DNA of 64,000 bases from Cupriavidus taiwanensis (GTDB lineage Bacteria > Pseudomonadota > Gammaproteobacteria > Burkholderiales > Burkholderiaceae). The notes beneath the pieces are model-generated. The model was not told the DNA's origin. It saw nothing but the letters and a program-made list of their open reading frames with translations, and ran no database searches. Position 1 is the stretch's first letter. Every line of letters begins with the position of its first letter. A program made the translations under genes and the position numbers. The stretch is from the NCBI RefSeq assembly GCF_900250075.1, contig NZ_LT977071.1, positions 186,001-250,000 on the forward strand, given 5' to 3'. Below, one piece after another: positions 1-64,000 of this stretch.

Positions 1-1018
1 GGGCGTGGCCGCAGACCGTATGGATCCCATACATCGCCTTGAACTCCCTGAATCGCGATCCATCGACAATGCGCGCAATCACTTCGCGCATGTCGACCGG
101 CGTCCGGGTGTCGGCGGGCATCAGTTCCAGCAGATCCTCGGCAGGCTTGAGCGGCTCGTCCCAGCTCTCGCCGCCCGGTGCCTCGCGCCAGCCGATCGTG
201 TCCATCACTTCGCGCAGGCGGGCAATGCCATCGAGGTCGTTGTCGGCCACGTGATCGGCGAGGCCTGAGACGCTGGCGTGCATGTCGGCCCCCCCGAGTT
301 CCTCGTCGGTGGCCTCTTCGCCCGTCGCGGCGCGCAGCAGCGACGGGCCGGCCAGGTATGCATGGGCTTGGCGCCGAACCATGATGACGTGGTCGGATAG
401 CCCCGGCAGGTAAGCGCCCCCGGCCGCCGAAGATCCATGGATGAGAGACACGACCGGCACGCCGGCTGCGGACAGCCGCGCCAGGTTGTAGAACATGCCG
501 CCACCCACGACAAAGCGTTCGACCCGATACTTGCGCAGGTTGCCGCCCGCGCTTTCCACTAACTGGACAAAAGGCAGCTTCTGGGCGAGCGCAATTTCCT
601 GTGCCCGAATCAGCTTCTGGCCGGTCAGCGCCTGCATCGCACCGGCACTGATGCCGGAATCGTTCACGGCGATCATGCAACGCACGCCTTCGATGAAGCC
701 AATGCCGACAATGAGTGCGGCGCCGGGTACGCTGGTGGACGGGTCCGGATTCTCGATCCCGCAATAGCCGCAAAGGGTCATGAGTTCGTAAAACGGCCGG
801 TCGGCGTCCAGCAGGTGCGCGAGCCGCTCGCGTGGCAGTAGCTTGCCTCGCGCGTGGAATGCGTCTGCCGCGCTTGCGGACTTGCTGACCGCCCGTTGCT
901 CCAGCTCGCGCACTTGGCTCAGCATAGCCAGCATGTGCTCGCGGTTGCGTTCTGCTGCGGACACCGTAGCGCGCACGCCCGGAATCGATGCCGCTTGAGT
1001 GAAACTGTTTTCGTCCAT
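1..1018 (-). CDS. Acyl-CoA carboxylase, carboxyltransferase (beta) subunit, 3' end outside window
   Basis: The frame is open from ATG 1018 to the left edge (339 codons seen). The family is usually about 530 residues, so roughly the last 190 are missing. Visible family signatures are ARGKLLPRERL near residue 60, ESAGGN near 155, the glycine-rich GGGMFYNLARLSAAG near 172 and GSSAAGGAYLPGLSDH near 195, which build the acyl-CoA oxyanion pocket. The protein would transfer carboxylate from biotin to an acyl-CoA such as propionyl-, methylcrotonyl- or geranyl-CoA; the substrate cannot be told. AAAGG lies just upstream of the ATG. It is the last visible gene of a minus-strand acyl-CoA cluster. No biotin carboxylase partner is in the window. 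Confidence 0.88.
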   Translation of the reverse strand, partial: MDENSFTQAASIPGVRATVSAAERNREHMLAMLSQVRELEQRAVSKSASAADAFHARGKLLPRERLAHLLDADRPFYELMTLCGYCGIENPDPSTSVPGAALIVGIGFIEGVRCMIAVNDSGISAGAMQALTGQKLIRAQEIALAQKLPFVQLVESAGGNLRKYRVERFVVGGGMFYNLARLSAAGVPVVSLIHGSSAAGGAYLPGLSDHVIMVRRQAHAYLAGPSLLRAATGEEATDEELGGADMHASVSGLADHVADNDLDGIARLREVMDTIGWREAPGGESWDEPLKPAEDLLELMPADTRTPVDMREVIARIVDGSRFREFKAMYGIHTVCGHA

Positions 1019-1346
1019 TTTCTGCCTTTATGACATCCTTTTTTGCTGGCTGGTACGAGAGTTCGAAGCAGGTCTGATGACTGGATGATGATCTGCCTGC
1101 ACCAGGAGTTCCAGTTAGAAATCCCTCCGGATTTAATAAGAGAATCTTATGTGTCGACGACATGCGCGGGAGCGACGGCATCGCACGCATCGGCGCGGCG
1201 AATCAGGTGCTGTGACGGAGGTGTGCGTGGAAAGCAAGAAGGACTGCCCAAGCGCAGAATCACCCAGGGCAGTGGCGACGCGAGACGGTCGCAGCCGCAC
1301 GCGGCGGTTGCGAATACCGGAACGCCGCAGGAAGCAACAGCAATAG
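1019..1346. other. Intergenic region, 328 bp
   Basis: No credible gene is seen on either strand. A short hairpin (AAATCC-CTCC-GGATTT, 1119-1134) lies between the CaiB-like gene and the carboxylase gene. It has no clear T-tract, so it is a weak terminator candidate at most. The carboxylase promoter may lie here. Confidence 0.4.
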
Positions 1347-2462
1347 TCAGGTCGCTTTCCAGGCGTCGCCAGGTTGGCCGGTGCCGATTGCGGCCATGAT
1401 CTCGCCAGTGTGCTGGCCGCGCCGTGGAATCGCGCCCGCCACCATGGCCTTGCCATCGAAACGCGGCGCGGGCGCAGCCTGCAGATGGCCCTCCGCCTGG
1501 AAGTAGACACCTCGCGCGGCCAGGTGCGGATGCCCGGCGGCCTCTTCCGGGCTCAGCACCGGGCCGAAACACACGTCGGTGTTTTCCAGCAGTGCGCACC
1601 ATTGCGCGCGCGTCTTGGTGGCAAAGAGTTCCTCAAAGTGCCTATGCAGCTCGGTCCAACGCTCGCGGTCCCATTGCCGGGCGAAACGCGGATCCTCGGT
1701 CAGCCCTAATTTTTCCAGCAGCAACGCGTAGAACTGCGGCTCGATCGAGCCGAGCGTGACGAACTTGCCGTCCGCGCAGCGATAGGTCGAATAGAAATGA
1801 GAGGCATCGTGGATATTGTTGCCGCGCTCGCCGGTGATGAAGCCCTTGCGGGCCGTCGACAGCAGCAACTGCAGCATATGGGCCGAGCCATCGACGATCG
1901 ATGCGTCGACGACGGTGCCCTTGCCCGTGGCGCGGGCATTGAGGATGCCCGAAAGCAATCCCACTGCCAGGTACAACGCACCGCCGCCGACATCGCCTAC
2001 CACCGTGATGGCCGATGATGGTGGCTCAACGGGCCCGCCCTGGTAATACATCGCGCCGGAGAGCGAAATGTAGTTGTTGTCGTGCCCGGCCGCCTGTGCC
2101 AGCGGACCGGTCTGGCCCCACCCCGTCATGCGCCCGTAGACAAGACGCGGGTTGCGCGCCAGGCAAACGTCCGGGCCCAGGCCCAGCCGCTCCATGACGC
2201 CCGGACGCATGCCCTCGATCAGCGCATCGGCATCCTGGACCAGCGCCAGCACGAGCTCGCGACCCTCGGCCGTCTTCAGGTCGGCGACCACTGAACGCTT
2301 GCCCCGGTTCAGCACATAGCCGTCCGCGGACGGCGCTGCGCCGTTGGCCGGCGTGGCGCGCTCCACCGCGATGACGTCGGCGCCGAGATCGGCAAGGTGC
2401 ATCGCGCAGAACGGGCCCGGGCCGATTCCGCAAATCTCGACGACTTTTACACCGGAAAGCAT
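1347..2462 (-). CDS. CaiB/BaiF-family protein, alpha-methylacyl-CoA racemase-like
   Basis: A 371-residue class III CoA-transferase-fold protein. The N-terminus (GVKVVEICGIGPGPFCAMHLADLGADVI) and the MTGWGQTGPLAQAAGHDNNY block match alpha-methylacyl-CoA racemases. GHDNNY supplies the His and VVGDVGGGALYL the Asp that act as the two-base pair in that family. The likely role is epimerising 2-methylacyl-CoA between R and S forms so that the neighbouring acyl-CoA dehydrogenase can act; a CoA-transferase role is the alternative. Length fits the racemase subgroup. It lies in the minus-strand acyl-CoA cluster, 123 bp from the next Bug gene. Confidence 0.82.
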   Translation of the reverse strand: MLSGVKVVEICGIGPGPFCAMHLADLGADVIAVERATPANGAAPSADGYVLNRGKRSVVADLKTAEGRELVLALVQDADALIEGMRPGVMERLGLGPDVCLARNPRLVYGRMTGWGQTGPLAQAAGHDNNYISLSGAMYYQGGPVEPPSSAITVVGDVGGGALYLAVGLLSGILNARATGKGTVVDASIVDGSAHMLQLLLSTARKGFITGERGNNIHDASHFYSTYRCADGKFVTLGSIEPQFYALLLEKLGLTEDPRFARQWDRERWTELHRHFEELFATKTRAQWCALLENTDVCFGPVLSPEEAAGHPHLAARGVYFQAEGHLQAAPAPRFDGKAMVAGAIPRRGQHTGEIMAAIGTGQPGDAWKAT

Positions 2463-2585
2463 GGGCAGTTCTCCTGAATCAGCATGAAGGTGGAGGTTTG
2501 GGACTGTATTTCGGAGCCTTTCCGCAGGGGCCTTGCCACGCCAGTCTCGCCCGAAACGACAGGGAGTCCTGGCGGGCGGTATCCT

Positions 2586-3578
2586 TCAGTCAAGCGTGAT
2601 GCGCGCCTCGCTGGCGATCCGTCCCCAGATCTCCGCATCGCGCCGCATCAGCTTCAGGAACGCCTCGGGCTCCAGCGTTCCCGGCTCCAGTCCCAGTTCG
2701 CGAATCGCGGTCTGCATCGCGGGCCTGGCCAGGATGGTCAGCACCGCGGTGGCAAGCTTGTCCCGCACCGGCTTCGGCGTGGCCGCGGGCACGAACAGGC
2801 CGTACCAGCCGTTGGGCTCGTAATCGCGATAGCCCAGTTCGGTGAACGTCGGCGCGTCCGGCAGCAGCTGCAGCCGACGCTCGCCCGTCACGGCCAGCAC
2901 CCTGATCTTCGGCGAGCTGAGCGCGGCCTTGCTGCTGGCCACATCCACAAACCCCGAGCTCACCTGCCCGCCCAGCAGGTCCTGGGCCAGCGGCGAGCCG
3001 CCCTTGTAGGCAACATGGGTCAGGTCCACCTTCGCCTGCATGCGCAGCAACTCGCCGTGCATGTGGGAGGAGGTCCCGTTGCCATAGGAGCCGTAGCTGA
3101 ACTTGCCTGGCCTGGCCCTGGCCTCGGCCACCAGCTCCCCCACGCTGCCGACGCCGGACGATACCGGCGCGACGAACACGTCCGACGAGAGCGCCAGGCG
3201 CGCCAGCGGAGCCAGGTCGCGGAAGGTATCGTAGGGCAGTGACTTGTACACGCCCTGCAATTGCACCAGCGGCGTCGCGCCCAACAGCAGCGTATAGCCG
3301 TCCGGCGCGGCCTTTGCCACCCCGCCTGTGCCGATCGTGCCGCTGGCACCCGGCTTGTTCTCGACCACCACCGGCTTGCCCCACATCGCCGTCAGCTCGC
3401 GGCCGAGCAGGCGGGCCAGGGTGTCGGATCCGCCGCCGGCCGGGAATGGCACGACCAGCCGGATGGGCTTCTGCGGATAGGCGAAACCATCGAGTGCATG
3501 ACTCAGGCCCGGCAGCGCTGCGAAGCAGGCGATCGCGAGCAGCGCGGCCCGCCGCCGCGGTGAAGTGATAACAGCCAT
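2586..3578 (-). CDS. Bug/TctC-family periplasmic solute-binding protein
   Basis: A 330-residue protein with a Sec signal peptide (RRRAALLAIACFAALPGLSHA) and the family core: YPQKPIRLVVPFPAGGGSDTLAR, then GASGTIGTGGVAKAAPDGYTLL, then HVAYKGGSPLAQDLLGGQV. Such proteins bind carboxylates in the periplasm for TctAB-type transporters or for sensing. No tctA or tctB is nearby. The start has GGAGA seven bases upstream. Its position inside an acyl-CoA operon suggests it captures the acid that the cluster degrades, which is inference. Confidence 0.88.
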   Translation of the reverse strand: MAVITSPRRRAALLAIACFAALPGLSHALDGFAYPQKPIRLVVPFPAGGGSDTLARLLGRELTAMWGKPVVVENKPGASGTIGTGGVAKAAPDGYTLLLGATPLVQLQGVYKSLPYDTFRDLAPLARLALSSDVFVAPVSSGVGSVGELVAEARARPGKFSYGSYGNGTSSHMHGELLRMQAKVDLTHVAYKGGSPLAQDLLGGQVSSGFVDVASSKAALSSPKIRVLAVTGERRLQLLPDAPTFTELGYRDYEPNGWYGLFVPAATPKPVRDKLATAVLTILARPAMQTAIRELGLEPGTLEPEAFLKLMRRDAEIWGRIASEARITLD

Positions 3579-3604
3579 GGACGTCTCCTCAGATCAGGAT
3601 CGGG

Positions 3605-4015
3605 TCAGTCGATCAGTTCGAACTGCGGCAGGCTCACGTCTTCGCTCGCCTTCTCGAACACCACGCGCACCCGCTTGCCGATGGCGACGGCCTCGGGCGA
3701 TGCGTTGAGGATGTTCGCCATCATCCGCACGCCCTCGTCCAGTTCGACGATGGCAACCACATAGGGCAGCCGCGCCTTCATGAAGGCGTTGGGGGCACGG
3801 TGGTTGACCGTAAAGGTGTAGATCGAGCCGAATGCGGAGACCTCGGCCCATTCCACCTGGTCCGACCCGCACGCCACGCACAGAGTGCGCGGATAGAACT
3901 GGCGGTGGCCGCAGGCGCGGCAGCCTTGCACCACAAGGCGGCCCTGCGCCGCGGCTTGCCAGTAGCCTGTGGTGATCTCAGTGGGACGCGGCAGGGGACG
4001 TTGTGCTTCGCTCAT
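3605..4015 (-). CDS. DUF35 Zn-ribbon/OB-fold acyl-CoA-associated protein
   Basis: A 136-residue protein with a rubredoxin-like zinc ribbon near residues 33-48 (CRACGHRQFYPRTLCVACG, two CxxC pairs), followed by an OB-fold half with FTVNHRAP. DUF35 proteins bind CoA esters and form obligate complexes with thiolase-like partners. In steroid side-chain degradation a DUF35 domain activates the Ltp2 retro-aldolase. Here it lies directly downstream of a thiolase-like gene, separated by 3 bp, so the two products very probably form a complex. Confidence 0.85.
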   Translation of the reverse strand: MSEAQRPLPRPTEITTGYWQAAAQGRLVVQGCRACGHRQFYPRTLCVACGSDQVEWAEVSAFGSIYTFTVNHRAPNAFMKARLPYVVAIVELDEGVRMMANILNASPEAVAIGKRVRVVFEKASEDVSLPQFELID

Positions 4016-4018
4016 GCT

Positions 4019-5179
4019 TCAGACTCCGAGGATCATGGTGGTGTTGCAGGAGAAGACGAGTCCCGGCGCATGGCACAGCGCCAGTTCGGCGCCGGGCAAC
4101 TGCCGCTCGCCGCACTCGCCGCGCAGCTGGCGCACGGCCTCGATCAGCACGAACATGCCGAACATGCCCGGATGCCCGTAGGACAGTCCGCCGCCCGAGG
4201 TGTTGATCGGGAAGCGGCCACCCGGCCCCAGCGCGCCGTCGGCGACAAACGCCCCGCCCTCGCCACGCTGGCAGAAGCCGAGTTCTTCCAGCGACTGGAT
4301 GACGCCAATGGTGAAGTGGTCGTAGATCTGCACCACGTCGATATCGTCGCGGGTCACGCCGGCCATGCGGAACGCTTCATCCGCCGTCTGAGCAACGCGG
4401 GTGTCGAGCCAGTCGGCCGTATTGAAGGGGGTGTAGTGGTGCGAGAAGGTCTCGGCCGCGCCCATCACGTAGACAGGCTTCGACTTCAGGTCGCGTGCAC
4501 GATCGGCGGAGGTGATGATCAGCGCGCCACCGCCATCGGTGACGAGGCAGCAATCGCGCGTACGCAGCGGCGATGCGATGACGGGCGACGTCATGACCTC
4601 TTCAATGCTGGTTTCCTCCCTTCGGTACGCCTTGGGATTGAGCTGTGCCCAGCGCCGCGCCGCCACTGCCACCTCGGCAAGGTCCCTGGTCGTGGTGCCG
4701 TAGCGATGCATGTGCAACTGGGCGACCATCGCGTAATAGCCGACCGGGCTGAGCTGGCCATAGGGCGCGATGAACTGTCCACGCGGTGAGTCCGGTGTAT
4801 CCGCGGCGACGGCGCCACTCTTGCGCGAGCCGTCGGACAGTTGCGTACTGCCATAGGTCACCAGCGCCACCGAACACATGCCGGCGGCAATGGCCGCCAT
4901 CGCATGACGGATGTGCATCAGGTTGGACATGCCACCGACGTTACTGGAGTCGACGTACCGTGGCTGGATGCCGAGGTATTCGGCCAGCTGCACGGTGGCA
5001 AAGCGGTCATCGGTATGCGCGAACACGGCATCCACATCGCGCAGCGACAGCCCCGCGTCCTGCAGGGCCAGCCGCGCGGCCTGCGCCTGCAACTCCAGTG
5101 CCGTCTTGCCGGGCACCTTGCCCAGGTCGGATTCCGCGGCACCGACGATGGCGACCGAGCGAGAAAGGTTCTTGGTCAT
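4019..5179 (-). CDS. Thiolase-like (SCPx/Ltp2-type) protein, nucleophilic Cys absent
   Basis: 386 residues from ATG 5179, chosen because family homology begins there (SVAIVGAAESDLGK). The thiolase fold is indicated by YDHFTIGVIQSLEELGF and INTSGGGLSYGHPG. At the position where thiolases carry the nucleophilic Cys (N-x-C-S-T-G) this protein has SSNVGGMSN with no Cys. The C-terminal block reads SCNTTMILG instead of C-x-G-G-G. It may therefore be a retro-aldolase like Ltp2 rather than a classical thiolase. The DUF35 gene 3 bp downstream is the expected partner. The SCPx-like gene at 15266 keeps its Cys, a useful contrast. Confidence 0.8.
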   Translation of the reverse strand: MTKNLSRSVAIVGAAESDLGKVPGKTALELQAQAARLALQDAGLSLRDVDAVFAHTDDRFATVQLAEYLGIQPRYVDSSNVGGMSNLMHIRHAMAAIAAGMCSVALVTYGSTQLSDGSRKSGAVAADTPDSPRGQFIAPYGQLSPVGYYAMVAQLHMHRYGTTTRDLAEVAVAARRWAQLNPKAYRREETSIEEVMTSPVIASPLRTRDCCLVTDGGGALIITSADRARDLKSKPVYVMGAAETFSHHYTPFNTADWLDTRVAQTADEAFRMAGVTRDDIDVVQIYDHFTIGVIQSLEELGFCQRGEGGAFVADGALGPGGRFPINTSGGGLSYGHPGMFGMFVLIEAVRQLRGECGERQLPGAELALCHAPGLVFSCNTTMILGV

Positions 5180-5186
5180 GGTGAAT

Positions 5187-6347
5187 TCAGAGTGCGCGCG
5201 CGATGACTTCGCGCATGATTTCGGCCGAACCGCCGTAGATCCGGTTCGGGCGCACGTCGGTGTAGGCACGGGCGATGGGGTATTCGCGCATATAGCCGTA
5301 GCCGCCAAAGAACTGCATCAGGTCATCGATGGCGCGCGTGGCCTCGCCGGCCCAGAATTTGGCCATGGCAGCGCCATCCGGCGTCAGCGTGCCGGCCAGG
5401 TATTGTTCAAGGCAGCTGTCGACGAAGGCACGCGTGGCACACGCATGCGTCTTGATTTCGGCCAGGCGGAAGCGAATGAACTGGTTGTCGATCAGCGCCT
5501 TGTCGAAGGCACGGCGTTCCTTGACATGCGCAATGGTCCAGTCAAGCGCCACCTCCAGCGCCACGGCGCAACGCAAGGCGATCAGCAGGCGCTCACGCAC
5601 CAGCCCGCTCATGGCGTAGCCGAAGCCGGCATTGCGCTCCCCGACCAGCATGTCGTCCGGCACGAAGACGTCCTCAAAGAAGAGTTCAGCGGTGTCCTGG
5701 GCTTTCTGGCCGATCTTGTCCAACAGACGGCCGCGGCTGAAACCGGGGCTGGTGGTGTCGACCCAGAACAGGCTGATGCCGCGCGCACCGGCGGCCGGCT
5801 CTGTCTTGGCGAATACCAGCACACGGTCAGCGTGGTAGCCATTGGTGATAAAGGTCTTCTGGCCGTTGAGCCGGTAACCACCATCCACCTTGACAGCGCT
5901 GGTGCGGATGGCCTTCAGGTCGCTGCCCGCCCCCGGCTCGGTCATCGCGATCGATCCAACCACATCGCCGCTGGCCATGCGCGGCAGGAACTCACGCTTC
6001 TGCGCCTCGGTGCCGAACTCCAGCAGGTACGGCGCGACGTTCTCCGAGTGCGTGGTGAACCCGGTCACGCCGCTGGCCAGGGCCCGGGCGATCTCTTCCA
6101 CCACGATGGCGCTGTGCAGGAAGTCGCCGCCGGCACCGCAGTAGGCTTCGGGCAAGCCGGGGCACAGCAGGCCGTGGGCGCCGGCATCGCGCCAGACATC
6201 CCGCGGCACCAGGCCGGCGGCTTCCCATTCGGCGTGTCCGGGCATGACCTTGTCAGCCAGGAAACGGGCGACGCTGTCGCGATACATCTCGTGCTCCGGC
6301 GCAAACATCTTGCGCGGCGCGTGGTAGCTGGCTTCTTGTCGGGACAT
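5187..6347 (-). CDS. Acyl-CoA dehydrogenase
   Basis: 386 residues from ATG 6347, preferred because an earlier start would run into the ligase gene and the family N-terminus begins at APEHEMYRDSVARFL. FAD- and substrate-binding blocks are visible: SIAMTEPGAGSDL, GYRLNGQKTFITNG and the C-terminal QFFGGYGYMREYPIARAYTDVRPNRIYGGSAEIM. The enzyme would introduce the 2,3-double bond into the CoA ester and pass electrons to ETF. It lies 7 bp from the thiolase-like gene, clearly in the same operon. A paralogue occurs at 16488. Confidence 0.9.
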   Translation of the reverse strand: MSRQEASYHAPRKMFAPEHEMYRDSVARFLADKVMPGHAEWEAAGLVPRDVWRDAGAHGLLCPGLPEAYCGAGGDFLHSAIVVEEIARALASGVTGFTTHSENVAPYLLEFGTEAQKREFLPRMASGDVVGSIAMTEPGAGSDLKAIRTSAVKVDGGYRLNGQKTFITNGYHADRVLVFAKTEPAAGARGISLFWVDTTSPGFSRGRLLDKIGQKAQDTAELFFEDVFVPDDMLVGERNAGFGYAMSGLVRERLLIALRCAVALEVALDWTIAHVKERRAFDKALIDNQFIRFRLAEIKTHACATRAFVDSCLEQYLAGTLTPDGAAMAKFWAGEATRAIDDLMQFFGGYGYMREYPIARAYTDVRPNRIYGGSAEIMREVIARAL

Positions 6348-6361
6348 GGCATCAGTTGCGC

Positions 6362-7903
6362 TCAATGCGCGATTCGGTTTTCGGTTGGCCAGTAGCTGGC
6401 CTTGACGGCGCGCTTGAGCAGCTTGCCGGTTTCGGTGCGCGGCAGCGCCGCGACGAAATCGACCGAGCGCGGGCATTTGATCGGGGAGATCCTGCTGCGG
6501 CAAAGCGCGATCAGTTCTTCGGCCAGGACCGGCGACGCGCGCTCAGGCTCGTGCAACTGGACCACCGCCTTCACTTCCTCGCCGAATTCGGTATTCGGCA
6601 CGCCGACCACCGCCACGTCGAAGACCGCCGGATGGCTCATCAGCACGTTCTCGGATTCCTGCGGATAGATGTTGACGCCGCCCGAGACAATGGTGTTGGC
6701 AAGGCGGTCCGTGAGGTAAAGGAAGCCATCGGCATCGACGTAGCCGATGTCCCCATAGGTGGCCCACCCACGGTCGTTATAGGCCTCCCGGGTTTTCTCC
6801 GGATCATTGTGGTAGGCAAAGGTCCCGCCGCCGGAGAAGTAGACCACGCCGGTCTGGCCCTGCGGCACTTCATTGCCATCGTCGCCGACGATGTGTACCT
6901 GCCCGAACTCGGGCCGTCCGACCGACCCCTTGTGCGCAAGCCATTCCATTGAGTCCAGCGAGGTGCGACCGACCAGTTCGGTGCCGCTGTAGAACTCATA
7001 GAGGATCGGCCCCCACCAGTCGATCATCTGCTGCTTGACTGAGATCGGACACGGCGCGGCGGCGTGGATCGCATAGCGCATGGTGGACAGGTCGAAGCGC
7101 TCGCGCTCCGCCGCAGTCAGTCGCAGCAAGCGCACGAACATGGTCGGCACCCACTGGCTATGGGTCACGCCGTAGCGCGCGATCGCATCCAGCGCCGCCA
7201 GCGGCTCGAACTTCTCCATCAGGATCGAGGTGCCACCGGCGTGCATCGTGGCCATGTTCCAGCGCACCGGGGCAGTGTGATAGAACGGCGCGGTCGACAG
7301 ATAGACCGTGTCGCGGTCCAGTGACTTCCAGCCCAGGCGAGCGTCGTCACCGGTGCGGAAGAAGGCGTTGGCGCCTTGCAGTGGACGCTTGATGCCCTTG
7401 GGCCTGCCCGTGGTGCCGGACGAATATGAGAAGTCAGTTCCCTCCACCGTGCGCGGCAACGTGACATCGGCCGGCATCTGCTCCAGCCACGCTTCATAGT
7501 TGCTGTAGCCCGGCTCGCTCCCATCCAGAAGCACGCGCGTGACCCGAAGCGATGCCAGCGCGCCGGGGGCAAGGTCGCCAAGGGTCTGCGCCGAGCAGAA
7601 CAGTACCCGGGCGCCACAGTCCTGCACGATGTACTCCACCTCGTCGGCTTTCAGGTGACGGCTGATCGTGGTGTAGTACAAGCCGATCCGGTGCGCGGCC
7701 CAAAGGATCTCGAAATAGCGGACATGGTTCTCCAGCAGCACGGCAATGCCGTCGCCCTCGCGCAGACCGGCAGCCAGCAGTGCGGCAGCGCACCGGCGCG
7801 AACGCTGCTCCAGTTCGGCCCACCTCACCGCCTGGCCGGACGGCACCATGCGGTAGGCAACCCGGTCGGGGGTGGCACGGGCGAATTGCTCGATCACTGA
7901 CAT
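6362..7903 (-). CDS. AMP-dependent acyl-CoA synthetase
   Basis: 513 residues with the ANL superfamily motifs: P-loop YSSGTTGRPKG near residue 177, YEFYSGTE near 300, the YGDIGYVDADGFLYLTDR hinge region and a C-terminal PRTETGKLLKR lysine. It activates a carboxylic acid to its CoA thioester with ATP, the entry step of the cluster. Substrate is not evident. A paralogue (11722-13272) starts the second cluster. The gene ends 14 bp before the dehydrogenase start. Confidence 0.9.
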   Translation of the reverse strand: MSVIEQFARATPDRVAYRMVPSGQAVRWAELEQRSRRCAAALLAAGLREGDGIAVLLENHVRYFEILWAAHRIGLYYTTISRHLKADEVEYIVQDCGARVLFCSAQTLGDLAPGALASLRVTRVLLDGSEPGYSNYEAWLEQMPADVTLPRTVEGTDFSYSSGTTGRPKGIKRPLQGANAFFRTGDDARLGWKSLDRDTVYLSTAPFYHTAPVRWNMATMHAGGTSILMEKFEPLAALDAIARYGVTHSQWVPTMFVRLLRLTAAERERFDLSTMRYAIHAAAPCPISVKQQMIDWWGPILYEFYSGTELVGRTSLDSMEWLAHKGSVGRPEFGQVHIVGDDGNEVPQGQTGVVYFSGGGTFAYHNDPEKTREAYNDRGWATYGDIGYVDADGFLYLTDRLANTIVSGGVNIYPQESENVLMSHPAVFDVAVVGVPNTEFGEEVKAVVQLHEPERASPVLAEELIALCRSRISPIKCPRSVDFVAALPRTETGKLLKRAVKASYWPTENRIAH

Positions 7904-7916
7904 CTTGACTCCTTGA

Positions 7917-8789
7917 TTACGGATGCAGGTCGGCGACGCCGTGGCTCAGCACCACCACATTGCGCTCGTCGGCGAGCGCACGGAACCGGACCTGCCCTTC
8001 GCCGCGCCACATCTCCACGCGCAGCGTTTCACCAGGCACGAATGGCGATGAAAAGCGCACCGAAAGGCTGGCCAGGCGCGATGAATCCCCACCGCAAGCC
8101 TGCTTCAGCAGCGCCCGGCATGCCATGCCGTAAGTGCAAAGGCCATGCAGGATCGGCCGCTCGAAGCCTGCCTGCCGGGCGGCGGCGGGCAGTACGTGGA
8201 TGGGATTGCGATCGCCATTGAGGCGGTACAGCAAGGCCGCTGAAGGCTGGGTCGGCATCGACATGATCATGTCAGGCGCGCGCTCCGGCACCGCCGGCAG
8301 TGGCTCGGGCGGTGCATCGCCGGGCGTGGCGGCGCAAGCAAAGCCACCATCTGCCCGGCAGAACGAGACATGCTCGACGGTCGCCAGCAACTCGCCGCTG
8401 GCCTGGTCCTCGATGCGCCGCTCAGTGACCACCAGCGCGCCCTTGCCGGCGCCCTTGTCCACCACGCGGCTGACGCGCGTCTGGCTGCGTACCGCGCCAG
8501 ACGCCGCGGGCACTGCAAAAAAGCGCATCCGGTGCTCGCCGTGCAGAATCTGCATCCAGTCGATGCCCGTACCCGGGTCGCTTGCCCATGCACCTGGCGC
8601 GCCGACGGTGGCGAGGAAGGTGGGCACCACGCTCAGTCCTTCCTCAAAGACAAAGGGCAAGTCCGCCTCGTCCATCGGATCGGTGCCAAAGCCGAGGCTC
8701 AGCGCATAGCGAATGTTGTCATTCGCCGCATAGTTGGAAATCTGGTCAAAAAACGCCCACGAGCGCAGGCGGTGATAGTCGATGGCCAT
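7917..8789 (-). CDS. MaoC-type enoyl-CoA hydratase 2 (two hot-dog domains)
   Basis: 290 residues with an N-terminal hot-dog domain and a C-terminal catalytic hydratase-2 domain. The signature YRLNGDRNPIHVLPAAARQAGFERPILHGLCTYG (residues about 187-220) contains the conserved Asp and His dyad. This layout matches the hydratase half of peroxisomal multifunctional enzyme 2. It would hydrate a trans-2-enoyl-CoA to the (R)-3-hydroxyacyl-CoA. The next gene encodes the matching SDR half, so the pair amounts to a split MFE-2. Confidence 0.85.
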   Translation of the reverse strand: MAIDYHRLRSWAFFDQISNYAANDNIRYALSLGFGTDPMDEADLPFVFEEGLSVVPTFLATVGAPGAWASDPGTGIDWMQILHGEHRMRFFAVPAASGAVRSQTRVSRVVDKGAGKGALVVTERRIEDQASGELLATVEHVSFCRADGGFACAATPGDAPPEPLPAVPERAPDMIMSMPTQPSAALLYRLNGDRNPIHVLPAAARQAGFERPILHGLCTYGMACRALLKQACGGDSSRLASLSVRFSSPFVPGETLRVEMWRGEGQVRFRALADERNVVVLSHGVADLHP

Positions 8790-8807
8790 CGCTGCGTACC
8801 TCCGTTC

Positions 8808-9722
8808 TCAGACCGGGTCCCAGGAAAACACCTCGGGCGAGCGCTCCAGCGGCGTGAATGCGCGCTTCACCGCCGGCACGGCATGCTCCGCCAGCGTCTC
8901 CAGCGTCCAGCCTTCGGCGCGATGCACCGACGCCACCGGGCGCGGCTGGCTCATGACGATCAGCTCATTGCCGCGCACGGCCAGCACCTGGCCATTGACT
9001 TCCGCCGAAGCATCGCCGGACAGGAACGCTGCAACCGGGGCAACCTGCTCCGGCTTCATCGCCTGCATCCGCTCCAGGCGCTTCTTCTCGGCCTCGGTTT
9101 CGCTGGGCAGCGTGCCGATCAGGCGGCTCCATGCGAACGGGGCAATACAGTTGGAACGGACATTGAAGCGGGCCATGTCCAGGGCGATGGATTTCGACAG
9201 CGCCACGATGCCGAGCTTGGCGGCGGCGTAGTTAGCCTGCCCGAAATTGCCGACCAGGCCGGTGGTGGAGGTCATGTGGACGTAGGTGCCGCTTTGCTGC
9301 TCTTTGAAATAAGGCGCCGCCGCACGGCTGACAAAGTAAGCGCCCCCAAGGTGCACATCCAGTACCGCCTGCCATTCAGCGGTGCTCATCTTGTGGAAGA
9401 TGCGGTCGCGCAGGATGCCGGCGTTGTTGATCACGCCATCGATGCGGCCGAACTCGCGGATGGCGGTATCGACAATGGCCTGCGCGCTCTCGGCAGTCGC
9501 GACCGAATCGGTGTTCGCCGCGGCCTTCCCGCCGGCTGCACGGATCTCGTCAACCACCTTCTGGGCTGGTCCGGCATCGCTGCCCTCGCCGCTCCCGCTG
9601 GAGCCCAGGTCGTTGACGACCACCCTGGCGCCCTGCGCGCCCAGCAGCATGGCAATGGCACGGCCGATGCCATTGCCGGCTCCGGTGACGACGATGACTT
9701 TGTCCTTGAAGTTGTTTTGCAT
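8808..9722 (-). CDS. SDR (3R)-hydroxyacyl-CoA dehydrogenase, MFE-2 type
   Basis: 304 residues. The Rossmann motif TGAGNGIGRA is at the N-terminus, followed by VVNDLGSSGSGEGSD, an insertion characteristic of the dehydrogenase domain of MFE-2 (17-beta-HSD type 4), then NNAGI and the catalytic YxxxK in QANYAAAKLG. It would oxidise the (R)-3-hydroxyacyl-CoA made by the adjacent hydratase with NAD+. Gap to the hydratase gene is 18 bp. Confidence 0.88.
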   Translation of the reverse strand: MQNNFKDKVIVVTGAGNGIGRAIAMLLGAQGARVVVNDLGSSGSGEGSDAGPAQKVVDEIRAAGGKAAANTDSVATAESAQAIVDTAIREFGRIDGVINNAGILRDRIFHKMSTAEWQAVLDVHLGGAYFVSRAAAPYFKEQQSGTYVHMTSTTGLVGNFGQANYAAAKLGIVALSKSIALDMARFNVRSNCIAPFAWSRLIGTLPSETEAEKKRLERMQAMKPEQVAPVAAFLSGDASAEVNGQVLAVRGNELIVMSQPRPVASVHRAEGWTLETLAEHAVPAVKRAFTPLERSPEVFSWDPV

Positions 9723-9762
9723 GGCGTTGTCTGCGAGAAGAGAGTGATTAATTTGTTCGGGC

Positions 9763-10749
9763 TTACTCGGGCTTGATATTCCCGTCCTTGATGACCTGCT
9801 CCCAGCGGGTTTTTTCGGCGCGCACGAAGCTGTCGAACTGCCGCGTCGACCCCCCTGCCGCCGTACCGCCCTGCTGCGCCAGCTTCTCGCGCAGCGCAGG
9901 ATCGGCCAGCGCCTTGTTGACGGCAGCGTTCAACGCCTGCACGACCGCGGGCGGCGTCCTGGACGAGACAAAGAGACCGAGCCAGACCGAAACGTCGAAG
10001 TCGCGGTAACCGGATTCGGCCATGGTCGGCGTATCGGGGAGTTCCGGGGCACGCTGTTTGGTCGTGACGGCAAGCGCGCGTAGCTTGCCTGCGCGCACCA
10101 GCGGCAGTGCGGTGATGAGGTTATCCACCATGAAATCGACTTGCCCTGCCACTAGATCGGTCAGCGCCGGCGAAGCGCCCCGATAGATCACGTCGACGGC
10201 GGTAATGCCGGCGCGCTGCTTCAGCAGGTCCCCGGCGAGATGGCCGGAAGAGCCGCTCGTCGAAACGGCCATGGACAAGCCGTTGGGGCGCGTCTTGGCA
10301 TAAGCCGCCAGCTCGGCAATGGTCTTGACCGGCAGTTTCGGGTTAACCACCACGACGTCCGGCATCGTCAGCACATGCGCCACCGGCGCGAAGTCCTCGA
10401 ACTTGTAAGGCAGCTTGTCGTGCAATGCGTAGTTGGCCGCATTGGGGCCAAGGCTGCCCATCACCAGCGTATGGCCGTCCGGCTCCGCGCGCAGCATGGC
10501 CTGCATCCCGATCACGCCGCCCGCGCCAGGCAGGTTCTCCACGACGACGGGCTGCCCCAGTTGCTCAGACAGCGTCTTGCCGAGCAGGCGGCTAGTCAGG
10601 TCAAGGATGCCGCCGGGCGAACTTGGCGCGATCAGGCGCAAAGGACGCTTGGCCTGGAAGCTCTCCTGGGACGGGTTGGCGAATGCAAGGCCCGCGGTGG
10701 ACACGACAGCGAGGCAGGCTAGCGCCTGGCAAAGAAAACGCCGCTTCAT
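9763..10749 (-). CDS. Bug/TctC-family periplasmic solute-binding protein
   Basis: 328 residues from ATG 10749, chosen because AGGAGA lies seven bases upstream and the signal peptide (KRRFLCQALACLAVVSTAGLAFA) begins there. Core blocks are KRPLRLIAPSSPGGILDLTSR, LPGAGGVIGMQAMLRAEPDG and VIYRGASPALTDLVAGQVDF. It is the first gene of the minus-strand acyl-CoA operon and lies divergent to an IclR gene across a 123-bp control region, so it is probably the regulated uptake or sensing component for the acid substrate. Confidence 0.9.
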   Translation of the reverse strand: MKRRFLCQALACLAVVSTAGLAFANPSQESFQAKRPLRLIAPSSPGGILDLTSRLLGKTLSEQLGQPVVVENLPGAGGVIGMQAMLRAEPDGHTLVMGSLGPNAANYALHDKLPYKFEDFAPVAHVLTMPDVVVVNPKLPVKTIAELAAYAKTRPNGLSMAVSTSGSSGHLAGDLLKQRAGITAVDVIYRGASPALTDLVAGQVDFMVDNLITALPLVRAGKLRALAVTTKQRAPELPDTPTMAESGYRDFDVSVWLGLFVSSRTPPAVVQALNAAVNKALADPALREKLAQQGGTAAGGSTRQFDSFVRAEKTRWEQVIKDGNIKPE

Positions 10750-10772
10750 GGTTGTCTCCTGTTTAATTTTTT

Positions 10773-10830
10773 CGGACATTTATGTCCGCCTGGCGGTCAT
10801 TGCCGCCCGTTTTTTCGAACTTTACGTCCG
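10773..10830. promoter_or_regulatory. Divergent control region with two IclR-operator-like repeats
   Basis: CGGACAT-TT-ATGTCCG at 10773-10788 is a perfect 16-bp inverted repeat. At 10814-10830 TTCGAAC-TTTACGTCCG is an imperfect copy of the same TTCGGAC/GTCCG pattern. They lie between the Bug gene (start 10749) and iclR (start 10873). Two related dyads in a shared intergenic region fit binding of the adjacent IclR regulator; the assignment is inference. Confidence 0.55.
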
Positions 10831-10872
10831 GCCTTGCTACAATGTCAACCTGAAATCAGACCTCGCACAGAC

Positions 10873-11697
10873 ATGACTACTGCCGACAACGATGGCTTCA
10901 TACGCTCTTTTGCCCGCGGACTTGCCGTTATCCATGCGCTGGGGCGCAGCGGCACGCACACCGTTGCCAGCATCACGGCATCCACTGGCCTCCCGCGGAC
11001 CGTGGTGCGCCGGATCCTGCTCACGCTGTGCGAGCTTGGCTATGCGGCGGAATCCGAAACGCGGGGTTTTCGCCTGACGCCGAAGATTCTTACCCTCGGC
11101 ATGACCTACCTGACTTCGCTGCCCTTCTGGGGCCACGCGCAACGCGCCCTGGAAACCCTGTGGACGCAGGTCACCGAGTCATGCGGCATGTGTGTGTTCG
11201 ACGGGCACGATGCGGTATATGTCCTGCGTATTCCGTCGCTGAAGATCCGCTCACTGGGACTTGGCGTGGGCAGCCATGTGCCGGCCTTCGCCACGGCACC
11301 AGGCCGGGCGGTGCTGGGCTTCCAGACCACAGAATTTCTCTCGCAGTTTCTCGACGAGGCCTCCCTGCGCGCCTACACGGACCGCACCGTGCACGACAAG
11401 GCGGCATTGCTTGAAGCGTTCGCCGCCGTGCGCCGCGATGGCTATGCGTGGGTGGATGGAGAATTCGACCAGCACATCGCAGGCCTCGCAGTACCGGTAC
11501 GCGACGAACACCACAACGTGGTGGCATCGATCAGCGTCAACCTGCCCTCGGGCGAAGTCACGAGGGAGGAAGCGGTGAAGCGCTTCCTGCCGCCCTTGCG
11601 AGCGGCCGCGGAACAGTTGACCGGCCTGGCGCCGGCATTCCTGAGCCCAGTCGTGGTGCCCACGCAGCGTGAAGCAGCGGTCAGCGTGCAAGCTTGA
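10873..11697 (+). CDS. IclR-family transcriptional regulator
   Basis: 274 residues from ATG 10873, where homology starts (FIRSFARGLAVIHALG). An N-terminal winged helix (TVASITASTGLPRTVVRRILLTLCELGY, residues about 27-54) is followed by the effector domain with LGVGSHVPAFATAPGRAVLG. It resembles PcaR/PobR-type activators of acid catabolism. It is divergent from the acyl-CoA operon and likely controls it through the dyads at 10773-10830. No strong Shine-Dalgarno sequence is visible. Confidence 0.9.
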   Translation: MTTADNDGFIRSFARGLAVIHALGRSGTHTVASITASTGLPRTVVRRILLTLCELGYAAESETRGFRLTPKILTLGMTYLTSLPFWGHAQRALETLWTQVTESCGMCVFDGHDAVYVLRIPSLKIRSLGLGVGSHVPAFATAPGRAVLGFQTTEFLSQFLDEASLRAYTDRTVHDKAALLEAFAAVRRDGYAWVDGEFDQHIAGLAVPVRDEHHNVVASISVNLPSGEVTREEAVKRFLPPLRAAAEQLTGLAPAFLSPVVVPTQREAAVSVQA

Positions 11698-11721
11698 GCA
11701 AGGCTGCATGCCAGCAGACGC

Positions 11722-13272
11722 CTACTTCCAGTGTTGCTTGCGAAGCTCGTGCTTGAGCACCTTGCCGACGCTCGACAAAGGCAACGCCTCCACGAATTCG
11801 ACGCTGCGGGGGACCTTGTAGCTGGCAATGCGTTCTCGGCAGTGGGACTGGATCGTCTCCAATGTCGCACTGGCTCCCTGCCTGAGCACGATCACCGCAT
11901 GCACGGACTCGCCCCATTTTTCGTGTGGTACGCCAATGACCGCCGACTGTGCGACCGCGGGATGGCTCGCCAGCGCCGCCTCGACCTCCGCCGAGTAGAC
12001 GTTCTCGCCGCCGGAAATGATCATGTCCTTGATGCGGTCGCACAGGAACACGAAGCCGTCCTCATCCATGTAGCCGCCGTCGCCGGTATGCATCCAGCCG
12101 TTGCGGATGGCCGCGGCGGTCTGCTCGGGCTGGTTCCAGTAGCCCAGCATCACCCCGGGGCCGCGCACCGCGATCTCGCCGACCGTGCCGCGTGGCACCT
12201 CTCTGCCCTCTGGATCGACGATCCTGACCTCGGTCGTAAATGCAGGCCTGCCCACCGAGCGCATGCGGCCGTTGGCCAGCGACTCCTCGTTGTGGTATTC
12301 CGGCCCCAGCATGGTCGCCACCGGCGACAACTCCGTCATGCCGTAGCCCTGGCTGAACCTGGCCTCCGGGAACGCGGCCTGCGCACGCTGCAGCAGCGAC
12401 AGCGACATCGGTGACGCGCCATAGCGCAGCGCGCGCAGCGACGCAAAGCTCAGTTCCGCGGCACGCGCCGGATTCTGGTCCAGCCAGTCCAGGCACATCT
12501 GGATCAGGGTCGGCACCAGCACCACGTCCGTGACCTGGTCCTGCGCGACGGCTTCCATGGCGCGGCCCGGATCGAACAAAGCCATCGGGACATGCGTCCC
12601 GTTGGCCAGGAATCCATTGTTGATTGCCGAGAGACACGCCAGATGGAACATCGGCATGACGTGCAGGAAGGTCCCGCCGATGGTCGTCGTGCCCGCCATC
12701 AGGCTGTTTGTCGACGACGAGACCAGATTGGCATGGCTAAGCATCACGCCTTTCGGAAAGCCCGTGGTACCGCCGGTATAGAAGATGCCGGCAAGGTCGT
12801 CGCCCCGGCGCAGGCGGTCTTCCATTGGCGGGTTTTCGGCAATCAGCGCCTCGTACGGGATCATGCCCGGCGGCACCTCGCCATCACCCGCATAGATGAC
12901 GTGGCGCAGGCCCTTGCTGTCGGCCGCCACCCTGGCGGCTACCGTCGTGAAATTGTCGTCGACGATCAGCACCGATGTGCTCGAATCCTCGAACGAGTAG
13001 AGAATCTCCGCGGCGCTCCAGCGTATGTTGACGGGATTCAGCACGCCGCCGGCCCAGGGCACGGCCATGTAGTACTCGATATAGCGCGCCGAGTTCAGCG
13101 AGAACATCGCGACGCGGTCGCCGTCCTGCACGCCCAACTTGCGCAGCCCCGCAGCCAGCCGCGCGACGCGCGCCCCCAGCCCGGCATAGGTCAGACTGCG
13201 GCCCATGTAGCGCACCGCTTCGGCATTGGGCCGCTGCTGCATGGAGCGGTGCAGCGCCTGAGTCATGTACAT
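11722..13272 (-). CDS. AMP-dependent acyl-CoA synthetase (FadD-like)
   Basis: 516 residues from ATG 13272, supported by GGAGA seven bases upstream; the upstream in-frame extension is low complexity and lacks homology. ANL motifs include FYTGGTTGFPKGVMLSH near residue 160, the QGYGMTELSP block, MHTGDGGYMDEDGFVFLCDR and a C-terminal SSVGKVLKHELRK. It forms acyl-CoA from a fatty or aryl-alkanoic acid. It is the last gene of the second acyl-CoA cluster and converges on iclR with only 24 bp between the stops. Confidence 0.9.
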   Translation of the reverse strand: MYMTQALHRSMQQRPNAEAVRYMGRSLTYAGLGARVARLAAGLRKLGVQDGDRVAMFSLNSARYIEYYMAVPWAGGVLNPVNIRWSAAEILYSFEDSSTSVLIVDDNFTTVAARVAADSKGLRHVIYAGDGEVPPGMIPYEALIAENPPMEDRLRRGDDLAGIFYTGGTTGFPKGVMLSHANLVSSSTNSLMAGTTTIGGTFLHVMPMFHLACLSAINNGFLANGTHVPMALFDPGRAMEAVAQDQVTDVVLVPTLIQMCLDWLDQNPARAAELSFASLRALRYGASPMSLSLLQRAQAAFPEARFSQGYGMTELSPVATMLGPEYHNEESLANGRMRSVGRPAFTTEVRIVDPEGREVPRGTVGEIAVRGPGVMLGYWNQPEQTAAAIRNGWMHTGDGGYMDEDGFVFLCDRIKDMIISGGENVYSAEVEAALASHPAVAQSAVIGVPHEKWGESVHAVIVLRQGASATLETIQSHCRERIASYKVPRSVEFVEALPLSSVGKVLKHELRKQHWK

Positions 13273-13416
13273 GTCGTGGTCTCCTTCGTCCGCCGCGTGC
13301 CCTGGCGGTGCAGGCCGCTGCGTCCGCAAACGCGCGACCCTTGTGTTGTTGACGCTGCCGGCTGCAAGCGCCCGCCGATTCGCGGGCGGATCGGGCACAG
13401 GGCAGTTGCACCGGCC

Positions 13417-13443
13417 TTCCGACTCTTTTGACTCTTCCGACTC
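13417..13443. repeat. Three tandem 9-bp repeats at SDR gene end
   Basis: TTCCGACTC, TTTTGACTC, TTCCGACTC occur in direct succession at the 3' end of the SDR gene, within the 169-bp gap before the ligase gene. Function unknown; possibly slipped-strand expansion. Confidence 0.5.
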
Positions 13444-14275
13444 AGAAGTTGGCGCCCGGGCCGCCGCCGCAGTAGAGCACCTGGCCCGACAGGAAGTTTG
13501 ACTCCGGCGTGCACAGCAGGTACACCGCGCCCGCCGCCTCTTCCGCTTTGCCGGCACGGCCCAGCGCGATTACGCGGCTGGCATTGTCCAGCATCGCCTG
13601 CTGCACGCCCACTTTGATCTCCCGGCCTTCGATGCTGACCGTCTTCGACTGGTCGCCGGCCAGCGCCTGCGTCAATCGCGTTTCGATCAGGCCGAAAGCA
13701 ACAGCGTTCACATTGACCTTAAGGCGGCCCCATTCCTTCGCCAGCGTCTTTGTCAGGCCGAGGATGCCGGCCTTGGCAGTCGAATAGTTCGACTGGCCGG
13801 CGTTGCCGCCGGCGGCGCCCGACGAGATGTTCACGATTTTCCGGAACACCTCCCGCCCTTCGGCGGCCTCGGCCTTGGCGGCAGCCGAAATGACCGGCTG
13901 GGCCGCCCGCAGGATGCGGAACGGCGCGGTCAGGTGGCAGTCGATAATGGCATACCACTGCTCGTCGGTCATCTTCTGGATCACGTTGTCCCAGGTGTAG
14001 CCGGCGTTGTTGACGATGATGTCGATGCCGTTGAAGTGCTTCACCGCGGTGCCCACCAGCCGATCGGCAAAGTCGGTGGCGGTCACGCTGCCGACGCAGG
14101 ACACCGCCTCGCCGCCTTGCGACCGGATCAGATCGACGACTTCGTTGGCCGGTTCGGCATCGAGGTCGTTCACCACCACGCGCGCGCCCTCGGACGCCAG
14201 CTTCAGGGCCACCTCACGGCCGATGCCTCGGCCCGAGCCGGTGACGATGGCAGACTTGCCTGCGAGCTTGCTCAT
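13442..14275 (-). CDS. SDR-family oxidoreductase (FabG-like)
   Basis: 277 residues. TGSGRGIGREVA forms the NAD(P)-binding loop, NNAGYTWDN the central Asn motif, and SNYSTAKAG carries the catalytic Tyr and Lys. It probably oxidises a 3-hydroxyacyl-CoA in the second acyl-CoA cluster, downstream of the two MaoC genes. The C-terminus (LSGQVLYCGGGPG) is typical of the family. FabG-like proteins are functionally diverse, so substrate is open. Confidence 0.87.
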   Translation of the reverse strand: MSKLAGKSAIVTGSGRGIGREVALKLASEGARVVVNDLDAEPANEVVDLIRSQGGEAVSCVGSVTATDFADRLVGTAVKHFNGIDIIVNNAGYTWDNVIQKMTDEQWYAIIDCHLTAPFRILRAAQPVISAAAKAEAAEGREVFRKIVNISSGAAGGNAGQSNYSTAKAGILGLTKTLAKEWGRLKVNVNAVAFGLIETRLTQALAGDQSKTVSIEGREIKVGVQQAMLDNASRVIALGRAGKAEEAAGAVYLLCTPESNFLSGQVLYCGGGPGANF

Positions 14276-14313
14276 GCTTTCCTCCCTGGTTACAGGTATC
14301 TGGTTTTCCGGAT

Positions 14314-14733
14314 TCAGCTCAGCGCCACGGTGGCTTCGCCCACCAGCTTGTCTTCACCGTACTGATTGGTGCACTTCAGCGCCACCTTCACGCGCTTTTC
14401 GCCGTCGATCTCGAACTTCTCGACGATTTCGCCCTTGCAGGTCGGCTGGTTGCCGAGGTGCGTGATGCCGGTGAAGCGGATCGACAGGTTGCGCAACGCG
14501 GACTGCGGCACCCAGCCGGTCAGCAGCCGGCCCAGGTAGGCGGCCGACAGCATGCCGTGCGCGAACACGTCCGGCATGCGCGACTTGCGCGCGAAGTCGA
14601 GATCGATGTGGATCGGGTTGTGATCGCCGGAAGCGCCGGCGTACAGGGCCAGCGTGGTGCGGTTGATCGCCGGCAGCGCCAGCGCGGGCAGCTTGTCGCC
14701 CACCTTCACGTCGCTATAGCGGGGTGCTTGCAT
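14314..14733 (-). CDS. MaoC-like dehydratase (catalytic hot-dog domain)
   Basis: 139 residues, a single hot-dog domain. The hydratase-2 signature YAGASGDHNPIHIDLDFARKSRMPDVFAHGM at residues about 31-61 keeps the Asp and His needed for catalysis. It is paired 23 bp away with an N-terminal-domain MaoC gene (14757), so the two probably form a heterodimeric enoyl-CoA hydratase as in actinobacterial HadAB and ChsH1/ChsH2-type enzymes. Its counterpart in the first cluster is the fused two-domain protein at 7917. Confidence 0.85.
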   Translation of the reverse strand: MQAPRYSDVKVGDKLPALALPAINRTTLALYAGASGDHNPIHIDLDFARKSRMPDVFAHGMLSAAYLGRLLTGWVPQSALRNLSIRFTGITHLGNQPTCKGEIVEKFEIDGEKRVKVALKCTNQYGEDKLVGEATVALS

Positions 14734-14756
14734 GGTTCTGTTCTCCTTGCCGGCGC

Positions 14757-15206
14757 TCAGCCACGGCGTTCCACGAGAGTGCTGCGCATGTCGCCGACGT
14801 GCTCGCCGGCCTGGTTGGTCACGCGGGTGGTACTAACCACGAAGTGCAGCGCCCCGCCCTTCTTGTCATAGACGTCGCTGACCGTCGTGGTGAAATGGAG
14901 CGTATCGCCGGCGTAGGCCATGCGGTGATAGTCAAAGGCCTGCTCGGCATGCAGGATGCGGCCGAGGTCCAGTTGCAGCACCTTCATGCGGTCAATGCCG
15001 GAAGCGGCCGACACATCGCTGTTCAGGCACATGAAAAATGTCGGCGGCACCGGCAGCGAGCGGTGGCCCGCATCATGGGCCGCGGCGTCGTCGGTATAGA
15101 CCGGGTTGGTTTCGCCGGTTGCCTTGGCGAAGAAGCGCAGGCGCCCCTTCTCCACCTCGATGGATCCCTTGCCGAGATCCATCCCGATCATGCTTTTGTC
15201 AGCCAT
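14757..15206 (-). CDS. MaoC-like N-terminal hot-dog domain protein (hydratase partner)
   Basis: 149 residues with the FAS1-like dehydratase N-terminal fold: RLRFFAKATGETNPVYTDDAAAHDAGHRSLPVPPTFFMC near residues 23-60. This domain lacks the catalytic hydratase-2 signature and usually binds the acyl tail in a heterodimer. The adjacent gene at 14314 supplies the catalytic half. Both lie in the second acyl-CoA operon between thiolase and SDR. Confidence 0.82.
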   Translation of the reverse strand: MADKSMIGMDLGKGSIEVEKGRLRFFAKATGETNPVYTDDAAAHDAGHRSLPVPPTFFMCLNSDVSAASGIDRMKVLQLDLGRILHAEQAFDYHRMAYAGDTLHFTTTVSDVYDKKGGALHFVVSTTRVTNQAGEHVGDMRSTLVERRG

Positions 15207-15265
15207 CTCATCTCCTCTCGATAGTCGGGCAATGCACGGACCGAACGGCTGCCCCCGGATCCGGT

Positions 15266-16459
15266 TCAGCCGCGGCCGTACATCGTCACCACGCAGGCGC
15301 CGCCGAGGCCGAGGTTGTGCTGCAGCGCCAGCTTCGCGCCTTCAACCTGGGTCGGGCCGGCGGTGCCGCGGATCTGGCGGGTCAGCTCGAAGCACTGCGC
15401 AAGGCCCGTGGCGCCCAGCGGATGGCCCTTCGAAAGCAGGCCGCCCGACGGGTTGACCACCACCTTGCCGCCGTAAGTGTTGTCACCGTCCAGCACCATC
15501 TTCTCGGCCTCGCCGACCCTGGCAAAGCCAAGCGATTCGTAGGTCAGCAATTCGTTCTGCGCGAAGCAATCGTGCAGTTCGCAAACCTGGATGTCGGACG
15601 GGCCGACACCGGTCTGCTCGTACACGGAGTTCGCGCCCGCCTCGGCCATATGGAAGCCCACCAGGCCGATCATCGACGGCGGATCAAAGCTCGGCGCGAC
15701 GTCGGTGGTCAGCGACTGGGCGAGGATGCGGACGCCGGTGCGCAGGTTGTGCTTCTTCGCAAACGCCTCCGTGCAGACAATGGCGGCGGCGGCGCCGCAG
15801 GTTGGCGGACAGGCCATCGAGCGCGTCATCACCCCAGGCCACATCACTTTCTCGTTCATCACATCCTCTTCCGTGACGACGGTACGGAACACGGCCAGCG
15901 GGTTATTGGCCGCGTGACGGCTGGCCTTGGCGCGAATCTTTGCGAATGTCTCCAGCCTGGTGCCGTACCGCTGCATGTGCTCGCGGCCTGCGCCGCCGAA
16001 CAATGTCAGCGCGCGCGGCACGCCGGCTTCGAGCGCGTCCTGCACCATGGGTGCAGCGATATTGGTGAACTCGATCATCGCCGCCTCGCGGTCGGTCCAG
16101 GCACTCTTCAGCGGGCCCGGCTGCATGAACTCGAAGCCGAGCGCCAGCGCGCATTCCACCGCGCCGCTCTCGACCGCCTGGCGCGCCAGGAACAGGGCAG
16201 TCGAGCCGGTCGAGCAGTTGTTGTTGACGTTGACAATGGGAATGCCGGTCACCCCTACCTTGTACAGCGCCGCCTGGCCGCAGGTCGAGTCGCCATAGAC
16301 GTAACCGACATAGGCCTGCTGGATCTTGTCGTACGAGAGGCCGGCATCCTCCAGCGCCAGTCTGGCGGCATTGGCGCCCATCACGGCGTACGGGTCGCTC
16401 TGGCCTGGTTTCCTGAACGGGATCATGCCGACGCCGGCGACTACCACGTGCTTGGTCAT
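15266..16459 (-). CDS. SCPx-type thiolase
   Basis: 397 residues. The nucleophile block VNNNCSTGSTALF carries the expected Cys (near residue 90). NPSGGLLSKGHPLGATG carries the His and GLGGACVVTMYG the second Cys. All thiolase catalytic residues are therefore present, unlike the thiolase-like protein at 4019. It likely cleaves a 3-oxoacyl-CoA (possibly 2-methyl-branched, as SCPx thiolases do) to acetyl- or propionyl-CoA. It is the second gene of the operon after the dehydrogenase. Confidence 0.9.
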   Translation of the reverse strand: MTKHVVVAGVGMIPFRKPGQSDPYAVMGANAARLALEDAGLSYDKIQQAYVGYVYGDSTCGQAALYKVGVTGIPIVNVNNNCSTGSTALFLARQAVESGAVECALALGFEFMQPGPLKSAWTDREAAMIEFTNIAAPMVQDALEAGVPRALTLFGGAGREHMQRYGTRLETFAKIRAKASRHAANNPLAVFRTVVTEEDVMNEKVMWPGVMTRSMACPPTCGAAAAIVCTEAFAKKHNLRTGVRILAQSLTTDVAPSFDPPSMIGLVGFHMAEAGANSVYEQTGVGPSDIQVCELHDCFAQNELLTYESLGFARVGEAEKMVLDGDNTYGGKVVVNPSGGLLSKGHPLGATGLAQCFELTRQIRGTAGPTQVEGAKLALQHNLGLGGACVVTMYGRG

Positions 16460-16487
16460 TCCTTGTCTCCTTGCATAGCGGCGGGAA

Positions 16488-17624
16488 TTACAGCTTCCGC
16501 GAAATCAGTTCGCGCATGACCTCGTTGGACCCGCCGTAGACTCGGGCCACGCGCATGTCGACGAAAGCACGGGCGATCGGGTACTCGAGCATGTAGCCGT
16601 AGCCACCGTGCAACTGCGTCATATCGTCGATGCATCTCCACAGGACTTCGGTGGCATGCAGTTTGGCGATGGCGGCTTCTTCTCCCGTGAGACGACGCCG
16701 CATGTGCTCGCCGAGGTAGTAATCCACCATCGTGCGCAAGGACACCGCCTGTGCCTTGACATCGGCGAGCTTGAACCGGGTGTTCTGGAAGTCCCAGACC
16801 GTCTGCCCGAAGGCCTGGCGGTCCTTGACGTACTCGATGGTCTGCTCCAGCAGGCGCTCGAGCTTGGCGGCAGCGGAGACGGCGATGATGAAGCGTTCCT
16901 GGGCCAGGTCGTGCATCAGGTAGCCGAAGCCCTTATTCTCCTCGCCGAGCAGGTTGCCAGCCGGCACCCGGACGTTGTCGAAGAACAGTTCGGCGGTGTC
17001 CTGGGAGTGCATGCCGACCTTCTGCAGCTTGCGGCCGCGGCGGAAGCCCTCGCGATTGGTTTCGACCATGATCAGGCTGATGCCCTTGGCGCCGGCCGAC
17101 GGGTCGGTCTTGCACACCACCATCACCATGTCGGAGATGAAGCCGTTCGAGATGAAGGTCTTGCTGCCGTTGATGACCCATTCGTCGCCATCCCGCACTG
17201 CAGTGGTACGGCAGGCTTTCACGTCCGAGCCGCCACCAGGCTCGGTAATGGCAACGGCCAGCACGGTCTCGCCAGAGCAGACGCCGGGCAGCCACGCCTG
17301 CTTCTGCGCTTCGGTACCCAGCCGGACGATGTACGGCGCAACGATATCGGAGTGAAGCCCGAAGGAAATACTGCAGCCGACATAGGCCATTTCCTCGGCG
17401 ATGATGGCCGCGTGCCCGAAGTCGCCGCCTCCACCGCCGTATTCCACCGGCAGCCCCGTGCACAGCAAGCCTTCGCGGCCAGCCTTGATCCAGGTCGCGC
17501 GGTCTACGATACCGTCCTCCCACCACTGCTCTTGGCGCGACAGGCATTCACGCTCCAGGAACCGGCGGACCGTGGTGCGGAACTGCTCATGATCTTCACG
17601 ATAGACACTACGAACGACCTGCAC
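16488..17624 (-). CDS. Acyl-CoA dehydrogenase
   Basis: 378 residues from a GTG start at 17624, chosen because GGGGGGAG lies a few bases upstream and homology (VYREDHEQFRTTVRRFLERE) begins at once. A longer in-frame reading would run into the upstream luxR gene. Family blocks are AITEPGGGSDVKA, WVINGSKTFISNGF and QLHGGYGYMLEYPIARAFVDMRVARVYGGSNEVM. It is the first gene of the second acyl-CoA operon and about half identical by eye to the dehydrogenase at 5187. Confidence 0.88.
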   Translation of the reverse strand: MQVVRSVYREDHEQFRTTVRRFLERECLSRQEQWWEDGIVDRATWIKAGREGLLCTGLPVEYGGGGGDFGHAAIIAEEMAYVGCSISFGLHSDIVAPYIVRLGTEAQKQAWLPGVCSGETVLAVAITEPGGGSDVKACRTTAVRDGDEWVINGSKTFISNGFISDMVMVVCKTDPSAGAKGISLIMVETNREGFRRGRKLQKVGMHSQDTAELFFDNVRVPAGNLLGEENKGFGYLMHDLAQERFIIAVSAAAKLERLLEQTIEYVKDRQAFGQTVWDFQNTRFKLADVKAQAVSLRTMVDYYLGEHMRRRLTGEEAAIAKLHATEVLWRCIDDMTQLHGGYGYMLEYPIARAFVDMRVARVYGGSNEVMRELISRKL

Positions 17625-17667
17625 GAAGACTCCCCCCTGTTCGGCGTTGGATGGCGCCGACCGGCTG

Positions 17668-17696
17668 AGATATCTGCCCGGTCCGCGGTGAGTCAA
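17668..17696 (-). promoter_or_regulatory. Possible promoter of second acyl-CoA operon
   Basis: On the minus strand TTGACT (17691-17696) is followed after 17 bp by ATATCT (17668-17673), about 45 bp upstream of the dehydrogenase GTG. The -35 match is good and the -10 match weak, which would suit an activator-dependent promoter of the adjacent LuxR/MalT-type regulator. Confidence 0.35.
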
Positions 17697-17788
17697 TGAT
17701 GGGTCTCGGGCCACCCCCTGCCCCCTCCCCGAATTGGGTAGTCCATCCGATGAAAACCGGAAGGGATCACGAAAGCGCTGACGCGCCG

Positions 17789-20581
17789 TCAGCGCGACTG
17801 GCCTGCCCCTTGCATCGAGGCGTCGGCTTCGACATCCCGCAGCAACGCCACGGCTTCGTCGCGGCAGGTGACGCCCAGCTTGATGAAGATGTTCTTCAGA
17901 TGCCACTTCACCGTCTCCGGGGAGACGGACAGGGTGCGTGCCACCATCTTGTTCGACATCGCCTGCGAGATCAGCTTCAGCACCTCGGCCTCGCGCTCGC
18001 TCAGGGTCAGGACCGGCGAAGCGCGGCGTACAGCGCCGGGCGGCACCACGCGAGCGCGCCATCGCTCCGACGCTTCGAGCAGGCGTCTCGCAAAGAAGGC
18101 AAGGACAGGGTCGAACACCTGCGCCTGAAGCGCCTCCTGGATGAGCCTCGCACCATGGGGGGCGGCGTCTAGCAAGCTGCGCACCAGTCCGAACCGCTGG
18201 CCGTAACGCAGCGCCTCGCGCAGACGCTCGTACGCAACGCGTGCATTGCCGCGCCCGCGCTCGGCAACCGCACACTGCATCAGCACGATCGCAAGGTATC
18301 GGCCGCGCGAGGCCAGCTTCCCACTCTCCAGCAATGGCGTCAGATGCGACAAGGCACCATCGTAGTCATGGCGATGCAGGCACAATCCGCTCACGGCCAG
18401 TGTCGCGACAAAGTCAACGCTCCACGTTGCGGCGTGGCGTGTGCCATCACCGGCCAGCGCCTGCGCTCGGGCGACGGCTGCCTCGGCCGGATCGAGTTCC
18501 CCCTCGAGCAGCAGCCAGCGCGAGCGGACGCCAAGGGCAATCACCAGAAGGCGGTCAAGGCTGTGCCGAACCGCGTAGTCTTCCAGGCGGTCCAGGTACG
18601 CCACGGACTCCAGGCTCCGTCCCGCCACCCGGTGAGCCTGGGCGAGCATCTGCAGCGCGCGCAGCACGGCATCGGGCACCGACACCGCTTCGAGTCGCTC
18701 TATCCGCTTCTCCAGCAGTTTGCAGACGGCTTCGATCTCGTTGAGCTCGTACAATGTTTCGCTCAGCAACACCGCAGCCATGTGTGCGGCGCCCACGTAG
18801 ATGCCGCCCAGTTGCTCGGCTTCGTGCAGGACCTGGCGGAATACCGGCTCGGCTTCCAGGCACCGTCCTTCAATCGACAGGCTGAGGCCGGCGAAGCAGC
18901 GCCCCACGAGGCTGCTGACCATCGCGCCACCTTGCTCGGTGCTGTCGGCCAGCACCTCCCGGGCGCGCTCATATTCGCCGCGGTGCATGTGAATCCAGCC
19001 CACGACATTGCCACGCGTGGTCAGCATGAAATCGTCCGCGTCCGGCGGCACGCGCTCGAGCTCCGGCAGTAGCACCGTCGCGGCACTGATGTCGTCCCGC
19101 ATCAGCGCCAGTCCGCCTCGCAATACCGTCACCGCATACCGTTCACGCTCGCCGAGGGTGGCTGCCTTCAGGGCCAGCTGCTCGATAGCCTGTTCTGCGG
19201 CAGCGAGGTGGCGCGACCGGAGATCGATGTGCGCCTGCATGGTCTGCAGCACAAAGTACGACTCGACCAGCCCGGCGGGCAGCGAACGGAGCAACCGGGT
19301 CAGCCGGCCGAGACCATCTCGCGCAAGCAGCTCCGAAGCCCGCGCCAGAATCACATCCGCCGCGGCGCCCGCCTCCCCGGCGAGCACCGCGTGCGCCACC
19401 GCCTCCTCGACGTAGTCGCGCTGCTCGAACCAACGCCAGGCTGCGGCATGGAGCGCGCGCTGCCGTTCTTCCGGCATGGCGGCGACGCGCGCGAGCAGGA
19501 CTTCCCGCAGCAAAGGGTGAAGGCGATACCAGCTCTCCTGGTCATGGTCACTCACCTGGATCAGGAACAGATTGCTGCTGTCGAGCCTGACCAGACGCGT
19601 CATCATGCGTGCCACCGCCCGCGGCTCGCCCACCAGGGTCGCGCACAGGTGCGCGCTGAAGCGGTCGCAGATGGCCGCGCAGGTCAGTAGTTTCTGGTCG
19701 TCGGCATCCAGCTGACTCAGGACCTCGCGGTCGAAGTACTGCGCGAACGTGCCGGCATCGCGCAGCGCAGTGGGCGAAAAGCCGGCCCCATGCTTGGCCT
19801 TGATGTCGAGGGCAAACAATTGCAGGCCGGCAATCCAGCCATCGGTCAGCTCATGCAGCTGCCTGGCTTCGCGCGGACTGACCACGCCGAGCTGCTCGCG
19901 CAGATATGCCTCGGACTCCACCGGGTTAAAACGCAGATCGCGAAAATCGAACACACTTAGCAAGCCTTGCGCATGCATGCGGGCCAGTGAAAGTGAAAGC
20001 CGGTTACGCGAACAGAGAACCACGTGCAAGTGCGGTGGCGCGTAGTCGAGCAGCCATTGCAGGGCTTGCCAGATGCGCACGTCCTCGATGTGGTGGACGT
20101 CGTCGAGCATCAGCACCAGGTCGCGCGGCTGAGTGGCAATCGCCTCGATCAGCGTCACCACCCAGCTTTCGGCCGCAGAGAAATCGCCACGGTCTCCGGC
20201 AAGACCGGCAGCCTTCTGCGCAATATCGGCGTTCACCAGCGCGATGCTGGCAAGCAGACAGTCGAAGAAGCGGACGGGATCATTGTCCTCTTCTTCCAGC
20301 GAGAACCAGGCCACGTCAAAACCCAGCGCAACTAATCCCTGACGCCATGCGACCAGCGCCGACGTCTTGCCGCATCCGGCCGGCCCCTGCACCACCACAC
20401 ATCGCCGATGCCGCGCGTCGAGCAGCCTGTGAACCAGCGCTTCGCGGGCCAGCAGCCGCCGGGCCGGGCGCGGCGGCGTCAGCTTCGTACCGGCAATCGG
20501 CTCGGGCGGGCTCTTGGGTACGTTTGGCAATTGCGTCGACCCTGGATAAATGGGGGCATGTATCCGTTGCGCAGAACTCAC
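17789..20581 (-). CDS. MalT-type LuxR-family ATP-dependent transcriptional regulator
   Basis: 930 residues from a GTG at 20581 (no strong Shine-Dalgarno seen; no nearby ATG alternative). An N-terminal STAND ATPase has Walker A GPAGCGKTSA near residue 67 and Walker B LVLMLDDVHH near 155. A long TPR-like helical middle (about 400-830) precedes a C-terminal LuxR helix-turn-helix (LSEREAEVLKLISQAMSNKMVARTLSVSPETVKWHLKNIF). Such proteins are inducer- and ATP-activated. It lies directly upstream of the second acyl-CoA operon on the same strand and is its likely activator. Confidence 0.9.
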   Translation of the reverse strand: MSSAQRIHAPIYPGSTQLPNVPKSPPEPIAGTKLTPPRPARRLLAREALVHRLLDARHRRCVVVQGPAGCGKTSALVAWRQGLVALGFDVAWFSLEEEDNDPVRFFDCLLASIALVNADIAQKAAGLAGDRGDFSAAESWVVTLIEAIATQPRDLVLMLDDVHHIEDVRIWQALQWLLDYAPPHLHVVLCSRNRLSLSLARMHAQGLLSVFDFRDLRFNPVESEAYLREQLGVVSPREARQLHELTDGWIAGLQLFALDIKAKHGAGFSPTALRDAGTFAQYFDREVLSQLDADDQKLLTCAAICDRFSAHLCATLVGEPRAVARMMTRLVRLDSSNLFLIQVSDHDQESWYRLHPLLREVLLARVAAMPEERQRALHAAAWRWFEQRDYVEEAVAHAVLAGEAGAAADVILARASELLARDGLGRLTRLLRSLPAGLVESYFVLQTMQAHIDLRSRHLAAAEQAIEQLALKAATLGERERYAVTVLRGGLALMRDDISAATVLLPELERVPPDADDFMLTTRGNVVGWIHMHRGEYERAREVLADSTEQGGAMVSSLVGRCFAGLSLSIEGRCLEAEPVFRQVLHEAEQLGGIYVGAAHMAAVLLSETLYELNEIEAVCKLLEKRIERLEAVSVPDAVLRALQMLAQAHRVAGRSLESVAYLDRLEDYAVRHSLDRLLVIALGVRSRWLLLEGELDPAEAAVARAQALAGDGTRHAATWSVDFVATLAVSGLCLHRHDYDGALSHLTPLLESGKLASRGRYLAIVLMQCAVAERGRGNARVAYERLREALRYGQRFGLVRSLLDAAPHGARLIQEALQAQVFDPVLAFFARRLLEASERWRARVVPPGAVRRASPVLTLSEREAEVLKLISQAMSNKMVARTLSVSPETVKWHLKNIFIKLGVTCRDEAVALLRDVEADASMQGAGQSR

Positions 20582-20740
20582 TGCTCACGCAGGGCACTTA
20601 GCGAATGGGACATTATAAGGCCCGGGGCAAGGCCGTGGCGTTCGACGACAACTGAGGGTCGGTGGCAACAAGAAACCGGGGGTAATCAGCCCTCGGTGTA
20701 CAACTGGCCTATGCAGCCAACAACGCAACCCAGCGGATGG

Positions 20741-21514
20741 TCAAGTAGCAAAGTCCGACGCACCCGAACTTGCGAGCAAGCGCAGCATCGCAGGCCAGGC
20801 CGAATGGCCGACGAGCCGCCCTTCCGGGTGAAATACTTTGGCCGTCATCTGACACAACTCCCGGGCAGGGAGACGCAGGTTCCCGGACATGTGCATGGCA
20901 TCCACCTGTACCTTGCAAGCTATTTCGAGCCAGTAGCAACGATTGAAGGCTTCCGGGACCGTGGGCCCGACCACCAGCATGCCATGGTTTCGCAGGACCA
21001 GAACCTCATTGCTGCCGAGATCGCGTTGCAAACGTTCTTCTTCATCGCGGTTGAGCACCGGGCCTTCATAGTCGTGATATCCGACATAACCCTCGAAGCG
21101 CATCGCGGTCTGGGTCAGAGGCAGCAATCCTGCCTCCAGCGAAGAAACCGCCATGCCGGCACGCGTATGGGTGTGAATCACGCATCCCACGTCTTCACGG
21201 GCTTTGTGCACCGAGGTATGGATGATCGCCCCGGCGGGATTTACAACGTAACCGAGTTCATTCTCCGGCTGAAGAACGACTTCGCCGCTCATGTCGATCG
21301 TGATCAGATTCGAAGCGGTAATCTCCGAGTAAAGGTAGCCGTACGCGTTGATGAGCAGATGATCCGTTCCTGGAATGCGGGCGGATATATGGTTGTAGAT
21401 CATGTCCGTAATGCCATACAGACTCATCAGCCGATAGCATGCAGCCAGTTCCACGCGCATTTCCCACTCTTCACAAGAAACCACTTGCCTGACCTGGGAG
21501 ATAGGAATTTTCAT
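20741..21514 (-). CDS. Class II aldolase/adducin-family protein
   Basis: 257 residues from ATG 21514; a TTG six codons earlier is possible. Metal-binding His residues are recognisable in NHISAR, VIHTHTRAGMAV and VLRNHGMLVVG. The family includes zinc aldolases for sugar phosphates and also decarboxylases and dehydratases of unknown substrate. This non-sugar subgroup is common next to Bug proteins. It is third in an operon after a Bug gene and a TauD-type oxygenase, suggesting catabolism of an organic acid. Confidence 0.85.
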   Translation of the reverse strand: MKIPISQVRQVVSCEEWEMRVELAACYRLMSLYGITDMIYNHISARIPGTDHLLINAYGYLYSEITASNLITIDMSGEVVLQPENELGYVVNPAGAIIHTSVHKAREDVGCVIHTHTRAGMAVSSLEAGLLPLTQTAMRFEGYVGYHDYEGPVLNRDEEERLQRDLGSNEVLVLRNHGMLVVGPTVPEAFNRCYWLEIACKVQVDAMHMSGNLRLPARELCQMTAKVFHPEGRLVGHSAWPAMLRLLASSGASDFAT

Positions 21515-21567
21515 TTTCTTGGGGGGTGACAAGTAGAAGTACCGTCAAGGCAGGGAAACCAGGCAAC

Positions 21568-22605
21568 TCAATCGAGCATGGCTACCTGTACATCGCGGCT
21601 GCCCTGATATGGGTTCCGGCCATGCCAGGTCTCGAGATTGTCGAGAATCATGACATCCCCATCCAGCCAGGGCCAGGCGCGCGTGCGCTGATCCAGGAAG
21701 TGCTCGAAGTGCTGCACGTCTTCCAGTGTCAGTGGCTCGCCGTTACCCAAGAATGTCCCGGTCGGGTGCTTCTGGGAGGCCCGGATACTCTCGACAAGCT
21801 CGGCATCCAGGCCTTCGCTGACGGTAACGGTGTTGTAGGAATGAAGATTGGACCGATACAGGAGTTGGCCAGTCTTCGGATGCGCGGCGGCGGCTCCGGT
21901 GCGGTTTATCACGGTGAGGCCGCCGTCTTCGTTCCACAACGGCTCGAGTCCCTTGGACCGGCAGACCTCTTCGACTTCAGCCGGGTCATCGGTCTCGAAG
22001 GCGAGATTCCAGCCGCGCAGGTCCATGTGAGGCACGGCTGCGTCCAGCGCCGCGGTGCGCGGGGCGTAGTTGCGCACGGTCATGATGCCGTGTTCCTCGA
22101 GCTTCTTGCGCAAGGGCTGCGGCAGGCTCTCCAGCAGGCCTCTAACGTCACCAATGATGGTCTCTCCGCCGATATCAGCGGCCTTTTTGCTGAAGAAGGC
22201 AATGCGTAACGGGTAGTCCCTGAGGTAAGCCATTTCCGAATGCAGCCGCAGTCGCACAGCGCGGTCGAGGCGCGTCGCCTCCATCACCTGCCCCTCGACT
22301 CGCATGCGAGGGGCCACGCCACCCTTGTAGTCGCCATGAAAGGTCGGGAAGAGCGCCATGAGCGCGGCGAAGTGTGCGGTTTCCGAGATGGGGAAGCCTC
22401 GCAGGACAATGCCGCCATACTCGCAAATCAATGCATCCAGCGTCGGGCGGCATTCCTTTGCCCACTGAAGAAACCTTTCACGCTCCTTGAGCGCGTCGGA
22501 TGCGGGCTCGATGAATAGTGGCGGGGTACCGGGCTCGAAGGCGTTGCAGCGAACCAGTTCGCCAAGCTCTCGGACGATCACGGTCTTCCTAACAGCGTTC
22601 ATCAT
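21568..22605 (-). CDS. TauD/TfdA-family Fe(II)/2-oxoglutarate dioxygenase
   Basis: 345 residues; ATG 22605 or the adjacent ATG 22602, the latter better spaced from GGAG. The iron facial triad is visible as RLHSEMAYL (His-x-Glu, residues about 123-131) and TWHGRNPYQGSRD (distal His, with the Arg that binds 2-oxoglutarate). HSE in place of HxD is usual in the SyrP/clavaminate-synthase-like subgroup. It would hydroxylate or oxidatively cleave a small acid. Neighbours are a Bug protein and a class II aldolase, so a three-step uptake, oxidation and cleavage path is plausible. Confidence 0.85.
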   Translation of the reverse strand: MMNAVRKTVIVRELGELVRCNAFEPGTPPLFIEPASDALKERERFLQWAKECRPTLDALICEYGGIVLRGFPISETAHFAALMALFPTFHGDYKGGVAPRMRVEGQVMEATRLDRAVRLRLHSEMAYLRDYPLRIAFFSKKAADIGGETIIGDVRGLLESLPQPLRKKLEEHGIMTVRNYAPRTAALDAAVPHMDLRGWNLAFETDDPAEVEEVCRSKGLEPLWNEDGGLTVINRTGAAAAHPKTGQLLYRSNLHSYNTVTVSEGLDAELVESIRASQKHPTGTFLGNGEPLTLEDVQHFEHFLDQRTRAWPWLDGDVMILDNLETWHGRNPYQGSRDVQVAMLD

Positions 22606-22638
22606 TTCTCCAAGTATCAGATCAAAAGACAGTCGATC

Positions 22639-23610
22639 CTATTTTTCCTCGGTCACGTTGCCAAATTTCCTGATGTAACCCTGCCATTCCGAATACTCGG
22701 ATTTCAGGCTATTCATCGTTTGCTCTGGCGTGGTACTGATCAGCCTGACGCCAAGTGCCGCAGTCGCTTCCGCCGTCTTCGGGTCATTGATGGCCAGAGC
22801 CATGTCCTGCGCCAGCTGATCGACAATCTTGCGAGGCGTTGACTCGCGAACGAAATACGACATCCCAGACATCCTGTCGCCACCCTGGTACCCCAGCTCC
22901 CGGAATGTCGGAACCTGTGGCAGGGATTGCCATCGATTGGTTCCGGTTACGGCAACCACCCAAGCTCCTCCTGAGTTCACTGCCTTATGCGCACCGGAAA
23001 CACTCATCAGGCCGGACGTCACATGACCACCTACGATGTTCGTGATCATTTGCGCCTCCCCCGAAACCGGAATATGAATAAGGTTGATCCCGATTGAGGC
23101 CTTGAGTTGCTCCCCGAGATATTGGGTGGAGCTGCCGCTTCCATGCGAGGCGAAGCTGTATTCGGGATGTTTGCGTGCCTCATCGAAAAATGAAACGGCA
23201 TCGCGGGAGCGGGTAGTGTTGCTGGCAACCAGCACTACCGGGGTTCTGAATACCTCGGTAACGGGTATGAAATCGCTGAGAGTCTTGTATCCAGGGTTGC
23301 CGCGGAGCAGCTCGGTGGAAATCATCACGGCCGGAGAATTCATGAGGATGGTATATCCATCCGCAGGCTGCCGATGCACATAGACCGTGCCGATTGCACC
23401 TCCCGCGCCGGGACGGTTTTCCACAATCACAGGCTTCCCCCAACGCGCACTGAGTCGCGCCGCAATTGCGCGGGAGATGACATCGCCGCTGCCACCGGCG
23501 GCGAACGGTATCACCAGGGTGACGGGCTTGTCCGGGAACGCGTGACTCTGGCCTGCCGAGAATATGGAACAGCTCATCAGTACAACCCTAAGCATCCATT
23601 GCAAAGACAT
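22639..23610 (-). CDS. Bug/TctC-family periplasmic solute-binding protein
   Basis: 323 residues with a signal peptide ending near SAGQSHA and the blocks FPDKPVTLVIPFAAGGSGDVIS, RPGAGGAIGTVYVHRQPADG and IPVSGEAQMITNIVGGHV. It starts 11 bases after AGGAGGGAG, a strong ribosome site. It is the first gene of the Bug, TauD and aldolase operon, with an AT-rich promoter region upstream. Codon use is less GC-biased than in the Bug genes of the two acyl-CoA clusters. Confidence 0.88.
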   Translation of the reverse strand: MSLQWMLRVVLMSCSIFSAGQSHAFPDKPVTLVIPFAAGGSGDVISRAIAARLSARWGKPVIVENRPGAGGAIGTVYVHRQPADGYTILMNSPAVMISTELLRGNPGYKTLSDFIPVTEVFRTPVVLVASNTTRSRDAVSFFDEARKHPEYSFASHGSGSSTQYLGEQLKASIGINLIHIPVSGEAQMITNIVGGHVTSGLMSVSGAHKAVNSGGAWVVAVTGTNRWQSLPQVPTFRELGYQGGDRMSGMSYFVRESTPRKIVDQLAQDMALAINDPKTAEATAALGVRLISTTPEQTMNSLKSEYSEWQGYIRKFGNVTEEK

Positions 23611-23626
23611 CGATCTCCCTCCTGTA

Positions 23627-23649
23627 ATTGATATATTTTTAAAATCAAT
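23627..23649. promoter_or_regulatory. AT-rich inverted repeat upstream of Bug/TauD operon
   Basis: ATTGAT-N11-ATCAAT lies 17-39 bp upstream of the Bug start in the only strongly AT-rich stretch of the neighbourhood. It could be an operator or part of an UP-element promoter. No regulator gene is adjacent. Confidence 0.35.
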
Positions 23650-24699
23650 AATTGCTTGTTTCCATTGATAATTTACTGAAAAGAGATCGACAAATCTGCC
23701 CTGCGAGACCGGGGCGCAAGGGTGAGGCGGTGATCCGGGGGGAAACAGGAGCGCGAGGGTTCCCCCTGCCGGTCAAGGCATCTCCAGATTTTCCTTGGAG
23801 GTTGCAGGCCTTATCGGCAATGATGGCTGCGGCGGACACCTCCCTACCCCCCCATAAATGGGTGGCTGGCAGCGATGGACAGGGCTACGCGGCACGACGC
23901 CAGGGCGAGTCAGGTCCTGGGCATTGCCCTTGGGGTGCCGTACCGCATCCGCGTTCATGGATGAGCAGTTCCGTGCCCTGGCTGTCACGAATTTCGAACA
24001 AGTGGGCTAGAGTTCGGTCGGCATAGCCCGCCGGATGCGCAGCGGCAATTGCGTGCCGCCCGAGGCTGGCCACCACACGGCTGTTGCGACCTAACTTGGT
24101 TGCTCGTCAAGAATGTCTGCCAAGGCAGCCACGCCGGATCGCGAGCTATGGTCATGCAGCAGAAGACCCCGCGCCCGGTCCAGTTCGAGATCCGAGTCGG
24201 CTACATGCATTGCGGCATGTCTCAACGCGACAGTATGCACGGCTGGCTCATCGATGGGTCGCCTCCATCAGGGACTTGACTATACGGCGTTTGGCACGCA
24301 GGAACAGAAGGCAAGGTCCTATTTGCCCCTGCGGCCGCGGCGTATGACGCAGTTAAGAGTTATTGGTAGTTTCAAGATAGCCACTGACGCGAAGAGGCTA
24401 CGAACCTAAGCTTTTGAAGCGGCCGTATGCCTTGCGTCGTTGCGAACTCTCAGTCGGGTCACCGGCTTCCCCTCTGCCGCCTGAAGTCAGCCGGCCACAA
24501 TGCGTCATTCAGATGAACAGTCACCAGTGGCAGCTACCTGGCCAGAAGCGGACATCTGCCTTCAATCTGACGACCGACGGCTCAGGGTCGAGAGGCGTCT
24601 CTGGCGCAAGCCGCCCGCAACGGGAGATGCCGAAGGCCGAGACCGGCTGCAGTTTCAACCGACCTGCCCCGCGGCCCCGCGTCCCGACGCCCCCAAAGA
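23650..24699. other. Long non-coding or decayed region
   Basis: No intact gene recognised. On the minus strand 24285-23885 can be read as one decayed protein in two frames joined near 24100 (DLELDRARGLLLHDHSS, then KLGRNSRVVASLGRHAIAAAHPAGYADRTLAHLF), interrupted by a stop. The ancestral family is not clear to me. The remainder shows no convincing gene, promoter or RNA. Confidence 0.4.
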
Positions 24700-25222
24700 A
24701 AAATTGCGAATCGTCTGATCGCCATCCCCACTGAAAAGGCAAAAACTAGGGCATCACCGAAACAACGGTGATCGGGCGTCACAACCCGTTTATCATCAAC
24801 GGATGGTCGCTCCGGCGACCATCTCCACACGCACGCGCGCGTCGTTCCACTATGGCGGGCCGGGCGGGGCAGCCGAAAGGCTGGCCGGGCTTCGTTGATG
24901 AACCGGTTTGTGACCCCCGCTGTCAGGCCCGCCACCCTCTACCGTTTGCATCAGGCGGGTCTCCCAACCTTCTTCAGGAGAACGCAATGCAAGAGAAAAC
25001 CCATCCGAAGCACGAAACCATCTTCGTCGGCATTCCCGCGGAAACTCTGGAATCCCTCGACCGAATCCAGGCCGGCCTGGGCAGCGTCCTGTCGCTGCTG
25101 GAAGTGGAAAGCGAACGGTCCGAGGGATGCCACGGCGTTCATTGCCTGCTGGCGATGATCAAGATGCAGGTGGATCAGATGGCCGAGGCTTTGCAGCCTG
25201 AGGCTGAGTCGTTATGACACCC
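24700..25222 (+). repeat. 0.52-kb direct repeat, copy 1 (leader plus DUF1484-like gene)
   Basis: Near-identical to 25851-26374 at an offset of 1151-1152 bp. The copy holds about 285 bp of leader and one small gene. The leader has two hairpins: ATCACCG-AAACAA-CGGTGAT (24753-24772) and GATGGTCGC-TCCG-GCGACCATC (24802-24823). Similarity stops within a few bases of the stop codon. Confidence 0.85.
24987..25217 (+). CDS. Small conserved protein, DUF1484-like, copy 1
   Basis: 76 residues. ATG 24987 has AGGAGA six bases upstream, which decides the start over a longer open frame whose upstream part is low complexity. The protein is mostly helical: IPAETLESLDRIQAGLGSVLSLLEVESE, then GVHCLLAMIKMQVDQMAEAL. 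This resembles the DUF1484 family of Ralstonia and Cupriavidus, function unknown, by my recollection. It differs from copy 2 at only two residues (Lys9/Gln and Ser20/Ala). Confidence 0.7.
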   Translation: MQEKTHPKHETIFVGIPAETLESLDRIQAGLGSVLSLLEVESERSEGCHGVHCLLAMIKMQVDQMAEALQPEAESL

Positions 25223-25265
25223 AGGCTTCACGGTGCTGCCCGGCCCCAACCGACACGCCGCAGGG

Positions 25266-25344
25266 CGCGTTCCCGTCGACCGTGCATGTTGCAGAACACG
25301 GCGCAGGCATCCGGTTCGTGCCGGTGCAATGGAATACTGATTGA
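25266..25344 (+). pseudogene. C-terminal remnant of MBL-fold hydrolase gene
   Basis: Reads AFPSTVHVAEHGAGIRFVPVQWNTD then a stop, matching the last residues of the intact hydrolase at 29131-30066 (AFPSIGHVAKHGESFRFVPVQWDY). Nucleotide similarity continues into the downstream terminator hairpin. The rest of the gene is absent, so this is a fragment of a divergent paralogue. Confidence 0.75.
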
Positions 25345-25363
25345 CGGTCCCGCAGCAATGACG

Positions 25364-25383
25364 CCCGTCGCGCCGGCGACGGG
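25364..25383 (+). terminator. Terminator-like hairpin, relic of hydrolase gene
   Basis: CCCGTCGC-GCCG-GCGACGGG, an 8-bp stem with a 4-nt loop, in the same position after the stop as the hairpin at 30093-30108 behind the intact paralogue. It has no long T-tract. Confidence 0.5.
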
Positions 25384-25645
25384 CCATTTGTTCGTCGGAA
25401 CTGTACTCGACCGAATACGGGGCAGGTATCAGCGATTACGCGGCGATGCCGATCATGGGAGCGAGCGTTACGATCAGCGCGGGCAGAGGGGGATGGACAA
25501 GCCTACGATTGATGTCCGACTTTGGAGATCCCGGCCACGCGGCGCATTGCGCTGTCAGGATTGCAGCGGGGCTTCTCTGCAGCGGGCTTCCCTCTGGTTC
25601 ATTATCCTATTCAAAAAAGCAGGTTTTGCCCAGAATACTGGACAT

Positions 25646-25846
25646 ATGCCAGCTTTTACCGATACCACTTCCGTCCTTGAGCGCCATTTGCTCCGGCAAC
25701 TCGGCGACCGCATCAAACGCCTGCGAAAGGCTCAAGGTCTTGGCACGGTGGAGATGGCCAGGCGCGTGGGCATCTCCCGCGCCAACCATGGGCACATATT
25801 TGCGCGTCATGTTCGTACTGGGGGTTGCCGGTGATTCCCTTCCCCG
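25646..25846 (+). pseudogene. Truncated XRE/HipB-like antitoxin gene
   Basis: Starts as a helix-turn-helix protein (MPAFTDTTSVLERHLLRQL, then RIKRLRKAQGLGTVEMARRVGISR). At 25787 the reading shifts: the family continuation PTMGTYLRVMFVLGVAGD is in another frame, joined across a GCGC. About ten codons, including the recognition-helix turn, are missing, and the gene stops where repeat copy 2 begins. Intact relatives usually precede hipA; no hipA is present. Confidence 0.7.
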
Positions 25847-25850
25847 CCCT

Positions 25851-26374
25851 AAAATTGCGAATCGTCTGATCGCCATCCCCACTGAAAAGGCAAAAACTAG
25901 GGCCATCACCGAAACAACGGTGATCGGGAGTCGAAACCCGAATATCATCAACGGATGGTCGCTCCGGCGACCATCTCCACACGCACGCGCGCGTCGTTTC
26001 ACTATGGCGGGCCGAGCGGGGCAGCCGAAAGGCTGGCCGGGCTTCGTTGGTGATCCGGTATTTCGACCCCCGCTGCCAGGCCCGCCACCTCTACTGTTTG
26101 CATCAGGCGGGTCTCCCAACCTTCTTCAGGAGAACGCAATGCAAGAGAAAACCCATCCGCAGCACGAAACCATCTTCGTCGGCATTCCCGCGGAAACCCT
26201 GGAAGCCCTCGACCGGATCCAGGCCGGCCTGGGTAGCGTCCTGTCGCTGCTGGAAGTGGAAAGCGAACGGTCCGAGGGATGCCACGGCGTCCATTGCCTG
26301 CTGGCGATGATCAAGATGCAGGTGGATCAGATGGCCGAAGCTTTGCAGCCTGAGGCTGAGTCGTTATGACACCC
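25851..26374 (+). repeat. 0.52-kb direct repeat, copy 2
   Basis: Second copy of the 24700-25222 unit, with one extra C near 25904. The leader hairpins recur at 25905-25924 and 25954-25975. The left end abuts the broken XRE gene and the right end lies a few bases past the stop codon, suggesting duplication or insertion of a defined cassette. Confidence 0.85.
26139..26369 (+). CDS. Small conserved protein, DUF1484-like, copy 2
   Basis: 76 residues, 74 identical to the copy at 24987, with the same AGGAGA ribosome site and start context. Predicted helical, no signal peptide or membrane segment, one Cys (EGCHGVHCLL has two Cys in all). Function unknown. Preservation of the reading frame and leader in both copies argues that it is expressed, unlike the broken genes around it. 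Confidence 0.7.
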   Translation: MQEKTHPQHETIFVGIPAETLEALDRIQAGLGSVLSLLEVESERSEGCHGVHCLLAMIKMQVDQMAEALQPEAESL

Positions 26375-26453
26375 CGTCATCCGACTCTTCCCTTACCGCG
26401 GATCCGTGTTCGCGTAGCGAGACGTTAAATTCGCCGCCCTGCCCGACCGTGCT

Positions 26454-26567
26454 TTACTCGGTAATGTGGCCGCCATGGCGCTCGACCAGCGCGTAGCTGA
26501 TGGACCGGCTGAGCCCGGTCCCCCTCTGCCTCTTTGGTGGTGAAAACGGACTGAACAGATTGGGCAG
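26454..26567 (-). pseudogene. Sensor histidine kinase C-terminal remnant
   Basis: On the minus strand LPNLFSPF, then (in a shifted frame) TTKEAEGTGL, then SISYALVERHGGHITE corresponds to the F and G2 boxes of a HATPase domain (usual form FFTTKxxGTGLGLSIS). Small compensating indels shift the middle part, and nothing recognisable of the dimerisation or sensor domains remains. Confidence 0.65.
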
Positions 26568-26663
26568 GTCTTTCCCTCGCTGCCCCGACCGCAATTCACC
26601 ATACGAGTTTGGTGTGGCGAACACTCGTCCCATACCTCTGAAGTGACCTGAAAGGCTTCCCAC

Positions 26664-26679
26664 TGTAGAGATCTCTACA
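26664..26679. promoter_or_regulatory. Perfect 16-bp palindrome upstream of chrB, candidate ChrB operator
   Basis: TGTAGAGATCTCTACA, 38 bp before the chrB ATG, overlapping where a -35 element would sit for the -10-like TATAGG at 26696-26701. ChrB proteins of chrBA operons act as chromate-responsive regulators in other bacteria, so autoregulation here is a reasonable inference. Confidence 0.6.
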
Positions 26680-26717
26680 ACGTTGAAATAGGCGTTATAG
26701 GCTTCTACCATGCGCCC

Positions 26718-27680
26718 ATGACCGCAATCACTCAATCCTGGGCGCTGCTGATCGTCACGCTTCCCACGTCAGGCGCCACCGCGCGCATGCGGATCTGGCG
26801 TGCGATCAAGAGTATGGGGTGCGCCGCGCTGCGTGACGGGGCCTATCTTTTGCCCGCGGGCGTGGAACAGGTCGGCCAGTTGCGCCAGCTTGCTGACGAA
26901 ACCCGGCAGGAAAACGGACAAGCCTGGCTTCTGCAAGTCAGTGCCGGAACTCCGGACGACGAGATCGCGTTCCGCGCCTTGTTCGACCGCGGCGCTGACT
27001 ATGACGAACTGCAGGCTGCGCTGGCCGAAGCGCTTGATGGGCTCTCCGACCATAACAGCGCTGAACTGAATCGACTGCTGCGCCGCCACGAGCGCGCCTA
27101 TGAAGCGATCCGCCGGATCGACTTCTTTCCGAATGAGGCGTCGCGCCGCGCAGAAGCGGGATGGAATGATTTCAGCCGGACCATCGAGGCAATCCAGTCG
27201 CCGGGCGAGCCCCAGCCGCTCACCCGTACGATCCCGCGCCGGGATGCCGCGCAATATCAGGGGCGGCGCTGGGCCACGCGCCGCCATCTGTGGGCGGACC
27301 GCGTGGCCAGCGCCTGGCTGATACGGCGCTTCATCGATCCCCATGCACGGTTCCTCTGGCTGGAAAGCCCCGCCGATTGCCCGGACGATGCACTGGGCTT
27401 CGACTTCGACGGAGCGACGTTTACGCATGTGGGCGATCGCGTTTCCTTCGAAGTGCTGCTGGCCAGTTTTGGACTCGAGGCTAACCGGGTACTCGGCCGG
27501 CTTGCCAGAATGATCCATGCACTGGATATCGGCGGCATCTCGGTGCCGGAGGCCAGTGGCTTCGAAGCCATGCTGGCCGGCGCGCGAGCGCGGCTGCAGG
27601 ATGACGACGCGTTGCTGGCGGAAATCAGCTCGGTGCTGGATTCGCTCTACGCGCATTTTTCAGCCAACCAAAGACCCTGA
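26718..27680 (+). CDS. chrB: Chromate resistance regulator ChrB
   Basis: 320 residues. The N-terminal part (SWALLIVTLPTSGATARMRIWRAIKSMGCAALRDGAYLLP) and the C-terminal ChrB domain (RRWATRRHLWADRVASAWLIRRFIDPHARFLWL, then FDFDGATFTHVGDRVSFEVLLASFGL) are both present, so the protein is full length. ChrB senses chromate and regulates chrA. The gene lies 18 bp before chrA on the same strand behind a palindromic operator candidate. Confidence 0.92.
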   Translation: MTAITQSWALLIVTLPTSGATARMRIWRAIKSMGCAALRDGAYLLPAGVEQVGQLRQLADETRQENGQAWLLQVSAGTPDDEIAFRALFDRGADYDELQAALAEALDGLSDHNSAELNRLLRRHERAYEAIRRIDFFPNEASRRAEAGWNDFSRTIEAIQSPGEPQPLTRTIPRRDAAQYQGRRWATRRHLWADRVASAWLIRRFIDPHARFLWLESPADCPDDALGFDFDGATFTHVGDRVSFEVLLASFGLEANRVLGRLARMIHALDIGGISVPEASGFEAMLAGARARLQDDDALLAEISSVLDSLYAHFSANQRP

Positions 27681-27698
27681 ATCGATCCCTACAAGACC

Positions 27699-28877
27699 AT
27701 GGCACCACAGCAAGGCCCTGACCGTCCCGCCTATACCCTCTGGCAGCTGGTCGCCTATTTTCTCCGCCTGGGAACCCTTGGCTTCGGCGGCCCGGTAGCA
27801 CTGGCCGGCTATATGCACCGCGACCTGGTGGAGCGGCGTGGCTGGATTACCGATGGCGACTACAAGGAAGGCCTCGCGCTGGCGCAACTGGCGCCAGGCC
27901 CGTTGGCGGCCCAGTTGGCCATCTATCTCGGCTACGTGCATTACCGCATCCGGGGTGCAACGCTGGTCGGCCTGGCATTCGTGCTGCCGTCCTTTCTCAT
28001 GGTGCTGGGATTGGGCTGGGCTTATGTCCGTTTTGGCGGCCTCACCTGGATGCAGTCCGTGTTCTATGGGGTGGGTGCCGCCGTTATCGGCATCATTGCC
28101 ATCAGCGCATACAAGCTGACCGCCAAGAGCGTGGGCCGCGACAAGCTGTTGTGGGCGGTCTACCTGACGCTGGCTACCGTGACCGTCATCACCGAATCCG
28201 AAATCGCCTGGCTGTTTCTCGCCGCCGGCGTACTGGTCTGGTTCTGGCGCGCTCCCCCGAAGTGGCTGCGCCAAAGCGGCGCCAATGCGCTGGCGGCCAC
28301 GCAGATGCCGGCCGCAAGCGGGCTTTTCAGCGCGCTCGACTGGCCGCTGCTGTCACAGCTTGGCGTGTTCTTTGCCAAGGCGGGCGCCTTTGTATTCGGC
28401 TCGGGTCTTGCGATCGTGCCGTTTCTCTACGGCGGCGTGGTAACGGAATACCACTGGCTCAACGAAAAGCAATTCGTCGATGCGGTGGCCGTGGCCATGA
28501 TCACTCCCGGCCCCGTGGTCATCACGGTGGGATTCATCGGCTACCTGGTGGCCGGACTGCCGGGGGCCTGTGTGGCGGCATTGGCTACCTTCCTGCCTTG
28601 CTACCTGTTCACGGTACTGCCGGCCCCCTACTTCAAGAAATACGGGAAGCTTCCCGCCATCCTCGCCTTTGTCGACGGCGTCACGGCGGCGGCGATTGGC
28701 GCGATTACCGGGGCCGTGATCGTGCTGGCCAAACGCTCGATCGTCGATGGCCCCACCCTGTTGCTGGCGCTGGCCACGGTCGCACTTTTGCTGAAGTTCA
28801 AAAAGCTGCCTGAGCCGGTCATCATCACCGCTGCCGCGTTGATCGGCCTGGTCGTTTATCCGATGTTGCGGCCCTGA
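27699..28877 (+). CDS. chrA: Chromate efflux transporter ChrA
   Basis: 392 residues with two homologous CHR domains, the long-chain ChrA type. The first has LRLGTLGFGGPVALAGYMHRDLV and LAQLAPGPLAAQLAIYLGY near residues 20-75; the second has FFAKAGAFVFGSGLAIVPFLYGG and VAVAMITPGPVVITVGFIGYL near 225-285. It extrudes chromate across the inner membrane using membrane potential. Co-transcribed with chrB. Confidence 0.93.
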   Translation: MAPQQGPDRPAYTLWQLVAYFLRLGTLGFGGPVALAGYMHRDLVERRGWITDGDYKEGLALAQLAPGPLAAQLAIYLGYVHYRIRGATLVGLAFVLPSFLMVLGLGWAYVRFGGLTWMQSVFYGVGAAVIGIIAISAYKLTAKSVGRDKLLWAVYLTLATVTVITESEIAWLFLAAGVLVWFWRAPPKWLRQSGANALAATQMPAASGLFSALDWPLLSQLGVFFAKAGAFVFGSGLAIVPFLYGGVVTEYHWLNEKQFVDAVAVAMITPGPVVITVGFIGYLVAGLPGACVAALATFLPCYLFTVLPAPYFKKYGKLPAILAFVDGVTAAAIGAITGAVIVLAKRSIVDGPTLLLALATVALLLKFKKLPEPVIITAAALIGLVVYPMLRP

Positions 28878-29130
28878 GCCTCTAACCAGGCAACCTGGCT
28901 GCAAACCCTGTCACTCACGCCCCGCTCATCGCCCGTCCTGCGCCAATTGTTGCCCTTCGCTCAACATACTGAAGGCCATCGCGACGCTACTGGCAATCGC
29001 TCCCCCTGCCTAGAATCGGTTGCAACGATGGTCGCACGGAATGCGCGACGGTCGAGAAGGATGTCCGCGCAACACAGCGGAACACGCCTGCCGCCCAGTG
29101 CGGTTTTCCCACCGATTGACAGGACTCCCG

Positions 29131-30066
29131 ATGATGAGCGAAACAATCCGCAATGTGCAGCCGGTTACCGCCAACCTTGGCAAGGATGGTGCCGGCGAAC
29201 TCGTGCCCTCGCGCTACGCCGTGCGCGTGGGTGACGTCGATGTCGTGCTGATCAGCGATGGCATTCTGCCGCTGCCGACCTCGACCATGTCCACCAACGT
29301 AAGCCAGGCCGACCGCAACGCCTGGTGCGATGGCTGCTTCCTGCAACGCGACACGTTCGACTGGGCGCTGAATATCGCGCTGGTGCGCAGCGGCGAACGC
29401 CTGATCCTGATCGACTCGGGCGTGGGCGACGGCTTCGAGTACTTCACGCGCGCTGGCCGGTCGGTAATGCGCCTGGAATCGGCAGGCATCGACCTGGCCG
29501 CGATCACCGATATCGTGATCACGCATATGCATATGGACCACGTCGGCGGGCTGAACGTCGATGGCGTCAAGGCCAGGCTGCGCCCGGACGTGCGCATTCA
29601 CGTAGCGGCCGCGGAAGTGGAGTTCTGGAAAAACCCGGACTTCAGCAGGACGGTGATGCCGGAAGCGGTACCTCCCGCGCTCCGCAAGGCGGCGGCAAAG
29701 TTTGCGCAACTCTACAGCGAGAACATCGTGCAATTCGACCAGACCGTGGAAATCGCAGCGGGGGTGTCGGCGCGCGTGACGGGCGGGCACACGCCGGGGC
29801 ACTGCGTCGTGGACGTGGCTTCGAACGGCGAGAAACTGACATTCGTCGGCGACGCGATCTTCGAGGTCGGCTTCGAGCGGCCCGACTGGCAGAATGGATT
29901 CGAGCACGATCCCGAAGCGGCCACGGACGTGCGTATCGCGCTGCTCAACGAGGCTGCGGCAACCGGCGCCCTGCTGGCCGCGGCTCATGTTGCGTTCCCG
30001 TCGATCGGGCATGTTGCAAAGCACGGAGAAAGCTTCCGGTTCGTGCCGGTGCAATGGGATTATTGA
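29131..30066 (+). CDS. MBL-fold metallo-hydrolase
   Basis: 311 residues from ATG 29131 (AGGA upstream); earlier in-frame codons lack homology. Zinc ligands are clear: THMHMDHVGG near residue 130, TGGHTPGHC near 215 and FVGDAIFEVGF near 240. The subgroup resembles quorum-quenching lactonases and other small hydrolases, but substrate is unknown. No signal peptide. A remnant of a paralogous gene lies at 25266. A terminator-like hairpin follows at 30093. Confidence 0.87.
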   Translation: MMSETIRNVQPVTANLGKDGAGELVPSRYAVRVGDVDVVLISDGILPLPTSTMSTNVSQADRNAWCDGCFLQRDTFDWALNIALVRSGERLILIDSGVGDGFEYFTRAGRSVMRLESAGIDLAAITDIVITHMHMDHVGGLNVDGVKARLRPDVRIHVAAAEVEFWKNPDFSRTVMPEAVPPALRKAAAKFAQLYSENIVQFDQTVEIAAGVSARVTGGHTPGHCVVDVASNGEKLTFVGDAIFEVGFERPDWQNGFEHDPEAATDVRIALLNEAAATGALLAAAHVAFPSIGHVAKHGESFRFVPVQWDY

Positions 30067-30092
30067 TGGCGGGTCGCGGAAGCAATAAGTCT

Positions 30093-30108
30093 CGTCGCGC
30101 CGGCGACG
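30093..30108 (+). terminator. Terminator-like hairpin after metallo-hydrolase gene
   Basis: CGTCGC-GCCG-GCGACG followed by GGTCTTCTATTCTTC, T-rich on the plus strand, 26 bp past the stop and 27 bp before the converging araC-type gene end. Confidence 0.5.
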
Positions 30109-30134
30109 GGTCTTCTATTCTTCAAACCGGGCCA

Positions 30135-31103
30135 TCATGCAGAGGCGTTATCCGTTTCGCGAGCCACACGGCGCCATTGCCCCGGCGTCATTCCCATCGT
30201 TTCAGTGAACGCCCGCCGGAATGCAGCCACGGACCGATACCCGACCGAATCCGCCACGGCCTCTGTGGTCATCGCCGGTTTCTTCAGCGCGTTGGCGGCC
30301 AGGCTCATCCTGATATCGGTCAGCAATTCGATGGCTGAGCGTCCCAGCTTGTCCTGGAAGTGCCGCATGAAGGTGGCGCGCGACATGCTGCACAAGTCGG
30401 CCAGATCCCGCAAGGTCCAGGGCCGCGCCGGATCGGCGAACATGGCGGAAATGGCCGGAGCCAGACGTGGATGACCGACAAGCGCCAACAAGCCTGCGGG
30501 GGCCTGCGCGGATTCGCTGGCGGCGCGCAGCACCAATGTGAACAGCGCCGAGGTAAGCGCGTTGAGCATCGCGCATCCGCCCAGTTTGTCGCCGGTCGCC
30601 TCCATGCGCATCAGCTCCAGCAGGCCGGCGAGGTGATGCGAAGCGGATGCCGAGGCCTCTTCGCGATGGTTGCCCATCGCACGTACCACCAGGTCCGTGG
30701 GCAGATAACTGCGAATCAGCCGATCATGCGGCGGCTCGATGAGAAATCGCCCGCATAACAGGTCCAGCTGCTCGCCCGGGCCATCATTCTGGCTGAGCAT
30801 CCATCCTGCAGCACCGTGGCGATTGTGGGTACGCCCCGGCTGCTGCCCACTGCCATCGTGCAGTACGTGGGCCGACCCGTGAGGCAATAGCACGATATCT
30901 CCTGCCACCAGTTCCCGGGTCGTCTGCGTCTGCGGGTTCTCGACGATCGCCCGGCCCTTGAGTACGACGTGGTAGGGGATCTCGTGGGCCGCGGACTGAG
31001 GCCAGGCTACCCGCCATGGCGCACCATAGACGCAACGGACCTCCAGCCGCCCGGTGACGGTGATTATTTCCAGCAGTTGGCTCAGCCAGTCGACCTGGGA
31101 CAT
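30135..31103 (-). CDS. AraC-family transcriptional regulator
   Basis: 322 residues from ATG 31103 (31133 is an alternative). The N-terminal cupin sensor (AHEIPYHVVLKGRAIVE, then GDIVLLPHGSAHVLHDG) is of the AraC_binding_2/cupin_6 type. The C-terminal pair of helix-turn-helix motifs is intact: TLRDLADLCSMSRATFMRHFQDKLG and AVADSVGYRSVAAFRRAFTETMGMTPGQWRR. Regulators of this type often control adjacent oxidoreductases. Here the AhpD-like and nitroreductase genes lie directly upstream on the same strand. Confidence 0.9.
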   Translation of the reverse strand: MSQVDWLSQLLEIITVTGRLEVRCVYGAPWRVAWPQSAAHEIPYHVVLKGRAIVENPQTQTTRELVAGDIVLLPHGSAHVLHDGSGQQPGRTHNRHGAAGWMLSQNDGPGEQLDLLCGRFLIEPPHDRLIRSYLPTDLVVRAMGNHREEASASASHHLAGLLELMRMEATGDKLGGCAMLNALTSALFTLVLRAASESAQAPAGLLALVGHPRLAPAISAMFADPARPWTLRDLADLCSMSRATFMRHFQDKLGRSAIELLTDIRMSLAANALKKPAMTTEAVADSVGYRSVAAFRRAFTETMGMTPGQWRRVARETDNASA

Positions 31104-31258
31104 AGGATCTCGGGAACCTGAACGATCACGCATCTTATGGCAAACGTACAGCGGTTTTTCGCTGGCTTTTCAGTATCCCGGGAATCGTTCCCGGTACCGC
31201 CGGGCTTGGGGCATGGCGCTCGCATCGACCTGAGGCGCATCGATGCGAGCGGATCGCG

Positions 31259-31804
31259 TCAGACCGAGCCGGCCGGCGCAACGGCAGGAAAGTCCTTGTC
31301 GGGATCAAACACGTTATTGATGAAGTTAGTCAGCGAATACATGGCAACCAGCGCGACGATTTCCATGATGTGCGCATCCGTGTAACCAGCCTCGCGGACG
31401 GTCTGGAAGTCGGCGTCAGTGACGTTGCCGCGGGTCTCGATGACTTTGCGCGCAAACCGGACCGCGGCGTCACGCTTCGGATCGTTGGCATGCCCTTGCC
31501 GGGCGAGAATGATCTCATCCGGCGCCAGCCTGGCCATATGCTCGGCGGTAAAGCTGTGAACCGCCAGGCAGTAATTGCAGCCGTTCACTTCGGACACGGC
31601 GAGGCCGATGCTGTCACGCGTCTTCACGTCGAGCGCCTTGCTCAGGGAACCCAGCAGCGTGGCCCATGCGTTGAACGCGATCGGACTTTGGGCGAAGGTC
31701 GCCATCATGTTCGGCGTGAATCCGATGCTTTTGGTGAACGCGTCGAGGGTCGGTTTCGAATCGGCCGGCACTTGTTCCGGCTTCAGGGCAACAGTTCTTG
31801 GCAT
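31259..31804 (-). CDS. AhpD-like alkylhydroperoxidase/carboxymuconolactone decarboxylase family protein
   Basis: 181 residues. The redox motif NGCNYCLAVHS near residue 75 holds the Cys-x-x-Cys and downstream His of the AhpD family, preceded by the conserved Glu (SEVNGC). The C-terminal part (MYSLTNFINNVFDPDKDFP) is typical of the peroxidase-related subgroup. It probably reduces peroxides or disulfides in the cytoplasm. It lies between a nitroreductase gene and an AraC regulator gene, suggesting a small electrophile or oxidative-stress operon. Confidence 0.87.
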   Translation of the reverse strand: MPRTVALKPEQVPADSKPTLDAFTKSIGFTPNMMATFAQSPIAFNAWATLLGSLSKALDVKTRDSIGLAVSEVNGCNYCLAVHSFTAEHMARLAPDEIILARQGHANDPKRDAAVRFARKVIETRGNVTDADFQTVREAGYTDAHIMEIVALVAMYSLTNFINNVFDPDKDFPAVAPAGSV

Positions 31805-31868
31805 CGTAGTCTCTCTGAGTTATCTGACTTCACTAGTTTGGGAAAATCCATGTGCGGCCGCGGGCCGC

Positions 31869-32504
31869 CTATACCAGGTCCAGCACCTCGGCCACCGGGA
31901 GGCGCGGCTTCTGCGGCCAGTTTCCGTTGCGCTCTGCGCCTACGGACAACAGCATGACGGGCACTTCATTCCCCGCCAGTCCGAACTCGCGGTGTACCGC
32001 TTCGGCATCGAAGCCAATCATCGGCGTCGAACCCAGGCCTAGCGAGCGGGCGGCGTAGATCATTGCCGCCGCGCCGAAGGTGCCGCTGCGTACGGCCTCG
32101 TCACGCTGGCGCTGCGGATAGTCCATGTACAGGTCGCGTGCGGGGATTTCCCATTCCGGCACCATCTCCGCCGGCATGACGCCCGCCTCCACCAGCGGCG
32201 CCAGGCGATCCGGTATTACGCTCGAATCGGCCAGCTGACCACAGACGATGAAAGTCACGGCAGCTTCGGTGATCGGGGGCTGGTTCCAGGCGATCGGACT
32301 GAGCCGTGCCTTGGCCTCGGCGGAACGTACGGCGATGAAGCGCCAGTTCTGCATGTGGAAGGATGTCGGCGCGCTGGTGCCGATTCGTACCAGCGCGCGG
32401 ATTTCGTCGTCGCTCAGGGCGGCGGCGGGATCGTAGTACTTGGCCGCGCTGCGGCTCAAGATGCATTCGATGACTGCATTGGTCCGGGTGATTTCCTGCG
32501 TCAT
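31869..32504 (-). CDS. Nitroreductase-family flavoprotein
   Basis: 211 residues. FMN-binding features include SRSAAKYYDP at the N-terminus, SAPTSFHMQNWRFIAVR and the C-terminal AARSLGLGSTPMIGFDAEAV. It reduces nitro groups or quinones with NAD(P)H. First gene of a minus-strand set with the AhpD-like and AraC genes. GAGAG lies upstream of the ATG. Confidence 0.88.
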   Translation of the reverse strand: MTQEITRTNAVIECILSRSAAKYYDPAAALSDDEIRALVRIGTSAPTSFHMQNWRFIAVRSAEAKARLSPIAWNQPPITEAAVTFIVCGQLADSSVIPDRLAPLVEAGVMPAEMVPEWEIPARDLYMDYPQRQRDEAVRSGTFGAAAMIYAARSLGLGSTPMIGFDAEAVHREFGLAGNEVPVMLLSVGAERNGNWPQKPRLPVAEVLDLV

Positions 32505-32690
32505 GGAGGGCTCTCATCAGGTGGTTGGGAGCCTCCACTTTAGGTCCAGCCGGTGCTCATTTCTAGACTAAATCAGGTCGAAAAAATGCCCAAAAGGATC
32601 AGACTTTGGTTCAGCCGCCCGTGCCCATGGGCAGGTAGCTCCCGTCGCCGCGCCAACGGGAAGCTTCGAGCTGAGGGCGGGTATATGCGA

Positions 32691-33233
32691 TTACTGCGCA
32701 GCGCCCTGCTTGCGCACGGCATGCGCTTCCGTCACCTCCCGCTGCGCCGCAGCCATTTTCTGCGGCCAGGTACTTTTGATATACGCCAGCACGGCAACGA
32801 TGTCCTGGTCGGACAGCGATTGCCCAAAGGCCGGCATATCGCTGACATACCCCTGCGGAGCCGTGACCCCGGCTACCAGCCCATTCTTGGTAATCGCAAA
32901 CAGCACCGCGTCGGGATGATGCCAGGTATGGCCGGAAGCATCATGCGGCGGTGCCGGCATGCGGCCGTTCGGCAGCCGCTCGCGCCAGTTGGGCTGGCCC
33001 TCCAGCTTGGCGCCATGGCATGCGGCGCATTGCTGTGCGTAGATCTTGCGACCCTGCGCGACGCTGGCCGCGTCGGTAGCATCGATGCGCAGCTTCCGTA
33101 TATCGCCTGTCTTGCCGGCATCGGATGGCGTATCGAGGTACCGCCTGGTCTGCAGTGCAACGGCGGCGGCAATCGCCGCGCCAAGCACCAGCAGCACCAC
33201 GATCCGCCAGCGTGGCTTGCCTGATTTGTTCAT
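32691..33233 (-). CDS. Membrane-anchored c-type cytochrome
   Basis: 180 residues from ATG 33233 (AGGGGCG upstream). An N-terminal membrane anchor (WRIVVLLVLGAAIAAAVAL) is followed by one haem-binding CAACH near residue 77 and the Met ligand in SDMPAFGQSLSDQDIVAVLAYI. This is a monohaem class I cytochrome exposed to the periplasm. It lies just downstream of the copper ATPase gene (85-bp gap, same strand) and may be co-transcribed; the partner oxidase is unknown. Confidence 0.87.
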   Translation of the reverse strand: MNKSGKPRWRIVVLLVLGAAIAAAVALQTRRYLDTPSDAGKTGDIRKLRIDATDAASVAQGRKIYAQQCAACHGAKLEGQPNWRERLPNGRMPAPPHDASGHTWHHPDAVLFAITKNGLVAGVTAPQGYVSDMPAFGQSLSDQDIVAVLAYIKSTWPQKMAAAQREVTEAHAVRKQGAAQ

Positions 33234-33318
33234 GTCGCCCCTGCACCAATATGCCTCATCGACTACACCTGACTCCTGAAAAATAAAGAAGGTTACCCCG
33301 TATCCATGCGCATCCGCC

Positions 33319-35580
33319 TTACGAAGCAGCGCCCCTGAGACGCAGCGCATTGGCAATGACCGAGGCCGAACTCAGGCTCATCGCCAGCGCCGCGATCATC
33401 GGCGACAGCAACAGGCCCGTCGCGGGATACAGCGCGCCGGCCGCCAGCGGCACGCCGAGGGCGTTGTAAATGAACGCAAAACCGAGATTCTGCTTCATGT
33501 TCCGAATGGTCGCGTGCGAGAGTTGCCGGGCGCGGGCGATGCCGCGCAAATCCCCTTTGACCAGCGTGACCTGGGCGCTGTTCATCGCGACATCGGTGCC
33601 GGTTCCCATGGCGATACCGACATCCGCCTGCGCCAGCGCCGGCGCGTCATTGATGCCGTCGCCGGCCATGGCGACCACCGCGCCGGACTGCTGCAGGGAT
33701 TTGACAAGTTCCAGCTTGTCGGCCGGCTTGACCTCGCCATGGAATTCGTCCACGCCAAGTTTTGCGGCCACCGCTCTGGCGGTTGCGATGCCGTCGCCAG
33801 TGGCCATGACGACACGGATGCCTTCTTCACGAAGACGCTCCAGCGCCTCGGGCGTGGTGATTTTGACCGGGTCGGAGACGGCGAGCAGGCCTGCAAGCTT
33901 GCTGTCGACCGCGAGATACATGACGCTGGCGCCTTGCGCACGCAATGTGTCCGCCTGCGCTACCAGTGCTTCGGTGGCCACGCCCTCGGCTTCCATGAGC
34001 GCGGTGTTTCCGATCGCAATCTTGCTGCCTGCCAACGCGCCCCTTACCCCAATGCCCGAACTCGACTCGAAGCTTTCCGGCTTGTCCAGCCGCAGGCCTC
34101 GACTACGGGCGGCTTCGACGATCGCCGCCGCCAGTGGGTGTTCGCTGCCTTGATCCAGGCTGGCTGCCAACCGCAGCACGTCTTCCTCGGTAAAGCCATT
34201 GGCGCCGATCGCGCGCTCGAATACCGGCCTGCCCTCGGTGAGCGTCCCGGTCTTGTCCACAATCAGGGTATCGACCTTGCGCAGGTTTTCGATTGCCGCG
34301 GCGTCGCGGAACAGCACGCCCCCGGACGCCCCCTTGCCGCTTGCCACCATGATCGACATCGGTGTGGCCAGGCCCAGCGCGCAAGGACAGGCGATGATCA
34401 GCACCGCGACGGCATTGATCAGGCCGAACACCCAACCCGGCTCGGGACCGAACAGTCCCCACGCGACCAAGGTCAGCACCGCGATGCCGATGACGCCGAC
34501 GACGAAGACGCCGGCAACCTTGTCCGCCAAGCGCTGCATCGGCGCCTTCGAGCGCTGCGCCTGCGCAACCATCTGGACAATCTGCGACAGCACGGTCTGC
34601 GAGCCGACCTTTTCGGACTGGATCACCAGGCTGCCCGATGTGTTCATGGTGGCGCCGATGACACGGTCGCCGGCGCGCTTGGTGGTAGGAATCGGCTCGC
34701 CGGTGATCATCGACTCGTCGACGGCGCTGGTGCCTTCCGTCACGACCCCGTCGACCGGCACCTTCTCGCCGGGCCGCACGCGCAGCAGGTCGCCAACATG
34801 CACATGGGCCAGGGGTACGTCTTCCTCGATGCCGCCGGGACCGATGCGTCTCGCCGTCTTGGGCGCCAGCCCCAGCAGCGATTTGATGGCGGCCGAGGTC
34901 TGGGAGCGGGCCTTCAGTTCAAGCAGCTGTCCCAGCAAAGTGAGGGAGATGATCACTGCCGCAGCCTCGAAGTAGACGCCGATGCGGCCATGCTCGGCAA
35001 ACTCCTGCGGAAAGGCGGCCGGAATGACGGTCGCAACGACGCTGTAGAGATAGGCGGCGCCAGTGCCGATCCCGATCAACGTCCACATGTTGGGACTGCG
35101 GTTGACGATCGACTGGAAACACCGGACGAAGAACGGCCACCCTGCCCACAGCACCACCGGCGTCGACAAGGCAAGCTCGACCCGGCCCTGCGTCGACAGG
35201 TCCATCCAGCCAAGGCGATGCCCGAACATCGCCAGTACGAACACCACTCCGGTCAGCGGAAGCGTCCACCAGAAGCGGCGACGGAAGTCCGCCAGTTCCG
35301 GGTTTTCATCCTCATCGAGTTCCGGCATCAACGGTTCCAGCGTCATGCCGCATTTCGGGCAGTTGCCCGGATGGTCCTGGCGGATTTCCGGATGCATCGG
35401 GCAGGTATAGATCGTGCCCTCGGCGGGAGGCTGCGCCGGGGCTGGCTCGGTCCCGGTGCCGGATTGCTCATGAGCATGAACATGGTGATGCGCATGCTCG
35501 TGATGATGGGCGTGGTCACCCTGTGCGCCACCGTGGCGTCCAGGCATCTTGGCATCGCGGTCGCTGCTCGTCCTGTTCAT
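33319..35580 (-). CDS. copA: Copper-translocating P1B-type ATPase with His-rich N-terminus
   Basis: 753 residues from ATG 35580. The N-terminus is His-rich (residues about 17-40), then a heavy-metal-binding domain ([21 protein letters not shown]) replaces the usual CxxC HMA domain. Ion-path and catalytic motifs are intact: [27 protein letters not shown] and [25 protein letters not shown] plus MSLSSASV in the last helices match Cu(I) pumps. It exports Cu(I) to the periplasm, feeding the divergent cus efflux genes. The promoter is of the CueR type. Confidence 0.92.
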
Positions 35581-35921
35581 CCTGGTTCCCTTGGTTGTTG
35601 GGCCTGCCATCACTGGGAAGTCCGCCCTCGCGCCCAAAGACGGCAGCTTAGGCCTTCCCATGGTAGTAAGGTCAAGGGCGACCAGGGCGAAAACCAGCGG
35701 CCGTACCGGTCCAGGGTACGGGGCCGTCCCTCACCAGGACGTTACGCAACCATTACATCCCGGTAAGGTGCAACGAGCGTTGTCGGTCGGGTCTTCGCTG
35801 GCGTCGACGGCGCCAGGGGCCACGCGGCGATGATGGAACAGACGGACGACAAGCTCCTCCAACCGGCTTATGCCGCACGCAGTCAAACGCTGCTACCATT
35901 CCGGCAACCCAGGTATCTCAA
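35581..35921. promoter_or_regulatory. Divergent copper control region, 341 bp
   Basis: Besides the CueR-type promoter at 35645-35675 this region contains a direct repeat TTAC (35742-35745) and TTAC (35753-35756), one helical turn apart in GTTACGCAACCATTACATC. That is the spacing expected for OmpR/CopR-type response regulators. No clear sigma-70 promoter for the plus-strand genes was recognised. Confidence 0.35.
35645..35675 (-). promoter_or_regulatory. MerR/CueR-type promoter of the copper ATPase gene
   Basis: On the minus strand the -35 TTGACC (35670-35675) and -10 TAAGCT (35645-35650) are separated by 19 bp, the overlong spacer typical of MerR-family promoters. The spacer region holds a dyad CCTTACTACCATGGGAAGG (35653-35671) of the CueR pattern CCTT-N11-AAGG. 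The regulator gene is not in the window. Confidence 0.7.
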
Positions 35922-36320
35922 GTGCGTACTACTATTCGTCGGCTCTGGCTTGCCGCCTTCCTGCTGAGCGCTTTCCTGACAGTGCAACTGGCAGCGGCGG
36001 CGTATGCGTGCGAGGGCAGCCGGTATTCGCTGAGCGCGACGGAAGAGATGGCGGGCATGACTGAAGCCTGCCCCGACATGGCAATGGAACACGCCGGGCC
36101 AGGCGTACATGACGGGCTATGCCAGGAGCATTGCCAGTTCGGCTCGAAGTCGGCCGACCATGCCACGCCTCAGATTCCCGCCTTCCATCCGGTGCTGGTC
36201 AATGTCGTGGTGCCCGCGCCGATACCGGTCATGGCACATCGCCTGGCCGCTCCCCGCGATGCGATTCCCCGGGCGCCGCCACGCCCCCTCCCCATCCTTC
36301 ACTGCTGTTTCCGAACGTAG
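35922..36320 (+). CDS. Small exported Cys/Met/His/Pro-rich protein, CutF/CruR-like copper leader candidate
   Basis: 132 residues from GTG 35922 (AGGT upstream). A signal peptide (RRLWLAAFLLSAFLTVQLAAAAYA) is followed by Met/His-rich sequence (MAGMTEACPDMAMEH), a CxxxC motif CQEHC at residues 67-71 and a proline-rich C-terminus (IPRAPPRPLPILHCCFRT). It precedes cusCBAF. CutF of Rhodobacter capsulatus and CruR of Bordetella, as I recall them, are copper-sensing upstream proteins with Cys pairs, and CutF has a proline-rich stalling end before a Shine-Dalgarno-masking stem. The same arrangement is seen here. The stop codon TAG is the foot of the stem at 36319-36390. A plain periplasmic copper-binding role is the alternative. 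Confidence 0.7.
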   Translation: MRTTIRRLWLAAFLLSAFLTVQLAAAAYACEGSRYSLSATEEMAGMTEACPDMAMEHAGPGVHDGLCQEHCQFGSKSADHATPQIPAFHPVLVNVVVPAPIPVMAHRLAAPRDAIPRAPPRPLPILHCCFRT

Positions 36321-36390
36321 CCTCCGCAGCAACGCCTGTTGTCGTGCCCTGAGCCATCGGCTCCAGGGTCGTCGTTGCTTTGCGGAGGCT
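36319..36390 (+). promoter_or_regulatory. Long hairpin masking the cusC Shine-Dalgarno
   Basis: AGCCTCCGCAGCAACG (36319-36334) pairs over all 16 bases with CGTTGCTTTGCGGAGGCT (36373-36390), leaving only a 2-nt bulge (36379-36380). GGAGG (36384-36388), the cusC ribosome site, is fully inside the stem, and the cusC ATG follows two bases later. An inner hairpin CCCTGAGCC-ATC-GGCTCCAGGG lies at 36347-36368. The upstream gene's stop codon (36318-36320) overlaps the 5' arm. Confidence 0.85.
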
Positions 36391-36392
36391 TT

Positions 36393-37700
36393 ATGCATTT
36401 GCACTTATCCACCAAGTGCGGGCGCCGGCTGGCGCTCGCGCTCACGCTGCTTGCCGTGATCCATCCGGCATGGGCGGAGTCCGCGCCAGCCCTTTCCCTG
36501 CAGGAAGCGCTCGCGCTCGCCGCGGCGCGTTCGGCCGATGCCGAGACCTCGCGCTCGGCAGTCCAGTCAGCCATCGAGATGGCTGTGGCCGGCAGGCAGA
36601 TGCCGGACCCGGTCCTGAAGGTCGGCGTCAACAACGTCCCGGCGAATGGCCCGGACCGGTTCTCGCTGGGGACCGATTCGATGACCATGAGGTCGATCAG
36701 CCTCATGCAGGAATTCACACGCCCGGCGAAGCGCCAGGCCCGCGCGGAGCGCTTCGAGGCCGAGGCGTCGTCGGCCGAGGCGCAACGTATGGTGGCGCTG
36801 GCCAACGTGCAACGCGGCACCGCCACGGCGTGGCTGGAGCGCTGGTATGCGGAACGCGCGCACGAGCTGCTCGCCGAACAGGCGCAATCGATCAAGCTGT
36901 TGATCGATGCGGCACAGGCCGCCTATCGCGGCAACCGCGGCTCACGCGCCGAGATCCTGGCCGCCCGGATCGAATCGCAGCAACTGCAGGATCGCGAAGA
37001 CGAAGCCCGCGCCGCGGTCGCCTCGTCCCGGGCGATGTTGCGCCGGTGGGTCGGCGATGCGGCAGCGTTGCCGCTGGCCGAGCGTCCCGCGCTCGATGCT
37101 CCGGCCTGGCTCGATACCCTGGATGCCGCCGGCGCCGCGCAGCTGCCAGACCTCGCTGCCGCGCAGGCCCAAGCCGGCGTGGCCGAGGCCGAGAGCCGCG
37201 TGGCGCGCGAGAACAAGGTGCCGGATGTCAGCGTCGAGCTGATGTACAGCCAGCGCGGCCCCGCCTACTCGAACATGGTGTCGCTGAACGTCTCGCTGCC
37301 GCTACCTTGGGACCAGGAACATCGCCAGGACCGCGAACTGGCCGCCAGGCTGGCGCAGGCCAACGCTGCGCGGGCGCAAGCCGAATCGGTACGCCGTGGC
37401 CTGATTGGACAGCTGCGCGGCAAGCAGGCCGAACTGCAACTCAGCCAGACCCGCCTGGAGCGCTATCGCAATGCCACGTTGCCGCTGGCGAAGGCACAAA
37501 CCGAGGCGGCCCTGAGCGCCTATCGCACTGGCGCCGGCAGCCTGGCCGCCGTGGCGGAGGCCAGCCGCAAGGCGCTCGAGCTGTCGCTCGATCGGCTCCG
37601 GCTGGAGGCAGCGACCGCCAGGCTCTGGGCCGAGCTCACGTTCCTGATGCCGTTACCGACCGCCGCGCAAGCCATGCCGCCGCAAGGAGCCCAACCATGA
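36393..37700 (+). CDS. cusC: Outer-membrane efflux protein CusC/CzcC (TolC family)
   Basis: 435 residues from ATG 36393, decided by GGAGG four bases upstream. A signal peptide ends near PAWAES. The TolC-family alpha-barrel repeats are seen in LSLQEALALAAARSADAETS and the coiled-coil helices, ending in AEASRKALELSLDRLRLEAATARLWAELTFL. It forms the outer-membrane channel of the copper efflux complex. Its ribosome site is sequestered by the hairpin at 36319-36390, so translation should depend on translation of the upstream small gene. Stop overlaps the cusB start (ATGA). Confidence 0.88.
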   Translation: MHLHLSTKCGRRLALALTLLAVIHPAWAESAPALSLQEALALAAARSADAETSRSAVQSAIEMAVAGRQMPDPVLKVGVNNVPANGPDRFSLGTDSMTMRSISLMQEFTRPAKRQARAERFEAEASSAEAQRMVALANVQRGTATAWLERWYAERAHELLAEQAQSIKLLIDAAQAAYRGNRGSRAEILAARIESQQLQDREDEARAAVASSRAMLRRWVGDAAALPLAERPALDAPAWLDTLDAAGAAQLPDLAAAQAQAGVAEAESRVARENKVPDVSVELMYSQRGPAYSNMVSLNVSLPLPWDQEHRQDRELAARLAQANAARAQAESVRRGLIGQLRGKQAELQLSQTRLERYRNATLPLAKAQTEAALSAYRTGAGSLAAVAEASRKALELSLDRLRLEAATARLWAELTFLMPLPTAAQAMPPQGAQP

Positions 37701-39241
37701 AGCAAACCGCGATGGCACGGACCCTGGTGGTTCTGCTCGTGCTGGCGAGCGCTGGCGCTGCCTATTATCTCGGCCATCAACAGGGGCGCCGGCAGATCGC
37801 CGCGTCGGACACGCCGGCCAGCGGCACCGGGGCGGCGAACCTGAAGGCCGGCGATATCGATCCGGGCACGGGCAAGCGCATCCTCTACTGGCATGATCCG
37901 ATGGTGCCGGGCCAGCGCTTCGACAAACCCGGCAAGTCGCCCTTCATGGATATGCCGTTGTCGCCCGTGTACGAGGAAGCGGGTGGCAGCGCGACCGTCA
38001 CCGTTGACAGCCGCGTGGCGCAGAACCTTGGCGTTCGCACGGCCGAGGTCAAGACGGGCCGGCTGGCCTCCGCGTTCGAAGTTCCGGGCAATGTTGCGAT
38101 CGACGAGCGCGGCATCGAAGTGCTGCAGGCCCGTACCAGCGGGTTCGTCGAGCACGCGTATGCCAGGACGACGCTGGATCCGGTGCGCAAAGGCCAGCCG
38201 CTGGCACAGATCTATTCGCCGGAATGGGTCACTGCGCAAGAGGAATACCTGGCGGTGGTCCGCATGGGCGCAACCCTGCAGGGCGATTTGCGCGAAGCCG
38301 CGATGGCCCGCATGCGGCAGGCCGGCATGACCGACAGCCACATCCGCCTGGTGCAGGACACCGGCAGGCTGCAGCCGCGGCTTGCCATCACCAGTCCGGT
38401 GGATGGGATCGTCACCGAGGTCGGCGCGCGCGACGGCATGACGGTCTCCCCCGGCACGACGCTCTTTCGCCTTGCCAGCCTGGCGACGGTATGGGTACTG
38501 GCCGAGGTGCCGGAGACCTATGTCTCGCGGCTACGGCCCGGACAGGCGGTGTCCGCGCTCGCGGCCGCCCTGCCTGGACAAGCGCTGCCCGGCAAGATCG
38601 ACGCTATCCTGCCCGACATCAACCCCGGCACCCGTACTGTCAGGGTGCGGATCGAACTGCAGAACAAGGGCCGTCAGCTGTTGCCAGGCATGTTCGTGAC
38701 GGCCCGCTTCGAGGCCGCAGCTGGCACGGACCGGCTGCTGGTCCCGACCGAGTCGCTGATCCGCACCGGCACGCGCACCATCGTCATGGTGGAAACCGGT
38801 CCCGGCGGGTATAGCCCGGTCGAGGTCAAGACTGGCGCAGCTTCCGGCGGACAGACCGAAGTGCTCGAGGGCCTCGAGTCCGGACAAAAGGTAGTGGTCT
38901 CCGGCCAGTTCCTGCTCGACTCCGAAGCCAGCCTGCGCGGTGCCACGCAGCGCATGACCGCAGCACCAGCCGCGCCGGCAACCGCCGCCGCAGGCCCGGA
39001 GCACGAAGGCACCGGACGCGTGGAGGCGGTCAGCGCGCAAAGCATGACGATTTCCCACGGGCCGATCCCGTCGGCCAGTTGGGGGGCCATGACCATGGAC
39101 TTTGCCGCACCCGCTGCCGGCATGCCGCAAGGATTCAAGCCCGGCGACCGTATCCGCTTTCGCTTTCAACTCGACCGCGACGGTGCGGCGACGTTGTCAT
39201 CGGTGGAACGCGCAGCTTCTGCCCCGGGAGGCCGGCCATGA
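37697..39241 (+). CDS. cusB: Periplasmic adaptor CusB with fused C-terminal CusF domain
   Basis: 514 residues from ATG 37697 (AAGGAG upstream; 4-bp overlap with cusC). An N-terminal membrane anchor is followed by a heavy-metal-binding segment ([29 protein letters not shown], residues about 62-91), the lipoyl/alpha-hairpin/beta-barrel adaptor core, and from about residue 430 a CusF-like domain ([19 protein letters not shown]). The fused domain keeps the His, Trp and Met-x-Met of the CusF Cu(I)-pi site. It links CusC to CusA and may hand copper directly to the pump. Confidence 0.92.
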
Positions 39242-42200
39242 TCGCGCGGCTTATCCTGGCTTCGATCCGCAACCGCTTCCTGGTGCTGCTGGCCACGGTC
39301 GTGCTGACCGCGTGGGGCTTGTGGGCCGCGCGCAGCACGCCGCTCGACGCGCTGCCAGACCTGTCCGACGTGCAGGTGATCATCCGCACGCCGTTTCCCG
39401 GCCAGGCCCCGCAGATCGTCGAAAACCAGGTCACCTATCCCCTTACCACGACGATGCTGTCCGTGCCCGGGGCCAGGACCGTGCGCGGCTATTCGTTCTT
39501 CGGTGACTCCTATGTCTATGTGTTGTTCGAGGATGGCACCGATCTCTACTGGGCGCGCTCGCGCGTGCTGGAATACCTGAACCAGGTGCAATCCCGGCTG
39601 CCCGCCGCTGCCAGACCGGCCCTGGGCCCGGACGCGACCGGCGTAGGCTGGATCTACGAGTACGCCCTGGTCGACCGGACCGGGCAGCACGACCTCGGCC
39701 AGTTGCGTGCGTTGCAGGACTGGTTCCTGCGCTTCGAGCTCAAGTCGCTGCCCAATGTGGCCGAGGTCGCGTCGCTGGGCGGCATGGTCAGGCAGTACCA
39801 GATTGTCCTGATGCCGGACCGGCTGCGGGCCTATAACCTGTCGCAGGCCAAGGTGCTGGCGGCGCTCAAGGGGGCGAACCAGGAGACCGGCGGATCGGTG
39901 CTGGAGCTGGGCGAAGCCGAATACATGGTGCGCGCCAGCGGCTACCTGAAGACGCTCGATGACTTCCGCCAGATCCCGCTGCTCACCAGCGAGGCCGGCA
40001 TCCCGGTACGGCTGGGAGACGTCGCCACGATTCAGCTCGGCCCGGAAATGCGGCGCGGCATGGCGGAACTCGACGGCCAGGGCGAAGTCGCGGGCGGCGT
40101 CATCGTGATGCGCTCCGGAAAGAATGCGCTGGAGACCATCGACGCGGTCAAGGCCAGGCTCGCCTCCTTGCAAACGAGCCTGCCCAAGGGCGTGGAGGTG
40201 GTGACGACCTATGATCGCTCAGCGCTGATCCAGCGTGCGGTGGATAACCTGACTGGCAAGCTGATCGAGGAATTCATCGTGGTGGCGCTGGTGTGCCTGG
40301 TGTTCCTGTTCCACCTGCGGTCCGCGCTGGTCGCCATCGTCTCGCTGCCGCTCGGCGTGCTGGCCGCGTTCCTGGTGATGCGCTACCAGGGCGTGAACGC
40401 CAACATCATGTCGCTTGGCGGTATCGCCATCGCCATTGGCGCAATGGTCGATGCGGCGGTGGTGATGATCGAGAACGCCCACAAGCACCTGGAACGCTGG
40501 CACGCCGACCATCCCGAACGACCATTGAGCGCACAGGAGCGTTGGCGCGTCACTGGCGAGTCCGCGGCGGAAGTGGGCCCGGCCCTGTTCTTTTCGCTGC
40601 TGATCATCACGCTCTCGTTCATTCCCGTATTCACGCTGGAGGCGCAGGAGGGGCGGCTGTTCTCGCCGCTGGCGTTTACCAAGACCTATTCCATGGCGGC
40701 TGCGGCCGGCCTGTCGGTCACGCTGGTGCCCGTCCTGACGGGCTACATGATTCGCGGCAGGATTCCATCGGAACAGGCCAATCCGCTCAGCCGCTGGCTG
40801 ATCCGCGGCTACCAGCCCTTGCTTGCCAGAGTACTGGCGTACCCCAAGACCACCATTGCGATCGCGGTACTGCTGCTGGCGGCAACCGCCTGGCCCGTGA
40901 TGCGCATCGGCGGCGAGTTCATGCCGCCGCTCGACGAGGGGGACCTGCTGTACATGCCGTCGGCGCTGCCGGGCCTATCCGCCGGCAAGGCAGCGCAGCT
41001 GTTGCAGCAGACCGATCGGCTCATCAAGACCGTGCCCGAGGTGGCGACAGTATTCGGCAAGGCCGGCCGCGCCGATACCGCCACCGACCCGGCGCCCATC
41101 GAGATGTTCGAGACCACCATCCAGTTCAAACCGCGGGACCAGTGGCGCGCGGGCATGACGACCGACAAGCTGGTGGAGGAACTGGATCGCGTGGTCAGGG
41201 TGCCTGGCTTGTCGAACGTCTGGGTGCCACCGATACGCAATCGCATCGACATGCTCGCCACGGGGATCAAGAGCCCGGTCGGCATCAAGGTGGCCGGCAC
41301 GGACCTGAAAGAGATCGACAGGCTCGCCACAAGGATAGAAGAGGCGGTCAGGACGGTACCGGGAGTTACCTCGGCGCTTGCCGAACGTCTCACCGGCGGC
41401 CGCTATATCGATGTGGATATCGACCGCGGAGCTGCTGGCCGGTACGGTCTCAACATCGAGGACGTGCAGAGTATCGTGTCATCCGCGATCGGGGGCGAGA
41501 ATGTCGGTGATGTGGTCGACGGGCTGGCGCGCTTTCCGATCAACGTCCGCTATCCGCGCGACTATCGTGATTCCATCGAGCAATTGCGCGCCCTGCCCAT
41601 CGTCACCGACAAGGGTCTGCAGATCACGCTTGCGGACGTGGCGCGCATCGAGGTCGTGCAAGGCCCGCCGATGTTGCGCAGCGAGAATGCACGCTTGTCC
41701 GGCTGGATCTATGTCGACATTCGCGGACGGGATCTCCGTTCAGCCGTGCGCGAGATGCAGGCCGTCGTGGCAAAGACGGTGCCGATGACGGCGGGGTATG
41801 CGCTGAGCTGGTCAGGACAATTCGAGTACCTGGAACGGGCCACGGCCAAGCTCAAGCTGGTGGTGCCGTTCACGCTGCTGATCATCTTTGTGCTGCTTTA
41901 CATGGTTTTCGGCCGCCTGGATGAGGCGCTGCTGATCATGGGCACGCTGCCCCTTTCGCTGATCGGCGGCTTCTGGCTGCTCTATCTGCTGGGCTATAAC
42001 CTCTCCGTGGCTGGCGTCGTCGGCTTCATTGCGCTGGCCGGCGTGGCGGCGGAATTCGGTGTCATCATGCTGCTCTATCTGAAACAAGCCTGGAATGAAC
42101 GCGAAAACCGTGGCGAAACCACGCAGTCGGCACTTCTCGACGCGATCCAGGAAGGAGCGGTGCAGCGCGTGCGCCCCAAGGCCATGACGGTCGCGGTAAT

Positions 42201-42408
42201 CCTCGGCGGCCTGATCCCCATCATGTGGTCGCATGGCACGGGCTCGGAAGTGATGCAGCGCATTGCCGCACCGATGGTCGGCGGCATGGTGACTGCCCCA
42301 TTGCTGTCCCTGTTCGTCGTGCCGGCGGTGTATTGGCTGATGCGCCGACGGCAGACCCGAGTTCCCCCAGTCCCTACCCACTCTCCACTTCAGGACGAAT
42401 CGCAATGA
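39238..42408 (+). CDS. cusA: Cu(I)/Ag(I) RND efflux pump CusA
   Basis: 1056 residues from ATG 39238 (GGGAGG upstream; ATGA overlap with cusB). The heavy-metal RND family is clear from [44 protein letters not shown] and [18 protein letters not shown]. The three methionines that line the CusA copper path are in conserved contexts: [19 protein letters not shown] and [10 protein letters not shown]. This favours Cu(I)/Ag(I) over the divalent Czc substrates. Proton-driven inner-membrane trimer. Confidence 0.93.
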
Positions 42409-42767
42409 AACCCGGCAAGACTCTCGCACTCGCGCTCACCATCGTCGCCGCCTCGACCGCCTCCACCGCATTCGCAGCGGGATCCATGGACAGCCACAAC
42501 ATGCACGGCATGGACAGCAGGGCACCCGCGGCGTCAAAGCAGGCTTCCCAGCCTGTGCCAGCCGAGATCAGGAAGATCGATGCGTCGGCCGGCAAGGTGA
42601 CGCTCAAGCACGGCCCCATCGAGAACCTCGGCATGTCCGCCATGACCATGGCGTTCCCGGTCAAGGACCGCGCCTCGCTGAGGAATTTCAAGGAGGGCGA
42701 CGCGGTTTCCGTCACCTTCGACAAGATCGACGGCAAGCCGACCGTCATCGACATGCAGCGCAAGTAG
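42405..42767 (+). CDS. cusF: Periplasmic copper chaperone CusF (Trp-less variant)
   Basis: 120 residues from ATG 42405, overlapping cusA by ATGA. A signal peptide ends at AFAAGS; then a Met/His-rich linker ([11 protein letters not shown]) and the small OB-fold. The metal site reads [20 protein letters not shown]: His and Met-x-Met are present but the Trp that caps Cu(I) in E. coli CusF is missing, in contrast to the domain fused to CusB. It delivers periplasmic Cu(I) to the CusBA complex. Confidence 0.9.
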
Positions 42768-42838
42768 GCGCGCCTGGCCGCATGTCGCCGCTCCCGACGG
42801 CGGCATGCCATGTCAGATGCTCGGCCGGGTTCCCACGG

Positions 42839-44056
42839 CTAGTGGACCGACCCGGGCTGCAGTTCGACCTTGATCCAGCCAGGCTGACGCTGGTCGAAGG
42901 CCTGGTAGGCTTCGATCGCCGAGGTCATCGGCTCGCGCCGCGTCAGGATGGCGGCCGGATCGACCGCACCGGTGCGCACCAGTTCCACCAGCCGCGGGAT
43001 ATAGGCGCGGTGGTTGCAGTTGCCCATGCGCACCGTCAGGTTCTTGTTCATCGCCGCGCCGATCGGGAAGCTGCGGTCGGTGGGCGGATACACGCCGATG
43101 ATCGACAGCGTGCCGGCCTTGGCCAGCGCGCGGATGGCCCAGTCCAGCGCCTGCGCCGGCGCGTCGCCCGGGACCCAGTTGCCCTGCTCGGTGGGGTGGG
43201 CATGCGGCGCCAGGCGGGCGGCCTCCTGCTCGCTTTCCGGGATGGACGGATCCTGCGCCGCCGGACCATGGTGCGCATGCATGGCATCGACGCCGACGGC
43301 ATCGATGGCCCGGTCCACGCCGATGCCACCGGTCAGCTCCACGATGGTCTGCACGGGATCCTCGGCATCGAAATTCACCACCTCGGCGCCCTGCGCGCGC
43401 GCCATGTCGAGCCGGTCGGCCACCGCATCCACGGCAAAGATGCGGCCCGCGCCCATCAGCTTCGCCGACGCGATCACGAACTGCCCCACCGGGCCACAGC
43501 CGAACACGGCCACCGTATGGCCAGGACGGATGCCGGCGAGGTCGGCGCCGAAATAGCCGGTGGGAAAGATGTCCGAGAGCATGATCGCCTGCTCGTCGCT
43601 GATGTTGTCCGGCAGCTTGACCAGGTTGACGTGGGCGAACGGCACCCGGGCCTTCTCGGCCTGCAGTCCCTGGAACGGTCCGGTCTGCTCCGGCCCGCCA
43701 TAGAAGGCGGTGCCGGCCTGCTTGCCGTGCGGGTTGGCGTTGTCGCACTGGGCGTAGTAGCCGGCGCGGCAGTACGAGCAATAGCCGCAGGCAATGGTGG
43801 ACGGGATCACCACCCGGTCGCCAACGTTGAGGTTGCGCACGCCGTCGCCGAGAGACTCGACCACGCCAACGCCCTCGTGGCCCAGCACCGTGCCCGGCGC
43901 CAGCCCTTCCATGGTGCCGCGCACGAAGTGCAGGTCGGTGCCGCAGATGGCACTGGCGGTCAGGCGCACGATGGCGTCGGTGCCCTGCTCGATCACCGGT
44001 TCCGGCACATCATCGAGCCGGATGTCGCCGATCCCGTGAAATACAACCGCTTTCAT
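42839..44056 (-). CDS. Zinc-dependent alcohol dehydrogenase, formaldehyde-dehydrogenase-like
   Basis: 405 residues of the medium-chain dehydrogenase family. Catalytic zinc region CGTDLHFVRG with GHEGVGVVE, structural zinc Cys set CGYCSYCRAGYYAQC near residue 92, and the NAD site VFGCGPVGQFVIASAKLMGAG. The HAHHGPAAQDPSIPES insertion near residue 265 marks the large glutathione-independent formaldehyde-dehydrogenase-like subgroup. It oxidises an alcohol or aldehyde with NAD(P)+. Transcribed convergently with cusF; a GGAACGTTCC palindrome lies at 44120-44129 upstream. Confidence 0.9.
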   Translation of the reverse strand: MKAVVFHGIGDIRLDDVPEPVIEQGTDAIVRLTASAICGTDLHFVRGTMEGLAPGTVLGHEGVGVVESLGDGVRNLNVGDRVVIPSTIACGYCSYCRAGYYAQCDNANPHGKQAGTAFYGGPEQTGPFQGLQAEKARVPFAHVNLVKLPDNISDEQAIMLSDIFPTGYFGADLAGIRPGHTVAVFGCGPVGQFVIASAKLMGAGRIFAVDAVADRLDMARAQGAEVVNFDAEDPVQTIVELTGGIGVDRAIDAVGVDAMHAHHGPAAQDPSIPESEQEAARLAPHAHPTEQGNWVPGDAPAQALDWAIRALAKAGTLSIIGVYPPTDRSFPIGAAMNKNLTVRMGNCNHRAYIPRLVELVRTGAVDPAAILTRREPMTSAIEAYQAFDQRQPGWIKVELQPGSVH

Positions 44057-44380
44057 GGTGTCCTCCAGATGAAGCCGGAGCCACCTCCGGCGAGGTCAGT
44101 CGGAGTACCGCCGCTGCAAGGAACGTTCCCAAAGGCTGGCCCGTGCGCCGGCGCGCGGAACAGCGGCCGCGAGCGCCCGCGTGGCAATTTCTGTTACGCG
44201 CCTTGCAATCCATTCCGGCGCGCAGGCACCGGCCGCCGAGAGCAGGGGAAGCGCTGCGCCGCCGTGATTGCGAGCTTCCGACTTCGGCAAGCAGGCGCAG
44301 AGAAACGGCTTGGGCATGTCGATTGCTAAATCTCACCTGACGTCCTCAAGCTGGCGCACATTACCAAGGAGGCACCCATC
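44057..44380. other. Divergent intergenic region, 324 bp
   Basis: Separates the alcohol dehydrogenase and glutathione transferase genes. Apart from the 10-bp palindrome GGAACGTTCC at 44120-44129 and the AAGGAGG ribosome site of the transferase, no promoter, gene or RNA was recognised. Confidence 0.4.
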
Positions 44381-44989
44381 ATGAAGCTCTACTACGCTCC
44401 CGGCGCATGTTCCCTGGCGGCACATATCGCCCTCATCGAGACCGGCCTTCCCTTCTCTACCGAGCGCGTCGACCTGCGCGCCGAGCCGCACAAAACCGAG
44501 CGCGGCGCCGACTACAAGACCATCAACGCCAAGGGCTATGTGCCGACGCTGGAGCTCGATCAGGGCGACCGGCTGACCGAGGCGGCCGTGGTGGTCCAGT
44601 ACATCGCCGACCAGGCTCCGGAACAAGGACTTGCCCCGGCGTGCAGTACGCTTGAGCGCTATCGCTTGCAGGAATGGCTGAACTTCATCTCGTCCGAACT
44701 GCACAAGGGCTTCGGGCCCTTCTGGAAACCCGGCACGCCGCAGGAGCAGAAAGAGGCGACGTGGGCGCGCCTGTCACAGCGGTTCGACTGGCTGGCTCCG
44801 CAGCTCGCGGACAAGGATTATCTGATGGGAGAGTTCAGCGTCGCGGACGCCTACCTGTTCACGATCCTGAGGTGGCCGGACCATTTCAAGCTGTCGCTTG
44901 ATCGCTGGCCTGCGCTGCAGGCGTATCGGGCGAGGGTCGGGGCACGACCTGCGGTAAAGCAGGCGTTGCAGGAGGAAGGGATCCGTTGA
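44381..44989 (+). CDS. gst: Glutathione S-transferase (beta class)
   Basis: 202 residues. The thioredoxin-fold N-terminus begins MKLYYAPGACSLAAHIAL with the Cys10 typical of bacterial beta-class enzymes. The glutathione-binding turn is GYVPTLELDQGDRLTEAAVVVQYI, and the helical C-terminal domain ends with DYLMGEFSVADAYLFTILRW. It conjugates glutathione to electrophiles or reduces peroxides. AAGGAGG lies 8 bases before the ATG. Neighbouring alcohol dehydrogenase is divergent, so linkage is only suggestive. Confidence 0.9.
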   Translation: MKLYYAPGACSLAAHIALIETGLPFSTERVDLRAEPHKTERGADYKTINAKGYVPTLELDQGDRLTEAAVVVQYIADQAPEQGLAPACSTLERYRLQEWLNFISSELHKGFGPFWKPGTPQEQKEATWARLSQRFDWLAPQLADKDYLMGEFSVADAYLFTILRWPDHFKLSLDRWPALQAYRARVGARPAVKQALQEEGIR

Positions 44990-45318
44990 CGTGGAGCGCG
45001 CCTTACGCCATCGGCAGCTCCCGCACCGGTTGTCCAGTGACGACGGCGTGCCCACAAAGCATGCGCCATTACACCGCCCGGTTGTACGCCGACGAACCAA
45101 TGGCGCAGCTGTTGATGCAGCATATCGGTCATCTGATTTCGCTGTGAGCTCTCTACCAGCGACGCCATATTTGGCCGCACGGATGGAGGTTCCCGGCACG
45201 ATATGCGAACTCCCCGTTGATCGCAGATTTCAATTCACGCGGCGTGGCAGGCGGCACTGCTTCGGCCCGATCGATGGGGCTTTGACCCCATCGAACCCGC
45301 TCAAGTCTGCCCGGATCC
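44990..45318. other. Convergent intergenic region with strong hairpin
   Basis: No gene recognised. TCGATGGGG-CTTTGA-CCCCATCGA (45270-45293) is a 9-bp perfect stem between two converging genes and could terminate either, although it lacks a T-tract. The rest is unassigned. Confidence 0.45.
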
Positions 45319-46317
45319 TTACATCGTCGCCTGGAAGTTGGCGGCTACACGCTGGCGCAGATAGTCCTCCGCGCTGATTGGCGCGTACTTGCCGGACGGG
45401 CTTTCGATCATCACGTCGCGGTTGGCCTGGCAAAAGAATGCCAGGCTGTAGCGCGAGCCCTGATATTCATGCGGCTGCGGGTTGCGCACGCGGTGGAAAT
45501 TGGAGGGTAACTGGTCATCGCTCCAGCGCATCAGCATGTCGCCAATATTGCAGGTGATGATGTCATCCGCCGGCTCTATGCTGGTCCATTCCTGGCCATC
45601 CATCTCCTTGCCCGGACACAGTTGCAGGCCGCCCTGCCCCGCGCGCTGGAACAACAGCGTCAGGCAGTCGAAATCGGTGTGTGCGCCGGCGCGCCACAGT
45701 CCGGATGGCAACGAGGGGTCGCTCGGGAAATAGTGCAGCAGCCGCAGCGTGCTCTGGTAGGTAGGTCGGGACGGGTCGTGCGCGCGGGTGAAGAAGTCGC
45801 GCGTGAAGCCGAGCTTCTCGGCGAAGCAAGACAGCACGCGCATGCCGACCTGCCAGCATTGCGCCTCGAACGCCAGCATGACGGCACGAAATGCCGGCAG
45901 CTCGTCTTCGGTCGGCCACAGCGGCGCCATGTGCGGCAGCGTGATCTGGTAAGACTCTTTCTGGTCGTGTGTGCCCGTGGAGGGGCGCACCTGCGCCTTG
46001 CTCTCCCAGCCGCTGTTCAGTGCCCGCTGCAAGGGGTACTGCGCCTTGACGTCGTCCGGCAGGGCGAAGAAGCGCTGTGCCATCTCGAATGCTCCCTGCA
46101 CCTGCGCCAGGTCAATGCCATGGTTGACGAGCTGGAAAAAACCGACGTCGGTGGCGGCTGCCCACAGCGCTTCGGTGATCTGCGTGCGGCGCGCTTCGAA
46201 GTCGGACAGGTCAATACGGCGGATTTCACGCGTATGGGTCTCGGAACCCTGGCCGCCCATGCAGGCTTCCTTGTTGAGTTCGGTCAGCGTGTATGGAGAG
46301 GCAGTCAGCGTAGTCAT
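45319..46317 (-). CDS. Isopenicillin-N-synthase-family Fe(II)/2-oxoglutarate oxygenase
   Basis: 332 residues from ATG 46317 (GGAG upstream). DIOX_N-type N-terminal half and the C-terminal core with GAHTDFDCLTLLFQ (His-x-Asp), then HRVRNP with the distal His and SLAFFCQANRD. All three iron ligands are present. Enzymes of this kind hydroxylate small molecules. Its leader carries one of two copies of a structured RNA, the other serving the divergent purine-type ABC operon, so a purine such as xanthine or urate is a reasonable substrate guess. Confidence 0.86.
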   Translation of the reverse strand: MTTLTASPYTLTELNKEACMGGQGSETHTREIRRIDLSDFEARRTQITEALWAAATDVGFFQLVNHGIDLAQVQGAFEMAQRFFALPDDVKAQYPLQRALNSGWESKAQVRPSTGTHDQKESYQITLPHMAPLWPTEDELPAFRAVMLAFEAQCWQVGMRVLSCFAEKLGFTRDFFTRAHDPSRPTYQSTLRLLHYFPSDPSLPSGLWRAGAHTDFDCLTLLFQRAGQGGLQLCPGKEMDGQEWTSIEPADDIITCNIGDMLMRWSDDQLPSNFHRVRNPQPHEYQGSRYSLAFFCQANRDVMIESPSGKYAPISAEDYLRQRVAANFQATM

Positions 46318-46460
46318 TTGTGCTCCGTGCGAAAGAAGGTCGATGGGTGTCGGACCGGGAGCAGCAGGCAACGCGCGGAAGCTCGAGCAAGCGATCCGGG
46401 TACAGTCTTGAAGCTCCGACGGCAAGCAAGCCAGGCCCGTTGCGGCGGCCCAACCTGTTC

Positions 46461-46528
46461 CGACTTCAAGAGCAATTCCCGGCCAGCCTGCACAACCTGT
46501 GCAGCTGGTGAACGCTTCTACTCTCGCC
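46461..46528 (-). promoter_or_regulatory. Structured leader RNA, candidate NMT1-motif (xanthine-I) riboswitch, copy 1
   Basis: On the minus strand GGCGAGAGTAGAAGCGTTCAC (46528-46508), then a hairpin CAGC-TGCACA-GGT-TGTGCA-G-GCTG, then CCGGGAATTGCTCTTGAA (46483-46466). CGAGAG of the first box can pair with CTCTTG of the second (P1), enclosing the variable hairpin (P2) with an asymmetric conserved internal loop. Located about 150 nt before the oxygenase start. The NMT1 assignment rests on context and memory of the motif. Confidence 0.65.
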
Positions 46529-46727
46529 GGCGACAACGCAAGGTTCACGCCAGGCAGCGAGGTCGGTCAGGCGAGGGGTGATTGCCCGGCAGGCGCACCA
46601 GCGGAATTCACGGTGCACCGCCAGCGTGCGTGCCATGCACACTGGCGGCGTGTCGACAGAGAGGACACGGCACACATCGACACGCCCGGCGCACCACTGC
46701 GGATGGCATGGATGTTGCGAAAGTACT

Positions 46728-46818
46728 GGCGAGAGTAGAAGCGTTCACTGTCGCGCCGGGAGCCCGAAGGCTTTTTCGGATGATCAGCGCGACAACCGGA
46801 AATTGCTCTTGAAAGCCG
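46728..46818 (+). promoter_or_regulatory. Structured leader RNA, candidate NMT1-motif (xanthine-I) riboswitch, copy 2
   Basis: The first box is identical over 21 nt to copy 1 (46728-46748) and the second differs at one base (CCGGAAATTGCTCTTGAA, 46796-46813). Between them P2 is a different, longer hairpin closed by TGTCGCGC (46749-46756) and GCGCGACA (46787-46794). Conserved loops around a pairing-preserving but divergent stem are strong evidence for RNA function. It precedes an NMT1-type ABC binding-protein gene by about 130 nt. Confidence 0.68.
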
Positions 46819-46946
46819 CGCCTGCGTCCGGTAGTCCGGGCCGAGGCCGTGCCTTCATGACGCATGCCCGGCATCCATGGAACCGCTCGGGCTCTCATCA
46901 TGGCGCGACCGCAGGCGTGTTGAACGACAGCTCAAATCGCCCCGCC

Positions 46947-47933
46947 ATGACACCTCGCCTCTTGCTCCGCCGCCTGCTCGGGTTGGCAGCCATTGCCTCC
47001 ACCTGCTGGTCTGCCAGCGCCTTCGCACTCGACAAGGTTGTTTTCCTCACCTCCTGGTACGCCCAGGCCGAACACGGCGGCTTCTACCAGGCCGTTGCCA
47101 CCGGCCTCTACAAGAAATACGGCCTCGATGTGCAGATCCGCATGGGCGGTCCGCAAGTCAATGGCATGCAGATCCTGACCAGCGGCCAGGCAGATTTCCT
47201 GATGGGCTATGACCTGCAGGTTCTCAAGAGCGTCGAGCAGGGCCTGCCTGTCGTCACGGTCGGCGCCTCAATGCAGACCGACCCGCAAGGCATGATGACG
47301 CATGCAGACGTGAAGAGCCTTGCGGACCTGAAGACTCGCACCATCCTGGTCTCCACCTCCGGACGCACGACCTGGTGGCCGTGGCTGCGGGCCAAGTACA
47401 AGCTCGATGAATCGCAGTCGCGCGTCTACACCTTCAACCTCCAGCCATTCCTGGCCGATCCTAATGCCGCACAGCAGGCCTACGCGTCGTCCGAGCTGTT
47501 CAGCGCCGACAAGGCGGGCGTGAAGGCGCGCTTCTTCCTGTTTGCCGATGATGGCTACCCGCCTTACGGCACCACCATCGTGACGATGGATAAGACCGTG
47601 CGGGAAAAGCCGGATCTGGTCGCCCGTTTCGTGCGTGCCTCGATGGAAGGCTGGAAGAGCTACCTGGCCGACCCGGCGCCCGCCAACGCGCTCATCAAGC
47701 GTGACAACCCGAACATGAAGGACGACCAGCTCGCCTATGGCCTGGAGAAGCTCAAGCAGTTCCGCATGATCACCGGCGGGGACGCCGCCACGCAGGGCAT
47801 TGGCGTCATGACCGACGCGCGCTGGCGCAAGACGCGTGATTTCATGGTCGGGGTGGGTCTGCTCAAGGCCGATCTGGACTGGAAGCGTGCCTACACCACG
47901 CAGTTCGTCAACGACCTGAAGGTAATGCCATGA
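46947..47933 (+). CDS. NMT1/THI5-like ABC transporter substrate-binding protein
   Basis: 328 residues from ATG 46947; in-frame ATG 46857 is an alternative, since neither has a clear Shine-Dalgarno. Signal peptide LLLRRLLGLAAIASTCWSASAFA. The NMT1 fold is seen in VVFLTSWYAQAEHGGFYQAVATGLYKKYGLDVQI and GQADFLMGYDLQVLKS. This family binds pyrimidine- or purine-like ligands. It is first in an operon with ATPase, permease and a deaminase-type amidohydrolase, behind a riboswitch candidate, so uptake of a nucleobase is likely. Confidence 0.88.
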   Translation: MTPRLLLRRLLGLAAIASTCWSASAFALDKVVFLTSWYAQAEHGGFYQAVATGLYKKYGLDVQIRMGGPQVNGMQILTSGQADFLMGYDLQVLKSVEQGLPVVTVGASMQTDPQGMMTHADVKSLADLKTRTILVSTSGRTTWWPWLRAKYKLDESQSRVYTFNLQPFLADPNAAQQAYASSELFSADKAGVKARFFLFADDGYPPYGTTIVTMDKTVREKPDLVARFVRASMEGWKSYLADPAPANALIKRDNPNMKDDQLAYGLEKLKQFRMITGGDAATQGIGVMTDARWRKTRDFMVGVGLLKADLDWKRAYTTQFVNDLKVMP

Positions 47934-47978
47934 AGACCGCATCACACGCCGAATTTGTGTTCTGTCGGGGAGGCCGCC

Positions 47979-48857
47979 ATGTCGCTCGTCTTTCGTAGCA
48001 GCACCCGCGCTGCAGCCGTCCCGCAAGCGGGTGGCAGCCCGCTTCCGCTGGATGGCGTTCGTGCCGCCGATGCCCCGGCGCTGTTCGCCAACCAGGTCGA
48101 GAAGACGTATCCGAACGGCACCGTGGCCCTCGAGCGGGTCAGGCTGGCGATCCAGCCGGGCGAGTTCGTCTCGCTGCTCGGGCCGTCCGGCTGCGGCAAG
48201 AGCACGCTGCTCAAGCTGTTTGCTGGACTAGAGCAACCATCGGCAGGCCATGTGCGTTGGTGGGGCGGTCCTGCGCTCGCCGCGGGTATCGGCACGCCAG
48301 GGCGCACGCTCGCGATGGTGTTCCAGGAGGCAACGTTGATGCCATGGGCGAGCGTGGCCGACAACGCGCGCCTGCCGCTCGATCTGGCCCGCATGCCGCG
48401 CGCGGAGGCCGACGAGCGCGTACGGCGCGCCCTGGCACTCGTCGGCCTCGGTCACTTCGGCACAGCGTACCCGCGCGAGTTGTCCGGCGGCATGCAGATG
48501 CGCGTGTCGATCGCGCGCGCCCTGGCCGTGCAGCCCGACCTCCTGCTGATGGATGAGCCCTTTGGCGCGCTGGATGAATTTACGCGCAACAAGCTCGATG
48601 CCGACCTGCGCGCACTGTGGGCCGAGCGCGGGTTGACCGTGGTGTTTGTCACGCACAGCGTCTACGAAGCGGTCTATCTGTCGAGCCGCGTGATCGTCAT
48701 GGCGGCTCGCCCGGGGCGGGTCATTGCCGATGTGCCGATCGAAGGCCCGGCCGTGCGCGACGATGCGTTCCGCGTGTCGCCGGCCTTCATGCAGTACTGC
48801 GCGCAACTGTCGGCGTTGCTGACTCAGGCCAATACCGGTGCGCCGGCGGCCGACTGA
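47979..48857 (+). CDS. ABC transporter ATP-binding protein (SsuB/TauB-like)
   Basis: 292 residues from ATG 47979 (GGGGAGG upstream). Walker A GPSGCGKSTLLKLF near residue 75, signature LSGGMQMRVSIARAL near 168 and Walker B LLLMDEPFGALDEFTR are intact. It powers uptake with the adjacent permease. It begins 45 bp after the binding-protein gene. Confidence 0.92.
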   Translation: MSLVFRSSTRAAAVPQAGGSPLPLDGVRAADAPALFANQVEKTYPNGTVALERVRLAIQPGEFVSLLGPSGCGKSTLLKLFAGLEQPSAGHVRWWGGPALAAGIGTPGRTLAMVFQEATLMPWASVADNARLPLDLARMPRAEADERVRRALALVGLGHFGTAYPRELSGGMQMRVSIARALAVQPDLLLMDEPFGALDEFTRNKLDADLRALWAERGLTVVFVTHSVYEAVYLSSRVIVMAARPGRVIADVPIEGPAVRDDAFRVSPAFMQYCAQLSALLTQANTGAPAAD

Positions 48858-48874
48858 CTTCTGGAGAACTCATC

Positions 48875-49669
48875 ATGAACCCTCCGTTGTTGTCCCGCCC
48901 GGCCGTACAGCGCGTGGCAGCGCCGCTGGCCGTGGGAATCGTGCTGCTGTTCGCCTGGCAGTCTGTCTGCATGGCATTCAACGTGCCGTCCTACCTGGTG
49001 CCGTCGCCCGTGGCCATCGGCAAGACGCTGGCTGAAGACTGGTCCCTGTTGTTCGGCTCCCTGTGGGTGACGCTGCGCATAACGCTGCTGGCGTTTGCGC
49101 TGGCCGTGGTATGCGGCACGGTCGCTGCATTCCTGTTCGTGCAGAGCCGGTTGATCGAGGCGAGCCTGTTTCCCTATGCCATCCTGCTGCAGGTCACCCC
49201 GGTGGTGGCGATCGCGCCGCTAATCATCATCTGGGTCAAGGAGCCGACGCTGGCGCTTGTCGTCTGCGCGACGCTGGTGGCGGTGTTTCCGATCATCTCG
49301 AACACTGTGCTCGGCTTGCGCAGCGTCAACCCGGGGCTCGCCAACCTGTTTCGCATTAACCGCGCGAGCCGTTGGGACACCCTGGTGCGTCTGCGTATTC
49401 CCAGTGCACTGCCGTACTTCTTTGGCGGACTGCGCATCTCTTGCGGTCTGTCGCTGATCGGTGCGGTGGTGGCAGAGTTCGTGGCCGGCACGGGCGGCAC
49501 CGGTGCCGGGCTGGCGTACCAGATCCTGCAGGCGGGCTTCGCACTCAACATTCCCCGGCTGTTTGCCGCGCTGTTCCTGATCACAGTAACGGGGATCGCC
49601 CTGTTTGTGGCCATGGTTGCACTGTCGCGGCTTGCGCTGTCCCACTGGCATGAAAGCGAACTGGCATGA
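48875..49669 (+). CDS. ABC transporter permease (SsuC/TauC-like)
   Basis: 264 residues from ATG 48875 (TGGAG upstream). About six membrane segments. The BPD_transp_1 coupling region reads LFRINRASRWDTLVRLRIPSALPYFFGGLRIS, the EAA-like loop that docks the ATPase. It forms the transmembrane path for the ligand bound by the NMT1-type protein. The stop overlaps the next ATG by 4 bp. Confidence 0.9.
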   Translation: MNPPLLSRPAVQRVAAPLAVGIVLLFAWQSVCMAFNVPSYLVPSPVAIGKTLAEDWSLLFGSLWVTLRITLLAFALAVVCGTVAAFLFVQSRLIEASLFPYAILLQVTPVVAIAPLIIIWVKEPTLALVVCATLVAVFPIISNTVLGLRSVNPGLANLFRINRASRWDTLVRLRIPSALPYFFGGLRISCGLSLIGAVVAEFVAGTGGTGAGLAYQILQAGFALNIPRLFAALFLITVTGIALFVAMVALSRLALSHWHESELA

Positions 49670-51120
49670 CGACTCCTTCTGAACAACGTACTTCCCTGCT
49701 GATCCGCAACGCTGCCGCCATACTCACAGGGCAGGACGGTAGCCCGGGCCGGCCCGAGCGCAGTCCCGGACCCGATCTGCGCATCGTGGACAAGAGGATC
49801 GACGCAATCGGCCATCTGCGGCCCCTGGCCGGTGAACGCATCATCGATGCAACGGACTGCGTCGTTTATCCCGCGTGGATCAACACGCACCACCATCTGT
49901 TCCAGTCGTTGCTCAAGGGCGAGCCGCAAGGGCTGAACCTGACGCTGACGCCGTGGCTGGGCGCCACGCCCTACCGGTTCCGCGCGGCGTTCGACGAACA
50001 TACCTTCCGTCTGGCCGCCCGCATCGGCCTGGTCGAACTAGCGCGCAGTGGCTGCGGTACGGTGGCGGACCACAACTACCTGTACCACCCGGGCATGCCG
50101 TTCGACGGCTCGGCGATCCTGTTCGAGGAAGCCGATGCATTGGGGCTGCGTTTCGTGCTCTGCCGCGGCGGCGCGACGCACACGCGCGGGCTGGAGAGTG
50201 CCTTGCCGCAGGCGTTGCGCCCGGAAACGCTCGATGCCTACCTGGCCGACTGCGAGCGGCTGGCCGCCCGGTATCACCAGTCCGGGCCCGGAGCGATGCG
50301 CCGTGTGGCCATGGCGCCCACGACGCCGCTGTATTCGATGTCACCGGAGGAGCTGCGTACCTGCGCGCGCACCGCACGCCGCCTTGGCATCCGGCTGCAC
50401 AGCCACCTGTCTGAAACGGTGGAATACCAGAACGCCGCCAGCGCCCTGCACGGCACGATGCCAGTCGCGTTCTGTGGCGAGCATGAGTGGCTCGGGCCAG
50501 ATGTCTGGTTCGCCCATCTCGTCAAGCTCGCCCCGGCGGAGATCCGGATGCTGGGCGAAACCGGGACAGGCATCGCGCACTGCCCGCAGAGCAATGGACG
50601 GCTCGGTAGCGGCATCGCCGACATTCCGGCACTGGAGGCAGCTGGCGTGCCGGTGTCCATCGGTGTTGACGGCGCAGCCTCCAACGAGGCGGCGGACATG
50701 ATTTCCGAAGCCCATGCCGCATGGCTGATGCAGCGTGCCAGGCGCGGTGAACTGGCGCGCTCGCAGGCCGAGGGCGGTCAGGGCGAAGGCGGTGCCGGTG
50801 CCGCGCGCGTGGAGGACGTGGTGCGCTGGGGCAGCGCCGGCGGCGCGGCAGTTCTCGGGCTGGAGGGCGTCGGCACCATCGCGCCGGGGCAGGCTGCTGA
50901 TCTCGCGGTCTACCGACTCGACGATCCGCGCTACTTCGGACTACATGATCCGGCGATTGCGCCGGTGGCCAGCGGTGGCCGGCCAGCGCTGCGAGCGCTG
51001 TTGGTAGGCGGTCGCGTGATCGCCGAGGACGATGCGCTGCCGGGTGTGGACCTGGCCGAGCTGGGCGCGCAGGCACGTGAAGCCGTTGCGTTGCTGAAGG
51101 CGCGGGTACTCGGGGGGTAG
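49666..51120 (+). CDS. Amidohydrolase, 8-oxoguanine/pterin deaminase-like
   Basis: 484 residues, ATGA overlap with the permease gene. Metal ligands: INTHHHLFQSL near residue 70 (His-x-His), RLHSHLSETVEY near 245, and SIGVDGAASNEAADM near 330 with the Asp. The SCGTVADHNYLYHP and HCPQSNGRLGSG blocks place it in the AtzB/TrzN/8-oxoguanine deaminase group of the cytosine-deaminase-like amidohydrolases. It would hydrolytically deaminate a purine or pterin brought in by the transporter, giving a xanthine- or urate-like product. Confidence 0.85.
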   Translation: MTTPSEQRTSLLIRNAAAILTGQDGSPGRPERSPGPDLRIVDKRIDAIGHLRPLAGERIIDATDCVVYPAWINTHHHLFQSLLKGEPQGLNLTLTPWLGATPYRFRAAFDEHTFRLAARIGLVELARSGCGTVADHNYLYHPGMPFDGSAILFEEADALGLRFVLCRGGATHTRGLESALPQALRPETLDAYLADCERLAARYHQSGPGAMRRVAMAPTTPLYSMSPEELRTCARTARRLGIRLHSHLSETVEYQNAASALHGTMPVAFCGEHEWLGPDVWFAHLVKLAPAEIRMLGETGTGIAHCPQSNGRLGSGIADIPALEAAGVPVSIGVDGAASNEAADMISEAHAAWLMQRARRGELARSQAEGGQGEGGAGAARVEDVVRWGSAGGAAVLGLEGVGTIAPGQAADLAVYRLDDPRYFGLHDPAIAPVASGGRPALRALLVGGRVIAEDDALPGVDLAELGAQAREAVALLKARVLGG

Positions 51121-51306
51121 CCGCCTGAGAAAAAAAGCGTCACCTGTATAACAAAAACGCTGTACCGCGATGCCGCCGGCCCCCAATGCAACACCACACC
51201 GAGCCCACGCCAGGCGGCACGAATAAAAGCACAAAGACATTGCAAGAACCCGTCAGGGGCCACTACACAACGTTCCAAGCAGGATCAAAACCACGGAGGT
51301 CTAACA

Positions 51307-52374
51307 ATGCAGAAGCAGTACAAGCCGGCGCTCAAGCTGGCTGCGGTAGCGGCTATCCTTTTTTCCGGCACGGCCATGGCCCAGTCCAGCGTCACGCTGT
51401 ACGGCCAGGCTGACATGTTCGTCGGTGGCGTCAAGAGCCCCGGCGTGGGCGAGCGCGCCTGGGTCGCCAACTCAGGCGGTATGCAGACGTCCTACTGGGG
51501 CATCAAGGGTACCGAGGACCTGGGCGGCGGCACCAAGGCCATCTTCGACCTGAACGGCTTCTTCCGTACCGACAGCGGCAACAGCGGCCGCTTCAACGGC
51601 GACTCGATGTTCAGCCGCAGCGCCTATGTCGGCCTGCAGAACGACAAGGCCGGCACCATCAGGCTGGGCCGCAACACCACGCCGTACTTCATTTCGACCA
51701 TCCTGTTCAACCCGCTGGTCGACTCGTACGTGTTCTCGCCGGCGATCTTCCACACCTACTTCGGCGCGGTCAGCGGCGCCGTCGCCGATCCCGGCATCAT
51801 CGGCGACTCGGGCTGGAACAACTCCGTGGTGTACAGCACGCCAAACTTCGGCGGCCTGACCGCCAACTTCATCTACGGCTTCGGCGAGCAGCCGGGCGCC
51901 GCGGGCAAGCAGAAGTTCGGCGGCAACGTCCTGTACTTCAACGGCCCGTTCGCCGCGACCGTGGCCTACCAGCAGGTGCGCTTCAACAGCGTGCCGACCG
52001 ACATGTCGGACATCGGCCTGTCGCGCCAGGACGCCGCGCAGATCGGCCTGTCCTATGACTTCAAGTTGGTCAAGCTGTTCGCGCAGGGCCAGTACATCAA
52101 GACCCGCGCCACCACCGCGCCGTCCGGCGACATCAAGCACATCGACGGCCAGTTCGGCGCGTCGGTGCCCATCGGCGCCGGCAACCTGCTGGCTTCGTAT
52201 GCCTACGGCAAGGTCGACAACTCGCTGGGGGACTTCAAGCGCAATACCTTTGCCGTCGCCTACGACTACAACCTGTCCAAGCGCACCGACGTGTACGCCG
52301 CCTACTACTACGACAAGATCACCGGCATCGAGCACGGCGATACCTTCGGCGTGGGCGTGCGCCACAAATTCTGA
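51307..52374 (+). CDS. Gram-negative trimeric porin
   Basis: 355 residues with a signal peptide (KLAAVAAILFSGTAMA) and the Burkholderiales porin pattern: QSSVTLYGQADMFVGGV, then SYWGIKGTEDLGGGTKAIFDLNGFF, and the C-terminal aromatic GVGVRHKF needed for outer-membrane assembly. It starts after GGAGGTCTAACA. A general or purine-selective outer-membrane channel; its position behind the amidohydrolase suggests the latter as inference. Confidence 0.92.
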   Translation: MQKQYKPALKLAAVAAILFSGTAMAQSSVTLYGQADMFVGGVKSPGVGERAWVANSGGMQTSYWGIKGTEDLGGGTKAIFDLNGFFRTDSGNSGRFNGDSMFSRSAYVGLQNDKAGTIRLGRNTTPYFISTILFNPLVDSYVFSPAIFHTYFGAVSGAVADPGIIGDSGWNNSVVYSTPNFGGLTANFIYGFGEQPGAAGKQKFGGNVLYFNGPFAATVAYQQVRFNSVPTDMSDIGLSRQDAAQIGLSYDFKLVKLFAQGQYIKTRATTAPSGDIKHIDGQFGASVPIGAGNLLASYAYGKVDNSLGDFKRNTFAVAYDYNLSKRTDVYAAYYYDKITGIEHGDTFGVGVRHKF

Positions 52375-52404
52375 AGGCGTCCGGCGTCTCGGCGGCGGCA
52401 GCGC

Positions 52405-52699
52405 CTTGGCGGGCCACTACGACACCCGGCGTGCAGAAGCCGCACTGTGCCATGAATTGTTCCTGGATCGGGTGGACGGTGCTGGCGCTTGGGTGAATGC
52501 CTTCGACCGTGGTGATCCTGCGGTCGTGGGCTTCGGGCGCCCGTATCAGGCAACTGTTCATCGGCTTGCCATCCACAAGGATCATGCAAGATCCACACTC
52601 CCCCACGTCGCAGGTGCCGGTCAGGCCGGCGTCGTAGCGCGGCGCGTCCAGCAGTGTGCTGTACGGCTCGACGGTCAGCTCGCGCAGTTCTCCATTGAA
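52405..52699 (-). pseudogene. Xanthine-dehydrogenase-type [2Fe-2S] subunit remnant
   Basis: The minus-strand frame reads FNGELRELTVEPYSTLLD, GTCDVGECGSCMILVDGKPMNSC and QEQFMAQCGFCTPG, the small iron-sulfur subunit of molybdenum hydroxylases (XdhA/CoxS/IorA type). It has no start (a stop precedes FNGE at 52700-52702) and ends before the second cluster's CxC motif, where similarity fades near the porin stop. Confidence 0.8.
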
Positions 52700-53031
52700 T
52701 CAGTTGACGCCAGCCGCCGAAGGCGAGACGCGGGCATTCGGTCCCGCTTACAGGGTTGAGCAGGCCTTTTCCTCACTTTATGACAGCCCCTGTCATACGC
52801 CGCGCCTCTTGGAGGATGTTTTTTGCGTGATGGGGCCAGGACGCCACCTCTGAGTCCGAGATCCATCGCACAGATCCGCACATCCATTTCTGCTTTATAA
52901 GGATTTACCCCTAGATCTACCCGTCCGGAATTTCGGACACGTATGCAAATGAACCGCGTGACGGTATGGTGGAGCTGTCTCTTAAGTAACTGCCTCATGA
53001 ATAAAGGCGCTTTGAGGGCGCTGGTGCAGCA
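52700..53031. other. Intergenic region, 332 bp
   Basis: No gene, repeat or regulatory motif recognised between the iron-sulfur remnant and the acetyltransferase gene. Confidence 0.4.
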
Positions 53032-53472
53032 ATGATTAGATCGTTACAGATTCGATCCGCCACCGTTGCGGACCTGCCTGCCATTACTGCGGTGCTAGAC
53101 GAATGCGGATTAATGCAAAACACATTGTTGCCGCAGTATTCGTTCCACATTGCGTTAATGGATGGGCGCGTTGTCGCCTGTGCCGGAGCGGAGCGGCACG
53201 CGCAAGTGATAGTCGTCTGTTCAGTCGCGGTGCTGCCCCCATATCGGGCTCGCGGAATTGCCAAACACCTGGTATCTGCCGTTCTGGTGCGCGCGCGTGC
53301 AGAGGGCTGCGAACGCGCGGTCCTCGCCACCGCAAAAAGCCCCGGCTTCTTTTCGCGTTACGGTTTTTCCCTCGTTTCGACGACCTCTCTGCCTGTCAGC
53401 CTGCGGAATTCGCATACCTTGACGTCGCCGGGAATGCCAGCGGGAGTCTGCATGCAATGCGAATTGAAATAG
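53032..53472 (+). CDS. GNAT-family N-acetyltransferase
   Basis: 146 residues. The acetyl-CoA binding region reads VVCSVAVLPPYRARGIAKHLVSAVLVRARAEGCERAVLAT, with the R-x-x-G-x-A motif near residue 75, and the C-terminal SPGFFSRYGFSLVS. It resembles ArsN/ArgA-type small acetyltransferases; the substrate is unknown. Lower GC than its neighbours and isolated between a remnant and a 479-bp gap, so it may be a recent arrival. The ribosome site is weak. Confidence 0.8.
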   Translation: MIRSLQIRSATVADLPAITAVLDECGLMQNTLLPQYSFHIALMDGRVVACAGAERHAQVIVVCSVAVLPPYRARGIAKHLVSAVLVRARAEGCERAVLATAKSPGFFSRYGFSLVSTTSLPVSLRNSHTLTSPGMPAGVCMQCELK

Positions 53473-53951
53473 TGACCGGGACTGCAACCAAGACGGGAAC
53501 CCCATTGCGGTCCAGTGAGAGGGGTACTGCAAAACGGATTTACCGTAGAACTTCCGCTTTTCCTGATTTCAGAGGCAAGACACAACGGAGTCCTGCGTTG
53601 ACAAGGTGGCCGTAAGTCATTTAACGCGGCGATCCACTCACGGGTTTCTCACAATTTCGTTATGGCCTGCTTGCTTCACTAGCGCGGCTAGATCAGGCCA
53701 GCGACGCGAAGAACTGATCATCAGAAACGTCAACCGCGTGGGATCGCTGTATTGCGGCGCGTGCCAACCCCACGCGGTCGATTTACGTCAGACGTGTCCC
53801 AGTGCTGCCACCACAGCGGCCCAGCCACCGGCCACGCCACCATATGGTCAGGAACCCGCCTTCCACCATTCCCGCTGCGTCGCAGAACCGGCGCAAACGT
53901 ATGAAAACAACCGTTTTTTGAAGGCATCAAGTTTGACCGACGCCGGCAAAT
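53473..53951. other. Intergenic region, 479 bp
   Basis: No gene with recognisable similarity on either strand, and no convincing terminator or repeat seen. Confidence 0.4.
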
Positions 53952-55889
53952 TTACTGCTTGGCGCCCGCTTCCTTGAACTCGACATCCTCCACGTCCTCG
54001 CCCTTCTTCTCGGCGCTCGCCTCTTTCGCGTTGGCGGCGCGAGCCGAGCCAGTGTCCGGCTGAGCCTGGATGTCGGCATAGACCTTTTCACCGAGTTTTG
54101 CCGAGGCCGTGGCCAGGGCCTGCGCTCTGGCCTCGATCTCGGCCTTGTCGGAGGTCTTCAGTGCCGCCTCAAGGTCCTTGATTGCGGATTCGATCTTCTC
54201 CTTCTCGCCCGCCTCCAGCTTCTCTCCGTATTCGGCTAACGCCTTGCGCGAGCTGTGTGCCAGCGCGTCACCGTGGTTGCGCGCATCGACCAACTCCCGC
54301 TGTCGATGGTCTTCGTCGGCATGAGCCTCGGCGTCACGCACCATGCGTTGGATCTCGCCTTCAGACAGGCCCGAGTTGGCCTTGATGGTGATCCGGTTCT
54401 CCTTGCCGGTGGCCTTGTCCTTCGCCGACACGTGCAGAATGCCATTGGCGTCGATGTCAAACGTCACCTCGATCTGCGGCATGCCCCGCGGCGCCGGTGC
54501 AATGCCCTCCAGATTGAATTCGCCCAGCATCTTGTTGCCCGTAACGATCTCGCGTTCGCCTTGGTACACCTTGATGGTTACCGCCGCCTGATTGTCTTCG
54601 GCCGTCGAGAAGACCTCAGAGAACCTGGTCGGGATGGTGGTATTCTTGGCGATCATCTTGCTCATGACGCCGCCCAGGGTCTCGATCCCAAGCGACAGGG
54701 GGGTAACGTCGAGCAACAACACATCCTTGCGCTCACCCGTTAGTACCGCGCCCTGGATTGCCGCCCCCACTGCCACCGCCTCGTCGGGGTTGACATCCTT
54801 GCGCGGCTCGCGCCCGAAGAATGCCCTGACCTTCTCCTGCACTCTGGGCATGCGGGTCATGCCGCCCACCAGAATCACGTCGTCGATCTTTTCGACAGCG
54901 ATACCGGCATCCTGGATTGCGATGCGGCACGGCTCCATCGTGCGCTCGATCAGGTCTTCGACCAGCGCTTCGAGCTTGGCACGTGTGAGCTTCAGGTTCA
55001 TATGCCGCGGCCCGCTGACGTCGGCCGTGATGTACGGCAGACTGATTTCCGTCTGCTGGCTCGACGAGAGTTCGATCTTGGCCTTCTCCGCGGCCTCCTT
55101 CAGGCGTTGCAGCGCCAGTACGTCCTTCGACAGGTCGACCCCTTGGTCTTTCCTGAACTCGCCGATGAGGTGGTCGATGATGCGCTGGTCGAAGTCTTCG
55201 CCGCCGAGGAACGTATCACCGTTCGTCGAAAGCACTTCGAACTGCTTCTCGCCCTGCACGTCAGCGATCTCGATGATGGAAATGTCGAAGGTGCCGCCGC
55301 CGAGGTCAAACACGGCGATCTTGCGGTCGCGGCTTTCCTTCTTGTCCAGCCCGAACGCCAGCGCCGCCGCGGTCGGCTCGTTGATGATGCGCTTGACTTC
55401 CAGCCCGGCGATGCGGCCAGCATCCTTCGTCGCCTGACGCTGGCTGTCGTTGAAGTACGCAGGCACCGTGATGACGGCATCGGTAACGGGTTCGCCGAGA
55501 TAGTCTTCGGCGGTCTTCTTCATCTTGCGCAGCACCTCAGCCGAAACCTGCGGCGGGGCAAGCTTCTGGCCTTGCACTTCGACCCATGCGTCGCCGTTGT
55601 CGGCCTTCAAGATCGTGAAAGGCATCAGGCCGATGTCCTTCTGCACTTCCTTTTCCTCGTAGCGGCGGCCGATCAACCGCTTCACCGCAAACAGCGTGTT
55701 CTTTGGATTCGTGACGGCCTGCCGCTTGGCGGGTGCGCCGACGAGGATTTCGCCGTCGTTCAGATAGGCAACGATCGAAGGGGTGGTGCGCGAGCCTTCG
55801 GAATTCTCAATCACTTTGACTTGGTTGCCTTCCATCAGCGCCACACACGAATTCGTGGTGCCAAGGTCAATCCCGATGATCTTGCTCAT
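53952..55889 (-). CDS. dnaK: Chaperone DnaK (Hsp70)
   Basis: 645 residues from ATG 55889 (GGAG nine bases upstream; the earlier ATG at 55898 touches the GGAG). Full-length Hsp70: [54 protein letters not shown], and the linker [19 protein letters not shown]. The C-terminal lid ends [15 protein letters not shown], a slightly altered EEVD-type tail. No dnaJ or grpE is adjacent. As it is third in a small-heat-shock operon, it is probably an accessory DnaK paralogue acting on clients held by the Hsp20s. Confidence 0.93.
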
Positions 55890-55970
55890 GATGTCCATCT
55901 CCAGCCAATCTCAGCCGGGACCGCGGCGGCGCCCTTGGGGACGCCACCGGTTCCCGGCGGAGACTGCAAC

Positions 55971-56378
55971 TCACGCCACGTTGACTGGGATGCGGCGTGG
56001 ACGCGCTTCGTCGCGACGCGGGATTGTCAGTTTGAGCACGCCGTCCTGCAAGTTCGCCTCGATCTTCGACGCGTCAAGGTCGGCACTCAGCGAAAAAGCG
56101 CGTGCGAAGTGCGGCCGGCGAATTTCCGCGTGCTGGATCCGCAATCCGGAAGGGGTTGGCACGACCGCTTGCGCCTCGATATGGAGGTTGCCGTCGTGGA
56201 CATTCACCTCGAGCTTGTCCTTCGTCACGCCCGGAAGGTCGGCCCAAAGGGTGACGCCACTGGCATCCTCGACAATGTCAACCGCGGGGAGCAGCGTCAT
56301 CGTCGGCGACGACCTCTCGTCCTGATTCTTTGCCACCGCGTTCTGGTTGCGCTCAACCATTTGGGTAGTGTCGTTCAT
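55971..56378 (-). CDS. Small heat-shock protein Hsp20 (second gene)
   Basis: 135 residues; AGGAGA upstream of ATG 56378. The alpha-crystallin domain spans about residues 35-130 (LLPAVDIVEDASGVTLWADLPGVTKDKLEVNVHDGNLHIEA) and ends with GVLKLTIPRRDEARPRRIPV, including a short L-x-I-x-R. It prevents aggregation of unfolded proteins. Lies 15 bp after the first hsp20 and 81 bp before dnaK. Confidence 0.92.
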   Translation of the reverse strand: MNDTTQMVERNQNAVAKNQDERSSPTMTLLPAVDIVEDASGVTLWADLPGVTKDKLEVNVHDGNLHIEAQAVVPTPSGLRIQHAEIRRPHFARAFSLSADLDASKIEANLQDGVLKLTIPRRDEARPRRIPVNVA

Positions 56379-56393
56379 GGCTTTCTCCTCGCG

Positions 56394-56834
56394 TTACTGG
56401 ACCGTGACAGCCTTCGGCTTCGAGGCTTCGCGCTTGCCAACACTGATAGACAGGCAGCCGTTGGCATAGCGCGCCTGGACCTTGTCGGGGTCGGCGCTCT
56501 GCGGCAATTCGACCACACGACGGAACGTGCCGCTGAATCGCTCTTGCGCATACAGCCGGACCTCGGGATCGTCCGCAGCCGGCGCCGCTTCGCGCTCGCC
56601 GCTGACGGTCAGCAAGCCCTTGTCGATCGACACCTCGAACTGGTCTGGCTTGAGCCCGGGTGCGAACGCGACAATCTCGATGGAATCGTCCGTGGCACCG
56701 ATATTGACCGGGGGAAATGCCCCGAAGCGGCCGGAGCGGATGCTGGATGGGAAGCCGCCGAACAAACTCGCCATCTGCCTTTGCATGCGGTCGAGTTCGC
56801 TGAAGAGGTCGGTTCCAAAGAAAGGATCGCTCAT
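56394..56834 (-). CDS. Small heat-shock protein Hsp20 (first gene)
   Basis: 146 residues from ATG 56834, decided by GGAGG eight bases upstream. N-terminal MSDPFFGTDLFSELDRMQRQMASLF oligomerisation arm, alpha-crystallin domain PPVNIGATDDSIEIVAFAPGLKPDQFEVSIDKGLLTVSGERE, and the NGCLSISVGKREASKPKAVTVQ end. It forms a pair with the next hsp20, which may co-assemble. First gene of the heat-shock operon. Confidence 0.92.
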   Translation of the reverse strand: MSDPFFGTDLFSELDRMQRQMASLFGGFPSSIRSGRFGAFPPVNIGATDDSIEIVAFAPGLKPDQFEVSIDKGLLTVSGEREAAPAADDPEVRLYAQERFSGTFRRVVELPQSADPDKVQARYANGCLSISVGKREASKPKAVTVQ

Positions 56835-56960
56835 GGTCGTAACCTCCTTCGAAGCAGCAAGGAAGCGAAGGGGCATACGCGCTCCCATCCACTTGCCAGG
56901 CTGCTGGCAAACAAACAGAAACACGCAGCGCGCAATGGTCGCGACTGCCTGAGCGAAAAT

Positions 56961-56989
56961 AAAATAGTAATTGGGCAGCCAAATTTCAA
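56961..56989 (-). promoter_or_regulatory. Promoter of hsp20-hsp20-dnaK operon
   Basis: Minus strand TTGAAA (56984-56989) and TATTTT (56961-56966) are separated by exactly 17 bp, a good sigma-70 match. The spacer contains the inverted repeat TTGG-CTGC-CCAA (56971-56982), a possible repressor site. CTTGAAA is also the sigma-32 -35 sequence, but no CCCCAT-type -10 lies at the proper distance. No CIRCE element. Confidence 0.55.
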
Positions 56990-57096
56990 GGGGACAAGTT
57001 TGCGCCGCGCGGTGGGGCAAGTGCCTTGCCGGAGACGCTTACTTTCGTCCACATTGACCGCCCGCCGCACCAGGCGAGTCGCGGCGACGCTCGCCG

Positions 57097-57325
57097 TCAC
57101 ACAGCCAGGGCCAGTGCAACGGCGTCGGCACCCGCCGGGAAGTGCAGCCGATCAGAGGTGTCGTTGGCGGCATCCCAGACGCCTTCGGCGACATCCGTTG
57201 CAGTCGTCACGGCGCAGAGCTGGCTGAATCCCGCGAACACTTCATGAGCGACAGGCGCGTAAGGCTTCAGTACATCGATGGGGCCAGCGGCCTCCAAGGC
57301 CCGGTCGATGCTCTCGGTCGCGTGA
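57097..57325 (-). pseudogene. SDR dehydrogenase remnant
   Basis: Minus-strand reading: ESIDRALEAAGPIDVL (middle of an SDR) runs directly into YAPVAHEVFAGFSQ and DVAEGVWDAANDTSDRLHFPAGADAVALA (its C-terminus), with the catalytic part deleted and a frameshift near 57315. Not functional. Confidence 0.65.
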
Positions 57326-57339
57326 CATCAGACCAATCG

Positions 57340-58323
57340 TTATTCGGCCCGGATGCTGCCCTGCTTGATGACCTTGGCCCATTTCGCGGTCTCGCCCTCG
57401 ACGAACTTGCGGAAGTCCTCGGGCCGCGAGCCGGCCGGTTCGGCGCCGATGGCGGCGAGCCGCTGAGAAACCTCCGGGGAGTTGAGCACTTCGCGCGTCA
57501 GCGCGCTGAGCCGGTCGACAATCGCCTGTGGCGTACCGGCCGGGGCAAAGAGCCCATTCCATTCGTAGACCTGATAGCCCGGCAAGCCGGATTCGGCAAT
57601 CGTGGGCGTGTCCGGCAACGCGGCAGACCGCTTCGTGCCTGTCGTGGCCAGCACCTTGAGCTTCTTGCCCGCGACTAACGGGTATGACGCCGCCATATTG
57701 CTGAACATCATGTCGACCTGGCCACCCATCAGGTCGCTTAGTGCCGGCGCGCCGCCCTTATAGGGAACGTGCAGCAGATTCAGTCCCGACTGCTGCCCGA
57801 ACAACTCCGCCGCCAGGTGCTGTGCCGTGCCCGGTCCCGCTGAAGCATAGGTCAGCTTGCCCGGCTTCGCCTTGGCGGCATTAACAATGTCCTTCGGTGA
57901 CTTGAATGGAGAATCGGGCGGCACCACTAGCAGGTTCGGCACCAGCACCACCAGCGAGATGGGGGCGAAGTCCTTAACGGTGTCGTATGGCAAGCGCGCC
58001 TGCAAGCTTGGATTGACCGAATGCGCGGTGGCATCGAGCAGCAGCGTGTAACCATCGGGCGCGGCCTTTGCCACCGCGCCCGCGCCAATCACGCCGCTTG
58101 CACCGGGACGGTTGTCGACCACGATGGTCTGGCCCAGCTTGGCGCCAAGCGGCGCGGCAAGAGTACGCGCAACCGTGTCGGCGGCACCGCCCGCGGGATA
58201 GGGCACAACCAGCCGGATGGGCCGGTCCGGATAGGCTGCGGGTGCGGCGTGGGACGCGTTCGGCGAAATGCCGAGGCCAAGCAATGCGAGCGAAAGCAGC
58301 CGGGCAGTGATGGGCTTGAACAT
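57340..58323 (-). CDS. Bug/TctC-family periplasmic solute-binding protein
   Basis: 327 residues from ATG 58323 (GGAG eleven bases upstream). Signal peptide RLLSLALLGLGISPNASHA. Core: YPDRPIRLVVPYPAGGAADTVAR, RPGASGVIGAGAVAKAAPDGYTLLLDATAHS, HVPYKGGAPALSDLMGGQVDMMFSN. It is the last gene of a five-gene minus-strand operon that begins with another Bug gene, so one operon carries two binding proteins, perhaps for different forms of the substrate. Confidence 0.9.
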   Translation of the reverse strand: MFKPITARLLSLALLGLGISPNASHAAPAAYPDRPIRLVVPYPAGGAADTVARTLAAPLGAKLGQTIVVDNRPGASGVIGAGAVAKAAPDGYTLLLDATAHSVNPSLQARLPYDTVKDFAPISLVVLVPNLLVVPPDSPFKSPKDIVNAAKAKPGKLTYASAGPGTAQHLAAELFGQQSGLNLLHVPYKGGAPALSDLMGGQVDMMFSNMAASYPLVAGKKLKVLATTGTKRSAALPDTPTIAESGLPGYQVYEWNGLFAPAGTPQAIVDRLSALTREVLNSPEVSQRLAAIGAEPAGSRPEDFRKFVEGETAKWAKVIKQGSIRAE

Positions 58324-58355
58324 GTCTCGACTCCAGATTCTTATGTGATAAAAAA

Positions 58356-59426
58356 TCAAACGGTAGCGATGGGAGTTGCCGGGGATCCGACCGCGCCGGG
58401 CAGGCGCAGCGGCGGTGCGGTCAACAGGAAGCGGCTGCGCCGATGTGCCCGCAGCCACCGCGCCAACGGCGTCAGGTGCCACAGTTCGCCAAGATGAATG
58501 CCGTTCTTGAACAGGCAATGCTCGTGCAGCGGCAGCCGGGGCCCACGGATCGGCGATGGCGTCAACGGCTTGGGCACGACAAGCTCCACGGCCGGGTTGT
58601 CTGCCAGCAGGCAGGCAAGCCGCACGTCGGTGATCCAGTTGAGCAGCTTCTTGTCGTGGCCGTCCAGCCCGGTCCCGGTTTCATGCAGCACGCGCAGGTC
58701 GGGCATCCTGTTCATCGACAGCAGCGTGTCCGCAAAGCCGGTATGCAGGCACACCATGTCGCCCGGTTCGACCGCTATCTTGTCGGCCTCGAGTATGCGC
58801 ATCAGCGCGTCATAACCGACGGCGTTGCGCTTGCGGCCGATGTGGTGCTCGAGGTCGATCATGACGCCTCGTCCTTGCGCCCCATGCTCGGCCAGCACCG
58901 CAATGCTGAGCGCGCGGGCTTCGGGATTCTCGTAGCGCGCCCACGGTTCAGTGGCCTGCATCTCAGTGCCCGCGATGACATCCTCGCCGCCCCGGTAGCC
59001 GTTATAGAACACCGGCTCTTCCTTGCCATCGCCATCCGCGTCGAAATGGCTGCCAACATGCGCAAGACTGTCCCATTGCGTCGAGTACTGCAGGCTCATC
59101 AACACCACGTCGTCGTTGACGACATCGGTCAGGTCGGGGTCTTCCGACTGATACGACCAGCAGAAGCCTTGCTGCCCGGCGCTCTTGCCGTCACGCAGCA
59201 CGGCAAAGCGGCGCGGGGGCTGGCGGCGAACGTTCATCGTTTGCCCGCCCGGGTAGTCCAGCGGCAGCGACAGGCAGAACGTGACGCCCTCGCGAACTTC
59301 CGCCACACCCTGCAGCACCTTGGCGCGGTCGACCAGGTTCATCCGGCCGCGTTGGTCATCCGGGCCGAATTCGCCCCAATGACTGCCTTCGGGCTGCCGC
59401 TTCCAGCGAAGTTGAGTTGACGCCAT
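58356..59426 (-). CDS. Cyclase-family metal hydrolase (kynurenine-formamidase fold)
   Basis: 356 residues of the PF04199-type fold. Recognisable blocks are LSLPLDYPGGQ near residue 52, the metal-binding QWDSLAHVGSHFDADG near 117, GRGVMIDLEHH near 185 and EPGDMVCLHTGFAD near 218. Members hydrolyse amides or lactones; isatin hydrolases and formamidases are examples. The length exceeds KynB (about 210), as usual for this Burkholderiales subgroup. In the operon it precedes the terminal Bug gene and follows the D-2-hydroxyacid dehydrogenase. Confidence 0.85.
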   Translation of the reverse strand: MASTQLRWKRQPEGSHWGEFGPDDQRGRMNLVDRAKVLQGVAEVREGVTFCLSLPLDYPGGQTMNVRRQPPRRFAVLRDGKSAGQQGFCWSYQSEDPDLTDVVNDDVVLMSLQYSTQWDSLAHVGSHFDADGDGKEEPVFYNGYRGGEDVIAGTEMQATEPWARYENPEARALSIAVLAEHGAQGRGVMIDLEHHIGRKRNAVGYDALMRILEADKIAVEPGDMVCLHTGFADTLLSMNRMPDLRVLHETGTGLDGHDKKLLNWITDVRLACLLADNPAVELVVPKPLTPSPIRGPRLPLHEHCLFKNGIHLGELWHLTPLARWLRAHRRSRFLLTAPPLRLPGAVGSPATPIATV

Positions 59427-59436
59427 GCCCCGCTCC

Positions 59437-60369
59437 TTAGCGTCGCCCGCCGAGCACCGCGAGCGCGTTCTTCGCGGCCGCTACGCCCATGTTGACGTAG
59501 GCGTCGCTGGTCACGCCGCCGATATGGGGGCTCAGCACGAACTTCTGATGACGGAAGAACGGATGGTCCGGAGCAGGAGGCTCCTGTGCCAGCGAATCCA
59601 GGCCGGCTGCTGCAACCTTGCCGCTCTCCACCGCCGCAAGCAGTGCCGCCTCGTCGATCAGGCCGCCACGCGCGGTATTGACCACGATGACACCGTCCTT
59701 GCAGGCCGACAATGCCTCGGCATCCAGCAAGCCCTGGTTGTCGGCGGTGAGCGGGCAATGGAACGACACGACATCCGATTCACGCCAGATCGTGTCCAGG
59801 CTGACCGCACGGATATCGCCGGGTACCTCTGTAGCGAAGGGGTCGTAACCCAGCACGTTCATGTCCATGGCGGTTGCCATGCGGGCAAAGCGGCGGCCGA
59901 TCGCACCCAGGCCGATGAGGCCCAGCGTACGCCCCTTCAATTCAAGGCTCTGGTGCGTCGCCTTGTCCCAATGCCCCGTGCGCGTGCGCTGGTCCAGCTG
60001 CACCACGGATTTCGCACAGGCAAGCAACAGCGCCATGGCATGCTCCGCCACGGCCGCAGCATTGGCACCGGCGGCCGCCACCACCTTCACGCCACGCGCC
60101 TGCGCAGCTTGCTGGTCGATGTTGTCGATGCCGCTGCCGTGCTTGGACAACACGCGGATGGACGGCGCCGCGTCGAGCGCCATCGCACCCACCTTGCTGG
60201 TGCGCACGATGATCGCCACAGGCGCATGGCGGCGACACAGCTCGGCCGTTTCCTCTTCGCTGGCGGCCTTGCCGGCATAGATCAGTTCGTAATCGGATAG
60301 CAAGGCGACGGCTTGCGGGGCGAGATTTGCCGCAGTCACCACAATGACAGGCTTGCTGGCGGCGCTCAC
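59437..60369 (-). CDS. D-2-hydroxyacid dehydrogenase
   Basis: 310 residues. NAD-binding GRTLGLIGLGAIGRRFARMATAMDM near residue 145, catalytic Arg in VNTARGGLIDEAALL near 230, Glu in the EPPAPDHPFF region, and His in LSPHIGG near 285. It interconverts a 2-oxoacid and a D-2-hydroxyacid with NAD(P)H. It overlaps the RraA-like gene by 4 bp, indicating coupled translation. The RraA-type aldolase upstream could supply a 2-oxoacid such as pyruvate as substrate. Confidence 0.9.
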   Translation of the reverse strand: MSAASKPVIVVTAANLAPQAVALLSDYELIYAGKAASEEETAELCRRHAPVAIIVRTSKVGAMALDAAPSIRVLSKHGSGIDNIDQQAAQARGVKVVAAAGANAAAVAEHAMALLLACAKSVVQLDQRTRTGHWDKATHQSLELKGRTLGLIGLGAIGRRFARMATAMDMNVLGYDPFATEVPGDIRAVSLDTIWRESDVVSFHCPLTADNQGLLDAEALSACKDGVIVVNTARGGLIDEAALLAAVESGKVAAAGLDSLAQEPPAPDHPFFRHQKFVLSPHIGGVTSDAYVNMGVAAAKNALAVLGGRR

Positions 60370-61064
60370 AGTGCCTCCCCCGCCTTCAGCACGCCCGCTG
60401 CGCGCAGCGCGTCATCCAGCCAGGCCGGGCGCAAAGCCTTGCCCGATTTGATTCCGTCGATGCGCTTGCGCTCGCCGGCTACTTTCTCGGCCGCGGCGGC
60501 GATCAGCGAAGCCGCCTTATCGCGTTCGATGACCACGACCCCGTCGCCGTCCCCGATCACCAGGTCGCCCGGGCATACGCTGACGCCACCGCATTGGATC
60601 GGGTGGTTGACCCGGCCCGGCACGAACTTGGTCGGGCCATTGGGGTTGGTGCCAACGGAATACATCGGGAAGCCCGTATCCCGGATTTCATCGGCGTCCC
60701 GCGACGCGGCATCGAGCACGACGGCGGTCACGCCCAGCGCGATGCACTGCTGGACCATGATGATGCCCATCAGCGCGCTGTTCTGGTCGCCTTTGCCATC
60801 GACCACGATGACGTCGCCCGGGCGGGCCAGCGCCATGGCCGCATGGATCATCAGGTTGTCACCCGGTCGCACTTCCACCGTCAGCGCGGTGCCACAGAAG
60901 CGGCTGGTGGGGCTGAGCGGCGCAATGCGGCCGTGCATGCCGCCGCGGCGTCCGGCCACGTCAGCAAAAATGGATGAAGCGAACTCCGAGGCCTGCCGGA
61001 CGATCTCGGCCGGTACTCGTTCAAAATCACGGATGACATCAGGGAGGGTCGGTTGCGCGGACAT
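60366..61064 (-). CDS. RraA-family aldolase/oxaloacetate-decarboxylase-like protein
   Basis: 232 residues. The family signature GDVIVVDGKGDQNSALMG near residue 96 and GVTAVVLDAASRDADEIRDTGFPMYSVGTNPNGP near 132 include the metal-site residues of 4-hydroxy-4-methyl-2-oxoglutarate aldolases and the Arg-Asp pair. It probably splits a hydroxy-oxo-acid to pyruvate or decarboxylates oxaloacetate. An RNase E inhibitor role is unlikely in this catabolic context. Confidence 0.87.
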   Translation of the reverse strand: MSAQPTLPDVIRDFERVPAEIVRQASEFASSIFADVAGRRGGMHGRIAPLSPTSRFCGTALTVEVRPGDNLMIHAAMALARPGDVIVVDGKGDQNSALMGIIMVQQCIALGVTAVVLDAASRDADEIRDTGFPMYSVGTNPNGPTKFVPGRVNHPIQCGGVSVCPGDLVIGDGDGVVVIERDKAASLIAAAAEKVAGERKRIDGIKSGKALRPAWLDDALRAAGVLKAGEAL

Positions 61065-61181
61065 GGTTGCTCCTGAAAAAGTGCGAATGCATCCCGCCGC
61101 CCGCCTGGTTACCCACGGCGGGAGGTTCTGCAGTGATGCGAAATGGTTGGGAAGTGCTTGGTGACGGGAGCGCGTCGGCGC

Positions 61182-62153
61182 TCAGTCGATGGTGGCGCCG
61201 GAGTCCTTGACCACCACGCGCCAGCGGGCCAGGTCTTTCTGCATCAACGATGCGAATTCCGTGCTGCTGCCGCCGAGGACACGACCGCCTTCGGCTTCGA
61301 TCTTGTTTTTGACGTCAGGCGTCTTCAGGGCGCGGTTCAGTTCGGCATTGAGCTTTTCCAGGATCGGCGCAGGCGTGCCGGCGGGCGCGAGCAGGCCGAA
61401 CCAGGTATCGGCTTCAAACTGCTTCACACCGGCCTCCGTGACGGTAGGCGTCGACGGAAGCTGGGCGGAGCGTTGGGTCGAGGTCACCGCCAGGCCGCGC
61501 AGCTTGCCGTTCTTGATCTGCCCCATGACGGTCGGCACGGAACCAATATAGATGGCAACCTGCCCGCTCAGCACGTCAGTCAGCGCCTGCGACGCGCCCT
61601 TGTAAGGGATATGCTGCAGCTTCACGCCGGCCTGCTTTTGCAACAGTTCCATGGCGAGATGAGCCACGGTGCCGTTGCCTGGCGTGCCAAAGGTGACGGT
61701 GCCCGGCTTTGCCCTGGCTGCTGCCAGCACTTCGCCGAGGTTGCGGTATGGGGAGTTGTCCGCCACCACGAGCGCCAGTGGCGCGGAGGCGATCAGCCCG
61801 ATCGGCGCCAGGTCCTTGGCCGGGTCGTACGGGAGTTTCTTGTACAGCGAGGGATTGATGGCCAGGTTGCTGGTCTGGCCGAACACCAGCGTATAACCGT
61901 CTGGCGCCGCCTTCGCAGCGGCTTCAATGCCCAGATTGCCCCCGGCGCCGGGCTTGTTTTCGATGACCACCGTCCACTTAAGGTCGCGGCTCATCTGATT
62001 CCCGATGGCGCGCGAGAAAGCATCCGGCGCTCCGCCCGGCGGGAACGGCACAATCAGGCGAATAGGTTTGGTGGGGTAGGTCTCGGCCACTGCGGACAGC
62101 GGCAGTAGGCCGAAAATGGCGCAGGCGGCCAGAAGGCGGGTAGTCCGTTTCAA
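61182..62153 (-). CDS. Bug/TctC-family periplasmic solute-binding protein
   Basis: 323 residues; signal peptide RLLAACAIFGLLPLSAVA. Core: YPTKPIRLIVPFPPGGAPDAFSRAIG, KPGAGGNLGIEAAAKAAPDGYTLVFG, HIPYKGASQALTDVLSGQVAIYI. First gene of the five-gene operon, divergent from an IclR regulator with 93 bp between starts, and therefore probably the most directly regulated component. Confidence 0.9.
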   Translation of the reverse strand: MKRTTRLLAACAIFGLLPLSAVAETYPTKPIRLIVPFPPGGAPDAFSRAIGNQMSRDLKWTVVIENKPGAGGNLGIEAAAKAAPDGYTLVFGQTSNLAINPSLYKKLPYDPAKDLAPIGLIASAPLALVVADNSPYRNLGEVLAAARAKPGTVTFGTPGNGTVAHLAMELLQKQAGVKLQHIPYKGASQALTDVLSGQVAIYIGSVPTVMGQIKNGKLRGLAVTSTQRSAQLPSTPTVTEAGVKQFEADTWFGLLAPAGTPAPILEKLNAELNRALKTPDVKNKIEAEGGRVLGGSSTEFASLMQKDLARWRVVVKDSGATID

Positions 62154-62246
62154 GGTTGTCTCCGTAATTAGCCTTGTTCTATGCCGCTAACTATAGGGAG
62201 TCGTTGCGAGGTGTACAATCGCGTTGTCTCGTACGGAACGCATGCC
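62154..62246. promoter_or_regulatory. Bug/iclR divergent control region
   Basis: 93 bp between two start codons. ACAA-TCGCG-TTGT (62215-62227) is a small inverted repeat next to GTAC steps and may be the IclR operator. It does not resemble the dyads at 10773-10830, consistent with a different effector and site. Confidence 0.35.
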
Positions 62247-63008
62247 ATGAAACGGAACACGTCGCCCGGTTTGGAAGACGCCAAGGAAAGTGGCGATAAA
62301 GACACGATCATCGCAGTGACGCGGGCATTGCAGATCCTGGAAGCGTTTTCGGCGGACGACTCCGCGCTCACGCTCGCTGAACTCAGTCGTCGCGTCGGCA
62401 TGGGCAAATCAACCGTCTTGCGCACCGCGAGGACGCTCGCTCAATCCGAATATCTGGTGCAAAGGGACGATGGCCAATGGCGACTCGGCGCTGCGGCGGG
62501 ATGGCTCGGCGCACGCTATCAGGCCGCATTTCGCGTCAGCGAAACGGTCGAACCGGTGTTGCGACGCATCTCGTACGAGACTCGAGAGAGTGCCGCGTTT
62601 TACGTCAGGGAGGGCGACACGCGGGCCTGCCTGGTGCGTGTGGAAGGGCCCGGCGCGGTGCGACACCACGTGCGCGTAGGTGAAAGGCTGCCGTTGATTG
62701 GCGCCCCCGGCCGTGTTTTGCGGGCCTTTGCCGGTGAAATGGGCGAGCCCTACGAAACGATCCGCAAAGACGGCTATTTCATCTCCATGGGGGAGCGCGA
62801 GCCAGAAGTTTCCAGCATTGCAGTTCCCGTGTTTGGCATCAACTGGACGCTGGCAGGCTCGCTTTGCATCTCTGGCCCGATCAGCCGCCTGACGCGCGAC
62901 AAGCTGAGCGAATACGCCGAACTGATGCTGGCTGCGGGCCGCGAAATGTCGTATCTGATCTCCGGCTCCCGCGGGCAGACCGCGAAGCCATCCACTTGGC
63001 ATCCTTGA
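62247..63008 (+). CDS. IclR-family transcriptional regulator
   Basis: 253 residues from ATG 62247. Winged helix LTLAELSRRVGMGKSTVLRTARTLAQSEYLVQ near residues 44-75, effector domain with VRVGERLPLIGAPGRVLRAFAG near 155. The N-terminal approximately 20 residues (KRNTSPGLEDAKESGDKD) are polar and disordered. Divergent from the Bug, RraA, dehydrogenase and cyclase operon, which it likely controls. Confidence 0.9.
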   Translation: MKRNTSPGLEDAKESGDKDTIIAVTRALQILEAFSADDSALTLAELSRRVGMGKSTVLRTARTLAQSEYLVQRDDGQWRLGAAAGWLGARYQAAFRVSETVEPVLRRISYETRESAAFYVREGDTRACLVRVEGPGAVRHHVRVGERLPLIGAPGRVLRAFAGEMGEPYETIRKDGYFISMGEREPEVSSIAVPVFGINWTLAGSLCISGPISRLTRDKLSEYAELMLAAGREMSYLISGSRGQTAKPSTWHP

Positions 63009-63117
63009 GACAATGGTTCTGCCATAACCTGACCTTCAACGAGCATCTCAGCACTCGCGACGATAGCATTCACTCGGAGCGTTGTTGACTGGTCGTTCAA
63101 AAACCCCCACACTGGCG

Positions 63118-63139
63118 TTATTGAACAATCGTTCCATAA
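63118..63139. promoter_or_regulatory. Candidate TetR operator
   Basis: TTATTGAAC-AATC-GTTCCATAA is a 22-bp dyad with one mismatch in 9-bp arms, ending 17 bp before the tetR ATG. Position and length fit autoregulation by a TetR-family dimer. Confidence 0.55.
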
Positions 63140-63156
63140 CAGGTCAATGGTGTTGC

Positions 63157-63537
63157 ATGGGTCGACCAAGGACGTTCGACGAAGACGTTGTTATCGCCTG
63201 CGCGGCGGAGGTTTTCGGCCGTATTGGCTACAACGCCTGCTCGGTGGACGACCTGGTGGAGGCCACGGCGTTGCAACGAGGCAGCCTGTACAAGGCATTC
63301 GGTTCCAAGCGCGGCCTCTTCGAAAAGGTGCTGGACCGGGTTCTTGTCGGCGAATGGTACCGGGACCCGGCCGCACTCGATCTCCTCATCACCGCCCTGC
63401 GCGAACTCGCACCGGCCGATCTGCCGATCGCTGCCCGTTGCCGGGACGCCCTGCACGCTTATGGACAAGATGCTGCCGAGCTGCTCGGCGCTCGTTTGCT
63501 CGGTCACCTGCCCCCTCTCGATCCCAACAAGGAGTAG
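63157..63537 (+). CDS. Short TetR/AcrR-family regulator
   Basis: 126 residues from ATG 63157. The N-terminal DNA-binding domain is complete (DEDVVIACAAEVFGRIGYNACSVDDLVEATALQRGSLYKAFGSKRGLFEKVLDRVL). The ligand domain is only about 65 residues against the usual 120 or more, so the protein is either a compact variant or truncated. A candidate operator lies just upstream, and it is 2 bp from a small conserved gene. Confidence 0.85.
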   Translation: MGRPRTFDEDVVIACAAEVFGRIGYNACSVDDLVEATALQRGSLYKAFGSKRGLFEKVLDRVLVGEWYRDPAALDLLITALRELAPADLPIAARCRDALHAYGQDAAELLGARLLGHLPPLDPNKE

Positions 63538-63539
63538 CG

Positions 63540-63899
63540 ATGCCTCGACTTGAATTAACCGACCGCGAACTTGTTGTCCGCTTGACACCGTGGGAATCGA
63601 TCTGGTCGCTGCGCCGCGGCTTTCGTGTGCCGCTGGCGCAGGTTCGCGGCGCTACCGAAGACAATGGCTTCGATGGCAGAGCGCTAGGCCTGCGCCTTCC
63701 AGGCACCTACTTCCCGGGCCTGATCGCCGCCGGCACCTTTATCAAGGACGGCGACAAGCAGTTCGTCTACACGTCGCGCAACTTGCAGACCATCGTGATC
63801 GAGCTGGAACGAAATGACTTGGCCCGCTTGGTGATCGGAGTTCCCGACGCCCGCGCCGAGGCAGCGCTAATCAACGCCGCCGTCGCCAGCCGCCACTAG
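63540..63899 (+). CDS. Conserved small protein of unknown function
   Basis: 119 residues from ATG 63540, with AAGGAG inside the tetR end. Sequence MPRLELTDRELVVRLTPWESIWSLRRGFRVPLAQVRG begins as a beta-rich fold like bacterial PH-domain proteins, with LPGTYFPGLIAAGTFIKDGDKQFVYTSRN in the middle. No signal peptide or membrane segment. Co-transcribed with the TetR gene, so probably its regulatory target. Confidence 0.75.
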   Translation: MPRLELTDRELVVRLTPWESIWSLRRGFRVPLAQVRGATEDNGFDGRALGLRLPGTYFPGLIAAGTFIKDGDKQFVYTSRNLQTIVIELERNDLARLVIGVPDARAEAALINAAVASRH

Positions 63900-63922
63900 T
63901 ATCCAAAACAGACCCGGGGGAG

Positions 63923-64000
63923 CTACGCGCTCTTGCTATAAGCGGACAATCCTGCCGCCAGTGCCGCGAAGGTCACGGCGCAGCGCGCGCTTGCCCGCAG
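63923..64000 (-). CDS. Possible 3' end of a gene entering from the right
   Basis: The minus-strand frame is open from the right edge to TAG at 63923-63925, 25 residues seen (AVTFAALAAGLSAYSKSA at the end). This hydrophobic end could be the tail of a membrane transporter, but too little is visible to identify it. Confidence 0.35.
   Translation of the reverse strand: MRASARCAVTFAALAAGLSAYSKSA

Follow-up and report, generated by a model that had tools for sequence, protein, structure and literature searches.

In the stretch of Cupriavidus taiwanensis DNA analysed here (the window; 64,000 nucleotides, to which all coordinates refer), a small open reading frame stands directly before the genes of a Cus-type efflux pump. 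What does this small gene do for the pump? The original prediction was that copper-dependent stalling or export of its product switches on the whole RND efflux system, by way of a hairpin that hides the Shine-Dalgarno sequence of cusC. As set out below, we consider it highly probable that some leader-based control by copper operates at the cusD-cusC junction. The region is organised as a divergent gene pair, with a P-type ATPase on the minus strand and the leader-cus operon on the plus strand, in which cusC begins 72 nt downstream of the leader ORF:

33319-35661, minus strand: heavy-metal P-type ATPase (E1-E2_ATPase and HMBD domains)
35922..36320, plus strand: cusD-like leader ORF, 132 aa, GTG start, TAG stop
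36393..37700, plus strand: cusC-like outer-membrane channel (OEP, E 1.1e-33)
37697..39241, plus strand: cusB-like membrane fusion protein with a C-terminal CusF domain (HlyD_D23 and CusF_Ec)
39238..42408, plus strand: cusA-like RND pump (TIGR00914 CusA/CzcA; ACR_tran)
42405..42767, plus strand: cusF-like periplasmic copper protein (CusF_Ec, E 4.1e-25)

A small protein with an export-like N-terminus precedes cusC

The proposed reading frame was recovered as described, with its stop codon at 36318-36320, the expected C-terminus (PILHCCFRT, then TAG) and CQEHC at residues 67-71. The picture of an exported protein with a CxxxC motif and a proline-rich end is borne out by the sequence, in which the N-terminus resembles an export signal. 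The RAPP motif, however, is encoded further upstream than the last few codons: it occupies residues 117-120 of 132 (its PP being residues 119-120) and lies 12 residues from the end. The parts of the leader that matter for the argument are the following:

35922..36011, plus strand: hydrophobic export signal, residues 1-30, ending AYAC (read from the sequence; helix 2-31 in the structure model)
36120..36134, plus strand: CQEHC, putative Cu(I) site, residues 67-71
36270..36281, plus strand: RAPP motif, residues 117-120, possible first arrest site
36285..36317, plus strand: stop-anchored tail, P122 plus the last ten codons (LPILHCCFRT)

The structure model, built on a shallow alignment, has a mean pLDDT of 53.1 and is confident only for the N-terminal helix. 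Searches of Pfam and NCBIfam gave no match to the leader above cut-off. DUF2946 (PF11162) scores 14 bits against it (E 0.09), short of the gathering cut-off of 23.7 bits, and matches 22 of 32 leader relatives at E up to 1 (best 2.5e-5); in the leader's own genome this family has two matches, both below cut-off. A profile search of the same genome gave no convincing second copy of the leader (next best E 0.33).

The hairpin over the cusC Shine-Dalgarno sequence is conserved

RNA folding returned the stem as first drawn, with 36319-36334 paired to 36373-36378 and 36381-36390 around a 2-nt bulge at 36379-36380, and it places the GGAGG of cusC wholly inside. The elements of the junction are as follows:

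36318..36320, plus strand: TAG stop codon, second and third bases paired in the stem
36319..36334, plus strand: 5' arm with the CCTCC anti-Shine-Dalgarno at 36321-36325 (RNA folding, comparison of junctions, swap test)
36343..36371, plus strand: upper hairpin (RNA folding; compensatory pairs)
36373..36390, plus strand: 3' arm (RNA folding, comparison of junctions, swap test)
36384..36388, plus strand: GGAGG, the cusC Shine-Dalgarno, fully paired (RNA folding)

The minimum free energy of the hairpin is -43.7 kcal/mol (z -4.27), and none of 200 dinucleotide shuffles folded as well. An intrinsic terminator was also considered; the single weak 5-pair site inside the hairpin (36358-36371, with 0.4 expected by chance) is unconvincing. 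Rfam returned no match at E up to 1 across 35500-36800.

The 38 copies of the leader found in the genus provide 30 distinct junctions, with 66-73 nt between leader and cusC. The Shine-Dalgarno pairs with the stretch that starts at the stop in 29 of these, and all 30 have a stop-codon base paired close to the Shine-Dalgarno stretch. The exception (L011, the silD copy of pMOL30) has a 5' arm that lacks the CCTCC complement; its protein also has RPPP and 46 residues between CxxHC and RxPP. Covariation of the stem in homologous Cupriavidus loci, suggested originally as a check, is seen as changes on both sides of 5 of the 18 predicted pairs (two in the lower stem and three in the upper stem), one of which is also broken in 8 of the 30 junctions. 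The lowest pairs of the stem are nearly invariant across the genus junctions and are uninformative alone.

Of 25 loci beyond the genus, 22 have a Shine-Dalgarno that pairs within the 25 nt from the stop codon onward; L042, L058 and L061 lack this pairing. In a swap test on 19 genus representatives (the first locus of each of 18 other genera plus the window's genus, with L051 left out as identical in sequence to L048), the native arms have a mean of -18.06 kcal/mol, compared with -12.56 for permuted partners (z -7.31; 0 of 20,000 permutations as good). The match between the arms is centred on the Shine-Dalgarno and the stop. Kinship is handled in this test only through ten control windows from the same sequences (six from the leader, four from the gene that follows), which gave z from -1.80 to +1.22.

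The arms were also compared in 15 of 57 named loci, whose start codons were chosen by script. The six Ralstonia loci (eight are so labelled) all have strong arms, from -23.7 to -28.2 kcal/mol, and five of the nine others (Methylibium, Piscinibacter, Rhizobacter, Pelomonas, Roseateles, Mitsuaria, Rubrivivax, Caldimonas and one MAG) have arms weaker than -13 kcal/mol. Stems are visible in several, not all, of 12 further loci from the phylum.

The tail of the leader is anchored to the stop codon

A search with the leader as a single sequence found its 38 copies in 26 of 60 genomes, including its own, all of the same genus; none of the 24 genomes of other genera matched. Every copy ends in TAG, and the starts are GTG (22), TTG (11) and ATG (5). 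In the 32 distinct proteins that they encode, C67, H70 and C71 are invariant and C..HC is present in 32 of 32; the cysteines invariant in the genus are C30, C50, C67, C71 and C128. A profile search of the order found relatives in 27 of 399 genomes and 20 of 164 genera. Of its 26 matches in other genera, one (in G236) had no locus and the other 25 were examined; these loci amount to 24 distinct proteins, as L048 and L051 encode the same one. Among the 20 of these 25 loci whose downstream proteins were tested, there are 18 OEP, one CusF and one CusB-type protein. CxxHC is present in 21 of the 25 and missing in L044, L047, L053 and L068.

Among the 25 distant loci, the position of the second cysteine could be placed in 23 (all but L061 and L068), where it lies 58-65 residues before the C-terminus; in L044, L047 and L053 it is occupied by a residue other than cysteine. 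The corresponding distance is 60-62 residues in the genus and 65-66 in the nine named loci outside Ralstonia. A sample of the phylum yielded matches in 16 of 397 genomes; the 12 further loci that it supplied comprise 11 from other orders of the class and one from the genus. The phylum profile also matched L148 (genome G008), a divergent second relative within the genus that lacks the tail spacing.

The feature that stands out at the C-terminus is [PR]P followed by exactly ten residues and the stop codon. It occurs in all 24 distinct distant proteins (as PP in 22 of them), a count that is biased by the inclusion of the tail in the search profile; the spacing is still present in L046, L049, L050, L056 and L064, where the profile match ended well before the tail. 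The same arrangement is found in 28 of the 32 distinct genus proteins, the exceptions (L004, L018, L019 and L037) each having one residue of the pair changed. It is found as well in 49 of 56 named loci (all but L125, which runs off its contig, could be compared; Rubrivivax and Caldimonas have identical copies over the stretch used) and in 9 of the 12 further phylum loci. Most distant tails end in FRI, FRN, FLI or LRI, and several have lost HCC and kept the stop-anchored spacing.

Within the genus, the tail codons for I, L and R change synonymously, and therefore the constraint acts on the peptide. Moreover, residues that follow an arrest point cannot influence that arrest, so a conserved tail points to a function exerted when the ribosome is at the end of the leader. 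The stop-anchored tail, with [PR]P and exactly ten residues, appears to be new. The original prediction had staked itself on conservation of the stem and of the CxxxC and proline features in orthologous loci, and this conservation is what was found. The hairpin is more than a chance structure, in that the stem, the position of the stop and the tail recur over many genera.

In predicted folds, only a ribosome at the end of the leader opens the stem

To place the ribosome, the RNA left free of it was folded for each codon position, on the assumption that the ribosome covers 15 nt past the first base of its P-site codon. Accessibility of the Shine-Dalgarno is about zero in 29 of 30 junctions when no ribosome is present or when one is stalled at RAP/P, and it increases only when the P site is at most four codons from the stop. 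In the window, the values are 0.00 up to five codons before the stop, 0.03 at four, 0.38 at three and two, and 0.27 with the stop in the A site. Once the 5' arm is covered, the opening is partial, with a median accessibility of 0.15-0.17 over the 30 junctions and 0.24-0.38 in the window; with the stop in the A site, accessibility remains at or below 0.05 in 6 of the 30.

The original idea that a pause on the last few codons frees the cusC site is consistent with folding for the last three to four codons, and fails if the stall is at RAPP. The arrest of CruR at RAPP has been mapped with Pro3 in the P site and Pro4 in the A site, according to the accessible text of PMC12992588. A similar arrest here would set the front edge of the ribosome near 36291, about 27 nt before the stem. 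Because this edge falls short of the stem and accessibility there is near zero, RAPP as a direct opener of the stem is ruled out on geometry. The stop-anchored tail is the better candidate for the pause site, and RAPP is retained as a place where the ribosome might instead be held.

Such a hold is the strongest alternative explanation, although we consider it unlikely. Without copper, ribosomes would arrest at RAPP, 14 codons before the stop, and the stem would stay closed with cusC off. Copper on CxxHC would then release the arrest, allowing ribosomes to reach the stop at the foot of the stem and turn cusC on by coupling. This would give relief of arrest by copper, which is the right sign for an exporter, and folding agrees that the stem remains closed over a ribosome stalled at RAP/P. 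R[AGP]PP is present in all 32 distinct genus proteins and in 7 of 15 named loci checked, namely the six Ralstonia loci and the Methylibium locus. The distance from CxxHC to this motif is 45 residues in 36 of the 38 copies, the other two having 46 (31 and one, respectively, of the 32 distinct proteins), while the preceding segment, from AYAC to CxxHC, takes ten lengths from 34 to 49; the mean pairwise identity of the two segments is similar (0.55 and 0.47, respectively). CruR likewise has a spacing of 45 (PMC9426467, in its accessible parts), and RAPP and RGPP are strong, generally avoided arrest motifs, with arrest at the CruR RAPP demonstrated in vitro (PMC12992588, likewise). From RxPP to the end of the protein there are 16 residues in 24 genus proteins and 15 in the other 8. 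However, RxPP occurs in none of the 24 distinct distant proteins, which retain the tail and mostly the stem, and the spacing of the tail is conserved to the residue even though residues beyond an arrest at RxPP could not affect it.

Published expression data from C. metallidurans

Two members of our alignment coincide with genes studied in Cupriavidus metallidurans, as L036 lies at the coordinates of cusD of strain CH34 (NC_007974.2) and L011 at those of silD on pMOL30. Therefore, published data from that species apply to members of the alignment; the leader in the window is 51% identical to the CH34 copy. The reports are cited for what their openly accessible parts contain. In unchallenged CH34 cells, cusD RNA stands at 291 NPKM, and cusC, cusB, cusA and cusF at 1.7, 2.0, 1.7 and 2.3, which is a 171-fold fall from cusD to cusC; silD is at 129 and silC at 4.0, or 32-fold lower (PMC11647585). 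A metal mix that contains copper, rather than copper alone, raised cusD 1.70-fold and cusC, cusB, cusA and cusF 14.0-, 12.2-, 14.2- and 21.3-fold (PMC11647585). Acute copper increased all genes of cusDCBAF except cusD (PMC7563307), and apart from cusD the cus operon is described as not expressed without metal (PMC9045368, PMC10304878).

These CH34 RNA data fit a leader switch, with cusD abundant in the absence of metal and cusCBAF strongly induced. The sil genes were unresponsive to acute copper (PMC7563307), older work cited in the same paper having found silA, silC and silD to be copper-induced, and silC was induced 3-fold by the metal mix, compared with 14-fold for cusC (PMC11647585). The combination of a 5' arm without CCTCC in L011 and the weaker induction of silC fits a weakened switch, in a single case only.

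The C. metallidurans authors have weighed antisense RNA, CopRS and a CusD carrier as explanations (PMC9045368, PMC10304878, PMC11647585). They also report that copper two-component genes are absent near cus in this species (PMC9045368, PMC10304878) and, from a lacZ insertion behind cus, that periplasmic Cu(I) is the most likely cus regulator (PMC10304878). Our searches of a set of open-access papers gave no report that links cus expression to a leader switch or that tests one.

Perhaps, then, CusD is a real periplasmic copper carrier that is merely coupled translationally to cusC, with induction arising through antisense RNA, an internal promoter or a two-component system. CusD has indeed been proposed as a copper-binding lipoprotein that passes Cu(I) to CusF, with CopRS as a possible regulator (PMC10304878), and antisense transcripts over cus have been reported (PMC9045368, PMC11647585). 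The five cysteines invariant in the genus agree with such a role. What makes this explanation improbable is that cusD RNA is hardly or not induced whereas cusCBAF is (PMC11647585, PMC7563307), together with the distant tails that have no HCC and retain the stop-anchored spacing. The low-confidence fold beyond the signal helix, modelled on its shallow alignment, is a weak further argument, as is the lack of a consensus promoter at the junction in a scan that also missed the promoter of the leader itself.

Rho-dependent attenuation could alternatively be the primary switch, in which case the hairpin would protect or expose a Rho loading site and its masking of the Shine-Dalgarno would be secondary. 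CruR acts through Rho (PMC9426467), and the 171-fold fall in RNA would be expected. Yet the intergenic region of the genus is short compared with the 162 bp of cruR-bfrG (PMC9426467). The arm match, moreover, is centred on the Shine-Dalgarno and the stop, and we regard a primary role for Rho as very doubtful. Finally, strong hairpins are frequent in GC-rich intergenic DNA, but the z value of -4.27, the conservation and the swap test already refute in the main a chance hairpin without function, to which we give almost no credence.

Relationship to known leaders

In SecM, TnaC and other arrest-peptide leaders, pausing of the ribosome on the leader alters expression of a downstream gene. The leader described here would differ from these: its signal would be metal on the exported chain, and the part of it that is conserved keeps a fixed distance from the stop codon.

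CutF of Rhodobacter capsulatus (cutFOG; PMC9973294, PMC8456105, in their accessible parts) is, like our leader, small and exported, with CxxHC and a proline-rich end, and it too has a stem that masks the Shine-Dalgarno of the next gene; translation of CutF is required for downstream expression (PMC9973294). Unlike our leader, CutF has 118 aa and ends in PEPEGPPPRL, so that PPP is two residues before the end and C73 is 45 from it, whereas [PR]P precedes the last ten residues here and the second cysteine is 60-62 from the end. The target of CutF is a multicopper oxidase rather than an RND pump.

CruR of Bordetella pertussis (bp2923-bfrG; PMC9426467, in its accessible parts) shares with our leader RAPP, a cysteine pair and the 45 residues between the motifs. 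Its cysteines form CXXC rather than CxxHC (CXXXC), its RAPP is three residues from the end rather than 12, and it has a 162-bp spacer with Rho termination through which copper turns the operon off. The leader in the window has a 72-nt spacer that masks the Shine-Dalgarno, and it precedes an exporter that copper should turn on. The leader belongs to the same protein group as CusD and SilD of C. metallidurans and, like CusD, is encoded directly before cusCBA; in the accessible literature this group appears as an uncharacterised protein or as a proposed copper carrier (PMC10304878, PMC9045368).

The original prediction took control of an RND system by such a leader to be undescribed, which is true in part. 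CutF-like genes upstream of CusC-, CzcC- and SilC-type genes were published in 2023, with OEP/CusC-type genes first among the neighbours and with CusD and SilD labels in the CutF-like network (PMC9973294). That report demonstrates the CutF mechanism experimentally and states that modes of action differ among CutF-like proteins. A test of such a switch for cus was not found in the open-access papers searched, and neither was the present variant, with its stop-anchored tail, its stop in the foot of a covarying Shine-Dalgarno stem and its RAPP displaced upstream. The general idea is thus known and the variant partly new.

A possible mechanism and its implications

On balance, we think it somewhat more likely than not that a CutF-type leader senses copper during its own export and thereby gates translation of cusCBAF. 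Cu(I) would bind CxxHC as it emerges on the periplasmic side of SecYEG, some 60 residues from the peptidyl-transferase centre, and the Cu(I)-bound motif would slow the ribosome at the stop-anchored tail. The paused ribosome would cover the 5' arm, and translation could then start at the freed cusC site. Without copper, the ribosome would depart fast, the stem would close and cusC would go untranslated; its RNA might then be lost by polarity, through Rho or an RNase, such that cusD RNA alone accumulates. We infer copper binding, stalling, the sign of the response and the stall site at this leader. The CutF sign, in which copper lengthens a pause that leaves the Shine-Dalgarno open, is favoured over the CruR sign, in which copper releases an upstream hold, because the conserved tail suggests a role with the ribosome at the end.

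Several observations speak against a CutF-type reading. The computed opening of the Shine-Dalgarno is only partial, and RAPP, a proven arrest motif elsewhere, is misplaced for opening the stem directly. Some relatives lack the masking pairing or have weak arms, some lack the tail spacing, and 4 of the 25 distant loci lack CxxHC. An RR pair lies near the N-terminus of 31 of 32 genus leaders and CusD carries a predicted Tat lipoprotein signal (PMC10304878), whereas CutF needs Sec. According to the C. metallidurans authors, the RNA drop after cusD could also stem from antisense transcripts. In addition, silD, unlike cusD, was copper-induced in the older work cited in PMC7563307.

If it is true that the leader reads copper on its own exported chain, this would explain why cusD RNA is nearly constant and cusCBAF is induced in C. 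metallidurans, to which work on metal resistance commonly refers, and the sensing of metals by nascent chains would then extend to entire efflux pumps. More tentatively, the tail [PR]P-x10-stop might form a class of its own among metal-gated arrest elements, acting with the ribosome at the stop codon and gating Cus-type pumps both in the window's order and in further orders of the same bacterial class. A RAPP hold might precede it in Cupriavidus and Ralstonia, making a two-checkpoint leader; this leader would then be the local regulator by copper that is missing for cus in C. metallidurans. We offer this broader proposal as a speculation.

Upstream region

A scan with the sigma-70 consensus gave no promoter for the leader. 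A probable -10 element can nonetheless be proposed from its similar position among 12 aligned upstream regions:

35894..35899, plus strand: TACCAT, probable -10 element of the leader promoter

The transcription start of CH34 cusD is placed 20 bp upstream of the gene (PMC9045368, in its accessible parts). A candidate copper box before the leader, TTACATCCCGGTAA, was rejected as an element of the leader; it is exact in 4 of the 12 aligned upstream regions, has one change in a fifth and is not present upstream of CH34 cusD. It is more likely to belong to the divergent ATPase.

A possible operator, and the translation start of the leader

The region common to the leader operon and a divergent P-type ATPase gene contains a palindrome that resembles the consensus of a CueR-type operator.

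35753–35766, palindrome TTACATCCCGGTAA
33319–35661, minus strand, divergent P-type ATPase

The palindrome is matched exactly in four of 12 aligned upstream regions, and a fifth region differs by one change. The leader itself, a small, probably exported protein of proposed CutF type encoded directly before cusCBAF, begins with GTG or TTG in 33 of its 38 Cupriavidus copies (35922–35924 is the start codon in the window). Perhaps such a non-ATG start limits leader translation.

Variant leaders and their genomic placement

Two related leaders, that of pMOL30 silD (L011) and L012, have a 46-residue spacing between CxxHC and an RPPP motif, and the 5′ arm of their hairpin has no anti-Shine-Dalgarno. 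They offer a natural variant for comparison with cusD. Among named Burkholderiales loci (L118, L120, L122–L124, L126 and L127), the tail ends in VLRN or VFRN and the second Cys of CxxHC lies 66 from the end. Besides the stop-anchored PP, most of these leaders have a second one a few residues earlier, and the hairpin arms are weak in several. Perhaps these leaders use another mode.

Genomic placement also varies. The L061 leader precedes cusF rather than cusC, and L068, which shares a genome with L060, precedes a CusB-type gene instead. L148, a divergent second relative in Cupriavidus genome G008, lacks the tail spacing, and a scripted search found no long ORF within 260 nt downstream of it. 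L048 and L051 are identical in leader protein and junction and come from genomes assigned to two genera, which suggests either recent transfer or a taxonomy artefact. Within the window, CusF occurs twice, once as a domain of the CusB-like protein and once as the product of its own gene, cusF.

37697–39241, CusB-like protein with C-terminal CusF domain
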